From positions 93,658 through 139,962 of the forward strand of contig NZ_JYFN01000002.1 in assembly GCF_000948395.1 (NCBI RefSeq): 46,305 nt of DNA, read 5' to 3'. Below are positions 1-46,305 of this stretch, piece after piece (the stretch's first letter is position 1; the number at the start of each line of letters is the position of its first letter). The notes under the pieces were generated by a model. The model was given only the letters and a program-made list of their open reading frames with translations, did no database searches and was not told the DNA's origin. Origin of the DNA: Frankia torreyi. GTDB taxonomy: Bacteria; Actinomycetota; Actinomycetes; Frankiales; Frankiaceae. A program made the translations under genes and the position numbers.

Positions 1-152
1 GACGGGTCGCTTGCCCGCGGCGGCTCGATGCCGGTCCGGGGCTGGGGCGGGACGGCGGCGGGCTGGGTCGGCGCGGCGGCGGTGTCGCCGGTCGCCTGGG
101 CCGTGGGGCTTCCGGTGGCCGGCGTGGGGGTCACCCGACCAGTTTCTGTCAC
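1..152 (-). CDS. N-terminus of a protein running off the left edge (partial, tentative)
   Basis: From a GTG at 152 on the minus strand the frame stays open to the window edge with almost every codon ending in G or C, as in real genes here. A second in-frame GTG lies at 134. The visible 50 residues are rich in Pro, Ala and Thr with no recognisable domain, so they would be a disordered N-terminal tail. No clear Shine-Dalgarno is visible before either GTG. The neighbouring amidohydrolase is on the same strand and ends 166 nt upstream. The plus-strand frame over the same bases is Gly/Trp-rich and looks like a shadow. The function cannot be judged from what is inside the window. Confidence 0.4.
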   Translation of the reverse strand, partial: MTETGRVTPTPATGSPTAQATGDTAAAPTQPAAVPPQPRTGIEPPRASDP

Positions 153-318
153 GCGGGCCGCGCTGACCACGCCGCCCCTGACCCGAAGGGGGCTCGAAGT
201 GTGGTGGCGGTGTGGCCTGGCGGTGGGGTGGGGCTGGTTGGTGGTGGTTCACCTCTCGACGTTATCGAACATCTGTGCGAATATGGGATTGGTTTCGGGG
301 TGGGGGTGAGCGTGGAGT

Positions 319-1920
319 TCAGTGTGGGGTGTCGTGCAGGATGCGGCCGCGCAGCACGGTGCGCCGGCAGCGGGGGGTGGGGCCGGTGAGGTCGGGCAGG
401 CCGGCGACGGCGCCGCGGGGGTCGGTGGACCAGGCGGCGATGCGGGTGTCGGGGGCCTGGACGACGAGGTCGCCGTGGTGGTCCCAGACGGCGTAGGTGG
501 CGGGGTGGCCGGGGGCGAGGATGCCGTGGCCGTCGGTGTCGGCGCGGGCGGCGCGCCAGCCGCCGCGGCTGGCGGCGGTGAAGGCGGCGCGGGCGGAGAT
601 GCGGGCGGCGGGGGTGTGGTGGTGTGCGGCGGCGCGGATGGCGCCCCAGGGGTCCAGGGGGGTGACGGGGGCGTCGGAGGAGAAGGCCAGCGTGATGCCG
701 GCGCGGGTCATGGCGGCGTAGGGGTTCATGGCGCTGGCGCGGGTGGGGCCGAGGCGGGTGGCGTACATGCCGTCCTCGCCGCCCCAGCGGGCGTCGAAGG
801 CGGGTTGGGCGCTGACGATGATGCCGAGGGCGGCCAGGCGTGGGAGGTGGTCGGTGGTGGTCATCTCGGCGTGTTCGAGGCGGTGGCGGCCGGCGGCGAT
901 GCGGGCGAGTCCGATTGTGGTGGCGGCGGCCTCCAGGCCGGTGAGCACGGTGGTGATGGCGGCGTCGCCGATGGCGTGGAAGCCGGTCTGCAGGCCGGCG
1001 TCGGTGGCGTCGAGGACGGCGTCGCGGATGGCGTCGGCGTCGAGGTGCAGGGTGCCGTGGGTGTGGGGGCGGTCGGCGTAGGGGGTGTGCAGGGCGGCGG
1101 TGTGGGAGCCCAGGGAACCGTCGACGAAGGCGTCGCCGCCCCAGGCGGCGCCGAGTTCGACGGCGGTGGGCAGGTCGCCGGCCCAGTAGCCGACGATGTC
1201 GGGTCCGGTGACGGTGCGGGCGTGGGCGAGCAGGCCGGCGAGGTCGTCGGCGGAGGAGACGTCGGGTCCGGCCATCTCGTGCAGGGCGGCGATGCCGAGG
1301 GCGGCGGCGTGGGTGCGGGTGGTCTGCCAGGCGTGGCGGCGCTGGCTGGGGGTCAGGGTGGTGTCGGCGGTGCGGCGGGCGGCGTGGTGGGCGGTGCCGG
1401 TGACGAGGCCGTCGGGGTGCCAGCCGGGGTGGGTGGCGGCGTCGGCGGCGGTGGCCAGGGCGGTGGAGATCACGGCGGTGTGCCCGTCGACGCGGGCGAG
1501 GTAGACGGGGGCGCCGCCGGTGGCGCGGTCGAGTTCGCCGGCGGTGGGGGGTGTGGGGTCGGCCCAGGTGGTCTCGTCCCAGCCAGTGCCGAAGACGGTG
1601 GTGTGCCGGTGGCGGCGGGCGTGGGTGGCCAGGGCGTCGAGGGCGGCGGTGCGGGTGGGGGTGGCGGTGAGGTCGAGGCCGGTCAGGGCGAGGCCGGTGG
1701 CGGTGGTGTGAATGTGGGCGTCGACGAAGGCGGGGGTGATCAGTGCGCCGTCGAGGTCGATGACGGTGTCGGCGTCGAGGGTGGCGGCGGTGTCGTCGGA
1801 GCCGATCCAGGCGATGGTGGCGTGGTCGGTGAGCATGGCGGTGGCGGTGGGGCTGGTCGGGGTGTGGATGTGGCCGCCCCGGTAGAGCACGGTGCGGCGG
1901 GGGGTGTGGGGGTCGGTCAC
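319..1920 (-). CDS. Amidohydrolase, YtcJ-like (Amidohydro_3) metal-dependent hydrolase
   Basis: A protein of 533 aa if it starts at the GTG at 1920; the frame is open further upstream, but that extension has shadow-like composition. The N-terminus shows the small beta-sandwich strand typical of the family, then the metal-binding motif VDAHIHTTATGLAL near residue 65. The later HAIGDAAI and HRLEHAEM segments supply the histidines expected of the metal-dependent hydrolase barrel, and SSDAPVTPLDPWGAI carries the C-terminal aspartate. This is the YtcJ/Amidohydro_3 architecture; such enzymes hydrolyse amide or related C-N bonds, with poorly defined substrates. It is cytosolic, with no signal peptide. 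The adjacent upstream gene is an Lrp/AsnC regulator on the same strand, which would fit amino-acid or amide catabolism, but that link is inference. Confidence 0.85.
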   Translation of the reverse strand: MTDPHTPRRTVLYRGGHIHTPTSPTATAMLTDHATIAWIGSDDTAATLDADTVIDLDGALITPAFVDAHIHTTATGLALTGLDLTATPTRTAALDALATHARRHRHTTVFGTGWDETTWADPTPPTAGELDRATGGAPVYLARVDGHTAVISTALATAADAATHPGWHPDGLVTGTAHHAARRTADTTLTPSQRRHAWQTTRTHAAALGIAALHEMAGPDVSSADDLAGLLAHARTVTGPDIVGYWAGDLPTAVELGAAWGGDAFVDGSLGSHTAALHTPYADRPHTHGTLHLDADAIRDAVLDATDAGLQTGFHAIGDAAITTVLTGLEAAATTIGLARIAAGRHRLEHAEMTTTDHLPRLAALGIIVSAQPAFDARWGGEDGMYATRLGPTRASAMNPYAAMTRAGITLAFSSDAPVTPLDPWGAIRAAAHHHTPAARISARAAFTAASRGGWRAARADTDGHGILAPGHPATYAVWDHHGDLVVQAPDTRIAAWSTDPRGAVAGLPDLTGPTPRCRRTVLRGRILHDTPH

Positions 1921-2212
1921 GCTGGTGAGTCTGCCTGCCCGTCGGGTCGGCTGGTCGCCGGGTATGTCTACGCCGTGGTGCCCGTCGAGCCGGGGCGGGC
2001 CGCCGATCTTGCCCGGGTGCTGCGCGAGGCCGGTGCCGCCCTCGTGCCCGGCGTCGGGGAGCAGGTCGTGGCGTGCCGGGCGGCGCGGGTCGCGAGTCGA
2101 GCGGTGGTTCGGCCCGGGGCGGCGGCACCTGTTCGACGCGGCCCGCGGCGCGGCGCTCACTGGCCGAGTGGCGCTCCCGACCTGTTTCCCGGCTTACCCG
2201 GAGGGCGTCGGG

Positions 2213-2656
2213 TCACAGGGCGGGGGGGCGGCCCTCGTAGGGGGTGGAGAGCACGACCATGGTGCGGGTGGACACGTTCGCCGCGGCGCGGATGCGCTGG
2301 AGCAGGATCTCCAGGTCGCCGGGGCTGGCGACGCGCACCTTGAGCAGGTAGCTTTCCTCCCCGGCGACGCTGTGACAGGCCTCGATCTCGACGATGTGGG
2401 CGAGCCGGTCGGCGGCGTCGTCGGGTTGGCTCGGGTCGATCGGGGTGATCGAGACGAAGGCGGTCAGGGGCAGACCCACCTGGGAGGGGTCGACCAGCGC
2501 CGTGTAGGACGTGATCACTCCACGTTGTTCCAGACGTCGTACGCGCTGATGGACGGCGGAGACCGACAGGCCGGTGGCCCGGCCGAGGTCGGTGAAGCTC
2601 ATGCGCCCATCTCGGCACAGCATCTGCACGATTCGACGGTCGAGATCTTCCAGCAC
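2213..2656 (-). CDS. Lrp/AsnC family transcriptional regulator
   Basis: A 147-aa protein, the usual size for the family. I chose the GTG at 2656, which places LEDLDRRIVQML at the N-terminus as in typical family members; the open frame upstream is Pro/Arg-rich shadow. An N-terminal winged helix-turn-helix (about residues 3-60: DLDRRIVQML, SFTDLGRATGLS, AVHQRVRRLEQRGVI) is followed by the AsnC-type RAM ligand-binding domain (about 65-140), ending in STRTMVVLSTPYEGRPP. Family members bind DNA as octamers or dimers of dimers and respond to amino acids. It sits 292 nt upstream of the amidohydrolase on the same strand and is divergent from the exonuclease gene, so the 267-nt gap between 2656 and 2924 must hold both promoters. 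The effector is unknown. Confidence 0.88.
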   Translation of the reverse strand: MLEDLDRRIVQMLCRDGRMSFTDLGRATGLSVSAVHQRVRRLEQRGVITSYTALVDPSQVGLPLTAFVSITPIDPSQPDDAADRLAHIVEIEACHSVAGEESYLLKVRVASPGDLEILLQRIRAAANVSTRTMVVLSTPYEGRPPAL

Positions 2657-2923
2657 GATCCGGAGCGTACGCAGGTCGGCGCGGGGCGAGGGAGCTGTTT
2701 CTGGTCCGTTGCCTGGTCCCGGTGGGACAGCCGGTACGGTCGGGATCAGGTGTGGGTGGGGCGCGGTCGCGCGGCGCTGCCGTCGTGATGGCGGTGATAA
2801 GGGCGTCGGGCGGGGCGGGCGGTCCCGGGGCGTGGGTGGTGTGTGGACGGTCCGGGTGTGTGGACGGTCCGGGGCGTGGGTGGTGTAGGGCGGGGGGACG
2901 GACGGGTAGGGGGCGGATCGGTG

Positions 2924-3994
2924 ATGGCGCGAGGTCCGGCGGTGGATCCGGTGGTGAGCGGCCCGGCGCGTGAGCGGGGCGGCGGGTTGTTGCTCGCCGA
3001 TGCTCCGTCGCTGTACTTCCGGGCGTTCTACGGGGTGCCGCGTGCGGTGCGGGCGCCGGATGGGACGCCGGTCAACGCGGTGCGGGGTCTGCTTGACGTG
3101 CTGGCACGTCAGATCGTCGAGATCCGCCCGCGGGGGCTGGTGGCCTGTTTCGACGCCGACTGGCGTCCGGCGTTCCGGGTGGCGTTGCTGTCGTCGTACA
3201 AGGCGCACCGGGTGGCCGTGCCCGCCGACCGGGCCGGCGTCTCGGTGGTGGGCGGGGATGCGGTGGTGGGCGGGGACGTCGAGGAGGTCGCCGATGAGCT
3301 GACCGTTCAGCTTCCGATCATCGATGCGGTGCTGGACGCGTTCGGGATCGCCCGGGCGGCCGCGGTGGGGTTCGAGGCCGACGACGTCATCGCCACCCTC
3401 GCGACCCGCCACCGTGGCGGCGGGGTGGACATCCTCACCGGGGACCGGGATCTGTTCCAGCTCGTCGACGATCATGCCGGGGTGCGGGTGCGCTACGCGG
3501 TGGAGAAGTTCGCCGTGGTCGACGAGGCGTCCGTCACCGCCCGCTACGGCATCCCGGGGCGGGCCTACGCCGATTTCGCGGTGCTGCGCGGCGATCCCAG
3601 CGACGGGCTGCCCGGGGTCGGCGGCATCGGCGCGAAGACCGCGGCGATGCTGCTGAACCGGTTCGGGTCGCTGGCGGCGATCCTCGCCGCGCTCGACACT
3701 CCCCCGGCTCCCCCGGCTCCCCCGGCTTCGGTGGCCGCGGGCGCGCGGGGTGGCGCGCGGGCGGAGGGGATGCCGGTGGCGGCGCGGCGGCGGCTGCTGG
3801 CCGCCCGTGACTACCTCGACGCCGCGGTGGGGGTGGTCGCGGTGGTGCGTGACTGCGACGTCGGTGACGTCGACGGGCGGCTGCCGGTCAGCCCGGCCGA
3901 CCCGCAGGCGGTGCTGGCGCTGAGCGAACGGTGGGGGCTGGCGGGGCCGTGCACGCGGCTGATGTCCGCCCTGGACGCGGTCGGTGCCGGCTGA
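2924..3994 (+). CDS. 5'-3' exonuclease (PolA N-terminal domain type), stand-alone
   Basis: A 356-aa protein starting at ATG 2924, with an AGGGGG Shine-Dalgarno about 9 nt upstream; a GTG directly before it (2921) is an alternative. The order of motifs is that of FEN-like 5' nucleases: LLLADAPSLYFRAFYGVP with the first acidic residue, FDADWRPAFR...YKAHR, GFEADDVIATLA, ILTGDRDLFQLV, and the helix-3-turn-helix segment LRGDPSDGLPGVGGIGAKTA that binds the phosphate backbone. There is no polymerase domain. Such stand-alone proteins resemble the actinobacterial family that works in removal of RNA primers and flap processing. The Gly/Val-rich insert near VSVVGGDAVVGGDV is unusual and looks like a local sequence expansion. 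Confidence 0.9.
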   Translation: MARGPAVDPVVSGPARERGGGLLLADAPSLYFRAFYGVPRAVRAPDGTPVNAVRGLLDVLARQIVEIRPRGLVACFDADWRPAFRVALLSSYKAHRVAVPADRAGVSVVGGDAVVGGDVEEVADELTVQLPIIDAVLDAFGIARAAAVGFEADDVIATLATRHRGGGVDILTGDRDLFQLVDDHAGVRVRYAVEKFAVVDEASVTARYGIPGRAYADFAVLRGDPSDGLPGVGGIGAKTAAMLLNRFGSLAAILAALDTPPAPPAPPASVAAGARGGARAEGMPVAARRRLLAARDYLDAAVGVVAVVRDCDVGDVDGRLPVSPADPQAVLALSERWGLAGPCTRLMSALDAVGAG

Positions 3995-4042
3995 GCGGCC
4001 CAACCCCGCGGCCGGGGTAGGGCGTCGCCCTCCCTCGGGTCG

Positions 4043-4083
4043 CCCTCCCCCGGGGGAGGGTTTGGACTGCCCCCGTTCGGGGG
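4043..4083 (+). terminator. Tandem GC hairpins after the exonuclease gene
   Basis: A perfect 18-bp palindrome (4043-4060, CCCTCCCCC then its complement) is followed directly by TTT. A second hairpin (CCCCCG-TT-CGGGGG, 4070-4083) follows. They start about 50 nt after the exonuclease stop, so a transcription terminator is likely, although the T tract is short. The rest of the 3995-4350 gap shows more short GC inverted repeats (for example around 4098-4113) but no gene that I can support. Confidence 0.45.
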
Positions 4084-4350
4084 TCCGCGGCAGCGCCCCA
4101 CCACGGGGTGGCCCGGTCGTGGCCCCGCGCTGGGGAAGCAGATGGGTGGGGTGGTTGTCCACGTGGCTGGCCGGATCGTGGGGCTGCCCGTCACCGCGCA
4201 GGGGGGCGGACGGTAGGTTTCCCTGCGTACCGCGGCCTGGGCACGCACCCGTGATGAGCAGGTTGGCGCCGCGGGGGCGAGGCGTCGCCTAGGGTTGCCC
4301 TCCGGATGTGCACCCGCCCATCCGGATTTACGGCGGGTGCGGGTGCCCGA

Positions 4351-6774
4351 ATGAGGGTGTCGGCGGTGACGGCAGCGGAGGTCAGGGTGGGGCTGCGCGA
4401 GCGGCTCGCGGGCAGGCGTGTGTTCGTGACCGGGGTGACCGGATTCATGGGCGAGGCTCTGCTGGAACGGTTGCTGTCGGATTTCCCCGACACCTCGGTG
4501 GTGGCGCTGGTGCGGCCGCGGGGCAGTCACACGGGGGCGGCGCGGCTGGCGCGGATGCTGCGCAAGCCGGCGTTTCGCCAGTTGCGCGACCGGCTCGGGT
4601 CGGCGGGGCTTGCCGAGCTGGTGGCGCGCCGCGTCGAGGTCGTCGAGGGTGACCTGTCGCGGCTGCCGGCGTTGCCCGGCGACATCGACGTCGTCATCCA
4701 CTGCGCCGGGGAGGTGTCGTTCGACCCGCCGATCGACGACGGGTTCCGGATCAACGTCGGTGGGCTGCAGGAGCTGCTGCGGGCGCTGGCGGCCGCGGGG
4801 GCACGTCCGCATCTGGTGCACGTGTCGACGGCGTATGTGGCGGGGCTGCGTTCGGGGCACATCGCCGAGGGGTCGCTGGCCCACGATGTGGACTGGCGGG
4901 TCGAGCAGGACTCGGCTTCCCGGGTGCGTCAGCAGACCGAGGACGCCTCACGGTCGCCGGAGAACTCGGCGCGGTTTCGGACGCAGGCGCAGCGGCGGTT
5001 CGCCGCAGCCGGGGCGCAGACGGTGTCGGCGGAGGCGGAGAAGCTGCGGCGGGCGTGGGTGGCGCGCCGGCTGGTCGAGGCCGGCGGGCAGCGTGCGCAG
5101 GTGCTGGGTTGGACCGATGCGTACACGTTCACCAAGGCGTTGGGGGAACGGTTCCTCGAGGAGGCGCACGGCGATCTGCCGTTGACGATCCTGCGGCCGT
5201 CGATCATCGAAAGTGCGTTGGCGCGGCCGTTCCCTGGGTGGATCGAGGGGTTCAAGATGGCCGAGCCGCTGATCCTGGCCTATGGCCGTGGGGAGCTGCC
5301 GGACTTCCCGGCCTCCCCGGACGCGGTCGTCGACATCATCCCGGTGGATCTGGTCGTCAACGCGACGTTGGCCGCGGCGGCGACGGTGCCGCCGGTGGAC
5401 CGTCCGGCCTACTACACGGTGTGTTCGGGGTTCCGTAACCCGCTGCTGTTCCGGGATCTGTATGCCCATGTGCGCGAGTACTTCCTGGCCGATCCGCTGC
5501 CGCAGCGGGGCCGGGGGGCGATCGCGGTGCCGTCGTGGCCGTTTGCGGGGGCGGCGGCGGTGGAGGCGCGGCTGCGGCATTCCGAGCGGCTGGTGGGGCT
5601 GGCCGGGCGGGCGTTGGCGCAGGTCCCGGCGTCGGCGCGGACGCGGGCGTTGGCCGGGGAGCTGGAGCGGGCGCAGAGCCGGGTGGCGTTCCTGCGTCGC
5701 TATTCGGATGTGTACCGGGCGTACACGAAGGCGGAGCTGGTCTACGTCGACGATGCGACGGCGGCGTTGCACGAGGCGTTGGATCCGGCTGACCAGGTGG
5801 AGTTCGGGTTCGATCCGGCGTGCTTCGACTGGCGGCACTACCTGCAGCAGGTGCACTGCCCGGCGGTGACGGCGGTGCTGCGCCGTCCGCGTGAGGCCGC
5901 GCCGCGCCGGCGGTTGTCGGGGCATCTGGCCGCCGGCGACGGGGTGCTGGCGGTGTTCGATCTCGACGGTGCGGTGGCGAGCGCGACGGTGATCGAGTCG
6001 TATCTGTGGATGCGGCTGGCCGACGCGGGGCCGCGTCGGCGTGCGCGGGAGCTGGCGGGGCTGGCGGCGGCGCTGCCCGGGTATGTGCGCGCGGAGCGGC
6101 GTGACCGGGGGCATCTGATGCGCGCGGTGTACGCCCGTTATGCGGGGGTGGATCCCGAGGAGCTGGAGCGTCTGGTTGCCGAGGTGGCCGGGGACATTCT
6201 GCTGCGGCGGGTGAAGCCGGCGGGGATCCGCCGCGTGCGGGAGCATCGGGCGGCGGGGCATCGCACGGTGCTGCTGACCGGGGCGGTGGAGGTGCTGACC
6301 CGGCCGTTCGCGCCGCTGTTCGACGAGATCGTCGCCGCTCGGCTGGAGGTGGGCGCCGATGGGCTGCTCACCGGCCGGTTGGCGTCCTCGCCGCTGGTCG
6401 GGGATGCGCGGGCGGCGTATCTGGGTCATCATGCGCGCAGCACGGGTGCGGATCTGGTGGCGTCGTGGGCGTATGCGGACAGCCAGTCGGATCTGCCGTT
6501 GCTGCGGGCGGTGGGTAATCCGGTGGCGGTGAACCCGGATGTGGCGTTGCACCAGGTGGCGCGGGGTGCGGGCTGGCCGATCGAGGAGTGGGCGGCGGCG
6601 GCGGGGGAACCGCGGCTGGTGGTGGGCAGTCGGGTGGAGCGGGGCTGGCAGGCCGCGGCGGCGCGGGCCCGTGCCGCCGTCGGTGCTGGCAGTGGTGCTG
6701 GTGCTGGTGCTGGCAGTGGTGCCGGTGGGGTGGGCGGTGTGGGTGGTGCCGGTGGGGTGGGGGGTGGGGGGTGA
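4351..6774 (+). CDS. Fatty acyl-CoA reductase (NAD_binding_4) fused to a HAD-IB phosphatase-like domain
   Basis: About 807 aa. The N-terminal half is an extended-SDR acyl-CoA reductase of the male-sterility type: Rossmann motif TGVTGFMG (residues 27-34) and the catalytic YTFTK (Y258, K262), followed by the helical region typical of such reductases. The C-terminal half is a HAD subfamily IB hydrolase: motif I FDLDGAV (D537, D539), motif II LLTGAVE, and the terminal DSQSDLPLL motif (D710). The reductase would convert long-chain acyl thioesters to aldehyde or alcohol; the HAD substrate is unknown. The end is a low-complexity Gly/Ala tail. The start is uncertain: ATG 4351 is used; ATG 4306 and GTG 4366 (with GAGGG 8 nt upstream) are alternatives. 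The stop overlaps the next start by GTGA. Confidence 0.87.
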   Translation: MRVSAVTAAEVRVGLRERLAGRRVFVTGVTGFMGEALLERLLSDFPDTSVVALVRPRGSHTGAARLARMLRKPAFRQLRDRLGSAGLAELVARRVEVVEGDLSRLPALPGDIDVVIHCAGEVSFDPPIDDGFRINVGGLQELLRALAAAGARPHLVHVSTAYVAGLRSGHIAEGSLAHDVDWRVEQDSASRVRQQTEDASRSPENSARFRTQAQRRFAAAGAQTVSAEAEKLRRAWVARRLVEAGGQRAQVLGWTDAYTFTKALGERFLEEAHGDLPLTILRPSIIESALARPFPGWIEGFKMAEPLILAYGRGELPDFPASPDAVVDIIPVDLVVNATLAAAATVPPVDRPAYYTVCSGFRNPLLFRDLYAHVREYFLADPLPQRGRGAIAVPSWPFAGAAAVEARLRHSERLVGLAGRALAQVPASARTRALAGELERAQSRVAFLRRYSDVYRAYTKAELVYVDDATAALHEALDPADQVEFGFDPACFDWRHYLQQVHCPAVTAVLRRPREAAPRRRLSGHLAAGDGVLAVFDLDGAVASATVIESYLWMRLADAGPRRRARELAGLAAALPGYVRAERRDRGHLMRAVYARYAGVDPEELERLVAEVAGDILLRRVKPAGIRRVREHRAAGHRTVLLTGAVEVLTRPFAPLFDEIVAARLEVGADGLLTGRLASSPLVGDARAAYLGHHARSTGADLVASWAYADSQSDLPLLRAVGNPVAVNPDVALHQVARGAGWPIEEWAAAAGEPRLVVGSRVERGWQAAAARARAAVGAGSGAGAGAGSGAGGVGGVGGAGGVGGGG

Positions 6775-7901
6775 CTCGCGGGTTGGAGCTGTATGAGTCC
6801 CCGGCGCGCCATGTCGCCGCCCGGCTGGTCGCCCAGGCGCCCGGCGGGGCGTTCGCCGGGCTGGGTCGGGCGGTGCCGTTGCGGTATGTGGATCGTGATG
6901 ATCCGCGGCCGCCGGATGAACGCTGGGTGCGGGTGCGTCCGTCGCTGGCGGGGATCGGCGGGGCGGAGCTGGCGCTGGTGACCGGGCGGGCGTCGGCGTA
7001 TCTGACGGCGGTGGTCGGGTTGCCGTTCGTGCCGGGACGGGAGGTCGTCGGCCGGGTGGAGCAGCAGGTGACCCTTCCCGACGGCCGGGTGCTGGCCGCG
7101 GGTGCCCGGGTCGTCGTCGACCCGGTGGCGCCCCCGGCGCCGCGGGCGGGTGAGGTCGGGGTCGGTGGCGGTGGGTGGAGCCGGGTCATGCTCGCCCATC
7201 GCGGTCAGCTTCAGGCGGTGCCCGACGGCCTGCCCGACGAGCGGGCGGTGCTGGTCGATGCGCTGGCCCGCGCCGTGCACACGGTCGACCGGGCCCGGGT
7301 GGTGTCCGGGGCGCGGGTGCTGGTCGTCGGTGCGGGGGCGGTCGGGCTGTGCACGGTGCTGGCGTTGCGGGCGTTCACCGACGCCGGGTCGGTGGCGGTC
7401 GTGGCGCGTCATCCGCGCCAGGCGCAGGTGGCCGGCCGGTTCGGCGCGGACGCGGTGTTCGACCCGGCCGGGGCGGTTGCCGGGGTGCGCCGCGGCACGC
7501 GGGCGCTGCGGGTGACCCCGCCGTCGGGCGGGTCGTTTCTGCTTGGCGGGGTGGATGTGGCGGTGGACGCGGCGGGTAGCGGTGAGGCGCTGGCGACGGC
7601 GCTGCGCACGACGCGGGCGGGCGGCCGGGTGGTGGTGGCCGGTATCCCGTCGGATCGGGTGGATCTGACGCCGCTGTGGGCGCGGGGGCTGGAGCTGGTC
7701 GGGGCGGCGCGGACCAGCGCCGATCCGGGTGCGGCGGACGTGCTGGCGCGGGCGTGGGAGCTGGCCGCGACCGCGCCGCTGGATGGGCTGGTCACCGGCG
7801 GCTATCCGCTGACTCGCTGGCGGGACGCGCTGGCCCATGCGTGGGACGCGGGGCGGCTCGGCGCGGTGCGGGTGGCGTTCGATCCGGCGGCGCCGTCGTG
7901 A
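6771..7901 (+). CDS. Medium-chain dehydrogenase/reductase (alcohol dehydrogenase-like, zinc ligands largely lost)
   Basis: 376 aa from the GTG at 6771, which overlaps the TGA of the acyl reductase (GTGA), so the two are probably translationally coupled. The MDR fold is clear: a GroES-like N-terminal part with the sequence LPFVPGREVVGRVE, then a Rossmann domain with VLVVGAGAVGLCTVLA and later GGRVVVAGIPSDRVDLTPL. The position where zinc enzymes have a cysteine (GICGSD-like) reads GIGGAEL, and there is no four-cysteine structural zinc loop. It is therefore either a zinc-independent reductase or a diverged member. Coupling to a fatty acyl reductase suggests a long-chain aldehyde or alcohol substrate; this is inference. 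Confidence 0.83.
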   Translation: MTRGLELYESPARHVAARLVAQAPGGAFAGLGRAVPLRYVDRDDPRPPDERWVRVRPSLAGIGGAELALVTGRASAYLTAVVGLPFVPGREVVGRVEQQVTLPDGRVLAAGARVVVDPVAPPAPRAGEVGVGGGGWSRVMLAHRGQLQAVPDGLPDERAVLVDALARAVHTVDRARVVSGARVLVVGAGAVGLCTVLALRAFTDAGSVAVVARHPRQAQVAGRFGADAVFDPAGAVAGVRRGTRALRVTPPSGGSFLLGGVDVAVDAAGSGEALATALRTTRAGGRVVVAGIPSDRVDLTPLWARGLELVGAARTSADPGAADVLARAWELAATAPLDGLVTGGYPLTRWRDALAHAWDAGRLGAVRVAFDPAAPS

Positions 7902-8010
7902 CCCGGGTCGGGCGGACCCGGGCTGGGCGGACCCGGGCTGGGATGGCGGGGGTGGACTGGGCGCACGCAGGGTGTGGCTCATCGGGGCGGACGTGGAGAG
8001 GATCGCGACA

Positions 8011-9597
8011 GTGAGACCGGGGTTCGTGCTCGAGGTCGACGAGCGGACTCCCCCGCTGCTGGTCCATTCCGGCGCCGGGGTGCTGCTGGAACGGTTCCCG
8101 CTGGGTACGCGGGTGGTGTATCCGCCGCAGCCGCGGCCGGGGGTCGGTGACGTCGACGCGGCGATCGGCGCGGCGTTGGCCGAGCCGGTGGGCAGTGCGC
8201 CGCTGTCGGCGCTGCTGCGTCCGGGGATGCGTCTGGCGATCAGCGTGGATGATCTGCGTACCCCGCAGCCGCGGGTGCGGGGTGTCGACGCGCGCGGGCG
8301 GATCCTGGAGCAGGTGCTGAGCGCGGCGGCGGCGGCCGGCGTCGACGAGGTGACGCTGGTGGTGGCCAACGGGCTGCACCGGCGGCTGAGTGCCGCGGAG
8401 GTGGCGGGGATCGTCGGGGAGCGGGTGTTCCGCTCGTTCTGGCCGACGCAGTTGGCCTGCCATGACGCCGAGGACGCGGCGAACCTCGTCGAGGTCGGCC
8501 GCAGCGACGCCGGCGAACCGGTCCAGATCGCCCGGGCGGTGGCCGAGGCCGATCTGCTCGTCGCTGTGGGGATCGTGCAGGGTCCTGGGCAGGGTGGGCT
8601 GGGTGCGCTGGTCGAGGGGTTGTCGTCGTATGCGTCGTTGCGCGCGGTGCACGGGGTGGCCGCGGTGACGCAGGCCGCCGCGGCGGGTGCGGGCGGCGGC
8701 GGGACGGTGGACGGCCGGGTGGTGCAGGGTGCGGCGGCGGGCCGGGTGGGGGCGGTGCTGGGTGCGGCGGTGCCGGTGTTCGCGGTGGCGGCGACGGTGA
8801 ACGCGGCCGTCGGGCCGGGGCCGTTTCTGACCCGCCGGGAGTGGGAGTGGTCGCCGGCTGATTCGGCGTTGGCGTTCGGGGTGGGCCGGGGCCTGGAGCT
8901 GCTCGGGGGGCGGGGGCGGGCGCGGGTGCTGCGCGATCTGGCCGCCGACTATGCGATCACCTCGGTGACGGCCGGGGAGCCGCAGGCGGTGGCGGTGGCG
9001 GCGTGGCAGGCGGTCGACGCCCAGCAGCGGGTCGACGTCGACGGGCAGAGTGACGTCGTCGTCGTGGGGCTGCCCCCGTTCGGGGCGTATCAGGGTGGGG
9101 CGCCGGCGGATCCGGTGCTCGCCGCGCACGGTGCGCTCGCCGACGTCTTCGCCCGCCACCGGGGGCGGCCCGTCGTCCGCGAGAACGGGGCGATGATCGT
9201 CTACCATCCGGTGGCGGCCCGGTTCTCCCAGTTGCATCAGCCGTCGTATGTGGACTTCTACGAGGAGGTGCTTGCCGAGTCGAGTGATCCGGCGACGATC
9301 GAGGCGAAGTTCGAACGGCAGTACGCCACTGACCCCTGGTATGCGTCGCTGTACCGGACGTCGCTGGCGCATCACGGGGTGCATCCGTTCCACCGCTGGT
9401 ATGAGACGGCGCCGGCGCGGGCGCATCTGGCCGAGGTGGTCTTCGTCGGCGGGGATCGGGCGGTGTGCGCGCGGCTGGGTTACCGGGCGGCGTCGACGCT
9501 GGCGGACGCGTTGGAGATCGTGGCGGGGTCGGTGGGCCGTGACCCGTCGATCACCTACCTGCACAGCCCGCCGCAGCTGATCACCGAGGTGCGGTGA
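8011..9597 (+). CDS. LarA N-terminal-like (lactate racemase family, DUF2088) protein
   Basis: About 528 aa from the GTG at 8011, which has GAGAGG 10 nt upstream; the frame is open further 5' but with repeat-like sequence (7905-7950 holds three near copies of a 15-bp GGCGGACCCGGGCTG-type unit). Family hallmarks: the DDLRTPQP segment matching the D-x-(T/L)-R-x-x-P motif, VVANGLHRRLSAAEV with the conserved His-Arg, and HDAEDAANLVEVGRSDAGEPVQI. Where LarA has GGRK and then a histidine, this protein reads GGLGALVEGLSSYASLRAVHG, so the lysine expected to anchor the nickel-pincer cofactor is not visible. The C-terminal half resembles the rest of the family only weakly. No larB, larC or larE is in the window. 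The reaction is unknown; it lies between an MDR dehydrogenase and an acyltransferase. Confidence 0.7.
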   Translation: MRPGFVLEVDERTPPLLVHSGAGVLLERFPLGTRVVYPPQPRPGVGDVDAAIGAALAEPVGSAPLSALLRPGMRLAISVDDLRTPQPRVRGVDARGRILEQVLSAAAAAGVDEVTLVVANGLHRRLSAAEVAGIVGERVFRSFWPTQLACHDAEDAANLVEVGRSDAGEPVQIARAVAEADLLVAVGIVQGPGQGGLGALVEGLSSYASLRAVHGVAAVTQAAAAGAGGGGTVDGRVVQGAAAGRVGAVLGAAVPVFAVAATVNAAVGPGPFLTRREWEWSPADSALAFGVGRGLELLGGRGRARVLRDLAADYAITSVTAGEPQAVAVAAWQAVDAQQRVDVDGQSDVVVVGLPPFGAYQGGAPADPVLAAHGALADVFARHRGRPVVRENGAMIVYHPVAARFSQLHQPSYVDFYEEVLAESSDPATIEAKFERQYATDPWYASLYRTSLAHHGVHPFHRWYETAPARAHLAEVVFVGGDRAVCARLGYRAASTLADALEIVAGSVGRDPSITYLHSPPQLITEVR

Positions 9598-9691
9598 GGG
9601 GTGCTGGGGTCGCGCCGTGACGGGCGGGTTGCTGGGCGCGGCTGGGTGCGGCGGATCGGACCGGTAGGACGAAGGTGTTCGGGACGGATGG

Positions 9692-10924
9692 GTGATCGGG
9701 ATGGGTAGGCCGCGACGGGGTGTGGGGCTGCGCGAGGCCGCACGGGGTTTTCGTCGGGGTGGCCCGCCGTGGGCGCCGGTCGGCGACGCGGGCGGTGCGG
9801 CGCGGCCGGCGTCGCGGGAGTTTCCCACCGGGTGGGCGCGCGGCGGGGCGGCGCGCACGACCCGGGCGGTGTTCCTGCGCGGGGTGATGAACCCGCTGCT
9901 GCATGCCTCGCTGACCGCGGATACGCATGGCGCGGAGGTGTTCGACGCCGTCCGCGACACCCCGGTGATCATCGTGTCGAATCACACCAGCCATCTCGAC
10001 GCCCCCATGCTGCTGTGCGCGCTGCCCGGGCCGGTGCGTTCGCGGACCGCGGTGACGGCGGCGGCGGACTACTTCTTCGACAGTGTGTGGCGGGGGGCGG
10101 GCAGCGCGTTGGCGTTCGCGACGGTGCCGATCGACCGTAGCGGCGGGGCGCCGTCGTCGACGCCGATGGATCTGCTGCGCGACGGCTGGAACCTGGTGAT
10201 CTTCCCGGAGGGGACGCGGTCGCGGGACGGGGCGCGGGGCCGGTTCCGGCTGGGGGCGGCGTATCTGGCGATCAACGCCGGGGTGCCGGTGGTGCCGGTG
10301 GGGGTGCGGGGGGCGTTCGCGGCGATGCCGCGGGGCCGGTCGTGGCCGGTGCCGGGCCGCCCGCAGGTGACGGTGCGCTTCGGTCGGCCGCTGCGCCCGG
10401 CGCCCGGTGAGGATGTGCGGACGTTCACCGCCCGGCTGGCCGCCGAGGTCGACCGGCTGTGCGCCGAGGACGCCACCAGCTGGTGGGATGCCACCCGTGC
10501 CGCGCTCGCCGAGCAGCCCACCGACTCCCCTGTCGCCACCGACTCCCCTGTCGCCGCGGGCGCGCCGACCGCGGCCGGGCCCGACGTGTCCGACGTGCCA
10601 CCACGCCAGCCGACCGCCGCCGACCATGCCGACGCTGACGGCCTGTCCCCCGCTGCTGGGCCTGTGCTCGGCGGGCCGCGCCTTGACCAGGGGGACGACG
10701 ACGGATCGGGCGGCAGCCCGGCCGCGCCGACGGCCGCTGTCGGCGCGGCGCGCACCCTGGGCCGCCACCGTCCCCGCGTCGCGGCGCGCAGCGGGACCGG
10801 CCCGGTGTCGATCTCCGCGCGGCTGCGCGGCGCCCCGGACACCCCGACGGCGCGCTGGCGGCGGATCTGGGCGGCCACCGAACCGTTGCCGCGCAGCACC
10901 TCCCGCTCCCCCTGGCGGCGCTGA
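9692..10924 (+). CDS. 1-acyl-sn-glycerol-3-phosphate acyltransferase (PlsC-like) with long disordered tail
   Basis: 410 aa from GTG 9692 (GGGAC about 7 nt upstream), or 407 aa from ATG 9701. The acyltransferase core occupies about residues 60-275: the catalytic NHTSHLD (NHx4D box, near residue 97), FPEGTRSRDG (near residue 171) and VPVVPVGVRG. The enzyme class transfers an acyl group to lysophosphatidate or a related acceptor at the membrane. The last 130 residues are Pro/Ala/Asp-rich, include a duplicated TDSPVA unit and look disordered. It is the fourth gene in the row of lipid-type genes starting with the acyl-CoA reductase, which supports a role in making a modified lipid; a 94-nt gap separates it from the LarA-like gene. 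Confidence 0.86.
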   Translation: MIGMGRPRRGVGLREAARGFRRGGPPWAPVGDAGGAARPASREFPTGWARGGAARTTRAVFLRGVMNPLLHASLTADTHGAEVFDAVRDTPVIIVSNHTSHLDAPMLLCALPGPVRSRTAVTAAADYFFDSVWRGAGSALAFATVPIDRSGGAPSSTPMDLLRDGWNLVIFPEGTRSRDGARGRFRLGAAYLAINAGVPVVPVGVRGAFAAMPRGRSWPVPGRPQVTVRFGRPLRPAPGEDVRTFTARLAAEVDRLCAEDATSWWDATRAALAEQPTDSPVATDSPVAAGAPTAAGPDVSDVPPRQPTAADHADADGLSPAAGPVLGGPRLDQGDDDGSGGSPAAPTAAVGAARTLGRHRPRVAARSGTGPVSISARLRGAPDTPTARWRRIWAATEPLPRSTSRSPWRR

Positions 10925-10995
10925 GCGCCGCCGCGGCTGTCCGGGGCAGATCGTCGGGCGGGCGACGATGACGTGCGGGTGGGAGGGGCACGCAC

Positions 10996-11568
10996 ATGGT
11001 CGGCGACGAGCCGGGCGAGATGGTCGGCGACGAGCCGGTCGAGCTTGTCGCCCATGACCCGGCGTGGGCTGGCCGGTTCGTCGAGCAGCGCGACCGGCTG
11101 GCGGCCATCCTGGGGGATCTGCTGGCCGGCGCGGTGGAGCAGATCGGCTCCACCGCGGTGGCGGGCCTGCCCGCCAAGCCCGTCGTCGACATCCTCGCCC
11201 CGGTGCACGACCTGGACACCGCGCGCGGCGCGGTGCCGGCGCTGGCCGCCGAGGGCTGGCTGTACTGGCCGCAGGATCCGGCTGGCGGCTACCGTCTGTG
11301 GTTCCTGCGCCCCCATCCGGCCGCGCGCACCCACCATCTGCACGTGATTGCCTATGACGATCCGCACGCCCGCGCCCTGCTCGCCTTCCGCGACGCCCTG
11401 CGCGCCGATGCGGATCTGCGCGGGCGGTACGCGCGGCTCAAACGGCGCCTGGCCGCGGCGCATCGCGACAACCGCAACGCCTACACCAACGCCAAGGGCG
11501 TCTTCGTCGACGAGGCGCTGCGCGCGGTCGGGATCGACCCGCCGCGCCGCGACGTCCTGCCGGAATAG
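10996..11568 (+). CDS. GrpB family protein (nucleotidyltransferase-fold)
   Basis: 190 aa from ATG 10996, with a strong GGGAGGGG Shine-Dalgarno 7 nt upstream. The family pattern is plain: PVELVAHDPAWAGRFVEQRDRL, then QIGSTAVAGLPAKPVVDILAPV with the GS-T and KP-xD-I motifs, a HHLHV segment and the C-terminal YTNAKGVFVDEAL. GrpB proteins have a nucleotidyltransferase-like fold; in some organisms the domain is fused to dephospho-CoA kinase. The N-terminus holds an internal duplication (MVGDEPGEMVGDEPVE). It follows the acyltransferase by 71 nt and ends convergent with the kinase gene. The biochemical role of free-standing GrpB is not established. Confidence 0.87.
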   Translation: MVGDEPGEMVGDEPVELVAHDPAWAGRFVEQRDRLAAILGDLLAGAVEQIGSTAVAGLPAKPVVDILAPVHDLDTARGAVPALAAEGWLYWPQDPAGGYRLWFLRPHPAARTHHLHVIAYDDPHARALLAFRDALRADADLRGRYARLKRRLAAAHRDNRNAYTNAKGVFVDEALRAVGIDPPRRDVLPE

Positions 11569-11728
11569 GCCGCGCGGCCGACGATCCCCGGCCCTCGGCC
11601 CCTGACCGGCCGCCGAGGTGCGCAGCGAGGCCGTCATGACCGACGGCGATGCTCGCCCGCCACGCGGTCCCGGCCGGCGCGCACCCAGCCGGCTGACGTC
11701 TGCCGGCGTGGGGCCGCCCGCGCCGCCG

Positions 11729-12487
11729 CTATCCCTGGGCGGGGCGGCGCCCGATGAGCCCCTCCTGCAGAGGGCTGCGGTGGGCGGCGACCCAGTGGTA
11801 CGCCGCGCGCACCTCCTCGACGGCACCGGCCTCGCGCAGGTGCCGGGCGCCCGGCTGGCCGGCCCGCGCACCGGCCTCGATGCCGCGCCAGCATCGGTCC
11901 TGCCACCACAGGATCGTCTCGATCAGACGGTCGCGGTGTCGCAGCCCGTAGGCGTCGCAGATCACCGCGATCCGTCGGGTCACCTCGGTCAGGTCGGTCA
12001 CCGACGGGCCGAGTCCGAGGAACTGCCAGCAGACGTGGGCGACGTCGTCGAGGCGCCGGCCGGGTGCGGCCAGATCCCAGTCCAGCAGTGCCACCGGGCG
12101 CAGCGCCCCGGCCACCGGCCGGTAGACGGTGTTGCGCGGCGCCAGGTCGTTGTGGCAGACGACCTCGCCGCCGTGCGCCAGTGCCGTCCCCGCGGTCAGG
12201 TCGTGGAGCTGACGGACCAGCTCGGCGAGGCGGGCGAGGCTGCCGTCGGCGGTGACGGCGGCCGGCTGGTCGGCCTGCCAGGCGACGTGGCCGGGCAGGT
12301 AGGTGAGGATCTCGCGGCCCTGCCCGTCGACGCCGAGCAGCCGTGGCGCTCCCTCGAAGCCGCGGTCCGCCAGCAGGCCCAGGAGGCGGTGGACGAACTC
12401 GGCGCGGTCCGGCGCGGGTCGGCGCACGGTGTCCCCGATCCGGACGACCGGGTTGACGAGCCCACCGGGCAGGGGTGTCTCCGTCAT
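11729..12487 (-). CDS. Aminoglycoside phosphotransferase (APH) family kinase
   Basis: 252 aa from ATG 12487. The C-lobe kinase motifs are intact: CHNDLAPRNTV (H112, D114, N119, the catalytic loop) and LLDWDLAAPG (D136, D138, metal-binding). The N-lobe is short, with only a few strands before the hinge (EILTYLPGHVAW), so the ATP-binding lobe is minimal compared with APH(3'). Such chromosomal APH-like kinases phosphorylate small molecules such as choline, fructosamine or homoserine more often than antibiotics; the substrate cannot be told. The gene is convergent with GrpB; the 160-nt gap 11569-11728 holds no gene. No Shine-Dalgarno is apparent. Confidence 0.86.
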   Translation of the reverse strand: MTETPLPGGLVNPVVRIGDTVRRPAPDRAEFVHRLLGLLADRGFEGAPRLLGVDGQGREILTYLPGHVAWQADQPAAVTADGSLARLAELVRQLHDLTAGTALAHGGEVVCHNDLAPRNTVYRPVAGALRPVALLDWDLAAPGRRLDDVAHVCWQFLGLGPSVTDLTEVTRRIAVICDAYGLRHRDRLIETILWWQDRCWRGIEAGARAGQPGARHLREAGAVEEVRAAYHWVAAHRSPLQEGLIGRRPAQG

Positions 12488-12595
12488 GGGCGCAACCGGG
12501 TCATAGCTGCATCCTCGCCGATCCGCTCGCCGTCCCGGGTGGACGTCGCCGAGCGTCGGCGGATCCCCGACCGAGTCACGTCTGCTCTGTGACGT

Positions 12596-12669
12596 TCATC
12601 ACGTGATGATCGAGATGTGGATAACCCTGTCAACGGAGCGGTGGGTAACTCGGTGTGACCCTGTGGATG
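12596..12669. promoter_or_regulatory. 14-bp palindrome next to DnaA-box-like sequences
   Basis: Positions 12596-12609 form a perfect 14-bp palindrome (TCATCACGTGATGA, with CACGTG at its core). Seven bases on, 12616-12624 reads TGTGGATAA, an exact match to the classical 9-bp DnaA box. A weaker partner, TGTGGATG, is at 12662-12669. All lie in the gap between the divergent APH kinase and the small hypothetical gene (12488-12750). A transcription-factor operator is the more likely reading of the palindrome. The DnaA-like boxes may be chance, and there is no dnaA, dnaN or AT-rich unwinding region here. Confidence 0.4.
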
Positions 12670-12750
12670 TCCTGTGGGGAAAGGGTGATCCCGCGCGGCG
12701 GGGAGAAGTCAAGGCGTTGCGGTGCGTATCTGGCGCGGTATCACTGATGC

Positions 12751-13284
12751 ATGGCTCTGCCGCACCCGACCGCCCGGTCCACTCCGCCCGCCCGCCAGCC
12801 CGAGTCCGCCCGCCCGAGTTCGACGGCGCGCCCCGTCCAGGTCGGGGGCCCCGCTGCGCCGGCCGGCCCGCCCGCCCGGGCGCGGCTGGACACCGCCCGT
12901 CCGGGCACGGCGGGTCCGGGTCGTGCCGGTCCCGCCGGTGACCGCCACGCCGGCGGCCGTCCGGCGGCGGGTGGCGCGGCCGGGTCCCCGTGTGGGACGG
13001 CCGGGCCGGGGGGTGGGGCGGCGCCGCTGCCACCGAGTGTGGCTCGGGTCGCCGCACGCACCCGGCTGTCCGCCGAGCTGCTCGCCGCGATCCTGGAGGT
13101 CGAGCGGCGGACCCGGGCCACCCTGGACGACATCGAACGCGCCGACGCCCTCGCCGAGCGGCTGCTGGTCCGCCGTGGCCATCGTCTGCGCGCCACCGGC
13201 GGGCGCGGCGCCGGAACCAGCGGCGGTCCGGCCGCCGGCGGCTCGGGCCTGAGCGGTCCGAGCACCGCAGCCTCGGCGGCATAG
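12751..13284 (+). CDS. Hypothetical protein with disordered N-terminus and short helical C-terminal domain
   Basis: 177 aa from ATG 12751. The first hundred residues are Pro/Ala/Gly/Arg-rich. The C-terminal part (about 90-150: SVARVAARTRLSAELLAAILEVERRTRATLDDIERADALAERLLV) looks like a real helical segment with the heptad-like spacing of a coiled coil, and its codons end in G/C. It stops 9 nt before the PPOX gene and could be co-transcribed with it. I do not recognise a family. No clear ribosome-binding site precedes the ATG, so the true start may lie further in. Confidence 0.5.
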   Translation: MALPHPTARSTPPARQPESARPSSTARPVQVGGPAAPAGPPARARLDTARPGTAGPGRAGPAGDRHAGGRPAAGGAAGSPCGTAGPGGGAAPLPPSVARVAARTRLSAELLAAILEVERRTRATLDDIERADALAERLLVRRGHRLRATGGRGAGTSGGPAAGGSGLSGPSTAASAA

Positions 13285-13293
13285 GGTGCTCGC

Positions 13294-13719
13294 ATGGCGA
13301 CGATGACCGACGCGCAGTGGCGGGCGTTCGTCTCGGCGGGCACGCGCACCGGCAAGCTCGCCACCGTCCGCGCCGACGGCCGGCCGCACGTGGTGCCGAT
13401 CTGGTTCCTCCTCGACGGCGCCGACGTCGTGTTCAACACCGGGGCGGAGTCGGTGAAGGGCAGGGCGCTGCGGCGCACCGGGGTCGCGTCGCTGTGCGTC
13501 GACGACGAGCGGCCGCCGTACTCGTTCGTCACCCTGGCCGGGCCGGTGGCGCTGTCCGAAGATGTGGCCGAGGTGCGCCGCTGGGCCACGCGCATCGCCG
13601 CCCGCTACATGGGCGCCGACCGCGCCGAGGAGTACGGCGCGCGCAACGGCGTGCCCGGCGAGCTGCTCGTGCGCCTGTCCCCCACCCAGGTCGTCGCCCT
13701 CGCCGACGTCGCGGACTGA
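13294..13719 (+). CDS. PPOX-class F420-dependent oxidoreductase
   Basis: 141 aa. It has the split-barrel pattern of the F420/FMN-binding pyridoxamine-oxidase-like family: TGKLATVRADGRPHVVPIWFLLDGADVVFNTG, a KGRALRRTG segment, VTLAGPVALSED and the closing LVRLSPTQVVAL. This arrangement matches the mycobacterial Rv1155/Rv2074-type enzymes that use deazaflavin F420 rather than FMN; that assignment is by family resemblance. It acts in the cytosol, probably as a dimer. It follows the small hypothetical gene by 9 nt and is convergent with the next gene; the short gap 13720-13811 contains only brief inverted repeats. Confidence 0.85.
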   Translation: MATMTDAQWRAFVSAGTRTGKLATVRADGRPHVVPIWFLLDGADVVFNTGAESVKGRALRRTGVASLCVDDERPPYSFVTLAGPVALSEDVAEVRRWATRIAARYMGADRAEEYGARNGVPGELLVRLSPTQVVALADVAD

Positions 13720-13811
13720 CCCCGATCCCGCCGAACTGCGCCACCGGTACCGGACTACCGGCGCTCAGCTGCCGGCACCGCGCCTGCCCTACGCCGACCC
13801 GGCGGCTTTCG

Positions 13812-14774
13812 TCAGGAGGCGCCGGCGGTGCGGGGGGCGTGGTCGACCGGGGGCGTGGAGATCAGCAGCAGGACCTCGTGCACCCGGGTGGCCAGCAGCC
13901 GCGACGGGCGGGTGTCGAGGATGGCGACCATCTCGTCGAGGACACCGCCGGCGGTGGCCGGGTCGTGGTTGACCAGCGTGGTGGCCAGCGCCGCCAGCGC
14001 CCAGCCGCGTTCGAGGGTGCCCGGGGTGGTGATCGCCACGGCGCGCCACGCCGCGGATCGGGCTCCGGGCACACCCAGCCGGGCCATCGCGTCGGCGACG
14101 ACGCACGCCTCACGGACGTCGTCGAAGGCGGGCCAGCCGGGATGGCGCAGGCCGTGCACGACCGGGCGGTCGCGCAGGCGGGCCAGCGCGGCGTCGACGC
14201 CGGGTTCGTCTCCGGCGGCCGCGGCGAGGGTGACCTCGGCGGCGGCGGCCCAGCCGTGCAGGTAGGGATGCTCCACGGCGGCGGCCCGGGCGGCGGCGGC
14301 GCGGGCGGCGTCGAGGCGTCCGTCGGCGAAGGCGATCGCGGCGTCCAGGCTGCGGGAGGTGCCGGTGAGCAGCCGGTCGTCGAGCTGGGCGGCGAACTGC
14401 TCGGTGAGGGTGGCGAAGCGGCGGGCGGAGGTGTCCGCGCCGGTGTCCGCGGACAGCACACCCAGGTAGAACGACAGGTAGCCGGCGACGCGGGTCAGCT
14501 CGATGTGCACCGCGGGCGACAGCCGCCGCGCCAGGGCGGCCTGCACGCGGCGCCAGTCGCCGATGATCGGGCCGAGCAGGCTGGTGTGGGGCACGCTGAG
14601 CAGGGTGGTGGCGTAGCGGTACAGGCGGTCGTCGAACTCGCTGAGCGCCAGCGGGTCGGGGTCGGCGTAGGCGATCTCCCGGGAGATCATCGCCGCGGCG
14701 CGGGCGGCGGCGGACAGGCCGAAGCGGTCCGGCACCTGTGCGCCCGGCAGTTCCACCGCGTCCATGCCCTGCAT
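13812..14774 (-). CDS. Helical-repeat (TPR-like) protein, resembling the sensory half of actinobacterial regulators
   Basis: 320 aa from ATG 14774, chosen because GGAGGTGGAGGGG lies directly upstream; the frame is open another 56 codons but Arg/Pro-rich. The whole protein is predicted helical by eye with repeated Ala-rich antiparallel pairs (for example LLGPIIGDWRRVQAAL, ELTRVAGYLSFYLGVL, DAAIAFADGRLDAARAAAARAAAVEHPYLHGWAA). This is the style of the C-terminal TPR-like region found in XRE-type regulators of Streptomyces and Frankia, but no DNA-binding domain is present. It may be a partner protein or an orphan sensory domain. It is the only gene between the convergent PPOX gene and the long gap to PaiB. 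Confidence 0.6.
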   Translation of the reverse strand: MQGMDAVELPGAQVPDRFGLSAAARAAAMISREIAYADPDPLALSEFDDRLYRYATTLLSVPHTSLLGPIIGDWRRVQAALARRLSPAVHIELTRVAGYLSFYLGVLSADTGADTSARRFATLTEQFAAQLDDRLLTGTSRSLDAAIAFADGRLDAARAAAARAAAVEHPYLHGWAAAAEVTLAAAAGDEPGVDAALARLRDRPVVHGLRHPGWPAFDDVREACVVADAMARLGVPGARSAAWRAVAITTPGTLERGWALAALATTLVNHDPATAGGVLDEMVAILDTRPSRLLATRVHEVLLLISTPPVDHAPRTAGAS

Positions 14775-15449
14775 CCCCTCCACCTCCCGGCCGGCGGCGC
14801 ACACCGCCGGCCGGACCGCCCGTCCCGCGCCCGCCGTCACGTCCGGGCCGGGCCGGGGCCCGGGCGGGCCGTGCGCACCGCGCCGGCGCGGCCGGATGCC
14901 GCGGCGGCGCAGGCCGCAGGCAAGCCCACCCCTGTCCGTCACGCCGCGTTACCGTCGGGTGGTCGTGGGGCTGGTGCCCGCCGTGCCCGCCTTCTCTCGG
15001 CGGGCCCGCTGCGGGGTGCCGGAGCTGGGCTTCGACGCCGGGCACACGGCGACCCGTCCCTGGCGACGCCTCCTACCGGTGTGTAGCCGGATCGGTGGAC
15101 GACGTGACGGTGGGCACGCTACCGCGCCCACGGGGGGGTCTGTACAGAGGTTCGACGAACTCCACACCGCCCCCGCGTTGTCCAGTCGGGACATTCCTCC
15201 TCTTGTAGGCGGAAGGTGAGGCGTGTAAAGGGGCCCCGATGGCCCGTTCGGGCCGAGGCGCCCGGCCGGCAGGGCGTGGCCGGCGGGCCTGGTCAGGGCC
15301 GGCGTGGGCGCCCGGGGGCCGGGTGGCGGTGCGCCCGCGGGCATCCTTGGTCGCCCTGGGGCTGTCCCCCGTCGCGGGGCGCGGCCCGGACCCGGCCGCT
15401 CGGGCATACCGGCTCCGGCCCGCTCGCCCGCGTCTCCCCCATGCGGGGG
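14775..15449. other. 675-bp gap between paiB-like and helical-repeat genes
   Basis: I see no convincing gene here. It holds a perfect 10-bp palindrome TCTGTACAGA (15139-15148) and, two bases on, GTTCG-A-CGAAC (15150-15160), which may be operator half-sites for the minus-strand gene downstream. On the minus strand an 81-codon ORF (15194 to 14949) follows an AAGAGGAGGA purine run, but the spacing to its ATG is short and its composition is mixed. The part 15230-15450 is Gly/Pro/Arg-coding in every frame and looks non-coding. Confidence 0.4.
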
Positions 15450-16148
15450 TCACCCGCCGGCGGCCGGCGGAATCGGCGCAGTGGGCTGAGTCGCCTCGGT
15501 CGCCTCGGTCGCCTCGGTCGGTGGAATCGGGGGGCGGTGGTGGGCGACGGCGTCGGCGGTGGCGTGCTCGCCGCGGGCGCGCAGCCCGGCCAGGACCCCG
15601 TCGACGTCGGCGGGCGGACGGTTCTGGCTGAGCTTCACCGCCGCCTCGACGCGCTCGATGAGCACCTCGATGCCGACGACCGCGCGCAGCATCGTGGCGA
15701 GGTAGTCGGGTGGGGCGTCGTCGACGGACCACGGCTCGGCGTGGGCGGCCTCGTGGGTGTCGGTGAGGCAGCGCAGCACGTCGGCGAGCCAGGCGGGGTC
15801 GTCGTGCACGCGCAGCCGGCCGTGGACGTGGACCCGGAGGTAGTCCCAGGTGGGTACGACGCGGCCGTGTTCGGCCTTGGCCGCGTACCAGGACGGGGAG
15901 ATGTAGGCGTCGGGGCCGCCCACGATGACCAGGGCCGGGCCATCGCGGCCGGTGCGCCACTGGTCGTTGCCGCGGGCGAGGTGGCCCAGCAGCGCGCCGC
16001 GTGGGCCGCGGTCGGGATCCAGGACGAACGGCACGACCGAGGCGGTCGGCCCGGTGGCGGTGACGGTGACGAGGTCGGCCGCGCCGGGGTGGGCGAGGAT
16101 CTCGGCGATGGCCTGGGCGTTGGCCGCGAACGGCGCCGGTACGTACAT
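15450..16148 (-). CDS. PaiB-like FMN-binding negative transcriptional regulator
   Basis: 232 aa from ATG 16148. It matches the PaiB family from end to end: MYVPAPFAA at the N-terminus, VPFVLDPDRGPRGALLGHLARGNDQWR, the signature ALVIVGGPDAYISPSWYAAK, VPTWDYLRVHVHGRLRV, and the C-terminal IVGIEVLIERVEAAVKLSQNRP-like segment. PaiB of Bacillus is a regulator of sporulation and protease genes; in actinobacteria the members are mostly putative FMN-binding flavoproteins of the split-barrel type. The C-terminus ends in three EAT repeats coded by a 9-bp GCCTCGGTC tandem (about 15488-15520). Its start is only 74 nt from the divergent TetR gene, so the two may share control. Confidence 0.87.
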   Translation of the reverse strand: MYVPAPFAANAQAIAEILAHPGAADLVTVTATGPTASVVPFVLDPDRGPRGALLGHLARGNDQWRTGRDGPALVIVGGPDAYISPSWYAAKAEHGRVVPTWDYLRVHVHGRLRVHDDPAWLADVLRCLTDTHEAAHAEPWSVDDAPPDYLATMLRAVVGIEVLIERVEAAVKLSQNRPPADVDGVLAGLRARGEHATADAVAHHRPPIPPTEATEATEATQPTAPIPPAAGG

Positions 16149-16187
16149 CGCGGTAAAGCTACCCGGGCAGCGGGCGGGCCGGACCCG

Positions 16188-16215
16188 TTGACATACCGCC
16201 TGGTCGGTTTAGTGT
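16188..16215 (+). promoter_or_regulatory. tetR promoter with operator between -35 and -10
   Basis: TTGACA (16188-16193) and TAGTGT (16210-16215) are separated by 16 bp. The spacer is filled by an imperfect palindrome, ACCG-CCTGGT-CGGT (16195-16208). Transcription would start about 7 nt after the -10 hexamer, at the ATG (16223), giving a leaderless mRNA. A near copy of the operator on the other strand lies before the next gene at 17053-17071 (16 of 19 bases identical), which supports autoregulation by the TetR protein. Confidence 0.7.
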
Positions 16216-16222
16216 CGGGCGC

Positions 16223-16990
16223 ATGGGCGAGGTGGCGGCGGGCGAGGTGGCGGCGATGGTCCCGGCGACGGCCAAGGGTGAGGCGACCCGTGCCCACCTG
16301 TTGCGCACCGCGGCGGCGGTGTTCGCCGGGCAGGGCTACGCCGCGACGACGATGGCGCAGCTCATCGACGCCAGCGGGCTGACCAAGGGCGCGTTCTACT
16401 TCTACTTCCGCTCTAAGGCCGAGCTCGCCCTCGCCGTGCTCGCCGAGCAGAAGACCCGTTTCCTCGACCGGGTCGTCGCGGCGCTGGCGGGCCGGGAGCG
16501 GGCGGTCGACGAGCTGCTCGCCATGGTCCCGGTGATGGTCGAGCTGATCGAGCGCGACCCGGCAGTGTGGAGCGTCACCCGCCTGGCCCGCGAGCTCGCC
16601 GCCGAACCGGAGCTCGCCGCGCGGGTACGTGAGCCGATGGTGGCCTGGGTGGCGCTTGTCGCGGACGTCGTACGCCGGGCCCAGGCTCAGGGTGACCTGC
16701 GCGCCCATCTCGACGCCGACGCCCTCGCCGCGGTGCTCGTCGCCGCGTTCGACGGGCTGAAGTCGCTCACCGACGTCCTCGACGGCCCGCGGGCCTCGGC
16801 CCGCTTCGCCGAGCGGGCGGGGGTGCTGGCCGGCCTCGTCGACCTGGCGCTGTGCGGCGGTCGGGGCATGGCCACCGACCCGGCGGTCGGGGCGTCCTCG
16901 GTGGACACGGGCTCGGGGGCGGACACGGCGACGGAGGCGATCGCGCCACCGTCGGCCGTGGCCGCGGTGCCCGCCCGGCCCGGCGGGTAG
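16223..16990 (+). CDS. TetR family transcriptional regulator
   Basis: 255 aa. The N-terminal TetR DNA-binding domain (about residues 20-72) is classic: TRAHLLRTAAAVFAGQGYAATTMAQLIDASGLTKG followed by AFYFYFRSKAELA. The rest is an all-helical ligand domain, with a disordered Ala/Pro tail after about residue 215. It probably represses its own promoter and that of the downstream SDR gene, because the same operator-like sequence is found before both. The mRNA appears leaderless. The ligand is unknown; the ScbR-like group of gamma-butyrolactone receptors has a similar RSKAELA-type helix, but that is not proof of the ligand type. Confidence 0.92.
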   Translation: MGEVAAGEVAAMVPATAKGEATRAHLLRTAAAVFAGQGYAATTMAQLIDASGLTKGAFYFYFRSKAELALAVLAEQKTRFLDRVVAALAGRERAVDELLAMVPVMVELIERDPAVWSVTRLARELAAEPELAARVREPMVAWVALVADVVRRAQAQGDLRAHLDADALAAVLVAAFDGLKSLTDVLDGPRASARFAERAGVLAGLVDLALCGGRGMATDPAVGASSVDTGSGADTATEAIAPPSAVAAVPARPGG

Positions 16991-17052
16991 CCCCGCCCGC
17001 GCGCCTCGCGGCGGTCGGCGTCACCGCCGTCGTGTCCGCCTGCTCCCCCAAC

Positions 17053-17071
17053 AAACCGACCGGATGGTATG
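17053..17071 (+). promoter_or_regulatory. Second TetR operator, before the SDR gene
   Basis: AAACCGACCGGATGGTATG matches the reverse complement of the site in the tetR promoter (AAACCGACCAGGCGGTATG) at 16 of 19 positions. The arms ACCG and GGT are conserved, with the differences in the centre. It ends 9 nt before the preferred ATG (17081) of the SDR gene, where a bound repressor would block initiation. Confidence 0.65.
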
Positions 17072-17080
17072 GAGACGCTG

Positions 17081-17872
17081 ATGGACCTGCAGGGACAGAC
17101 CGCGCTGATCACCGGGGCGTCGACGGGCATTGGCGCGGTGTTCGCCCGCGCCCTCGCCGCGCGCGGCGCCGACGTCGTCCTCGTCGCCCGCGACCCAGAC
17201 CGCCTGCAGGCGGTGGCCGACCAGATCGTGGGCGACCACGGGGTGCGCGCCCAGATCGTCGCCGTCGACCTGGGCGACCCGGGCGCCGCCGACGTCGTCG
17301 CCGAGCGGGTCGCGGCCGCCGGGGGCCGGGTGGACCTGCTGGTCAACAACGCCGGCTTCGGCGCCTACGGCGACCTGGTCGGGGCCGACCCGGTCCGCCT
17401 CGCCGACCTGGTGCGGCTCAACTGCGTCGCGGTGGTCGCGCTGACCGCCCGTTTCCTGCCCGCGATGGTGGCCCGTGGGCAGGGGGCGGTGGTGAACGTG
17501 GCGAGCACCGCGGCGTTCCAGCCGTTGCCCCACATGGCCGTCTACGGGGCGAGCAAGGCGTTCGTGCTGTCGTTCAGCGAGGCGTTGTGGGCGGAGACGC
17601 GTTCGGCGGGGGTGCGGGTGCTGGCGCTGTGCCCGGGTGCCACCGAGACGCCGTTCTTCGACGTCCTCGGCACCCGCGACAGCGTCGTCGGCGCGGTGCG
17701 CACCCCCGAGCAGGTGGTGGCCGCCGCGTTGCGCGCCCTGCAGCGGGGCCGGCCGGTCGCGATCGACGGGCGGCGCAACGCGCTGCTGGCCCGCGGCGGG
17801 CGGCTGCTGCCTCGGCGGATGCTGGTGCGGATCGCCGAGCGCACCATGCGCCCGACGCCCGCCCGCATCTGA
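17081..17872 (+). CDS. Short-chain dehydrogenase/reductase (classical SDR)
   Basis: 263 aa from ATG 17081, preferred over ATG 17069 because GGAG (17071-17074) lies at the right distance and because 17069 is inside the operator. SDR hallmarks in order: cofactor motif TGASTGIG, NNAG (LLVNNAGFGAYG), catalytic Ser in NVASTAAF, and YGASK with the catalytic Tyr and Lys. After the catalytic core comes LCPGATETPFF. The long C-terminus with LLPRRMLVRIAERTM is basic and could lie against the membrane. The presence of the operator just upstream indicates control by the adjacent TetR. Substrate unknown; the group includes ketoacyl and steroid reductases. Confidence 0.9.
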   Translation: MDLQGQTALITGASTGIGAVFARALAARGADVVLVARDPDRLQAVADQIVGDHGVRAQIVAVDLGDPGAADVVAERVAAAGGRVDLLVNNAGFGAYGDLVGADPVRLADLVRLNCVAVVALTARFLPAMVARGQGAVVNVASTAAFQPLPHMAVYGASKAFVLSFSEALWAETRSAGVRVLALCPGATETPFFDVLGTRDSVVGAVRTPEQVVAAALRALQRGRPVAIDGRRNALLARGGRLLPRRMLVRIAERTMRPTPARI

Positions 17873-17998
17873 ACGCCGCCGGCACCAGGCCTCGCCGGCC
17901 AGGTCCGGCCTCACGGTAGGTCGCCCGGTTCGAAGGAGGCGGGGCGAGGCCCCAGCCGCCCGTGGCCCGTTCGAGGGCCCGCCTGGTGTGCAGCGGGT

Positions 17999-18691
17999 TC
18001 ATCCCGCGGACGCCGGTGAGGTGTCGGCGTGGGTGAGGGGGCGGGTGAAGGCGATGCGGTGCAGTCCCGGCCCGTCGTAGTCGACCTGGACGTCGACCTG
18101 GACGTCGACGCCGTCGACCGTGCGCTGCCCCGGGATGATGCGGAAGCCGAGCGCGGTGTGGAAGGCCACGGAGGTGGCGTTGCCCGGGCTGGTGATCGCC
18201 TCGACGCGCCGGGCGCCGTCGGCGGCGGCCTGGGCGAACAACCACCGGTACAGCCCGGCGGCGACGCCGCGGCGGCGCAGGGCCGGGTCGACGCCGACGA
18301 AGTGGATGTAGGCGGCGTCGGGCTGCGCGGCGGAGCGGAAGGCGATCAGGAAGGCCGTCAGCCGGCCGTCGGCGGCCTCGCCGAGCACGGAGGTGTCGGC
18401 GAAGTGCTGGAAGAACAGCCGCGGCAGCAGCAGCGCCCGCTGCCGGGAGCCGGCCTCGCCGCCGAAGCCGCCCCACCAGTCGTCCAGCACGGCGAGCACC
18501 CGCGCCTGGTCGGCGCCGCGCGGCCGCCGCCAGCGCAGCTCGCCGGGCAGCGCGGGGTGCTCGTACCGCGCGGGGTGCTCGGCCGGTGCGAGGTCACCGG
18601 CCGGTGCGGGGTGGTCGGGCCGGGTGGGGTGGTCGGGCCGGGTGGGGCCGGGAGCCGGCGCCGGGGCGGGGCCGTCGGGCGTGCGGATCAT
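17999..18691 (-). CDS. GNAT family N-acetyltransferase
   Basis: 230 aa from ATG 18691. A Pro-rich N-terminus (with PTRPDHP-type repeats from a G-rich direct repeat at about 18605-18650) precedes the GNAT domain. The core shows FIAFRSAAQPDAAYIHFVGVDPALRRRGVAAGLYRWLFAQA, which carries the V-x-P-x-x-R-R-x-G-x-A acetyl-CoA pyrophosphate-binding motif, then EAITSPGNATSVAFHTALGF. The substrate is unknown. Near the end VDVQVDVQVDYDG reflects a small tandem duplication. A longer start at 18748 is possible but adds Gly/Arg-rich sequence. Confidence 0.85.
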   Translation of the reverse strand: MIRTPDGPAPAPAPGPTRPDHPTRPDHPAPAGDLAPAEHPARYEHPALPGELRWRRPRGADQARVLAVLDDWWGGFGGEAGSRQRALLLPRLFFQHFADTSVLGEAADGRLTAFLIAFRSAAQPDAAYIHFVGVDPALRRRGVAAGLYRWLFAQAAADGARRVEAITSPGNATSVAFHTALGFRIIPGQRTVDGVDVQVDVQVDYDGPGLHRIAFTRPLTHADTSPASAG

Positions 18692-18761
18692 GTGGTGAGC
18701 CTGCCGGCCCCGCCGCGACCCGTCACCCCCTTTTCGTCCGCCGGCCACCCGGGGGCACAGG

Positions 18762-19925
18762 TCAGGGGCGCAGGGTGCGGAAGAAGGCGGTGACGTCGGC
18801 GGTGAAAAGCTCGGGCTGTTCGAGGGCGGCGAAGTGGCCGCCGTGGGGCTGCACGGTCCAGCGCCGCAGGTTGTAGTGGCGGGCGATGACGGCGCGCGCC
18901 GGCCGGTAGATCTCCTTCGGGAAGATCGCCGCGCCGGTGGGGGTGCTCACCTGCCGTTCGGGCGCGCCGAGCAGGCCCGCGGCACGCGTTTCGTAGTACA
19001 GCCGGATCGACGAGCCGATCGTCTCCGTCACCCAGTAGGTGGTGATGTTGGTGAGGAGGTCGTCACGGCTGATCGCCTTCTCCACGTCGCCGTCGCAGTC
19101 CGACCAGGTGCGGAACTTCTCCACGATCCAGCCCGCGAGCCCCGCCGGGGAGTCGGCCAGGGCGTGGGCGAGCGTCTGCGGCTTGGTGCCCTGGATGGCC
19201 TGGTAGCCGGTCTCGTACTGGGCGAAACGGCGGGCGAAGTCGAGGTCGGCGATCTCCTCCGGGGTGAGGTTGGCCCGTTCCTCGCGGGTCATCGGCGGCG
19301 GCGGGACCAGGTTGAGGTGGATGCCGAGCAGCCGGTCGGGATGGTAGGCGCCGAGATGGGCGGTGATGGCTCCGCCCCAGTCGCCGCCCTGGGCGGCGAA
19401 ACGGTCGTAGCCCAGGCGGGTCATCAGCTCCGCCCAGGCGTCGGCGATGCGGCGCACGTGCCAGCCGCGTTCGACCGTCGGCCCGGACCAGCCGTAGCCG
19501 GGCAGCGACGGGCAGATGACGTGGAAGGCGTCGGCGGCGTCGCCGCCGTAGGACGGCGGGTCGACGAGGCGGTCGATGACCCCGTCGAACTCCACGATCG
19601 ACCCGGGCCAGCCGTGGGTGAGCAGCAGTGGCACCGCGTCCGGATGCGGGGAGCGGGCGTGCAGGGCGTGCACGGTGGTGCCGTCGATGACGGTGCGCAG
19701 GTGCGGCCAGCGGTTGAGGCGGGCCTCGGCGGCGCGCCAGTCGAACCCGTCCGCCCAGTAGGCGCACAGCCCGCGCAGGTAGTCCACGTCGGTGCCCAGG
19801 TCCCAGCCCGTGCCGGGGATCTGCTCGGTCCACCGCGTCCGGCGCAGCCGGTGGCGCAGATCGTCGAGGACGGCGTCGGGAACGTCGATCGTGAAGGGCT
19901 GCAGGGCGGTTGACGGCGACGTCAT
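18762..19925 (-). CDS. Epoxide hydrolase (alpha/beta-hydrolase with EHN N-terminal domain)
   Basis: 387 aa from ATG 19925, with GGAG 7 nt upstream; the frame also has an ATG at 19982. The N-terminal epoxide-hydrolase domain includes FTIDVPDAVLDDLRHRLRRTRW and WPHLRTVIDG. The hydrolase core contains LLLTHGWPGSIVEF (oxyanion hole HGWP), QGGDWGG with the nucleophile D182, the tyrosine-bearing cap region, and the C-terminal GGHFAALEQPE with the catalytic histidine. The enzyme opens epoxides to vicinal diols by way of an ester intermediate. This subfamily is common in actinomycetes for xenobiotic or secondary-metabolite epoxides. Confidence 0.93.
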   Translation of the reverse strand: MTSPSTALQPFTIDVPDAVLDDLRHRLRRTRWTEQIPGTGWDLGTDVDYLRGLCAYWADGFDWRAAEARLNRWPHLRTVIDGTTVHALHARSPHPDAVPLLLTHGWPGSIVEFDGVIDRLVDPPSYGGDAADAFHVICPSLPGYGWSGPTVERGWHVRRIADAWAELMTRLGYDRFAAQGGDWGGAITAHLGAYHPDRLLGIHLNLVPPPPMTREERANLTPEEIADLDFARRFAQYETGYQAIQGTKPQTLAHALADSPAGLAGWIVEKFRTWSDCDGDVEKAISRDDLLTNITTYWVTETIGSSIRLYYETRAAGLLGAPERQVSTPTGAAIFPKEIYRPARAVIARHYNLRRWTVQPHGGHFAALEQPELFTADVTAFFRTLRP

Positions 19926-20042
19926 GGCTCGCTCCGAGGGGTCCGGGGTCGGATGATCACCGGCCGGCGGCGGGTGCCGCACGGCCAGCTCCGACTATCG
20001 ACCGCCGCGGCGGCGACCCGCAACGGACCGGGTACCGCCCGC

Positions 20043-20118
20043 GTCGGGCGGTCCTGGTCCCGTCGGGCGGTCCTGGTTGCATCAGGTGGTCCTGGTCGGT
20101 TCGGGTGGTCCGGTCGGG
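20043..20118 (+). repeat. 19-bp imperfect tandem repeat, four copies
   Basis: Four consecutive 19-bp units based on GTCGGGCGGTCCTGGTCCC fill the middle of the gap between the epoxide hydrolase start and the aminopeptidase stop. Copies one and two differ at two or three positions, and the last is more diverged. No gene fits the gap; the repeat is probably a replication-slippage product. Confidence 0.7.
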
Positions 20119-20138
20119 TCAGGCCGGTGCGGGGCTGG

Positions 20139-20909
<771 letters not shown>

Positions 20910-20968
20910 CCCGACCACCCTTCCCTGCCCACGCCGACGCGGCGTCACACCCGCCGCACCAGTCCCCA

Positions 20969-20990
20969 ATTACTATACCGGTATTACTAT
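20969..20990. promoter_or_regulatory. Divergent map/XRE promoter with overlapping operator elements
   Basis: An AT-rich island in very GC-rich DNA. A perfect palindrome ATACCGGTAT (20975-20984) is flanked by direct repeats ATTACTAT (20969-20976 and 20983-20990). TACTAT (20985-20990) serves as a -10 for the plus strand, putting the start of transcription at or next to the ATG 20998 (leaderless). On the minus strand TATAGT (20977-20972) is a -10 for map. The regulator encoded next door probably binds here. Confidence 0.65.
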
Positions 20991-20997
20991 CACGGGT

Positions 20998-21261
20998 ATG
21001 GTGCGCACGCCGTTGACCAGGGCGGAACGGGAACGCGGCGAGCGGCTGGGTGCGCTGCTGCGGGCCGCGCGCGGTGAGCGCAGCATGGTGGAGGTCGCCG
21101 CCGCGGCGGGGGTGTCCGCGGAGACGCTGCGCAAGATCGAGGCCGGCCGCATCGCGACGCCGGCGTTCTTCACCGTCGCCGCGCTCGCCGCGGTCCTCGG
21201 CCTGTCCCTGGACCTGTTGGCCGACGCCTGCGACCCGGCGGCGCTGAGCGCCCTGGACTAA
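20998..21261 (+). CDS. XRE family helix-turn-helix regulator (small)
   Basis: 87 aa, little more than one DNA-binding domain: RLGALLRAARGERSMVEVAAAAGVSAETLRKIEAGRIATPAFFTVAALAAVLGLSLDLLAD, i.e. the five-helix Cro/C1-type fold. The ATG at 20998 lies directly after the predicted -10, so the message is probably leaderless. Divergent organisation with map and the shared palindromic promoter suggest that it controls map and itself. The stop codon region is part of a 19-bp tandem repeat, so the repeats carry extra copies of the C-terminal codons and the TAA. Confidence 0.87.
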   Translation: MVRTPLTRAERERGERLGALLRAARGERSMVEVAAAAGVSAETLRKIEAGRIATPAFFTVAALAAVLGLSLDLLADACDPAALSALD

Positions 21262-21302
21262 GCCGAGCGCCCTGGACTAAGCCGAGCGCCCTGGACTAAG
21301 CG
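21246..21302 (+). repeat. 19-bp direct repeat, three copies, covering the XRE stop codon
   Basis: GAGCGCCCTGGACTAAGCC occurs three times head to tail. The first copy contains the last codons and the TAA of the XRE gene, so each repeat repeats a possible stop. The third copy differs in its last base. Confidence 0.85.
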
Positions 21303-21327
21303 GACCGCCCGCCGGCGGGAGCGGGTA

Positions 21328-21398
21328 CCGAGGACGCCGGCGACGCCGAGGACGCCGGCGACGCCGAGGACGCCGGCGACGCCGAGGACGCCGGCGAC
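21328..21398 (+). repeat. 18-bp tandem repeat, four copies
   Basis: CCGAGGACGCCGGCGACG is repeated four times without interruption (the last copy lacks its final G). A multiple of three, it would code for Glu-Asp-Ala-Gly-Asp-Ala if translated, but no gene is visible here. It lies in the gap between the XRE gene and the convergent MarR gene. Confidence 0.85.
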
Positions 21399-21466
21399 AT
21401 GGTCGGCCAGGGCACGGTGGCCTGTCGGCGCCCCTGCCGCGGCGGCGCCCGAGCGTTTCGGCGCGA

Positions 21467-21973
21467 TCAGGTCGGCGGGGGCTGCTGGTATCCGGGGTGG
21501 ACGCCGGGAGTCAGCCCCTGCTGGGCGGCGATGGCCGCCAGCAGGCTGGACAGGTGCGCGCGCTGGGCGTCGTCGAGCGCGGCGCAGATCTGGTCCTCGT
21601 GGGCGGCGGCGAGCCCGCGCATCCTCGCCATGACCGCACCGCCCTCGGCGGTCAGCTGCAGGGCGTGGTTGCGCCGGTCGGTCGGGTTGCGCGCGCGGGC
21701 GAGCAGTCCTTTTCCCTCCAGCCTGTCGACCAGGGCGACGATACGGCTCGGTACCACGCCCAGCTCCTCGGCCAGGGACCGCTGGCTGCGTCCGGGCCGC
21801 GCGGCGATCATGCGCAGGATTCCGACCTCGGCGGGGATCAGCCCGAGTTCGCTGATCCGCTCGGCGAACCGTGCCGCGGCGTGCGCGCCGACCTGGGCGA
21901 GCAGGAACGCCGTCCCCCTCGGTGGGCGCTGCGCCGCCGCCTCGTCGCGGCCGGTCGGCCGGTGTGTGGTCAT
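21467..21973 (-). CDS. MarR family transcriptional regulator
   Basis: 168 aa. The winged-helix domain is complete: LGLIPAEVGILRMIAARPGRSQRSLAEELGVVPSRIVALVDRLEGKGLLARARNPTDRRNHALQLT, with the DRR-wing typical of MarR. Helices before and after form the dimer interface. MarR proteins are usually relieved from DNA by phenolic or oxidising ligands. The gene is divergent from an SDR/membrane-protein operon and two palindromes lie between, so it probably represses both directions. The C-terminal QQPPPT tail is unstructured. Confidence 0.92.
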   Translation of the reverse strand: MTTHRPTGRDEAAAQRPPRGTAFLLAQVGAHAAARFAERISELGLIPAEVGILRMIAARPGRSQRSLAEELGVVPSRIVALVDRLEGKGLLARARNPTDRRNHALQLTAEGGAVMARMRGLAAAHEDQICAALDDAQRAHLSSLLAAIAAQQGLTPGVHPGYQQPPPT

Positions 21974-21993
21974 GGAAGCGATGGTAGCGACAG

Positions 21994-22027
21994 AGAATGA
22001 TTCTATGCTATGAATGGTTCACCATAG
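21994..22027. promoter_or_regulatory. MarR/SDR intergenic operators
   Basis: AT-rich stretch with two inverted repeats: AGAAT-G-ATTCT (21994-22004), overlapping a minus-strand -10 TAGAAT for marR, and ATGGT-TC-ACCAT (22014-22025), nested inside CTATG...CATAG arms (22008-22012 and 22023-22027). A plus-strand -10 candidate is TATGCT (22004-22009). These are natural targets for the MarR protein. Confidence 0.55.
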
Positions 22028-22048
22028 AGAACTGAGGTGACTGTGGAC

Positions 22049-22834
22049 ATGATCAACGACGCCGGTGCTCGCCGGCCGCACTATCCGGACCTGGCCGGCA
22101 AGGTCGCGCTGGTGACCGGCGGCTCCCGTGGGATCGGCGCCGCGACCTGCCGGGCGCTGGCGGCAAGCGGCGCCAGGATCGCGGTGAACGGCCGTGACCA
22201 CGCTGCCATCGACGTCGTCGTCGCGGCGATCGCCGCCGATGGCGGCACGGCGGTGCCGGCGCCCGGTGACGTCACCGACGCCGCCGTGGTGGGACGCCTG
22301 CGCGCGCACGTCGAGCAGACGCTGGGCCCGGTGGAGGTCCTCGCGGTGTTCGCCGGCGGCCAGGGCTCCCCCGTGCCCACCGTCGAGCTCGACCCCGCTC
22401 GCTGGCAGGCGGTCCTCGCCTCGGAGCTGACGTCGGTGTATCTGACCGTGACCGCCTTCCTGCCCGCCATGATATCCCGGGGCGGTGGGTCGATCATCAC
22501 CATGTCCTCCACGGCAGGTCGCCACCCGGGCGGCGCCAACGCCGCGTACGCGGCGGCGAAGGCGGGCGTGGTGATGTTCACCCGGCACCTGGCGAACGAG
22601 GTCGCCAGGCACGGCGTCCGCCTCAACTGCCTGGCCCCCTCGGCGGTCCTCAACGACCGCATGCGGCGGTCGATGTCCGCCGAGCAGCTCCAACGGCTGT
22701 CGGCGGTGTTCCCGCTGGGCCGCGTCGGGCAGCCCGACGACATCGCCCAGGCCGCGCTCTACCTGGCCTCGAACGCCTCCTGCTGGGTCACCGGGGTCAC
22801 CCTCGACCTGACCGGCGGGCGCGTGATCCTGTGA
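22049..22834 (+). CDS. Short-chain dehydrogenase/reductase, FabG-like
   Basis: 261 aa from ATG 22049; GAGGTGA (22034-22040) lies 8 nt upstream, which is better than the GTGs at 22037 and 22043. Motifs: VTGGSRGIG cofactor loop, NGRD (suggesting NADP(H) use), Ser in IITMSSTAG, and YAAAK catalytic pair, then LNCLAPSAV and the C-terminal WVTGVTLDLTGG typical of FabG-type enzymes. The NNAG motif is replaced by VFAGG, a small deviation. It starts the operon divergent from marR and overlaps the next gene by GTGA. Confidence 0.9.
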   Translation: MINDAGARRPHYPDLAGKVALVTGGSRGIGAATCRALAASGARIAVNGRDHAAIDVVVAAIAADGGTAVPAPGDVTDAAVVGRLRAHVEQTLGPVEVLAVFAGGQGSPVPTVELDPARWQAVLASELTSVYLTVTAFLPAMISRGGGSIITMSSTAGRHPGGANAAYAAAKAGVVMFTRHLANEVARHGVRLNCLAPSAVLNDRMRRSMSAEQLQRLSAVFPLGRVGQPDDIAQAALYLASNASCWVTGVTLDLTGGRVIL

Positions 22835-23550
22835 CGATCGCTGCGCGTTCCGGCCGGCAGGGCGGCGGCGGACCGCCCCTGGGTATCCTCGCCGTGGTGT
22901 TCACGGCGCTGCTCGTCGCCGGGCTCGCCGTGAGCACGGCCATGGCGGGCGGCGACATCTTTCCCTCACCGTTCAGCTCGTCGCCGACGATCCTGGCGTA
23001 CTTCCACGACCATCGCGATCCCGTGCGCGTCAGCGCGTTCCTGCAGTTCGCTGCCTCGGTCCCGCTGGCGATCTACGCGGCCACTGTCTCGGCCCGCCTG
23101 CGCACTCTCGGCGTGCGGGTACCCGGCCCCACCATCGCCCTGGCCGGGGGCGTGGTGGCCGCCACCATGCTCGCCCTGTGCGGGCTGGTCAGCTGGGTGC
23201 TGGCACGTCCGGACGTCCTCGACGAGCCGGCGGTCGTGCGGGCACTGCACGACCTGGCCTTCGTCACCGGGGGCACCGGGCACGTCGTCTTCCTCGGCCT
23301 GCTGGTCGCGGGCGTCGCCGTGCCGGGGCTGCTGGCCGGACTGCTGCCGCGCCCGCTGGCGGTGGCCGGTCTGGTCGTCGCCACCATCGCCGAACTGTCC
23401 ACGATCACCCTGCTCGTCTCCGACGCGGCGGTGCTGCTGCCCCTAGCCCGGTTCACCGCGTTGGCCTGGCTCGTCGCCACCGGCTTCCTGCTGCCGCGCA
23501 CCCGGGCCACCAGGGCCAACAGGGCCACCAGGGCCGGCACGAACATCTGA
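22831..23550 (+). CDS. Integral membrane protein, about six transmembrane segments
   Basis: 239 aa from GTG 22831, overlapping the SDR stop by GTGA, so the two are coupled. Hydrophobic segments: LGILAVVFTALLVAGLAV, a longer one around VSAFLQFAASVPLAIYAATV, IALAGGVVAATMLALCGLVSWVL, HVVFLGLLVAGVAVPGLLAG, LAVAGLVVATIAELSTITLLV and FTALAWLVATGFLL. The external loop after helix 1 contains FPSPFSSSPTILAYFHDHRD. The C-terminus has a short basic ATRANRATRAG repeat. The layout resembles DUF4386-like proteins, without a known function. Its partner SDR and the MarR regulator suggest a response to a small lipophilic compound. Confidence 0.75.
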   Translation: MTIAARSGRQGGGGPPLGILAVVFTALLVAGLAVSTAMAGGDIFPSPFSSSPTILAYFHDHRDPVRVSAFLQFAASVPLAIYAATVSARLRTLGVRVPGPTIALAGGVVAATMLALCGLVSWVLARPDVLDEPAVVRALHDLAFVTGGTGHVVFLGLLVAGVAVPGLLAGLLPRPLAVAGLVVATIAELSTITLLVSDAAVLLPLARFTALAWLVATGFLLPRTRATRANRATRAGTNI

Positions 23551-23623
23551 ACCCCGGCCGCAACCCCCGGCGGGTGCCGCGGCCCGCGTCGCCTGGGCCC
23601 ATCGGGGTCCGTCAGGAGCAATC

Positions 23624-24262
23624 GTGAAGCTGCTCATCTTCGGCCCCACCGGTGGCACCGGCGCCCGGCTGGTGACCCAGGCGCTGCAGGCCGGTCACGA
23701 CGTCACCGCCGTCGCCCGTCACCCGGACCGGGTCCCCGCGGGCGAGCATGCCCGCCTGACCGTCATCGCCGCGGACATCCTGGCGCCCCCGGGGTGGAAG
23801 GCCGCCGTCGGCGGGCAGGACGCCGTGCTGTCCTGCCTGGGCAGCACCGAGCGCAGGCATCCCACCACCGTCTACTCCCAGGGCGCGGCTGCCATCATCG
23901 ACGCCATGCGCGACGCCGGGGTGCGACGGCTGGTGTGCCTGTCCTCGGCGGGTCTCGACGTCGCGCCGGGCACCGCGCTGCCCCAGCGGCTCGTCACCAC
24001 CGTGGTCATCCGGCGTCTCTACCGGCACGGCTACGCCGACATGACCATCATGGAACGCCTCCTCGCCGCCAGCGGCCTCGACTGGACGGTGATCCGCGCA
24101 CCGATGCTCACCGACGGGCCGTTCACCGGGCGCTACCGCACGGCGGTCGACCAGCACCTGGTGAAACCGAAGGCCGTCTCCCGGGCAGATCTCGCCCACT
24201 ACATGCTCACCCATCTCGCCGACCGCGAGAGCTGGCAGAAGACCGTGCACATCTCGTCGTGA
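23624..24262 (+). CDS. NAD(P)H-binding protein (NmrA/biliverdin-reductase-B-like SDR)
   Basis: 212 aa from GTG 23624 with AGGAG 5 nt upstream. The Rossmann motif is FGPTGGTGARLV, then VTAVARHPDRV, the ILAPPGWKAAVGGQDAVLSCLG segment, LVCLSSAGL, and DWTVIRAPMLTDGP, all characteristic of the atypical SDR family with BVR-B and YwnB. It likely binds NADP and may reduce flavins or quinones, or sense redox state. It follows the membrane protein by 73 nt. Its last 56 bases overlap the end of the convergent EamA reading frame, which suggests that the EamA C-terminus is not native. Confidence 0.85.
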   Translation: MKLLIFGPTGGTGARLVTQALQAGHDVTAVARHPDRVPAGEHARLTVIAADILAPPGWKAAVGGQDAVLSCLGSTERRHPTTVYSQGAAAIIDAMRDAGVRRLVCLSSAGLDVAPGTALPQRLVTTVVIRRLYRHGYADMTIMERLLAASGLDWTVIRAPMLTDGPFTGRYRTAVDQHLVKPKAVSRADLAHYMLTHLADRESWQKTVHISS

Positions 24263-25199
24263 ACCGTCCCTGCGTCGGTTGGCTGTCTGGTCGTCGGACC
24301 GGCTGCTTCGGATATGCGACGGTCGTTGCCTTGGGTGTGCGCTGTGCACTATCGGGGTCCTCATCGCCGCCCAGGCGGGTGGATGGGCGAGCCGTTCGGG
24401 CTGGGGGTTGCTGTACGGCGGGTGGGATGTCCGGAGGGGGCATCTGGGTTCGCAGGTAGAGGACGGCCGCGATGAGAACGGCCGCGCTGATGAGCTGACG
24501 CAGGTTGAGGGATTGACCGAGCCAGAGCCCTGCGAGGACGACACCGAAGACGGGTTCGAGAGCGGTGGCGGCGGAGGCCGCCTGCGAACCCGCCCGGGCG
24601 ACACCCCACGAAAACAGAACGAAAGGTGCGAGGGTGCCGAGAATGCCGACGAGCAGGACGTCGGGGAGATGGCGGGTGTCGGTGAGGATGCGTGGCCAGC
24701 CCTGCGGGGCCTGGATGATCACCCAGGCGAGTGCGGAGACGGCGAAGGCTCGGGCCATGGAGGAAGCCGCGCCGTAGGCGCGGCTGGAGCTTTCGCCGAG
24801 GACAGAGAACGACGCGACGGCGACAGCGGTCAGCAGGCCGTAGGCGAGACCGGTCAGACTGATCCGGCCGGTTCCGGCGGCCAGTCCGAACACGAGGGTG
24901 TGCCGAAACCGCGGGGGGTTCTCGCTGATGGAGGTCCGATCGCCGGCGCGGGCGTGCCAGAGGTAGCTGAACAGGCCAAGTCCCACGGCGGTGACGTACG
25001 TACGTGCCTCCACCAGCTCGAGAGGCGCGACTCCGGCGCGGAACGATTTGCCAGCGGTGGCGTCGAACGCCCACAGAACGGTCGCCGCGGTGACAGCGAG
25101 AAACCCGACCTGGCTCTGGGAACGGCCGGCCCGCGGCGGCGACGCGCCGCGGGCCGGCCGCCAGCTCAGGCGTGCCAGCGCAGGAGAACACTTCCCCAT
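24207..25199 (-). CDS. EamA/DMT-family transporter, internally shortened
   Basis: 330 aa as an open frame. Two EamA-type segments are present, but helices around the middle of the first repeat appear to be missing: after [10 protein letters not shown] and [13 protein letters not shown] the sequence jumps to [23 protein letters not shown], the start of the second repeat. About seven helices remain instead of ten. The second repeat is complete to [17 protein letters not shown]. Then follow about 90 polar residues not typical of the family, reaching into the convergent gene. ATG 25199 has GGAGGAGG upstream, but that sequence belongs to the fabH remnant, so the N-terminus may be artificial. Codon use is less GC-biased than around it. 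It may be non-functional. Confidence 0.6.
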
Positions 25200-25383
25200 G
25201 TCATGCCTCCTCCGAAACCGAGCAGCAGGACGGTGGAACCGTCATCGAGGCGGCCGGCGCGGACGGCATCGTCAAGAGTGACACGGTGGTGTCGGTGGCA
25301 ACGAGTATCGCCAGGACGGCCGCCGGGACCACCTGCCAGACGAACTGCCGCACCTCGCGACCGTTCATCGGGAGCCTGTCCCC
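25166..25383 (-). pseudogene. Remnant of fabH (beta-ketoacyl-ACP synthase III), deleted and frameshifted
   Basis: Two pieces of KAS III are readable on the minus strand. Upstream (25383 to about 25280): [20 protein letters not shown], matching the MNGREV motif of FabH. Downstream, in another frame and ending at TGA 25166: [35 protein letters not shown], the conserved FabH C-terminus (GFGGGMTW). Between them about 70-80 residues, including the HQAN histidine and GNTS asparagine regions, are missing and the frame shifts. The N-terminal two thirds, with the active-site cysteine, are absent; a Tn3 transposase piece begins at the breakpoint. The EamA frame starts inside the GFGGG codons. Confidence 0.75.
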
Positions 25384-25825
25384 GTGTGCTCCCGGATGTG
25401 CGCCGCCTCCGGTGCACGCCGTGCCTTGACCCGCGGCAGGTCCCGCAGCGCCGCCACGATCGGCGCGCCGGCCGGCGTCGCACCCCCGGCGATTGTTTCG
25501 GCCAGCAGCTCCAGGAATCCGGTCACCGCGGCGTAGCGGGTGACCAGCTCGGTACGCCAGTCCGCGTCGTCGTCCTCGGCCTCGTCGGGTAGATACTCCG
25601 CGACCGTCGCCAGCGCCGCCTGCAGCTTCTCCCGCGGCACGGCCTGCTCGATCGCGGTCCACATCTCCGCCAGGGTCATCCCTGCCCGTCCCCTGCCAGT
25701 GGCACGTCGAGGAGCACGGTGACCGCAGCCGCGACCCGTCCGGCGGCCTTACGGAAGCGGGGCAGCGCCTTGAGCCGCTTGCTGTCGCTGACCCGTTCGG
25801 CGCGGGCCAGCAGCTTCGTCGCCAG
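25365..25825 (-). pseudogene. Fragment of a Tn3-family transposase (middle region)
   Basis: Two consecutive minus-strand frames joined by an ATGA overlap at 25676-25679 give about 150 residues resembling the middle of Tn3-family transposases: KLLARAERVSDSKRLKALPR, then MWTAIEQAVPREKLQAALATV, and [20 protein letters not shown] followed by [20 protein letters not shown]. The frame break after VLLDVPLAGDGQG, together with the absence of the N-terminal part and of the DDE domain, shows that it is dead. The downstream edge coincides with the fabH remnant. The assignment is from memory of the family pattern. Confidence 0.65.
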
Positions 25826-25956
25826 ACGTGCTGAGGGCGCTGTTCGGCTCCGGCTCGGCGCCGCGTCGCTGACGACAACCGGCCGCTGCCGGTCCCCGCA
25901 CTGCGCTGCGGGCTCGCACGTGCCGGCGGGGGCAGGTGGGCCGTGCGGAAGTGGAG

Positions 25957-26163
25957 TCAGTCGGCAGCGACCGCCTCGGCGGGGGCTCGAACACCGGGGC
26001 GGCGCAGGATCGCCTGGGCGGTGTCGCGCAGTTGGCGGGCGCGCAGGCTGAGGTCGGCGGGGTCCAGGTGCTCGGCGGCGTCGAGGATCGTCGCCCGGGC
26101 GCGGCGATGGTCGGCATACCGGGCCTGCTCGTCGGCGGTACGGCGTTCCTGCGGGGTGGCCAT
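25957..26163 (-). CDS. Small hypothetical protein (68 aa)
   Basis: 68 aa from ATG 26163 with AGGGAG about 5 nt upstream. It is charged and almost entirely helical by eye: two amphipathic helices (EQARYADHRRARATILDAAEHL and LSLRARQLRDTAQAILRR). No cysteines or membrane segment. It lies just upstream of the Tn3 fragment on the same strand and might be cargo of the lost element or an old host gene. I do not recognise a family. Confidence 0.5.
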   Translation of the reverse strand: MATPQERRTADEQARYADHRRARATILDAAEHLDPADLSLRARQLRDTAQAILRRPGVRAPAEAVAAD

Positions 26164-26229
26164 GTGTCTCCCTGGTGGGACGGGCCCCGGCGGCGGGATG
26201 CCGGTCGGGGTCTGCGCTGGTGACGGCGG

Positions 26230-26709
26230 GTGGGGAGCAACGGCAGTGGGCCCGCCCGCTCAGTGTGCGCCGGCACCGGTCGGCGAGACGGATTCGTGCC
26301 GGGGCCCACATCCCGTGAGGCGACTGTGCGCGGGCGGTCGGCCACTGGATCCCGGTCGGTCACGCTCGAAGCCGACCGCGGCGGGCGATGGCTGGTCAAC
26401 GGTGCGGTCGCGGCGGATCTGGAGGGCTTCCGCGACGTCGATCTGGAATCGTCGGCGGTGACGAACGCGCTGCCGGTCCGCCGGCTGGACCTGGCCGTCG
26501 GGCAGCGGGCCGACGCCCCGGCCGCCTACGTCCGCGCCGTCGATCTGACCGTCCACCGGCTGGAGCAGACCTACACCCGCGCCGCCGACGACGGATCATG
26601 TCAGCGCTACGACTACACCGATCCCACGTTCGCCTTCGCCTGCCAGCTCACCTACGACGACTCGGCGCTGGTCGTCAACTATCCAGGGATAGCCACCCGC
26701 GCGCTCTGA
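26230..26709 (+). CDS. Putative glycolipid-binding protein, N-terminally truncated
   Basis: The frame from GTG 26230 codes for 159 aa, but family similarity starts only near residue 43: SVTLEADRGGRWLVNG, then FRDVDLESSAVTNALPVRRLDL, LEQTYTRAADDGSCQRYDYTDP and ALVVNYPGIATRAL. This is the second half of the putative glycolipid-binding family (PF06475), whose members run to roughly 180-190 aa; the first 60-70 residues are replaced by unrelated Gly/Arg/Ser sequence. The break lies near the Tn3 and fabH remnants, so the gene probably lost its front during the same rearrangement. It may still be annotated as a gene but is unlikely to be functional. Confidence 0.65.
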   Translation: MGSNGSGPARSVCAGTGRRDGFVPGPTSREATVRGRSATGSRSVTLEADRGGRWLVNGAVAADLEGFRDVDLESSAVTNALPVRRLDLAVGQRADAPAAYVRAVDLTVHRLEQTYTRAADDGSCQRYDYTDPTFAFACQLTYDDSALVVNYPGIATRAL

Positions 26710-26748
26710 ACGCTCTCGGGACGGCGCCGTGGGCATCGATCCGATCGC

Positions 26749-27324
26749 TCAGGGCCGCAGAGTCGCGGCGCAGTCCTGCCACGCCACGGCACTGAGGAGC
26801 GGACGCGTGCGGGCGAACAGGGCGTGCAGACGGGGACCGACCTCCGCGGCGAACGTCGGATTGTGCCGGGCAAGGTCGAGTTCGTTGGCGGCGGTGAGCT
26901 CCATGAACTCCCGTAGCTCCCTGCCGCGGACCGGTTGCACCCGGCCGGTGAACCGGTCGCGGAATTCCACCTGTGAGGCGGCGGAGAGGCGAGGGTAGAC
27001 CCAGGCTCGATCGCAGCTGGCATACCGGTAGACCAACGTCTCGACGTCCGCGCCCACCATCGTGGCCACCTCGCAGCGCCGGGAGAGGTCCACCAGATGC
27101 GGGGCGAACCCGTCGGTGCCGTAGACGGCGTGGCATAGACCCGCCACCTGCAGCACGCTGTCGGCCCGCCACCGCGCGAGCAGGTCACGCACGCGCAGCA
27201 GATGGTCGAACAGGGTGCCGCCGGGATGGTCGATCCTGGCCGCTCCCCAGGACAGCAGAAGATCTTCGGCTCCGATGGCCGTCGGGTCGTCGTCGCCGAG
27301 ACAGTCGCCGATCACGGGCACCAT
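26749..27324 (-). CDS. DUF6817-like protein (HD-like metal-binding pattern)
   Basis: 191 aa from ATG 27324; the longer open frame to 27771 is antisense to the ArsR gene and is Arg/Gly-rich shadow. The core reads HPGGTLFDHLLRVRDLLARWRADSVLQVAGLCHAVYGTDGF, in which the spaced His residues (LFDH, LCHAVYGT) look like a degenerate HD-domain metal site. It continues with VDLSRRCEVATMVGADVETLVYRYASCDR and an ELTAANELDLARHNP segment. The family is often found near biosynthetic genes and has no assigned reaction as far as I know. Cytosolic. Confidence 0.72.
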   Translation of the reverse strand: MVPVIGDCLGDDDPTAIGAEDLLLSWGAARIDHPGGTLFDHLLRVRDLLARWRADSVLQVAGLCHAVYGTDGFAPHLVDLSRRCEVATMVGADVETLVYRYASCDRAWVYPRLSAASQVEFRDRFTGRVQPVRGRELREFMELTAANELDLARHNPTFAAEVGPRLHALFARTRPLLSAVAWQDCAATLRP

Positions 27325-27426
27325 CGTCCCAGGCGCGGACTTACCATGACGGCGGGACCGGCAACGGCGTGACGGTCGCCCGGTGACGGGTTGCCGGCTG
27401 CCGGTCCGCGCCGCAGGGAGATGGTC

Positions 27427-27783
27427 ATGACGCAGTCGACGGCCGCCGACGGGCCGGTCCGGACGCCGGCGCGCACGCAGAGCCTCACGCATCGCGACCC
27501 GGCGCAGGTCAGCCTGCAGGAGGCCCTCGACGCCCTCGGGGACCCGGTGCGCCGCGCCATCCTGCGCATGCTGGCCGACCACCCGGACTGGACGCTGCCC
27601 TGCGGCAGCTTCGAGGTGCCCGTCAGCGCGGCCACCCGCAGCCACCACTTCGCGGTGCTGCGCGCGACCGGACTGCTCGAGCAGCGCGACACCGGCCCCC
27701 GCCGGTTCAACCGGCTGCGCCGGGCCGAGTTCGACGATCGTTTCCCCGGGCTGCTCGACCTCGTCCTGCACGAGGACCCCTGA
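27427..27783 (+). CDS. ArsR-type winged helix-turn-helix regulator
   Basis: 118 aa from ATG 27427, with AGGGAG upstream (ATG 27421 is in frame too). The domain LQEALDALGDPVRRAILRMLADHPDW, then VSAATRSHHFAVLRATGLLEQRDTGPRRFNRLRRAEFDDRFPGLLDLVL is the ArsR fold, with the recognition helix in ATRSHHFAVLRATGL. No metal-binding cysteine pair is visible (only one cysteine), so it is likely a non-metal sensor. The gene is followed 121 nt later by a YciI-like gene in the same direction. Confidence 0.85.
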   Translation: MTQSTAADGPVRTPARTQSLTHRDPAQVSLQEALDALGDPVRRAILRMLADHPDWTLPCGSFEVPVSAATRSHHFAVLRATGLLEQRDTGPRRFNRLRRAEFDDRFPGLLDLVLHEDP

Positions 27784-27904
27784 GGACCCCTGAGAACGTC
27801 GGAAGATGTCCGAGGACGTCTACTGATCCGGCTACCGACCCCGCAGCCGGGCTCGCCACCGCGGGCGCACGGCGCGTTCCCCGCAGAAGGGTGCCTTCCT
27901 GCCG

Positions 27905-28207
27905 ATGTTCGTCATCGTGCTCCGTTACCTTCGCCCGATCGAGGAGGTCGACCGGCTGCTGGCCGAGCATCGCGACTACCTGGCCCGCTACTACGACCAG
28001 GGCGTGTTCCTGCTCTCCGGCCCGCGCACGCCGCGCACCGGCGGGGTCATCCTCGCCGACGGCGTCGACCGCGCGACGCTGGAACGCATCCTCGCCGAGG
28101 ACCCCTTCCAGCAGGCGGGCGTGACCGCCACGGACATCATCGTGTTCGCCCCCGTCGGGCGGTCCCATCCCGACCTCGCCCGGTTCCTCCCCGCATCCCC
28201 GGACTGA
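27905..28207 (+). CDS. YciI family protein (YCII-related)
   Basis: 100 aa from ATG 27905. Single ferredoxin-like domain: MFVIVLRYLRPIEEVDRLLAEHRDYLARYYDQGVFLLSGPRTPRTGGVILAD, with the conserved HRDYL histidine and the SGP turn. The end LERILAEDPFQQAGVTATDIIVFAP is typical. YciI proteins are dimers that may catalyse small reactions (for example dehydration or dechlorination in relatives). It is downstream of an ArsR gene and convergent with the epimerase; the gap 28208-28345 has CGCCGCTGGC-type repeats but no gene. Confidence 0.88.
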   Translation: MFVIVLRYLRPIEEVDRLLAEHRDYLARYYDQGVFLLSGPRTPRTGGVILADGVDRATLERILAEDPFQQAGVTATDIIVFAPVGRSHPDLARFLPASPD

Positions 28208-28345
28208 CGGCCCGGCGGCTCGCGGTCAGTCCGCGACGACGGCGCAGCAGATCATGGACGGCGGCGCGCGGAGCGGTTCGACCGCGGGTCGCCGCCGCTG
28301 GCCCCTGCGCCGCTGGCGCCGCGTGCGCCTGCGCCGCTCTACGGT

Positions 28346-29218
28346 CTACTTCGCGCGGGAAGGTCGCCAGCGGTGCCGCGGTGCCCAGCCCAGCAGCGTG
28401 CGCGCACCCGAGGTGTCGATCAGTGCCCGGAACGGATCCTGGAGATACTCCGCTCCCCCGCGCCAGGCGACGTCGGGGAGCAGCCGCGTGACCAGGGTAC
28501 GGGCGTCGTCGTGGGCGGAGGAGATGTCGGCCGCGCACAGCAGCAGCCGATGGTGCCCGGCAAGCGGAGCGGTCAGCGCCCGTTCGACCGCCGACGCGAG
28601 GTCCCGCACGTCGAGGAAGGCGCCGTACTCCCAGATCGGCGACCATTCGAAGGCGGGATCGTCACGTCGGGCCCGCCGTATCCCGGCGTAGGTCTGTTCG
28701 GTGAACACCCCGGGTGGGCGCAGGCAGACTGTGTAGACGCCGGTCGCGGCGGTGGCCGCCTCGCACATCTGCTCGGCCAGCCATTTCGATATCCCGTACG
28801 CACCCGCCGGGCGGGTGGGATGGCGGTCATCGAGGGGAAGGTAGGACGGCCGGCCGCGGCCGGCGAAACAGCCCAGCACGTCCACGCTGCTCATGACGAC
28901 CACCCGGGGCAGACCGTGCCGTTCGGCTGCCCGCAGCACGTTGCTCGTCCCGACCACGTTGGTCTCGAACACCCGCGTGTCCGTGCCGGTCGTGGCCGGT
29001 CCGAACTCCGCCAGGCCCGGATCGTCGACCGGCTCGTCGAGGGCGGCCAGGTGCACGATGGCCCCGCAGCCCGCGGACATCCGCTCGAGATCGGCGCCGT
29101 CGCGTACGTCGTGCCCGTTCACCAGATCGAATCCCATCGTCTGGTGTCCGGCCAACGTCAGCGCCGCTGTCACGGCCCGGCCCACCAGCCCCCGGTCTCC
29201 GGTTACCAGAACACGCAC
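28346..29218 (-). CDS. NAD-dependent epimerase/dehydratase (extended SDR)
   Basis: 290 aa from GTG 29218. N-terminal MRVLVTGDRGLVGRAV (GxxGxxG-type loop), then GAIVHLAALDEPV, ETNVVGTSNVLRAAERHGLPRVVVMSSVDVLG (catalytic Ser region) and AYGISKWLAEQM with the YxxxK pair. The rest includes LRPPGVFTEQTY. The overall length is about 300, normal for the family. It may act on a nucleotide sugar or another polyol substrate, which cannot be told. The gap to the lipoprotein end (29219-29321) has no gene. Confidence 0.88.
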   Translation of the reverse strand: MRVLVTGDRGLVGRAVTAALTLAGHQTMGFDLVNGHDVRDGADLERMSAGCGAIVHLAALDEPVDDPGLAEFGPATTGTDTRVFETNVVGTSNVLRAAERHGLPRVVVMSSVDVLGCFAGRGRPSYLPLDDRHPTRPAGAYGISKWLAEQMCEAATAATGVYTVCLRPPGVFTEQTYAGIRRARRDDPAFEWSPIWEYGAFLDVRDLASAVERALTAPLAGHHRLLLCAADISSAHDDARTLVTRLLPDVAWRGGAEYLQDPFRALIDTSGARTLLGWAPRHRWRPSRAK

Positions 29219-29321
29219 GGCCCGACAGCCAACCAGCCCGCCCCCCTGTTGCGCGAGTCATATTTCGGCGGAGAAGTCCGCGGCGGAGCGCCGCGCCTGC
29301 ACGGCGAGGAGACCGGCTGCT

Positions 29322-29825
29322 TCACGGGAGTCTGGCCACGATGAGATCACCGAGGTGGCGGGCGGTGCCGGGGGCGGCTCCTGCTCCGACGACGACCGAG
29401 ATGTAGGCCGCGCCCTTCAGGAGGTGGACTTCCTGGACGTTGCCGGGGCTGGTGTAGCTGTAGCCCACGTAGCCGGCACCCGACAGGTCCTGCTGCGGCC
29501 GTTGGGCCGGCGCCGCGCGCGACGACTGGTAGCCCGCCTCGGCGTCCTTCGCCGAGCTCCACACGGTGACGAACCCTTTCGAGGACTGGAAGGTGCAGCC
29601 GATCGCATCGGTGTCTCCCTCGGAGGCCCCCTGGCGACCCGGACTCCAGGACGCCTCGATCGCGGCCCGAACCTCCGGAGCGTGCAGCAGGGAGCAGGGC
29701 GGCACCGGCCGGGGCGCCGCCGCACCCGACGCCGACGAACAGGACGCCGTCACCACACAGGAGACGAGCACCGCACCCGAGGCGAACGCAAGACGAACCA
29801 TCCGGTAACTGTGCACCAGATCCAT
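29322..29825 (-). CDS. Secreted lipoprotein, DUF3558-like
   Basis: 167 aa from ATG 29825, 2 nt after the CobE-like gene's stop, which argues for this start. The signal peptide has RMVRLAFASGAVLVSCVV and a lipobox VTAS-C (C29). The mature part begins SSASGAAAPRPVPPCSLLHAPEVRAAI, with PC-LL and two further cysteines, then a GCTFQSSKGFVTV strand-type segment: this is the DUF3558 pattern of small actinobacterial lipoproteins. It is exported and anchored to the outer face of the membrane. Its position at the end of the cobalamin operon may mean a role in uptake, but could also be chance. Confidence 0.8.
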   Translation of the reverse strand: MDLVHSYRMVRLAFASGAVLVSCVVTASCSSASGAAAPRPVPPCSLLHAPEVRAAIEASWSPGRQGASEGDTDAIGCTFQSSKGFVTVWSSAKDAEAGYQSSRAAPAQRPQQDLSGAGYVGYSYTSPGNVQEVHLLKGAAYISVVVGAGAAPGTARHLGDLIVARLP

Positions 29826-29827
29826 GA

Positions 29828-30337
29828 TCACGGGCGTGGAACCGAGCCGCTGACTCCTGACCTCGACGAGGTTGTCCTCCGTGGCGCCTGACCTGGCCAC
29901 CCGGATGTGTGCGCGCGGTGCGGGCTGTGGCGGGCGACGGCGATCGTGGCGCGCCGGCCGGTGCGTTTGGGGAGCAGCAGGACCGGTCGTGGCGCGGCCG
30001 GGTCGAGATCCGGGTCGAGGGGAAGCAGGCAGGCCGCCTCGGCGACGCTCGGTGTGCCGAGTGCGGCGCGCGCGGCGGCGCTGGGGTGGGGGACGTCGAC
30101 CGTGGCCAGGCGGTGCGGGGGGTATCCCGCGACGGGCCAGCGATGGTGGTCGGCGGCGGCGACGATGCCCGCCTCGTCGCGGCGGGCGGCGACGGTGGCC
30201 AGCAGGCGCACGGCGCCCGCCGGCACGCCGAGTTCGCGCAGCGCCGCGTCGATGAGCGCGAGGATCTCCGCCGCGTCGACCCCGGGGCGCGCGCCGACGC
30301 CGACGACCAGGTCGGCTGCGGTCCGGGCGGTTGCCAT
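29828..30337 (-). CDS. cobE: Cobalamin biosynthesis protein CobE / CbiG C-terminal domain
   Basis: 169 aa from ATG 30337, 7 nt after the cobB stop. The pattern VVGVGARPGVDAAEILALIDAALRELGVPAGAVRLLATVAARRDEAGIVAAADHHRWPV is the CbiG-C/CobE fold, including GVGARPG and the SVAEAACL segment near residue 115. In CbiG this half is fused to the lactone-opening part; stand-alone CobE occurs in aerobic cobalamin producers, with unclear exact role. The last 30 residues (SPHRAHTSGWPG and following) are Arg/Ser-rich and not part of the domain. It lies in the riboswitch-controlled operon. Confidence 0.82.
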   Translation of the reverse strand: MATARTAADLVVGVGARPGVDAAEILALIDAALRELGVPAGAVRLLATVAARRDEAGIVAAADHHRWPVAGYPPHRLATVDVPHPSAAARAALGTPSVAEAACLLPLDPDLDPAAPRPVLLLPKRTGRRATIAVARHSPHRAHTSGWPGQAPRRTTSSRSGVSGSVPRP

Positions 30338-30344
30338 CGGAGGG

Positions 30345-31991
30345 TCAGGCCGCGCCGGGCCGGCGGCCGTCGCTGCCGGGAATGCCGGGAATGCCGGGAA
30401 TGCCGTGACTGCCGTGGGTGTCGGGGATGCCGGGGTGGGAGGGCGGGTCGGGGTGGCGGGTGTCGGCGGCATTGTCGCGGCGGTATGCGCGCGCGGCGGC
30501 AATCAGGCCGGTGGCGATCTGGGGTCGGCCGGCCCAGTGCAGGTGCAGGTAGGAGGCGTGCACCCGGCGGTGGACGAAGCCCTCGGCCAGCCAGCGCGAC
30601 GGCGCCTCGGCCGGTCCCGTCACCGGGGGCGCGCCACCCAGGCGCGGCGACCCGGGGGGCGGCGCGGGTGGTAGCGTCGCGCCGGCAGGGGCGGTGGGCG
30701 CCGGGTCGACGACGGGCAGCCACCAGGCGGCCGGGGGGCCGCCGGCAGGCGGGGCAAGCAGGACAGTGCGGTGGAACTCGTGGGCGGCCAGGACGCTGCC
30801 GGCCGGCGCCAGCGGGCTGGGCGTGGCGGCGACCGCCCGGCGGTAGCCGAGGGTGAGCCGCGGGCCCATCACCGCGGCGACGTCGAGGACGGCGCACATC
30901 GGCGCGCCGTCGAGGCTGCGGGCCAGGTACAGCAGGCCGGCGCACTCGGCGGCGACGGGCGCGCCGCGGGCGGCGAACGCGGCGATCTCGCCGCGTAGCC
31001 GGGTGTTGGCGGTGAGCGCGCCGACGTGTTCCTCGGGGAAGCCCCCGCCGATGATCAGCGCGTCGGTGCCGGCGGGCAGCGTGTCGTCGCGCAGCGGGTC
31101 GACGGCGACGACGTCCGCGCCGGCGGCGGTGAGCAGCTCGACGTGCTCGGCGTAGCCGAAGGTGAACGCCGCCCCACCGGCGACGGCGATCCGCGGCGGC
31201 CGGCCCGCCGCCGTGCCTCCCACGGTGGCCAGCGCCGCAGCCGGGTCCCAGGCCTCGGTGCGCAGCGGCGGGGCGGCGCGGGCGACGCGCAGCAGACCGT
31301 CGAGGTCGCAGGAGGCGGCGACGAGCGCGCCGAGGCGGTCGACGGCGTCGAGCGCGGCCGGGCGGCGTTCGGCGGCGGGCACCAGGCCCAGGTGACGCGA
31401 CGGGGTGTGCACGGACTGCTCGCGGGGGACCGCGCCGAACACCGCCACCCCGATGCCGCCCAGCGCCTCGGTGAGCAGCTCGCGGTGGCGCGGCGAGCCG
31501 ACCCGGTTGAGGATCACCCCGGCCAGGTGGATGCGCCGGTCGAACGACCGGAACCCGGCGACGAGCGCGGCGATGGACCGGGCCGCGCCGGAGACGTCGA
31601 CGACGAGGATGACCGGAGCGTCGAGCAGCCGGGCGACATGCGCGGTGGAGGCGTGGTCGGCGGCCTCGCCGGGCTGCGGGCGGGCGACCCCGTCGAACAG
31701 GCCCATCACGCCCTCGACGACGGCGACGTCGGCACCGCGCGCGCCGTGGGCGAACAGCGGGGCCAGGCGCGCCGGGCCGCACAGCACCGCGTCCAGGTTG
31801 CGTCCGGGGCGGCCGGTGGCCAGCGCGTGGTAGCCGGGGTCGATGTAGTCGGGGCCGACCTTGTGCGGGGAGACGCGCAGCCCGCGGGCGCGCAGCGCGG
31901 CCATCAGCCCGGTGGTCACCGTCGTCTTGCCGGCGCCGCTGGTCGGGGCGGCCAGCACGAGGCGGGGCAGCGCGAGCGGCGCGCTCACCAC
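30345..31991 (-). CDS. cobB: Cobyrinate a,c-diamide synthase
   Basis: 548 aa from GTG 31991 (GTGGTG; the second GTG is also possible). Domain 1 is an ATP-dependent dethiobiotin-synthetase-like P-loop domain: Walker A APTSGAGKTT (residues 15-24), KVGPDYIDPGYH, and VVEGVMGLFDG. Domain 2 is a class I glutamine amidotransferase with the active-site cysteine in VAAECAGLLYL and a late HEFHRT histidine. The enzyme amidates the a and c side chains of cobyrinate using glutamine and ATP. The C-terminus carries a tail with repeated GIP units from a 9-bp repeat at about 30379-30410 that is not part of the enzyme. Gap to cobO is 4 nt. Confidence 0.95.
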   Translation of the reverse strand: MVSAPLALPRLVLAAPTSGAGKTTVTTGLMAALRARGLRVSPHKVGPDYIDPGYHALATGRPGRNLDAVLCGPARLAPLFAHGARGADVAVVEGVMGLFDGVARPQPGEAADHASTAHVARLLDAPVILVVDVSGAARSIAALVAGFRSFDRRIHLAGVILNRVGSPRHRELLTEALGGIGVAVFGAVPREQSVHTPSRHLGLVPAAERRPAALDAVDRLGALVAASCDLDGLLRVARAAPPLRTEAWDPAAALATVGGTAAGRPPRIAVAGGAAFTFGYAEHVELLTAAGADVVAVDPLRDDTLPAGTDALIIGGGFPEEHVGALTANTRLRGEIAAFAARGAPVAAECAGLLYLARSLDGAPMCAVLDVAAVMGPRLTLGYRRAVAATPSPLAPAGSVLAAHEFHRTVLLAPPAGGPPAAWWLPVVDPAPTAPAGATLPPAPPPGSPRLGGAPPVTGPAEAPSRWLAEGFVHRRVHASYLHLHWAGRPQIATGLIAAARAYRRDNAADTRHPDPPSHPGIPDTHGSHGIPGIPGIPGSDGRRPGAA

Positions 31992-31995
31992 GCGC

Positions 31996-32604
31996 TTACC
32001 ATTCGATCCCCCGCTGCCCCTTCTGCCCGGCGTCCATCGGATGACGGATCTTCGTCATCTCGGTGACGAGGTCGGCGGCGTCGAGCAGCTCCTGCGGGGC
32101 GCGCCGGCCGGTGACGACGACGTGCTGGCGGCCCGGGCGGGTGCGCAGGGTCTCGACGACCTCGGCGACGTCGAGCCAGCCCCAGCGCAGCGGGTAGGTC
32201 AGCTCGTCGAGCACGTAGAGCCGGTAGGTCTGCGCGGCCAGGTCGCGGCGGATCTGCGCCCAGCCTTCCGCGGCCGCGGCCGCGGGATCGCCGTCGGGAT
32301 CGACGCGGTCACGTACCCAGCTCCACCCGGAGCCCATCTTGTGCCAGTCGACGGTGCCGCCCGCGCCGGAGTCGGCGAGCACCCGCAGGGCGCGTTCCTC
32401 GCCGATGCGCCACTTGGCGGACTTGACGAACTGGAACACCCCGACCGGCCAGCCCTGCGACCAGGCGCGCAACGCCAGGCCGAACGCGGCGGTCGACTTC
32501 CCCTTGCCGTCGCCGGTGTGCACGATCAGCAGCGGCCGGTCGCGGCGTTCGCGGGTGGTCAGTCCGTCGTCGGGGACGCTGGCCGGCTGCCCCTGCGGCG
32601 CCAT
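31996..32604 (-). CDS. cobO: Cob(I)yrinic acid a,c-diamide adenosyltransferase
   Basis: 202 aa from ATG 32604, one base after the chelatase stop. It has the P-loop HTGDGKGKST (residues 29-38), FQFVKSAKWRIGEERAL, the YVLDELTYPLRWGWLD segment and the VTGRRAPQELLDAADLVTEM end, all typical of the BtuR/CobO-type adenosyltransferase. The enzyme transfers the 5'-deoxyadenosyl group of ATP to the cobalt of reduced corrinoid. It fits between the chelatase (cobalt insertion) and CobB as part of the late pathway. The substrate naming follows the operon context. Confidence 0.95.
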   Translation of the reverse strand: MAPQGQPASVPDDGLTTRERRDRPLLIVHTGDGKGKSTAAFGLALRAWSQGWPVGVFQFVKSAKWRIGEERALRVLADSGAGGTVDWHKMGSGWSWVRDRVDPDGDPAAAAAEGWAQIRRDLAAQTYRLYVLDELTYPLRWGWLDVAEVVETLRTRPGRQHVVVTGRRAPQELLDAADLVTEMTKIRHPMDAGQKGQRGIEW

Positions 32605-32605
32605 C

Positions 32606-35185
32606 TCAGGCCGCCTTTCTGGCGCGCGGGCGTGGGCGCGGTGCCGGCGGTGCCGGTGCCGTCGGCGGCGTCGGTGCCGTCGGCGGCGTCGGCCGGGTCG
32701 TCGGCGGTGGGGTCGTCGGCGGTGGGGTCGTCGGCGGTGGGGTCAGCAGCGGCAGGGCGTCGAGGGGGATCGTGATCCCGTCGAGGGCGTGGGCGAGCCG
32801 GCCGGCCAGCCCCAGGCGCAGGAAGCCGCTCTCGCAGTCGACGACGACGCTGGCCAGCCCGCCGCGGCCCGCGGTGCCCCCCGGGCCGCGCCCGCCGCGG
32901 GGCCGACTGGTGGCCGGTCCGCCCGCGCCACCGGCGGCGCGGACCAGGGCGCGGGCCACTGGCAGCGGGTCGGCGCCGGCGGTGGCGCGCCCGTCGGTGA
33001 CGACGACGAGCAGGGCGCGCCGGGCCGGGTCGCGGCGCCGTTCGGCGCGCAGGACCTGCCCGGCGCGGGTGAGCCCGGCGGCCAGCGGGGTGCGCCCGCC
33101 GGTCGGCAGCGCGCGCAGCCGGGCGGCGCCGACCTCGACGCTGGCGGTGGGGGCGAGCACCACCTCGGCGCTCGACCCCCGAAAGGTGATCATGCCGATG
33201 CGGTCGCGGCGCTGGTAGGCGTCGGTGAGCAGGGCGAGCACGGCGGTGGTGACCAGGGTCATCCGGGCCTGGGCGGCCATCGACCCGCTGGCGTCGACGA
33301 CGAACAGCACCAGGTTGCCCTCGCGGCCCACCCGCACCGCGCCGCGCCGGTCGGCGGGCAGCAGGATCGGGGCGGGCCCGTGCCGGCCGCGGGCGTGCTG
33401 GTGGGGGGCGGCGGCCAGCAGGGTGGCGGGCAGGTGCAGCCCGGGGGCGTCGGCGGCGGTGGTGACCACCGCCCCGCGGCTGCCGCGGGCCAGGGAGCGG
33501 CGCCCGGCGGCACCGGCGGCGGTGCCCAGGCCGGCGACGGCGAGCAGCCGGGGTCGAAACGCCGCCCCGGGCGCCCCGGCGACTCCGACCCCGGCGGCGG
33601 CCGGGTCGGGTGGGCCGCCGGCGTGACCCGATCCCGGGGTGCTCGCGGTGAACGGGGGGAACGGTGCCGGTGGGAGGGTGAGATGTCCCCCGCCCGCCCG
33701 GTGCCCGCGCGCCGCGCTGCCAGGTCCGGGGCCGGCGGGGCCGCGGTGGGTCCTGCCGGCCGTCGCGGGCAGCCGCGGATCGTCGGCGCCCGGCTGCGCG
33801 CCCGGGTCGGCCGCCGGGTCGCCGCCGTCCGCCGGCGACCGCCCGTGCAGCCCGCTGCCAGCGCCGAAGGGGCCGCCGGGGCCGATGTGGTCGTCGCCGT
33901 GTGACGCGCCGCCGCCGGGGCCGTCCGGGCCGCCGTCGGGGTCGTTGCCATCGGGGTCGTCGTCCGGGCTCGGGCCGCGGCCGTCCGGGCCGCTGCTGTC
34001 GACGCCGCGGCCGCCGTGGGTGTCGCCGGCGGTGTCCCGCCGCGAGCGTGCGCCCTCGCCGTCCGTGCCGTCGGCGTCGCCGTGCGCCGCACGGTCGGGG
34101 TCGGCCGCCGCGTCGGCGAGTGCGGTGTCGGCGAGGGCGGTGTCGGCGAGTTCGGCGTCGGCGGTGGCGTCGAGGCCGGCGAGGGCGGCGTCGAGGGCGG
34201 CGTCGAGGGCGGCGTCGTCGAGGTCGGGGGCGTCGAACGGGCCGCGGCGGCGCCGGTGCGGCAGGGCCAGGCGCGCGCCGGCGCGGATGTCCGCGGCGCG
34301 GACCGTGCCGTGCCCGGACCAGGCGGCCAGCGCCATCGCCGTCTTCGCCAGGACGACGTCCGCGCGCATTCCGTCGACGTCGACCCCGGCGCACACGGTG
34401 CTCACCGCACGTAGTGCCGCGTCGGTCAGCGTGACGGTGGCCAGGCGGGCGCGGGCGGCGGTGACGTGGGCGGCGAGGGCCGCTTCGGCCGGCGCCCAGG
34501 CGGCAGCGAACCCGTCCGGGTCGGCTTCGAAGGCCAGCCGGCGGCGCACGACCTGCGCGCGTAGCTGCGGGTCGCGGCTGGCGGCGACCTGCACGGTCAG
34601 CCCGAACCGGTCGAGCAGCTGCGGGCGCAGCTCCCCCTCCTCCGGGTTCATGGTCCCGACCAGCAGGAACGACGCCGGATGGCGCACGGAGACCCCGTCG
34701 CGTTCGACGTGGGCGACGCCGAGCGCGGCGGCGTCGAGGAGCAGATCGACGAGATGATCACCGAGCAGGTTGACCTCGTCGACGTAGAGCACCCCGCGGT
34801 GGGCGGCGGCCAGCAGCCCCGGGCGCAGCACGCTGATCCCCTCGGCGAGCGCCCGGTCGAGGTCGACCGACCCGGTGACCCGGTCCTCGGAGGCGCCGAC
34901 GGGCAGCTCGACGAGCCGCGCCGCCCGGGTGGCCTGCGCCGCGCCGTCGGGATGCGGGCCGTCGGGGCAGTCCGGGTTCGGCGCGCTCGGCGCGCAGGCG
35001 AACCGGCAGCCGACGACCACGTCGACGCCGGGCAGCAGCGCCGCCAGCCCCCGCACGGCGGTGGACTTGGCGGTGCCCTTCTCGCCGCGCACCAGCACGC
35101 CGCCGAGCGTCGGACTGACCGCGTTGAGTAGCAGCGCCAGGCGCAGGTCGTCGGCGCCGACGACGGCGGACAGCGGGAAGTTCAC
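32606..35185 (-). CDS. Magnesium/cobalt-chelatase-type ATPase with AAA+ and VWA domains
   Basis: 859 aa from GTG 35185, which overlaps the leader ORF stop (GTGA); GTG 35188 is one codon upstream. The AAA+ domain (residues about 5-330) has Walker A GEKGTAKST (34-42), Walker B GVLYVDEVNLL (131-141) and FLLVGTMNPEEGELRPQLLDRFGL (sensor 1). An acidic, then Pro/Gly-rich linker follows, with DAALDAALDAA repeats. The C-terminal von Willebrand A domain has the MIDAS motif DASGSMAAQ, PTGGRTPLAAG and VVTDGRATAG. This fused ChlI+ChlD protein would energise the large CobN-type subunit for cobalt insertion; no cobN lies in the window. The tail is a TPPPTT repeat. Confidence 0.9.
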   Translation of the reverse strand: MNFPLSAVVGADDLRLALLLNAVSPTLGGVLVRGEKGTAKSTAVRGLAALLPGVDVVVGCRFACAPSAPNPDCPDGPHPDGAAQATRAARLVELPVGASEDRVTGSVDLDRALAEGISVLRPGLLAAAHRGVLYVDEVNLLGDHLVDLLLDAAALGVAHVERDGVSVRHPASFLLVGTMNPEEGELRPQLLDRFGLTVQVAASRDPQLRAQVVRRRLAFEADPDGFAAAWAPAEAALAAHVTAARARLATVTLTDAALRAVSTVCAGVDVDGMRADVVLAKTAMALAAWSGHGTVRAADIRAGARLALPHRRRRGPFDAPDLDDAALDAALDAALAGLDATADAELADTALADTALADAAADPDRAAHGDADGTDGEGARSRRDTAGDTHGGRGVDSSGPDGRGPSPDDDPDGNDPDGGPDGPGGGASHGDDHIGPGGPFGAGSGLHGRSPADGGDPAADPGAQPGADDPRLPATAGRTHRGPAGPGPGSAARGHRAGGGHLTLPPAPFPPFTASTPGSGHAGGPPDPAAAGVGVAGAPGAAFRPRLLAVAGLGTAAGAAGRRSLARGSRGAVVTTAADAPGLHLPATLLAAAPHQHARGRHGPAPILLPADRRGAVRVGREGNLVLFVVDASGSMAAQARMTLVTTAVLALLTDAYQRRDRIGMITFRGSSAEVVLAPTASVEVGAARLRALPTGGRTPLAAGLTRAGQVLRAERRRDPARRALLVVVTDGRATAGADPLPVARALVRAAGGAGGPATSRPRGGRGPGGTAGRGGLASVVVDCESGFLRLGLAGRLAHALDGITIPLDALPLLTPPPTTPPPTTPPPTTRPTPPTAPTPPTAPAPPAPRPRPRARKAA

Positions 35186-35283
35186 CACCGCCGCGCCGCC
35201 GCGACCACGTGCCGATCGTGCCGATCGTGCCGATGCGGCCGATCGCGCCGATGGGGCGTCCGATGGGACGGTGTTGCAGGCAT
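35182..35283 (-). CDS. His/Arg-rich leader ORF between riboswitch and chelatase gene
   Basis: 33 codons from ATG 35283 to TGA at 35182-35184. A clear Shine-Dalgarno (GGAGGA, minus strand, at 35291-35296) lies 7 nt upstream, while the chelatase's own start has none. The stop overlaps the chelatase GTG (GTGA), the classic arrangement of translational coupling. The peptide has six His and ten Arg, with a repeated H-D-R motif coded by a 9-bp repeat at about 35215-35240, and ends V-V-A-A-A-R-R-W. Codon positions are not strongly GC3-biased. It may be a true peptide (possible cobalt binding) or just a ribosome-loading device. I know no homologue. Confidence 0.6.
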   Translation of the reverse strand: MPATPSHRTPHRRDRPHRHDRHDRHVVAAARRW

Positions 35284-35326
35284 GCTGATGTCCTCCCGGA
35301 GGGTCCTCGCCCTTGGTGATCACCCT

Positions 35327-35571
35327 GCGACGGCCGGAGTATCCTGGCTCCCGGGTCGACGCGCGCCTTCGGCCTTCCAGCCGCCTGCCGCGGCCGTGAC
35401 CCGTCGTCCCACCCGGTGCCGGGAAGTCCGCTCCCAGCCCGGGCGCGACGATCACCGGATGTGCCCTCCTGCGCCGCGTCGCGCCGGTGGATCCACCCGG
35501 GAAGACGCACTTCCCGGTGACAGTGGCGGGACCGCGCCGGATTCACACCGGCTTCCTCCCGAAGCTGTCGC
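35327..35571 (-). ncRNA. Cobalamin riboswitch
   Basis: On the minus strand the aptamer core reads GGGAGGAAGCCGGTG, TGAATCCGGCGCGGTCCCGC and CCACTGTCA (35561 to about 35518), the strongly conserved B12-riboswitch segment. The B12 box, GGGAGCCAGGATACTCCGGC, follows at 35352-35333. A P1 helix can form between GCGAC (35571-35567) and GTCGC (35331-35327). Downstream, GGTGATCACC (35324-35315) and a CCTC/GAGG pairing over the leader-ORF ribosome site (about 35291-35302) could form the expression platform. It should repress the chelatase-cobO-cobB-cobE operon when adenosylcobalamin is plentiful. Confidence 0.93.
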
Positions 35572-35616
35572 GTTCGCCAGCATGACATATCCGCCGACGT
35601 CGAGGAGGCCCCCGCG

Positions 35617-36468
35617 GTGACCGACCCGCCGCTGCGCGCGGACTGCTCACACTGCTTCGCGCTGTGCTGCGTCGCCCCGGGCTTCACCGCCTCGGCGGAC
35701 TTCCCGATCAGCAAGCCCCCGGGGACGCCATGCCGGCACCTGAACGCCCGCCACGGCTGCTCCGTGCACGACGAGCTGCGCCCCCGCGGGTTCCGCGGCT
35801 GCGCGGTGTTCGACTGCTTCGGCGCCGGCCAGCAGGTCAGCCAGGTCACCTTCGCCGGCCGCGACTGGCGCACCCACCCCGGCGACGCCACCCGGATGTT
35901 CGACACCTTCGCGGTCATGCGCACCCTGCACGAGTCCCTGCACCACCTCGCCGAGGCCCACGGCCTGCTCACCGCCGGCGAGCAGGCCCCCGCTCTCCGC
36001 GCCGGCCTGCTCGCCGAGGTGGATGCCACCGCGGCGGCGACCGTCACCCTGACCGGCGCCGACGCCGACACTCTGCTCGCCGTGGACGTGCCCGCCCATC
36101 GCCGCGCCGTCCACGGCCTGCTCACCCGCGCCAGCGCCCTGCTGCGTGCCGGGCTCACCCCCGCCGCCGGCGGGCAGGGACGGCTACGCGCCCTGGGCGT
36201 CGACCTGGTCGGAGCCCGGCTGGCCGGCGCTGACCTGCGGGGCGCGGAGCTGACCGGTCGGCTGCTGATCGAAGCGAACCTGCGCGGCGCCGACCTGAGA
36301 GGCGCCGACCTGCGCGGAGCGGACCTCCGCGGCGCCGAGGTGAGTGGCGCGGACCTGCGCGGGGCGCTGTTCGTCGTGCAGGCCCAGCTCGACGCCGCCC
36401 GCGGCGACGAGGCCACCGTCCTGCCCGCGGCACTCGCCCGCCCCGCCCACTGGGCGCCATCCCCGTGA
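35617..36468 (+). CDS. Pentapeptide-repeat protein with Cys-rich N-terminal domain
   Basis: 283 aa from GTG 35617, with GAGGAGG 8 nt upstream. The N-terminus is Cys-rich: [16 protein letters not shown], later [25 protein letters not shown], a pattern that could bind a metal or Fe-S cluster. The middle is helical ([19 protein letters not shown]). The C-terminus is a run of about 12 pentapeptides A(D/N)[18 protein letters not shown], then [15 protein letters not shown], which would make a short right-handed quadrilateral beta-helix. Similar proteins are annotated in Streptomyces and Frankia, without known role. The start is 46 bp from the riboswitch on the opposite strand, so promoters overlap. 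Confidence 0.82.
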
Positions 36469-36482
36469 AGGCGCCCGACGGC

Positions 36483-37001
36483 TCAGCCGGCGGATCGGGG
36501 CCAGGGATCGGGCGTGTACGCAGAACCGGTGTCGCGTCGCCACTGCATCCACCGCTCGATCTTCGCCAGGGACGTGAAGCCGCTTGCGGCGTAGTGGGCG
36601 TGCGCCTCGTCGGTCACCAGCGTGAACTGCGGGATGTCGCGCACCTGTGGATGCCGCAGCAGCCCGCAGACCAGCCAGCGCCCGACCCCTTTACCGCGAT
36701 GGTCCGCATCGACGTGGACGTCGTCGATGAAGGCGACGGCCACCCGGTCGGTCACGCACCGGGCGACTCCCCGCTGCCGACCGGCCGGGTCGTAGACGCC
36801 CACGGTGAGGGACTGGTCGAGCGAGGTGTTCACCGCCGCCTGGCTGCGGCCACGCGACCAGGCGGACTCCAGCGACAACCATCTCCACACCTGGTGACGG
36901 TCCAGGCGTGCGGGATCGTCCGACAGCCTCCACCCCTCGGCCTCCAACCGCTGCCAGGGCGGGTTCACCGGACCGTCCGAAGAGCTGATCACATCCGTCA
37001 T
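36483..37001 (-). CDS. GNAT family N-acetyltransferase
   Basis: 172 aa from ATG 37001. The acetyl-CoA-binding segment is clear: VAFIDDVHVDADHRGKGVGRWLVCGLLRHP (V-D-x-x-x-R-G-K-G-V-G), then FTLVTDEAHAHYAASGFTSL. This is the compact GNAT pattern with a Tyr in the HAHYAASGF helix. A small-molecule acetyltransferase is likely; no more can be said. Convergent with the pentapeptide gene (gap 14 nt). No Shine-Dalgarno can be seen upstream of the ATG; a 43-bp fossil of the FGE-like gene lies just upstream. Confidence 0.86.
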   Translation of the reverse strand: MTDVISSSDGPVNPPWQRLEAEGWRLSDDPARLDRHQVWRWLSLESAWSRGRSQAAVNTSLDQSLTVGVYDPAGRQRGVARCVTDRVAVAFIDDVHVDADHRGKGVGRWLVCGLLRHPQVRDIPQFTLVTDEAHAHYAASGFTSLAKIERWMQWRRDTGSAYTPDPWPRSAG

Positions 37002-37031
37002 TGTGTCGCCGGGTGGCCCCCGCCGCTGCCG

Positions 37032-37074
37032 GGCTCGACGACATCGCCTGGTAGCGCGCCAACGCCGGCGGGTG
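37032..37074 (+). repeat. 43-bp fossil copy of the FGE-like gene
   Basis: These 43 bases are identical at 40 positions to 39381-39423, which codes for LDDIAWYRANAGG in the FGE-like protein. Here the tyrosine codon TAT is TAG, so it would stop. No more of the gene flanks it. It lies between the GNAT start and the MetF-like start, in the promoter region of both. Confidence 0.8.
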
Positions 37075-37099
37075 GATCGTGGCGTCCTATCCTGTCCGG

Positions 37100-37906
37100 A
37101 TGCAGGAATCCATGGCGGGTCACGAACGTCCGGCGCGCGGCTTCGAGCTGATCTGCGAGATCGAGCCGCCGACCCGGCCGGACCTGACCCACGCCCGCCA
37201 CCAGATCGGCGTCCTGAGCCCCGTCACCGATGCGTTCCTGATCCCCGACAACCACATCGGACGCGCGACGGTGTCGAGCATCGCCGTCGCCCACGAGGTG
37301 CAGACCATGGGGGGACGCAGCATCGCCTGCGTGAACTCCCGCGACCGTAACCTGCTCGGCTTCCGCCGCGACCTGCTCACCGCCGCGGCCTACGGCGTCG
37401 AGGAGTTCCTGTTCGTCCACGGCGACAAACCCACCGCCGGGAACCGGACCAGCGACCTGACCGTGCGCGCGATGATGGACGAGGCCCGCGCGGCCAGCGA
37501 GGATCCGGCCTTCGCGGACTCGCCGGCGTTCCGGGTCGGCGCCGCGGCCGGCCTACGTCCACTGCCCGCATGGAAACGAGCGGCCGACTTCCTGTTCGTG
37601 CAGGTCAGCTACTCGGTCGACGCCTTGCTGCGCTGGCGCGACGCCCATCCGGTCGCACTGCCGGTCTACGCCGGCGTGATGGTCCTCGCGAGCGCCGGGA
37701 TGGCCCGCCGCCTCGCCGCGACCATCCCCGACATCGACATCCCCGACGACCTCGTCCACGCGGTCGAACGGGACCAGGTGGCCGGGGTCGAAGCGGCCTG
37801 CGACCAGGTACTACGGCTGCGCGACAGCGGCGCCTTCGCCGGTGTGCACCTCGTTCCGGTCAGCCGCTACCGCCAGGTCGCCACCCGACTTGAGGACCTT
37901 CTCTAA
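37100..37906 (+). CDS. Methylenetetrahydrofolate-reductase-like protein
   Basis: 268 aa from ATG 37100; TATCCT (37088-37093) is a possible -10 placing transcription start near the ATG. The TIM-barrel pattern of MetF relatives can be followed: FELICEIEPPTRPDL (with the active-site Glu region), ITDAFLIPDNHIGRATVSS-like strand, GGRSIACVNSRDRNLLGFRRDLLTAAAYGVEEFLFVHGDKPT (FAD-contacting GDxP), VGAAAGLRP, ADFLFVQVSYSVDAL and VYAGVMVLASAGMARRLA. Length is near that of E. coli MetF (about 296). It may act in one-carbon transfer or as a catabolic demethylation partner. FAD is expected as cofactor. Confidence 0.8.
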   Translation: MQESMAGHERPARGFELICEIEPPTRPDLTHARHQIGVLSPVTDAFLIPDNHIGRATVSSIAVAHEVQTMGGRSIACVNSRDRNLLGFRRDLLTAAAYGVEEFLFVHGDKPTAGNRTSDLTVRAMMDEARAASEDPAFADSPAFRVGAAAGLRPLPAWKRAADFLFVQVSYSVDALLRWRDAHPVALPVYAGVMVLASAGMARRLAATIPDIDIPDDLVHAVERDQVAGVEAACDQVLRLRDSGAFAGVHLVPVSRYRQVATRLEDLL

Positions 37907-38014
37907 CCCCCCGGGCCGTTTCTCGCAGATCTTGGTACCCCTGCCGGAGAGCGCGGCCGTAATCCCCCCCCCGCTGAAAGCGGTCAGGGAGCGGTAGCGG
38001 GCGATCATCGGACC

Positions 38015-38545
38015 ATGGAACCTGTACTGGACCCAGCGCCGGTGGAGATCCGTCTCGCGCGCGGCGACGATCTTCCTGCCGCCCTGGGTGTCTGGCAGGA
38101 AGCCAATACTGCCCGCGGACAACCTCCCGGCCCTCAGCGGGTCGCCAGAGTGCGGGCCAAGCTTGCCGCCCCCGATGGTCTCCTCCTCATCGCCGTGGCA
38201 GGCACGACAGTTCTCGGCATGGTTTTGGCGGAACCAGGCCGCGCTCAGGACGGCCAGGGACCGAAGCTGGACGGGTTGTGCCACGTTTCGATGGTCTTCG
38301 TCCACCCCGACCACTGGGGGCGACGGGTGGGTGAGCTGCTGATCGGACACCTCGCGGACCAGGCCTGTCTCCGCGGCTTTGCATGGCTTCAGCTGTGGAC
38401 CGGAGCCGGCAATGACCGGGCGCAGCGGCTCTATCGTCGGGTCGGCTTCGTTCCCAGCGGACGCAGACTGCGGCTAGAAAAAGGAGAAGAGATTCTGCAC
38501 TTCGTTCGCCCGACCGAGTGGTCGGCGGAAACGCCGGAATCATAG
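38015..38545 (+). CDS. GNAT family N-acetyltransferase
   Basis: 176 aa from ATG 38015. Core: VSMVFVHPDHWGRRVGELLIGHLADQACLRGFAWLQLWTGAGNDRAQRLYRRVGFVPSGR, with V-H-P-D-x-x-G-R-R-V-G as the CoA loop and YRRVGF as the C-terminal motif. The N-terminus is EIRLARGDDLPAALGVWQEAN. The substrate is unknown. Codons are less extreme in GC than most of the window, as in the fragment that follows. The 108-nt upstream gap has a C9 run (about 37966-37974) and a CCGCT-GAA-AGCGG hairpin. Confidence 0.87.
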   Translation: MEPVLDPAPVEIRLARGDDLPAALGVWQEANTARGQPPGPQRVARVRAKLAAPDGLLLIAVAGTTVLGMVLAEPGRAQDGQGPKLDGLCHVSMVFVHPDHWGRRVGELLIGHLADQACLRGFAWLQLWTGAGNDRAQRLYRRVGFVPSGRRLRLEKGEEILHFVRPTEWSAETPES

Positions 38546-38553
38546 TATCCGGA

Positions 38554-38781
38554 TCAGAATGTAAGGGAGATGGTGGCCAGGTCGTCGGGGTCGACCACCT
38601 GGCCTTCGGTAACGAGCTGGTTGACCACGCCGGTGATCTGGCCCTGGGTATCCGCATGCACCACATCCGGTGTCACCTCGGACTCGTTGTGCAGCAGGCC
38701 GTCGATGATGTGGACCGTCTCCCACACCCCGCAGGGGATGAACCGGCTGAACAGCGCGATGTAGGTGTCGGAGATAACGGA
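38554..38781 (-). pseudogene. Fragment of a Tn3-family transposase (DDE domain region)
   Basis: Seventy-five codons on the minus strand resemble the catalytic part of Tn3 transposases: SDTYIALFSRFIPCGVWETVHIIDGLL, then NESEVTPDVVHADTQGQ. After GQ the expected PVFGLAYLLG block is absent and the frame runs straight into GVVNQLVTEGQVVDPDDLATIS, similar to the C-terminal end of the family, so an internal deletion is likely. There is no start codon or ribosome site that suits it. The order of this piece and that at 25.4-25.8 kb on the same strand is not that of a single split element. Confidence 0.6.
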
Positions 38782-38884
38782 ACGATCCGGCCCGGATGCC
38801 CCGCGGCGGCCGCGGCAACGACGGCGATGATCGCTGCCGGTCATGACCCTGAGCGGCGCGCCGGCCTCGGCCCCGACCCATCAC

Positions 38885-38898
38885 GGTTCCGCGGAACC
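38885..38898. promoter_or_regulatory. Palindrome GGTTCCGCGGAACC upstream of the FGE-like gene
   Basis: A perfect 14-bp palindrome 82 bp before the FGE-like ATG. Its 12-bp core GTTCCGCGGAAC recurs at 39780-39791, beyond the other end of the gene. It could be an operator, or part of an old element's ends. Confidence 0.5.
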
Positions 38899-38980
38899 GC
38901 ACCCCACCGCCGGCGGCGCCCCCGATGGAACAGCTCGCGGGCACCTCACCACCGGCTGCCGGCGGTGAGATCATCATCCG

Positions 38981-39664
38981 ATGCAGCCAGACGCGTCCCC
39001 CGCGATGCGAGCCGTCCCGCCCGGGCAGGTGACCCTGTCGGACCGGCGCACCCAGTGCCGCTGGTCAGTGGAGCTCGCCCCCTACTGGCTGGCGGCCTTC
39101 CCCGTCACCCAGGAGCAGTACACGCGGATCACCGGCCAGCGGCCGAGCAGTATCCACGGCGACGGGCTGCCCGTCGAGGGCATCAGCTGGTGGGACGCTG
39201 TCCGATTCTGCAACGCCCTGTCCCGGCACGAGAGGTTGACACCGGCGTACCGGTTGCCTGACGGCGACGGCGACGGCGACGTGATCGCGTGGGATGCCGG
39301 GGCCGACGGATACCGGCTGCCGACCGAGGCGGAGTGGGAACACGCCTGCCGTGCCGGCACAACGGGGCCCCGCTACGGCCGGCTCGACGACATCGCCTGG
39401 TATCGCGCCAACGCGGGCGGGCGGCCCCAGGACGTGGGCGGCCGGGTGGCCAACGCGTGGGGCCTGCACGACATGCTGGGCAATGTGTGGGAATGGTGCT
39501 GGGACGTCTACGACGCCGAGGTCTACGGCACCTACCGGGTGCTGCGCGGCGGCGGGTGGTTCGACGAGGAGTGGAGCTGCCGGGCCTCGGTGCGCCGCCG
39601 CAGCCATCCGACGGTGCGCCTCGACGACGTGGGCCTGCGCGTCGCGCGTTCCGTCACCGGATGA
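38981..39664 (+). CDS. Formylglycine-generating enzyme (FGE-sulfatase/SUMF1) domain protein
   Basis: 227 aa from ATG 38981. The SUMF1 fold is recognisable in order: SVELAPYWLAAFPVTQEQYTRITG, VEGISWWDAVRFCNALS, YRLPTEAEWEHACRAGTTGPRYG, LDDIAWYRANAGGRPQDVGGRVANAWGLHDMLGNVWEWCWD, and LRGGGWFDEEWSCRASVRR. Full-length FGEs use two cysteines near the C-terminus to oxidise the sulfatase cysteine; here one cysteine is in WSCRAS and the next position reads RRRSHP, so only one is evident. It may serve another role, as in diversity-generating or NRPS-linked homologues. No sulfatase lies in the window. Confidence 0.88.
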   Translation: MQPDASPAMRAVPPGQVTLSDRRTQCRWSVELAPYWLAAFPVTQEQYTRITGQRPSSIHGDGLPVEGISWWDAVRFCNALSRHERLTPAYRLPDGDGDGDVIAWDAGADGYRLPTEAEWEHACRAGTTGPRYGRLDDIAWYRANAGGRPQDVGGRVANAWGLHDMLGNVWEWCWDVYDAEVYGTYRVLRGGGWFDEEWSCRASVRRRSHPTVRLDDVGLRVARSVTG

Positions 39665-39779
39665 TCGGATCGCCGGCGGAAAATCGGATGCGCCGGGCCA
39701 CGGCAGGGTGCGAACCTCACGGCCATGGTCACTTTCGGTTGGCGCCGGCCGTGACCCGCGACGCGTAGACGATCTTGGT

Positions 39780-39791
39780 GTTCCGCGGAAC
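39780..39791. promoter_or_regulatory. Second copy of the palindrome GTTCCGCGGAAC
   Basis: Perfect 12-bp palindrome in the gap between the convergent FGE-like and kinase genes (39665-39849), identical to the core of 38885-38898. The two copies bracket the FGE-like gene at a distance of 0.9 kb. Confidence 0.5.
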
Positions 39792-39849
39792 AGCATCATT
39801 TCCAGGCGGGCGGATGCGGATCCCGACGCCCGTGCGGCGCCCTGCGCGG

Positions 39850-40461
39850 TCAGCGGTTCAGCGCGGCGGTGACGAGCGGGTACAGGGCGGCGTGTACCTC
39901 GTCGGTGGTGCCGGAGGCGGGCAGTTCGTGGAACGCGGCGGCCTCGGGCAGGTCGCGGTAGGCCTGGGCGAAGGCGGTCAGCCGGTCGAGGTCCTCGTGG
40001 TCGCGGCCGCGGTGTTCGACTCGCTCCTGGGCGAGCGCCGCCGGGACGGTGAACAGCACCACCAGGTCGGGGGTCGGGAATCGGCGGTAGGCGGCGCGCA
40101 CCCGCCGGCCGTCGCCGTCGCCGCGTAGCCGCATGACCGCGTACTGGCAGTAGGTGTAGCGGTCCATGACCGCGATGCGGCCGGTGAGCCGGGACAGCGC
40201 CAGCGCGCGGGTGATCGCCAGGCCGCGGAACGTCGCCTCGACGGCGACGTGGACGCGCGGGCCGAGCAGGTTCGGGCCGTCACGGCGGCCCAGCCTGCGG
40301 GCGAGCGGATCGAGCAGCGGCCGGCCGCCGCCGTTTTCGAAATAGCTGGCCGGCTGCCCGGCGGCGGTCAGGGTGCGGGCGAGCAGCCGCGCCTGGGTGG
40401 TCTTGCCCACCCCGTCGACGCCGAGTAACGCGATGACCGGGGGACGTCGTCGCCGCCGCAT
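39850..40461 (-). CDS. Thymidylate-kinase-like P-loop protein
   Basis: 203 aa from ATG 40461 (MRRRRRPPVIALLGVDGVGKTT). Walker A GVDGVGKTT is at residues 14-22. The sequence VMDRYTYCQYAVMRL has the DRY pattern of thymidylate kinases, and LVVLFTVPAALAQERVEHRGRDHEDLDRLTAFAQAYRDL is the LID region with ER-x-x-x-R-G-R-D. The region between P-loop and DRY is shorter and more variable than in housekeeping Tmk, so this is probably an accessory dNMP kinase. It starts 124 nt beyond the TIR-WD40 stop on the same strand. Confidence 0.8.
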   Translation of the reverse strand: MRRRRRPPVIALLGVDGVGKTTQARLLARTLTAAGQPASYFENGGGRPLLDPLARRLGRRDGPNLLGPRVHVAVEATFRGLAITRALALSRLTGRIAVMDRYTYCQYAVMRLRGDGDGRRVRAAYRRFPTPDLVVLFTVPAALAQERVEHRGRDHEDLDRLTAFAQAYRDLPEAAAFHELPASGTTDEVHAALYPLVTAALNR

Positions 40462-40585
40462 CCGATGATCGTATCGGCTGTCGTGGGCGACCGTGGCCGC
40501 CGGAAGCGGGACCAGACGTCGGGTTCGAACGGAGCGTCGGGTTCGAACGGAGCGTCGGTGTCGGGCGGAACGCGGGGTCGGCGGG

Positions 40586-42439
40586 TCAGCGGGCGTCGGC
40601 GGGTGGGGACGGGAAGAGGTCCCACAGGACGGTGCGGCGGTCGGCGCCGGCGGTGGCCAGCAGGCGGCTGTCGGGGGCGAAGGCGACGTCCTGGACGGGG
40701 CCGGCGTGGGCGGGCAGGCGGTGGCCGGGGCCGGGACGTTCGGGGTCGGTGATGTCGCGCACCGTCGCGGTGCGGTCGGCACTGGCGGTGGCCAGCAGGG
40801 TGCCGTCGGGGCTGAAGGCGACGGCCTGCACGGCGCGGCGATGGTCGGCGATCTCGACCAGGACGGTCTCGGTGGTGGGGTCGGCCACCGAGTAGACCCG
40901 CACGGTGCGGTCCTTGCCGGCCACGGCGAGCAGGTCGCCGTCGGGGCTGAACGCCACGCTGAACACGGCCCCGCGGGCGCCGGACAGCGTCACGGTGGCG
41001 CTCGGGTGGGTCGGGTCGGCGAGATCCCACAGGGTGACCGTGCGGTCCTCGGCGCCGGTGGCCAGCAGGGTGCCGTCGGGGCTGAAGGCCACCGCCCGCA
41101 CGGCGCTGCGATGCCCGGCGAGGATCGCCGCGCGCCGCGGCACCCCCGGCTCGGCGAGGTCCCACAGCAGCACCGCCCGGTCGTCGCCGGCGGTGGCCAG
41201 CAGGGTGCCGCCGGGGCTGAACCCGAGGTCGTGCAGGTAGCCGCGATGGCCGGTCAGCGTCATCAGCGGCACCGGGCGGGCCGGGTCGGCGACCTGCCAC
41301 AGCACGGTGGTACCCGCGTCGCCGGCGGCGGCGAGGATGCGCCCGTCCGGGCTGAACGTCACCGCCCGCGCCCACTCCTGGTTGATCCGCCGACCGTAGC
41401 CGACGGTGGCGACCAGCCGTGGAGGGTCGGGGAACGCCGCCTGCCACAGCCGGACGGTGGTGTCGGTGCCGCCGGTGGCGAGCAGTGCCGCGGTCGGGCT
41501 GAAGCTGACGCTCATCGGATGGCCGCGTTCCTCGGGCAGGACGGCCAGGCGGCGGGCGGCGGCCAGGTCGCGGGCGGCGCCGCGCTCGCGTCGGACGCCG
41601 GCGCCGGTGAACGTCGCGCCGGCGCTGGCGCCCGCGGTGCCGCCGCGCGCCGGTGGGCCGGGCGGACGGTGTCCGCCGGCGTCGCCGGGGCATGGGCTCG
41701 GCTGGCCGTCGGCGCCGGTGTCGGTGCCGGCGAACGAGGTGGGGGGAAACGGCGGCGGGGTGAGGTCGGTCGCGGGCCGGGGGGCGACGACGGTGACCTG
41801 GCGCAGCAGCCAGTCGCGCGCCAGCGTCGCATCCAGGCCGAACAGGTCGAAGGCGAGCAGGCCGGCGAACGGCGCGGGCCGCGAGCAGTCCTCGATCCGC
41901 ACCAGGATGATCCGCCCGCCGCCCCCCGCGCCGACCCCGGCGGTCCGCGGCGGGCCGGCGTCGCGCCCGGGACGCGTCGTCGGAGGCGCCCCCGCCATCG
42001 TCGCCTTGTCCGCCACCGCCGCCATGCCCGGCATCGCCGCATTGCCCGCCACCGTCGCCCTGGCCGGCGTCCCGGCGGCGACCGACCGGGCCGTCTGCGC
42101 CCGGTAGGCCGCTGACCAGATGACGAGGATCTCTCCGCCGAGCGTGAGATGGCGATCGAGATCGACCGGCGCCGCCCCGGCGGGCGGGGCGCTGTCGACC
42201 AGGGGGTGGCTGAGCACCCGGTAGCCGGCGTGGGCGAGCTGCCAGCACAACCAGCGTGCCCAGGCGGCGTCCGGCTCGGCGACGCTGTGGGAGACGATGA
42301 TGTCCCACGACGGCCCTGCCGGCACCGTGCGCCCCTCACCGCCGGGCGGACCGCCCAGCTCGCCGGGGCCGGCCCGTCCGCCCGCCGCGGCGGCGTCCGC
42401 GCCCGTGCCGGAACCCGGTTCCGCCGCGGCGCCACCCAT
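40586..42439 (-). CDS. TIR domain fused to a seven-bladed WD40 propeller
   Basis: 617 aa from ATG 42439 (AGGTG 6 nt upstream). A Gly/Ala-rich start is followed by a TIR domain (about 44-220): SWDIIVSHSVAEPDAAWARWLCWQLAHAGYRVL, LGGEILVIWSAAYRAQ, and GRIILVRIEDCSRPAPFAGLLAFDLFGLD. About 60 low-complexity residues interrupt the domain after SAAYRAQ. The glutamate expected in the NADase catalytic helix (the position after YRVL) is not evident. From about residue 310 there are seven WD40 units, e.g. AVAFSPDGTLLATGAEDRTVTLWDL, enough to close a propeller. Such bacterial TIR-WD40 proteins are candidates for defence or signalling. It is flanked by a kinase, an orphan gene and a recombinase. Confidence 0.85.
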   Translation of the reverse strand: MGGAAAEPGSGTGADAAAAGGRAGPGELGGPPGGEGRTVPAGPSWDIIVSHSVAEPDAAWARWLCWQLAHAGYRVLSHPLVDSAPPAGAAPVDLDRHLTLGGEILVIWSAAYRAQTARSVAAGTPARATVAGNAAMPGMAAVADKATMAGAPPTTRPGRDAGPPRTAGVGAGGGGRIILVRIEDCSRPAPFAGLLAFDLFGLDATLARDWLLRQVTVVAPRPATDLTPPPFPPTSFAGTDTGADGQPSPCPGDAGGHRPPGPPARGGTAGASAGATFTGAGVRRERGAARDLAAARRLAVLPEERGHPMSVSFSPTAALLATGGTDTTVRLWQAAFPDPPRLVATVGYGRRINQEWARAVTFSPDGRILAAAGDAGTTVLWQVADPARPVPLMTLTGHRGYLHDLGFSPGGTLLATAGDDRAVLLWDLAEPGVPRRAAILAGHRSAVRAVAFSPDGTLLATGAEDRTVTLWDLADPTHPSATVTLSGARGAVFSVAFSPDGDLLAVAGKDRTVRVYSVADPTTETVLVEIADHRRAVQAVAFSPDGTLLATASADRTATVRDITDPERPGPGHRLPAHAGPVQDVAFAPDSRLLATAGADRRTVLWDLFPSPPADAR

Positions 42440-42520
42440 ACTCACACCTGGCAGCCTGCCACGCCCCTGCCCGGACGAGAACCCGACCATGGTGGCCGCG
42501 GCGGCGGGCGGGGTGGGCGA

Positions 42521-43807
42521 TCAGCGTGCCGACCCGCGTGCCCGCCCGTCCGCTCGCCGTTTCGCCACCACCTGTCCGGCCGTCCTCGCCGGCGCTGACC
42601 GGCTCGGGCGGTCGAGCGGGTCAGGGTACTCGCCCGTCGTCGGCGGATCATGCGGACGGCTCCGCGTCGCGCGAGGGCAGGCCGGTGCCGGGCGGTGCTG
42701 TGTCGTCGGGTGCCTGCCGCAGGTGCGCCGCCGCGGCGCCGTGCAGGTCCGTGGCGGCCGGGGGAAGGTCCTTGGACCGGGCCCTCGGTGGCGAGGTCCG
42801 CAGCCGTCGGCCTGGCGCAGCCGGGGGGTCGCCCGGACCGTCGGTGGGTGCGGCGTCGGTGGGGGCCGAGCGCGGCGGGCCGTCCGGTGAGGCGAGGGCG
42901 GTGGGCGTCTCGACGCCGGTTGCTGGGGGGTGGTCGGGCCGCCTGCGGGGGCGAGCATCTGCCGGTGGTCGCTGCGGTGGTCGAAGATGTAGCCGCGCAG
43001 ACCGGCGACGAGGTGCGGCGACCCGGCGGCGGCGAGCTCCCGGTCGACCTGCGCGATGTGCGTATCGCACTGGGTGATGGCCTGGAGCTCCTGCGGGCTG
43101 AGCGGCTCGCGTGCCTGGGCGCGCAGAAAGGACGCCAGCCGGCGGCATGGGTTGAACAGGCTGCCGACGTCGAGCAGTGGGACGAGTCGGTCGGCCACGA
43201 AGCGCACGTCGTCGTCCGACAGGTCCTCGGGAGTGGCGAGCTGCCCCAGGAGTCGCAACGAGTCCTCGACGTTGCGCCGGGCATAGTCCGCAAGGGACTC
43301 GTCCTTTGTCTCCGTGCCGGAGTACGGGCAGTCCGTCGCGTCGGGAAAAGCCCGCCGGTACAGCGCCGCGCAGGCGAGGATCCGGGCCGGCCGCTCCGCC
43401 GGGGGAAAGCCGAGCAGTATCTCCGACTGAAGGTAGGACCAGCGCTCCGATGCGGCGCCCGAGCCGTTCCGAAAGAAACGTCCAATTTTAGCCGCAAGAT
43501 TTCGTTGTTTGTCTGTTGGTTCGTCTGGTCGAAGGTACCTGGCGATCTCGTCCAGTAACACTCTGTGATGAAGATACTGTGCGTATCGCTCGGCGAGCAA
43601 TGCTGTGACATGGTGGTTCCTGTGCGGAACCGGTTCTCGCTGCTGCGCACCCACCATCGCGTTCATCGCTCTCTGTGAGATCTCGGGCACAATATTTCGG
43701 GGCTGTGATATGGCACGGAGTGCCATATCGAGGTCCGCGGGCGTGGCGGAAGGCCGGCGCGGGACCGATGCAACATTTCTGTCGCATTCGACGGCTCGAC
43801 GGTCCAC
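42521..43807 (-). CDS. Orphan protein, lower GC, probable frameshift near its 3' end
   Basis: 428 aa as an open frame from GTG 43807 (ATG 43726 is an alternative). The first 290 residues look genuine and helical: ERYAQYLHHRVLLDEIARYLRP, RWSYLQSEILLGFPPAERPARILACAALYRRAFPD, DLSDDDVRFVADRLVPLLDVGSLF. No family is recognised. After about residue 290 the composition turns to Arg/Pro/His shadow type, while the neighbouring frame (to 42648) reads plausibly as LASPDGPPRSAPTDAAP and ARSKDLPPAATDLHGAAAAHLR. The switch point is a C6 run (42925-42930), where a -1 shift joins the frames. GC is lower at the 5' part, suggesting transfer. It lies beside the TIR-WD40 gene, same strand. Confidence 0.6.
   Translation of the reverse strand: MDRRAVECDRNVASVPRRPSATPADLDMALRAISQPRNIVPEISQRAMNAMVGAQQREPVPHRNHHVTALLAERYAQYLHHRVLLDEIARYLRPDEPTDKQRNLAAKIGRFFRNGSGAASERWSYLQSEILLGFPPAERPARILACAALYRRAFPDATDCPYSGTETKDESLADYARRNVEDSLRLLGQLATPEDLSDDDVRFVADRLVPLLDVGSLFNPCRRLASFLRAQAREPLSPQELQAITQCDTHIAQVDRELAAAGSPHLVAGLRGYIFDHRSDHRQMLAPAGGPTTPQQPASRRPPPSPHRTARRARPPPTPHPPTVRATPRLRQADGCGPRHRGPGPRTFPRPPRTCTAPRRRTCGRHPTTQHRPAPACPRATRSRPHDPPTTGEYPDPLDRPSRSAPARTAGQVVAKRRADGRARGSAR
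43707..43729. promoter_or_regulatory. 23-bp perfect inverted repeat at the 5' end of the orphan gene
   Basis: Arms GATATGGCAC (43707-43716) and GTGCCATATC (43720-43729) are exact reverse complements with a GGA centre. It covers the ATG at 43726. This is the longest perfect inverted repeat I saw in the window and could be an operator, or a hairpin that shuts translation from that ATG. Confidence 0.65.
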
Positions 43808-43978
43808 CCCGATCGCGGATGCGGCAGCTTGTCATGCATTCCTGCCGCTCGCTAAGAAGGGTACGCACAGCCCGAATCGTTACCGATGATGTCGTCCACA
43901 GGATCGTCCGTGTCGGTGTCCGGGTCTTCCCGGGCCGGCCACCGACCGCGGCGATCCCCCTTTTCTCCAGGAGTGCCG

Positions 43979-44401
43979 ATGCGTCGTCGCCGCTGCCTGC
44001 CGCCCCGTCGCCGACCGGGCCGACCGCGCGCACCGCTGGCCCGCAGCGACAGCCATCCCCGCCATCCCCGGCGCTGCGGGGCCGCCCACCGCCGGCGGGG
44101 ATGCGGCCGGACCAGGCGGGGGGACGCTCGCCGGCCGGCGGCTACGCGCCGCCGCAGGGCCGCAGGCGTCCCGCCACGTCCACGGCGTCCCGCCGGCCGT
44201 CGCACCGACGGTGACCGGCGGCGCGGACCGACCACGAGTGCCACCGGCGGTTCGGCGTGGCGCGCCGCGGCGATGCTCGCCGTGGCGTGCACCGTCGCGG
44301 TCGGACTGCTGACGGTCGGGCTGGCCGACGCCGGGGCGCTGCTTCTGCAGACGTGGGGGGTGCTGCTCGCCGTCGTCGTCGACCGCGCTCGGCGCCGATG
44401 A
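43979..44401 (+). CDS. Small basic protein with C-terminal membrane segments
   Basis: 140 aa from ATG 43979, chosen because AGGAG (43969-43973) lies 5 nt upstream. The first ninety residues are Arg/Pro-rich and probably disordered. Near the end AWRAAAMLAVACTVAVGLLTVGLADAGALLLQTWGVLLAVVVDRARRR gives one long or two short transmembrane segments and a basic stop. The antisense frame is open too but has no ribosome site. No family recognised. It is divergent from the orphan gene and convergent with the recombinase. Confidence 0.5.
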   Translation: MRRRRCLPPRRRPGRPRAPLARSDSHPRHPRRCGAAHRRRGCGRTRRGDARRPAATRRRRAAGVPPRPRRPAGRRTDGDRRRGPTTSATGGSAWRAAAMLAVACTVAVGLLTVGLADAGALLLQTWGVLLAVVVDRARRR

Positions 44402-44460
44402 CGAGCGCGTCCCTGCCCGCCGGCCGCCGGCCACCGGCCCGGCCGGCCACCGGCCACCGG

Positions 44461-45708
44461 TTACAGCCCGACGCGGCCGGAGGGGTTGTCGCGGTCGAAC
44501 AGGCGCCCGGCGCGGATGTAGCCGTCCAGGGACGCCGAGGAGCGCCAGCGGCCCTGGCGCATGATGGAGCGGTCGGCGACGCCGGCGCGGGCGGCGGCGG
44601 TGGCGAACCCCGAGCGCAGCGAATGCCCGGCGAAGTCGGCGGGGTCGAGGCCCGCGGCGGCGACGCGGCGCTGCACGATGCGGGCCACCGACCCGGGGTA
44701 GAGCCTCGTCGCGCCGACGTGGCCGTGCCGGCTGACCGCGCGGAACGCCGGGCCCTCACGCAGGTCGGCCGCCTGCGCCCAGGCCCGCCACGCCCGCACC
44801 GGGCAGGTCGGCCGGTAGGAGCCGTAGGCGATGCCGACCAGTGCCCCTTCGCCCTCCTGGTCGGTCTTGGACCTGCGGATGGTGAGGATGAGACCGTCGG
44901 GTGTCTCCACCAGGTCGGCGACGTCGAGGCCGACCAGTTCGCTGCGGCGCAGGCAGCCGGCGAAGCCGATGAGCAGCAGGGCCCGGTCGCGGGTGTCGGC
45001 GACGTCGTCGTCGCGCAGGCCCGCCACGACCCGGGTGAGCAGGTCGGTGTCCAGCGCGGTCTTGCGGGTGGGCCGCACCCCGCGGGTGCGTCGGATGCCG
45101 TCCCAGACGGCGCCGACCTCGGGGGCGGCGGCCGGGTTGGGATGGTGGGCGAGCTGGTGGGCCACGGAGATCGCGGCGAGGCGGCGGCGGATCGTCGAGG
45201 GCCGGTAGCCGGCGTCGGCGAGCGTGGCCAGGTAGCCGGCGACGGTGGCCGGGGTCGCCGGTAGCGCGCTGGGCGCGGCCGGTTGGCGGGCGCACCAGGC
45301 GCGGAACTGGCGCAGGTCGCTGTCGTAGGCGCGCCACGTCGACGCCGACCGCGACGCGCGGGCGTAGTCACCGACGCGCGCGGCCAGCTCGGCGGGCAGC
45401 GCGAGCGGCGCGGCGCCCCCGGCGGCGGATCCGCCCGGCACGGGCAGCGGCCGTGCGGCGTCGGCGACGTCGATGTCGGCGGCGTCGATGTCGATGTCGA
45501 TGTCGATGTTGTCGGCGTCGGTGGACCGCGCGATCTCGCCGGTCACCGGTGTGCGGACCGGCGGTGAAGCGTCATCGCGGCCTACCCTAATTCCCACCGC
45601 CGCCGCGGACGCCGGCGGTCGCCCGGCTGTCGGTCCACCTGATCGGCGGCGGTCGCGCGGGCCGCCCGCGACGGGACGAAAACTGTCGGAGGTCGGTCCT
45701 ATCGTCAT
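44461..45708 (-). CDS. Tyrosine recombinase / phage-type integrase
   Basis: 415 aa from ATG 45708. A disordered N-terminus includes an alternating Ile-Asp run (NIDIDIDIDAADID) coded by a GATGTC tandem at about 45477-45512. The core-binding SAM-like domain is ARVGDYARASRSASTWRAYDSDLRQFRAWC, plus VAGYLATLADAGYRPSTIRRRLAAISVAHQ. Catalytic residues: R in LIGFAGCLRRSELVGLDV, K in TIRRSKTDQEG, H-x-x-R in FAGHSLRSGFAT, GRW at the second His/Trp site and nucleophile Tyr in SLDGYIRAG. It performs site-specific recombination. No excisionase, tRNA or att repeat is visible, so it may belong to a stand-alone XerCD-like or degenerate element. Confidence 0.92.
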   Translation of the reverse strand: MTIGPTSDSFRPVAGGPRDRRRSGGPTAGRPPASAAAVGIRVGRDDASPPVRTPVTGEIARSTDADNIDIDIDIDAADIDVADAARPLPVPGGSAAGGAAPLALPAELAARVGDYARASRSASTWRAYDSDLRQFRAWCARQPAAPSALPATPATVAGYLATLADAGYRPSTIRRRLAAISVAHQLAHHPNPAAAPEVGAVWDGIRRTRGVRPTRKTALDTDLLTRVVAGLRDDDVADTRDRALLLIGFAGCLRRSELVGLDVADLVETPDGLILTIRRSKTDQEGEGALVGIAYGSYRPTCPVRAWRAWAQAADLREGPAFRAVSRHGHVGATRLYPGSVARIVQRRVAAAGLDPADFAGHSLRSGFATAAARAGVADRSIMRQGRWRSSASLDGYIRAGRLFDRDNPSGRVGL

Positions 45709-45766
45709 CGCCGTCGGCGTTCGCCGGCCGCCGCCACCACGGCGGCCGCAGACGGGAGGGCGGCTC

Positions 45767-46261
45767 GTGCATCAGGTGGATCCGCGCGCGGAGCAGATCG
45801 AACGCGGCGGCGAACTGGCCCGCGGCGGCCGGCGGCAGGCCGCCCGCGGCCTGCTCGCCGCCGTGTGGCGGCAGCTCAGCCCGGTCGACGACGCGCCGCT
45901 GCGCGCCGACTGCGCCCTGGCGATGGCGGCCCTGCAGGACGATCAGCACGACCGGCTCGCCTGGCTGCTGCGGGCGCTGCACGCCGGCGAGCAGGTGCGC
46001 GAGTCCTACGTGGCGCGCCGCGGGTTGCCACTGCCGCTGCCGGCGTTCTATCCGACGGTGCTGCGCGACCTCGCCGACGCCTACCGGCTGGTCGGCGACG
46101 ACGTCGGCGCCCGCGCCTGCGAGCAGCGCGTCGCCGCGGGGGTCGCCGGGATCCGCCGGCTCGGTGACGTCGCGTTGCAGGAGATCGCCGCGTTCGCCGT
46201 GTCCCGGATGACGGGACGCCACGGCGTGCCCATGCCGGTGCAGGACCCGTGGGCCCGCTGA
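45767..46261 (+). CDS. Hypothetical helical protein (164 aa)
   Basis: 164 aa from GTG 45767 with GGGAGGG 6 nt upstream. It is helical by eye: ERGGELARGGRRQAARGLLAAVWRQL, DDAPLRADCALAMAALQDDQHDRLAWLLRALHAGEQVRESYV, then LPAFYPTVLRDLADAYRLVGDDVGARACEQRVAAGVAGI. The spacing resembles TPR-like hairpins (DLADAYRLVGDDVGARA). No enzymatic motif. It is divergent from the recombinase and reaches almost to the window end; 46262-46305 holds no gene. Confidence 0.72.
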   Translation: MHQVDPRAEQIERGGELARGGRRQAARGLLAAVWRQLSPVDDAPLRADCALAMAALQDDQHDRLAWLLRALHAGEQVRESYVARRGLPLPLPAFYPTVLRDLADAYRLVGDDVGARACEQRVAAGVAGIRRLGDVALQEIAAFAVSRMTGRHGVPMPVQDPWAR

Positions 46262-46305
46262 CCCCGCCCGCCGCGGCGGCGGCCAGCGGACCGGCGGGGC
46301 GGGTG

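Follow-up and report, generated by a model that had tools for sequence, protein, structure and literature searches.

Why does almost the same sequence stand ahead of both a tetR gene and the SDR gene that follows it in Frankia torreyi, and to what might the encoded repressor respond? We addressed this question in a 46,305-base stretch of the genome (the window), in the complete 7.62-Mb genome and in related loci of other actinobacteria. The explanation that fits best, and that we consider probable, is a repressor-enzyme switch that controls itself on the plan of a gamma-butyrolactone (GBL) receptor circuit, with a lactone- or lipid-like ligand on which the SDR would act.

Two operators in the Frankia torreyi locus

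The sequence CATACCGCCTGGTCGGTTT (16192-16210, plus strand) was found again on the minus strand at 17053-17071 with 3 mismatches, and a search at up to 3 mismatches returned exactly these two matches in the window. None of 100 dinucleotide shuffles of the window reproduced the pair, confirming the preliminary description of one operator sequence placed twice in opposite orientation with 16 of 19 bases shared. The operator is an 18-bp inverted repeat, present before both tetR and the SDR gene, in the following arrangement:

16188-16193, plus strand: -35 hexamer TTGACA of the tetR promoter (read from the sequence)
16193-16210, plus strand: operator 1, ATACCGCCTGGTCGGTTT, occupying the spacer between the tetR -35 and -10 elements (25.7 bits by weight matrix; fits the ARE consensus)
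16210-16215, plus strand: -10 hexamer TAGTGT of tetR (read from the sequence; position preserved in relatives)
16223-16990, plus strand: tetR, encoding a repressor of the GBL-receptor superfamily, predicted to be leaderless (family, fold and tree)
17053-17070, minus strand: operator 2, reading AAACCGACCGGATGGTAT on the plus strand, an inverted copy of operator 1 (matrix, mismatch and pattern searches)
17071-17074, plus strand: Shine-Dalgarno-like GGAG abutting operator 2 (read from the sequence; GGAG preserved in relatives)
17081-17872, plus strand: classical SDR gene (Pfam adh_short; start taken from the alignment of relatives)

The location of operator 1 between the -35 and -10 elements agrees with the earlier proposal, with its limits corrected from 16195-16208 to 16193-16210. 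The TTGAC immediately 5' of this operator is preserved in most Frankia and Arthrobacter relatives; a generic promoter scan did not call the tetR -35 element. An SDR start at 17069 was discarded, a start codon being absent there in several relatives, and the start was placed at 17081, where residue M5 aligns with the sole possible start in several relatives. The ATG thus lies 10 nt past the end of operator 2, which therefore abuts the Shine-Dalgarno sequence and does not cover the start codon, so that the suggested overlap of operator and SDR start was not borne out.

A symmetric weight matrix, built solely from operators in relatives that do not belong to this Frankia species group and so avoiding circularity, ranked operator 2 first in the window (17053-17070, 28.8 bits) and operator 1 second, followed by a third site of 8.2 bits. 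No site scoring as well as either operator occurred in 20 Mb of random sequence of matching dinucleotide make-up. The motif is not abundant at random in the genome either: the pattern AWACC-N8-GGTWT occurs four times in 7.62 Mb, and two of these occurrences are operators 1 and 2. One further site, AAACCACCCAGTGGGTTT at C131:7718-7735 (L165:2719-2736), scores 23.1 bits, in the range of real operators, and lies within or just before a membrane-protein gene, making it a possible additional target of the repressor. Another, at C110:204133, scores 15.7 bits and lies inside the first codons of an NmrA-like gene. The notion of a self-contained two-gene circuit was hence nearly right, with these two extra sites fitting the loose pattern and one of them operator-like in score.

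Operator 1 agrees with the AvaR1 consensus AWWCCRBBHDDNMSGTWT (PMC5744401) at 18/18 positions and with the SfbR consensus AAACVGNNBVNNCSGTTT (PMC7480387) at 17/18, and operator 2 agrees with each at 16/18. By this match, both operators are of the ARE type, as for gamma-butyrolactone/butenolide receptors. The preliminary description mentioned neither this operator type nor the kinship of the TetR with GBL receptors and the recurrence of pair and operators in other genera, both described below.

Three other features of the window were recorded. Near its start, tetR carries a tandem duplication of 15 bp (16225-16255), which adds about five residues (MGEVAAGEVAA) relative to close relatives. A divergent gene for an FMN-binding protein (PF04299; 15450-16148, minus strand) starts about 45 bp from operator 1 and could share control with tetR in this Frankia group. 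A cobalamin riboswitch match (35439-35552, minus strand) scores 33.4 bits, just above the Rfam gathering score of 31.5.

Conservation of the gene pair and its operators

Orthologous tetR loci were taken from genome collections and Streptomyces plasmids; because several Arthrobacter and Frankia loci are near-identical copies, they amount to about 8-10 independent cases rather than 26. The tetR-SDR pair and its operators are common to Frankia, Actinoplanes, Gordonia, Arthrobacter and Streptomyces plasmids, which supports the earlier claim that the same type of operator precedes both genes. The plasmid tetR is 44% identical to that of F. torreyi; plasmid-borne transfer of exactly this tetR was considered and set aside, as a plasmid search for it at E 1e-15 gave no match. 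An SDR gene (52-90% identity) lies downstream of tetR in all fetched loci except two. In Frankia sp. QA3 (L026:4800-5040), an in-frame deletion leaves the first ~20 and last ~60 residues of the SDR, with tetR and operator 1 intact and operator 2 weakened. In the Streptosporangiaceae bacterium NEAU-GS5 (L032:4820-5985), the SDR slot is filled by a strictosidine-synthase/SMP-30 gluconolactonase-like protein behind its own ARE. Among 18 SDR homologues without this tetR as a neighbour in genomes of the class, no ARE was found within the short flanks fetched (~1.5 kb), and the operators therefore travel with tetR. In a literature search that covered few subscription journals, we met no previous account of the pair.

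The distance from operator to tetR start is 12 nt in F. torreyi (ATG at 16223) and 11-14 nt at every locus measured in Frankia, Actinoplanes, Streptosporangiaceae, Gordonia, Arthrobacter and Streptomyces plasmids, the starts in these relatives being ATG or GTG. Since this gap leaves no room for a ribosome-binding site past a normal transcript start, the geometry fits a leaderless message at every locus measured, and we predict one for tetR, in line with the original proposal.

The number and position of operators vary more. One operator before each gene is the arrangement in Frankia, Arthrobacter and Streptomyces plasmids, with operator 2 in an equal position in Frankia AgB1.9 and CiP1, Arthrobacter and the plasmids. 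In Actinoplanes and Gordonia, two operators in tandem, spaced by 22 bp, precede tetR, the SDR gene follows it directly and operator 2 is absent; Candidatus F. californiensis has a tandem pair plus an ARE-like sequence before the SDR gene. In F. gtarii and F. tisae (90% protein identity), the tetR stop overlaps the SDR start and a decayed operator 2 lies inside the end of tetR. The decay of operator 2 in F. gtarii and F. tisae and its absence in Actinoplanes and Gordonia indicate that a separate SDR operator is not essential. Looping between the operators was considered and set aside, as their spacing varies among relatives and the helical phase is not constant.

Kinship of the repressor and the reductase

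The best curated family for the repressor is the NCBIfam model of ScbR autoregulator-binding factors (NF041196), at 129 bits and under the cut-off of 150. All 24 orthologues match this model with the best E-value among families, exemplified by 131.9 bits for an Arthrobacter and 121.1 bits for a Streptomyces plasmid orthologue against the same cut-off. The solved proteins nearest in sequence are TylP and AvaR1, with CprB slightly further down, and a structure search with the predicted fold (mean pLDDT 84.7) placed AvaR1 at the top and TylP and CprB lower in the list. In a quick likelihood tree with SH-aLRT support only, the 24 proteins form one clade placed outside, and next to, that of 23 AfsA-linked (ScbR-type) receptors, with a support of 98 for each. 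Residues Q64, W127, V158, F161, T162 and Q165 surround the hormone in AvaR1 (PMC7347384); the first four of these are preserved in 24/24 orthologues, whereas D and K take the places of the lactone contacts T162 and Q165, respectively, each in 23/24 (D177 and K180 in the F. torreyi protein). The AfsA-linked receptors have mostly T/A/S at 162 and Q/E at 165, and the two swaps mean that the head group of the ligand may differ. We conclude from these sequence comparisons that the repressor belongs to a sister clade of ScbR, GBL-receptor-like in build, rather than being a ScbR itself, because it falls below the ScbR cut-off and two lactone-contact residues are replaced.

Compared with the ScbR/ArpA/AvaR1 receptors of Streptomyces, the Frankia protein thus shares the TetR fold (AvaR1 and TylP being among its top structural matches), an ARE-type operator of 18 bp placed in its own promoter in an autoregulatory layout, and the four conserved pocket residues. 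It differs from them in its separate clade below the equivalog cut-off, in its Asp and Lys at positions 162 and 165, and in its tie to an SDR gene in a genome in which our search found no AfsA. The pseudo-receptors (ScbR2, JadR2, AvaR2, SfbR2) are likewise GBL-receptor-like proteins that read the same AREs, and the Arthrobacter orthologue resembles them as a second receptor next to a true ScbR; in Frankia, however, the repressor is the sole such regulator and its direct partner is the SDR.

A link to GBL signalling comes from Arthrobacter, in which AfsA was found inside the fetched locus in 6/7 cases. The pair there adjoins an AfsA synthase gene (252.6 bits, cut-off 200) and a true ScbR gene (208 bits, cut-off 150), with an epimerase-family gene in the gblE position. 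In Arthrobacter sp. efr-133-R2A-120 (L042:1285-5453), this gbl-type cluster comprises an epimerase, a ScbR receptor, an AfsA synthase, the second receptor and the SDR; five further Arthrobacter loci resemble it, and we found no description of such a cluster in the literature. Arthrobacter MI7-26 (L045) lacks AfsA and retains the tetR-SDR pair, and no Frankia relative has AfsA linked to the pair. The AfsA, ScbR and epimerase-family genes beside the Arthrobacter pair recall the gblA/gblR/gblE cluster known from Rhodococcus jostii (PMC5735094), although that cluster was reported without GblD and the TetR-SDR pair is not described there.

The SDR retains the catalytic motifs TGxxxGIG, NNAG and YxxxK across 19 aligned sequences. 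Its best curated match is mycolate reductase, with a score far below that model's cut-off; that enzyme acts on 2-alkyl-3-oxo lipids. For GblD-type SDRs, reduction of GBLs at the 6-keto group has been described (PMC5735094), a reaction that, we infer by analogy, may be chemically similar to that of mycolate reductase. Like GblD-type enzymes, the Frankia protein is a classical SDR, and its Arthrobacter counterpart is linked to AfsA. The reading of the SDR as an obvious GblD was set aside, since a comparison with the AfsA-linked SDRs of Streptomyces yielded just one match, a weak one. The initial suggestion that the SDR might use or form the TetR ligand is plausible.

Competing explanations and a proposed switch

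That two GC-rich palindromes resemble each other by chance could be entertained in a genome of ~75% GC with a CCGG-rich motif core, but the matrix, pattern and shuffle statistics and the conservation in distant genera rule this out, leaving it a negligible probability. A more serious question is whether operator 1 alone matters, with tetR and the SDR gene forming one operon and operator 2 being a roadblock, a loop partner or a vestige. The overlapping genes and decayed operator 2 of F. gtarii and F. tisae, the tandem operators of Actinoplanes and Gordonia and the promoter/terminator scan, which found neither a consensus promoter nor a terminator before the SDR gene, all favor this arrangement. 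Operator 2 is nevertheless kept in other Frankia, in Arthrobacter and on Streptomyces plasmids, its distance to the start (10-13 nt) resembles that of operator 1, and it stands before an unrelated gene in NEAU-GS5; on balance, we give this reading roughly one chance in three.

Similar weight falls on an ordinary metabolite-inducible TetR-SDR pair without a part in signalling: the TetR would have its ancestry and operator in common with GBL receptors, yet respond to some lipid or ketone from the cell or its surroundings, which the SDR would reduce. The missing AfsA, the T162D and Q165K swaps, the sub-threshold ScbR score and the distant match of the SDR to mycolate reductase with its 2-alkyl-3-oxo lipids would all agree with it, as would the binding of non-GBL ligands such as antimycin A by pseudo-receptors of the superfamily (PMC7480387). 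It accords less well with the Arthrobacter pair adjoining AfsA and ScbR genes, with the pocket residues preserved throughout the orthologues and with the lactonase-like fold in the SDR slot of one relative. That the pair is left over from a GBL biosynthesis cluster whose synthase was lost, its former GblD now decaying in Frankia, appears unlikely: Arthrobacter retains AfsA beside the pair, MI7-26 retains the pair alone, and QA3 has lost the SDR core in frame, with operator 1 retained and operator 2 weakened, yet most Frankia carriers have both genes intact, the geometry of operator 1 and promoter is tightly conserved, and AfsA linkage occurs in no Frankia relative.

We return to the self-regulated switch. 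Against it count the lack of AfsA in this genome, the repressor's score under the ScbR cut-off, the T162 and Q165 swaps and the decay or absence of operator 2 in some relatives. Comparative sequence analysis establishes the operators, their conservation, the linkage of the two genes, the family kinship and the absence of AfsA; onto this, DNA binding, repression, the transcription start, the ligand class and the SDR substrate can be projected as follows. A TetR dimer would bind the 18-bp ARE-type operator. On operator 1, between the -35 and -10 elements, it would block tetR's own promoter, from which the transcript is expected to begin at or next to the ATG. On operator 2, just upstream of the ribosome-binding site of the SDR gene, it could either shut off a local promoter of low strength or halt transcription running on from tetR. 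Binding of a hydrophobic ligand would free the repressor, so that repressor and reductase rise together. The ligand would most likely be GBL/butenolide-like or another 2-acyl lactone or lipid, possibly made by other bacteria, given that AfsA is missing here. Most likely, the SDR would reduce this ligand or a closely related compound, much as the 6-keto group of GBLs is reduced by SDRs of the GblD type.

A bolder extension of the switch, which we hold tentatively and rate somewhat above the decaying remnant, is a synthase-less lactone-sensing module, in which a receptor clade with an Asp/Lys pocket controls a signal-modifying enzyme, namely the reductase or the lactonase-like protein that takes its place in one genome. 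If true, carriers without AfsA would sense and chemically edit the hormones of their neighbours. Judged from sequence, the locus defines a repressor-enzyme switch that is conserved, together with its exact operators, across five or more actinobacterial lineages, among them plant symbionts that fix nitrogen. A receptor clade is tied here to one enzyme, so that a single protein, a pair of short DNA probes and a modest set of lactones would suffice to test what the ligand is.

Follow-up and report, generated by a model that had tools for sequence, protein, structure and literature searches.

Results

Genes and features at the locus

The window, a stretch of 46,305 nucleotides of DNA from the soil actinomycete Frankia torreyi, carries on its minus strand a cobaltochelatase operon that is preceded by a short leader ORF and a cobalamin riboswitch aptamer. 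The features are as follows.

30345..31991, minus strand: cobB, cobyrinic acid a,c-diamide synthase (NF002204, above cut-off)
31996..32604, minus strand: cobO/cobA-type corrinoid adenosyltransferase, the next downstream gene (TIGR00708, above cut-off)
32606..35185, minus strand: cobaltochelatase, BchI/BchD-type fusion protein with AAA and VWA domains (TIGR02442, E 1.2e-208, below the curated cut-off)
35182..35185, minus strand: GTGA, in which the chelatase GTG (35185-35183) shares bases with the leader stop TGA; proposed relay point
35182..35283, minus strand: leader ORF of 33 codons, a putative ribosome entry port whose peptide sequence is not kept
35208..35252, minus strand: 9-bp tandem repeat within the leader ORF, five copies (Tandem Repeats Finder)
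35291..35297, minus strand: GGGAGGA, the leader ORF's Shine-Dalgarno (SD) sequence (energy of -10.3 for the duplex formed with the 16S tail)
35300..35313, minus strand: P13-like hairpin AGGG-CGAGGA-CCCT adjoining the ribosome site (conserved core and covariation)
35339..35350, minus strand: B12 box GAGCCAGGATAC, the true 3' part of the aptamer (from the sequence, with the same or a similar motif at the equivalent place in family relatives)
35325..35572, minus strand: cobalamin riboswitch aptamer, ends approximate, with an insert of ~90 nt between its halves (Rfam, B12 box and match of locus L006)

The original prediction placed a 33-codon ORF with a strong SD sequence behind the aptamer, and its coordinates and ribosome site were confirmed from the sequence: the ORF starts at ATG 35283-35281 and stops at TGA 35184-35182. 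The predicted overlap of this stop with the chelatase start as GTGA (35185-35182) was likewise found. Pairing with the 16S tail gave a duplex energy of -10.3 at the leader start versus -5.0 at the chelatase GTG. Together with the relatives described below, this difference supports the proposal that the riboswitch-proximal start belongs to the leader and that the operon would be reached via the overlap.

Survey of riboswitch-led chelatase loci

We classed 67 riboswitch-led cobaltochelatase loci, each by its best ribosome site after the aptamer, and defined the leader type by an NTGA overlap with the chelatase start. The expectation that relatives keep the leader ORF and its overlap behind the riboswitch was borne out in part. 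In 25 of the 67 loci, the best site started a short ORF of 6-55 codons (18 lengths) whose stop overlapped the chelatase start exactly, as GTGA or ATGA, and a dead-frame leader, that is, a non-coupled frame, was found in none of the 67; the best site of the other 42, however, was in frame with the chelatase, without a leader. In the window's genus, the leader start was kept in all 10 genomes with the gene, with the overlap in eight and a fusion in two. Near-ties in the choice of the best SD, at most about 1.2 kcal/mol away from the leader start, occurred in L013, L078 and L106 (dead-frame) and in L158 (in-frame). A chelatase-frame stop lies within the leader span in L010, L013 and L020, and in 20 of the 25 leader loci that span has no in-frame start except at -3.

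Rfam was run on 109 loci: a set of 60 (33 matched), 39 of the 41 loci L005-L045 (24 matched; L022 and L045 were not among them), and 10 of 80 named loci (9 matched), which were picked for a visible B12 box or no cobN-like frame. L029 was left out of the 67 because its riboswitch lies more than 450 nt upstream. Also left out were L032, L034-L037 and L040, which look to be of direct type by sequence but had no match at E 0.01; a separate Rfam search matched there in three of their genomes. L024 was included although the first Rfam run missed it, and scored 25.1 bits in a separate search.

Aptamer and hairpin

Rfam RF00174 matched the window partially, at 35552-35439 (model positions 51-163). Compared with a typical RF00174 aptamer, that of the window has a long insert and a score of only 33.4 bits, which nevertheless passes the gathering score of 31.5. 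Rfam mis-set the 3' half: the actual B12 box lies ~90 nt past the partial match, and we located this half by the box and by the match of L006 to model positions 46-168, which ends just past it. The distance from L5 to the start is 246 nt in the window, as against 151-156 nt in the seven loci of genera g2, g3 and g5 where it could be read. Leader-type loci scored 72-83 bits in the family's other genera and 25-42 bits in the window's own. RF00174 matched the window and 62 of the 66 other classified loci with an E of 0.01 or better, and RF01482 (AdoCbl), of the same clan, matched three more; 10 of the 67 were under the gathering score, two of them of leader type (L005 and L024).

The GGG-loop-CCC core of the hairpin beside the ribosome site is present in 42 of the 67 loci, including all 25 of leader type, and its stem extension covaries (0 of 20,000 shuffles were equally good). 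The start lies 15-24 nt behind the core in every core-bearing locus, leader and direct type together, and the leader SD is placed relative to the hairpin just as is the chelatase's own SD in the hairpin-bearing direct-type loci. Among the riboswitch-led chelatase loci with a direct start (Nocardiopsis, Kibdelosporangium, Asanoa and others), 17 in-frame loci resemble the window in hairpin, SD and start position; unlike in the window, a direct start is the chelatase's own, 2-13 codons ahead of the conserved domain. L5, where found, mostly reads CCAC, and the hairpin carries a GUGG, GCGG or GAGG loop. GUGG would match CCAC, but GAGG stands there in the window's genus and in g2 and g3, so simple complementarity does not settle an L5-L13 kissing loop. 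In the free leader, the fraction of the SD predicted to be unpaired was only 0.22-0.84 (0.30 in the window); the folding values for the SD and for the restart region are raw, with no background compared, and decide nothing.

The original prediction also noted a short CCTC that could pair with the ribosome site. CCTC 35302-35299 can indeed pair with GAGG 35295-35292, but only 6 of the 25 loci of leader type, each from the window's genus, preserve this pairing, and it competes with the hairpin core that every leader-type locus has. This anti-SD hairpin was therefore ruled out as a conserved switch.

Reading frame and peptide

The window's family supplied 19 loci, in which the spacer from leader start to gene underwent at least 16 length changes but 2 frame changes on the chelatase tree (P about 1.2e-5 for random frames). 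The adjoining non-coding leader stretch, readable in 17 of these loci, changed phase in 8 of 11 length changes (coding spacer versus non-coding stretch, Fisher p 0.003). Both frame changes (L014; L009 with L023) fuse the leader start to the chelatase. The three fused loci stand inside starred clades that are otherwise of leader type, and their boundary position bears no start codon; seven codons ahead of that position, L014 has an in-frame GTG. The tree comprises 54 of the 67 loci, the 13 absent ones all being of in-frame type, with too short a coding stretch retrieved. The leader state requires 8 changes on this tree, at least 5 of which are forced by starred branches. Every one of the 25 leader loci has a start-to-domain distance of 2 mod 3. 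The sequences themselves show the parts and how far these are conserved, the locked frame and the switches from relay to fusion; in them the leader peptide changes freely and its reading frame hardly at all.

The peptide had been credited with six His and ten Arg and, on that account, with possible metal or RNA binding. Six His were correct, but the Arg number nine, and the richness, which arises partly from the tandem repeat, is not kept in relatives, which have, for example, MPPTPTPPPVATPGRPW, MVVGNDRAGVR or VLAHPV in its place. GC by codon position was 0.81/0.73/0.76 in the leaders versus 0.78/0.43/0.93 in the chelatase; the leaders have no GC3 bias. No Pfam or NCBIfam family was matched at E 0.001, and the sequences of the 25 leaders share no His or Cys metal motif, the criterion for a CruR-like leader. 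The metal- or RNA-binding reading was rejected for this lack of conservation.

Other B12 genes

bluB is present at 16 of 32 riboswitch loci. Its start with an SD energy of -6.6 was in frame in all 16, with 3-71 extra codons, and was the best-scoring in only 12; L194, L197, L201 and L205 have a stronger candidate elsewhere. bluB was therefore not used as a control. Its N-terminal extensions are variable but keep the frame. Ribonucleotide reductase was met in just 5 of the 35 genomes of the family, a number too small to use; its leader is fused in one genome and overlapping in another.

Discussion

The arrangement of the locus makes it likely that a translational B12 OFF switch acts on the leader ORF instead of the gene, and that the operon is made by termination-reinitiation. 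At low B12, the SD (35297-35291) would be open, and ribosomes would initiate at ATG 35283, translate 33 codons, terminate at TGA 35184-35182 and reinitiate on the overlapping chelatase GTG 35185, so that the chelatase-cobO-cobB operon would be expressed. When B12 is bound, the SD-adjoining hairpin would dock on the aptamer and mask the leader start, and the operon would be silent because the chelatase's own start is weak. The leader would serve as a landing pad of which only start, frame and stop count. We infer B12 binding, the OFF direction, docking and termination-reinitiation; since the leader end touches the chelatase start, ribosomes appear to be passed from leader to gene. The 25 leader loci, the 42 in-frame loci, the lack of dead-frame loci, the frame lock, the switches to fusion and the covarying hairpin stem argue for this relay, as do, by analogy, the reporter results for ppe2 of Mycobacterium tuberculosis (PMC11260477). 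The frequency of NUGA stop-start pairs in M. tuberculosis counts against it: the ppe2 paper reports hundreds (PMC11260477), and stop-start overlaps are common. The near-ties in SD choice, the low unpaired fraction predicted for the SD, the GAGG loops that do not fit CCAC, the ten loci under the gathering score and the in-frame GTG of L014 weigh on the same side.

Kipkorir et al. (2024, PMC11260477) demonstrated with reporters the uPPE2-PPE2 relay at the B12 riboswitch of M. tuberculosis ppe2. As in that relay, the window has a B12 aptamer, an SD on an out-of-frame leader with only a weak one on the gene, an NTGA overlap and a cobalamin-related operon. It differs in that the gene is a cobaltochelatase and not PPE2, the leaders of 6-55 codons keep no sequence, several families are involved, in-frame fused relatives exist, and the putative relay is read here from sequence. 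Korolev et al. (2016, PMC4833913) described Actinobacterial leader genes, short ORFs proposed to boost translation of the next gene by reinitiation, and the window shares with these the short ORF and the proposed reinitiation. Overlapping leaders were excluded from their survey, and the overlap class therefore lies outside it; a term search found neither "riboswitch" nor "chelatase" in the main text of that paper.

It is unlikely that the chelatase initiates independently at GTG 35185 (or 35188), with leader translation incidental or serving only to protect the RNA from Rho. Runs resembling an SD precede the boundary start, with energies of -8.6 (L006 and L024) and -9.9 (L018, L019 and L021), so that some direct initiation is possible in these five loci, and the window GTG has its -5.0; yet independent initiation would not predict the frame lock or the lack of dead-frame loci. 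The three fused family members have no boundary start, and the simplest reading for them is that the gene uses the leader start; in ppe2, shifting the stop while leader translation remained cut expression (PMC11260477). A -1 slippage at the overlap without termination, which would give the chelatase an N-terminal leader extension, is very unlikely. With the constant distance of 2 mod 3, a single slip of -1 would bring the two frames together, ppe2 yielded a minor fusion product (PMC11260477), other chlD genes have programmed frameshifts (PMC9227772), and in-frame fusions occur naturally. However, the junction hexamers vary (TGGTGA, GGATGA, CCATGA, CGATGA) without an AT-rich slippery site, the extension has no conserved sequence, and the boundary start is kept in the window and gone in fused relatives. 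That the leader is a functional His/Arg peptide, metal-sensing or RNA-binding, is extremely improbable: metal-sensing leader proteins such as CruR are known (PMC9426467) and the window's peptide has its His and Arg, but composition, length and sequence all vary freely, and the repeat, the codon positions and the family searches count against it as well.

We therefore favor the relay from leader to gene. Its mechanism is already known for ppe2 (PMC11260477); what appears new is the gene involved, the recurrence across families and the switches from relay to fusion. We suggest tentatively, as an idea that may well prove wrong, that in high-GC actinomycetes the riboswitch-gated start is a fixed port and the coding stretch behind it a hot spot of insertion with three interchanging states (direct start, N-terminal fusion and stop-start relay), generally and beyond the chelatase. 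If so, relay leaders would derive from N-terminal extensions that lost the frame and were saved by reinitiation, or the change would have run the other way, and leader ORFs behind translational riboswitches would generally arise along this path.

With the relay, the single reported case of ppe2 would become a recurrent design in free-living actinomycetes, located at a core operon of B12 synthesis. Related genomes with a relay, a fusion or a direct start would be natural experiments on the riboswitch, on reinitiation and on the evolution of leader ORFs, and gene starts behind riboswitches may be mis-annotated.

Results

On the minus strand of the window, a cobalamin riboswitch is followed by a leader ORF that carries its own Shine–Dalgarno (SD) sequence and whose stop overlaps the start of a cobaltochelatase gene.

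Features of the riboswitch, leader ORF and operon in the window
35552–35439, minus: cobalamin riboswitch, RF00174 match (33.4 bits, model positions 51–163)
35350–35339, minus: B12 box GAGCCAGGATAC
35313–35300, minus: short hairpin after the aptamer
35297–35291, minus: leader SD
ATG at 35283, minus: leader ORF, 33 codons
35208–35252: 9-bp tandem repeat inside the leader ORF
35185–35182, minus: GTGA overlap of leader TGA and chelatase GTG
directly after the leader ORF, minus: cobaltochelatase with AAA and VWA domains (TIGR02442, E 1.2e-208, under the curated cut-off)
downstream of the cobaltochelatase, minus: cobO/cobA, then cobB

The RF00174 match misplaces the 3' half of the aptamer; in a relative, locus L006, it stops just past the corresponding B12 box. 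Since the distance from L5 to the start is 246 nt in the window versus 151–156 nt in the seven loci of g2, g3 and g5 (all genera) in which it could be read, the window aptamer contains roughly 90 nt of inserted sequence. Pairing with the 16S tail gave a duplex energy of -10.3 at the leader start versus -5.0 at the chelatase GTG. Two adjacent in-frame GTG codons stand at the chelatase start (35188–35183), and the restart codon could be either. Near the operon, on the plus strand, lie genes for a methylenetetrahydrofolate-reductase-like folate/methionine enzyme (37079–37906, PF02219) and a protein with a formylglycine-generating/sulfatase-modifying-factor domain (38981–39664, PF03781, E 4.9e-40).

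The chelatase was present in 31 of 35 genomes of the window's family (cut-off E 1e-60), and the loci were classed by reading the upstream regions. The arrangement described by the original prediction, a riboswitch, an SD-led leader and a stop-start overlap, proved correct and is conserved in the family, where 16 of the 31 loci, the window included, have the SD-led leader with an NTGA overlap. Three loci (L009, L014 and L023) are fused: the same SD and ATG are in frame with the chelatase and the boundary has no start codon, with an in-frame GTG seven codons before the boundary in L014. Ten are of a direct type, with the chelatase start right behind an SD and riboswitch-like sequence upstream, which Rfam matched in 4/10 at E 0.01 and in 7/10 at a genome-wide E of 0.001, all under the gathering score. 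In the remaining two, L025 and L041, Rfam found no upstream riboswitch; the L025 chelatase is preceded by a frame resembling the end of cobN. Within the window's genus, 10/13 genomes have the gene, eight with the leader and two fused.

Across the class, the chelatase was found in 173/393 genomes. We collected upstream regions of 60 loci from outside the family, of further loci, and of 80 named loci among the matches listed. In many of these 80, mostly Streptomyces, a long frame that we take for cobN, judging by its sequence, reaches the chelatase start, often overlapping it; a scripted search found its B12-box motif in the 500 nt upstream of 6/80. Rfam, run on the window and 109 loci, matched 66/109 at E 0.01 (62 RF00174, 4 RF01482). 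Adding the window and L024 gave 68 loci, and excluding L029, whose riboswitch is more than 450 nt away, left 67, of which 57 exceed the gathering score.

Each of these 67 loci was classified by whichever start codon had the best-scoring SD in the stretch from the aptamer to the conserved domain. Relatives bore out the leader and its overlap in part: 25 loci keep both, but 42 have an in-frame start and no leader, and none uses another frame, although a start in a frame neither fused to the chelatase nor ending in an overlap came within about 1.2 kcal/mol of the best in L013, L078 and L106. The in-frame starts lie 2–13 codons ahead of the domain in 38 loci and 19–52 codons in four. Sixteen of the leaders belong to the window's family and the others to families f10 (1), f17 (2), f28 (3) and f48 (1), Blastococcus (1) and Modestobacter (1). 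Three loci, with Blastococcus and Modestobacter represented among them (L158, L078 and L106), have leaders of only six codons, which open with a GTG placed 17 nt ahead of the chelatase start.

On the chelatase tree, which covers 54 of the 67 loci, the leader state requires eight changes, at least five forced by well-supported branches, and the fused state three. Because L014 shares a starred clade of five with four leader-type loci, and L009 and L023 form with leader-type L011 a starred clade of three nested in a starred clade of ten, fusion in the window's family most simply derives from the leader arrangement.

On the family part of this tree (19 loci), the leader start-to-domain distance underwent at least 16 length changes and only two frame changes, both to fusion (P = 1.2e-5 for two or fewer of 16 under random frames, an approximate one-third null, as repeats in units of three, such as the window 9-mer, hold frame unaided). 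The control distance from L5 to the leader start, readable in 17/19, had 11 length changes, eight of them modulo 3 (Fisher p 0.003). Across all 29 loci carrying either a leader or a long extension, length changed 23 times and frame 3 times, versus 20 and 14 times in the control (27/29 readable; p 0.0002).

A GGG-loop-CCC hairpin with the loop CG[T/A/C]GGA plus 0–2 nt was present in 42/67 loci, including 25/25 leader loci and 17 in-frame loci. In these 42 loci the start codon lies 15–24 nt past the core whichever the type, so that here the leader start occupies the place that the chelatase start has in the direct type. The exact core is absent from the remaining 25 in-frame loci; ten of them show no trace of the motif and use another platform. 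Flank pairing beyond the core averaged 1.81 versus 0.93 in shuffled flanks (over 21 different flank pairs, with none of 20000 shuffles reaching the observed mean), which supports the hairpin rather than proves it, related rows not being independent. For B12 riboswitches, a partner of aptamer L5 termed L13 has been described (PMC11260477), and the hairpin loop is similar to it. In the putative L5 partner loop, GUGG would match CCAC, but the loop reads GAGG in g2, g3 and the genus of the window. Folding of the free leader left the SD unpaired at 0.22–0.84 (window 0.30), which argues neither for nor against a switch.

Other genes behind B12 riboswitches were also observed. In L001 (G000:C110, 620–1645, minus), a BluB gene (TIGR02476) behind that genome's best B12 riboswitch has an SD-led start that opens a 71-codon N-terminal extension of low complexity; in 15 relatives, a start of equal SD strength is in frame with 3–49 extra codons. 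In L210 and L215, a ribonucleotide reductase alpha-like gene (partial, under cut-offs) lies just behind a B12 riboswitch. Its leader GTG is joined to it in frame in L210 (66 codons), and in L215 this same GTG opens a 67-codon ORF that ends as TTGA on the gene's TTG. Close relatives of this gene occur in only 5/35 family genomes.

Discussion

The original prediction's suggestion of a metal- or RNA-binding His/Arg-rich peptide found no support. The 25 leaders have 18 different lengths (6–55 codons) and share no sequence except an initial MP within the family; the window leader matched no Pfam or NCBIfam family, and the tandem repeat accounts for part of its six His and nine Arg. GC by codon position was 0.81/0.73/0.76 in the leaders versus 0.78/0.43/0.93 in the chelatases of the same loci. 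Likewise, the proposed CCTC/GAGG anti-SD pairing is not a conserved switch, being present in only 6/25 leader loci.

In L010, L013 and L020, a chelatase-frame stop lies inside the leader, so that starts upstream of it cannot feed the gene in frame. In 20/25 leader loci, the leader span has no in-frame start codon except one at -3.

A precedent is the ppe2 B12 riboswitch of M. tuberculosis, which governs a leader ORF (Kipkorir et al. 2024, PMC11260477). There, PPE2 depends on leader translation and the AUGA overlap is important; termination-reinitiation is the main route, alongside a minor amount of fusion product. These findings are restated in a 2025 review (PMC12713380). A survey of Actinobacteria by Korolev et al. 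(2016, PMC4833913) proposed that reinitiation takes place after leader genes but left out overlapping leaders. Among the open-access papers listed, none described a leader ORF at the chelatase riboswitch in its title or in the opening of its abstract. Passages of a Frankia CcI3 transcriptome paper mention riboswitches in general terms only (PMC3188489).

Judging from sequence comparison, the most likely arrangement is a B12 OFF switch: the riboswitch would gate the leader ORF as a ribosome landing pad, from which a stop-start relay would carry ribosomes into the operon.
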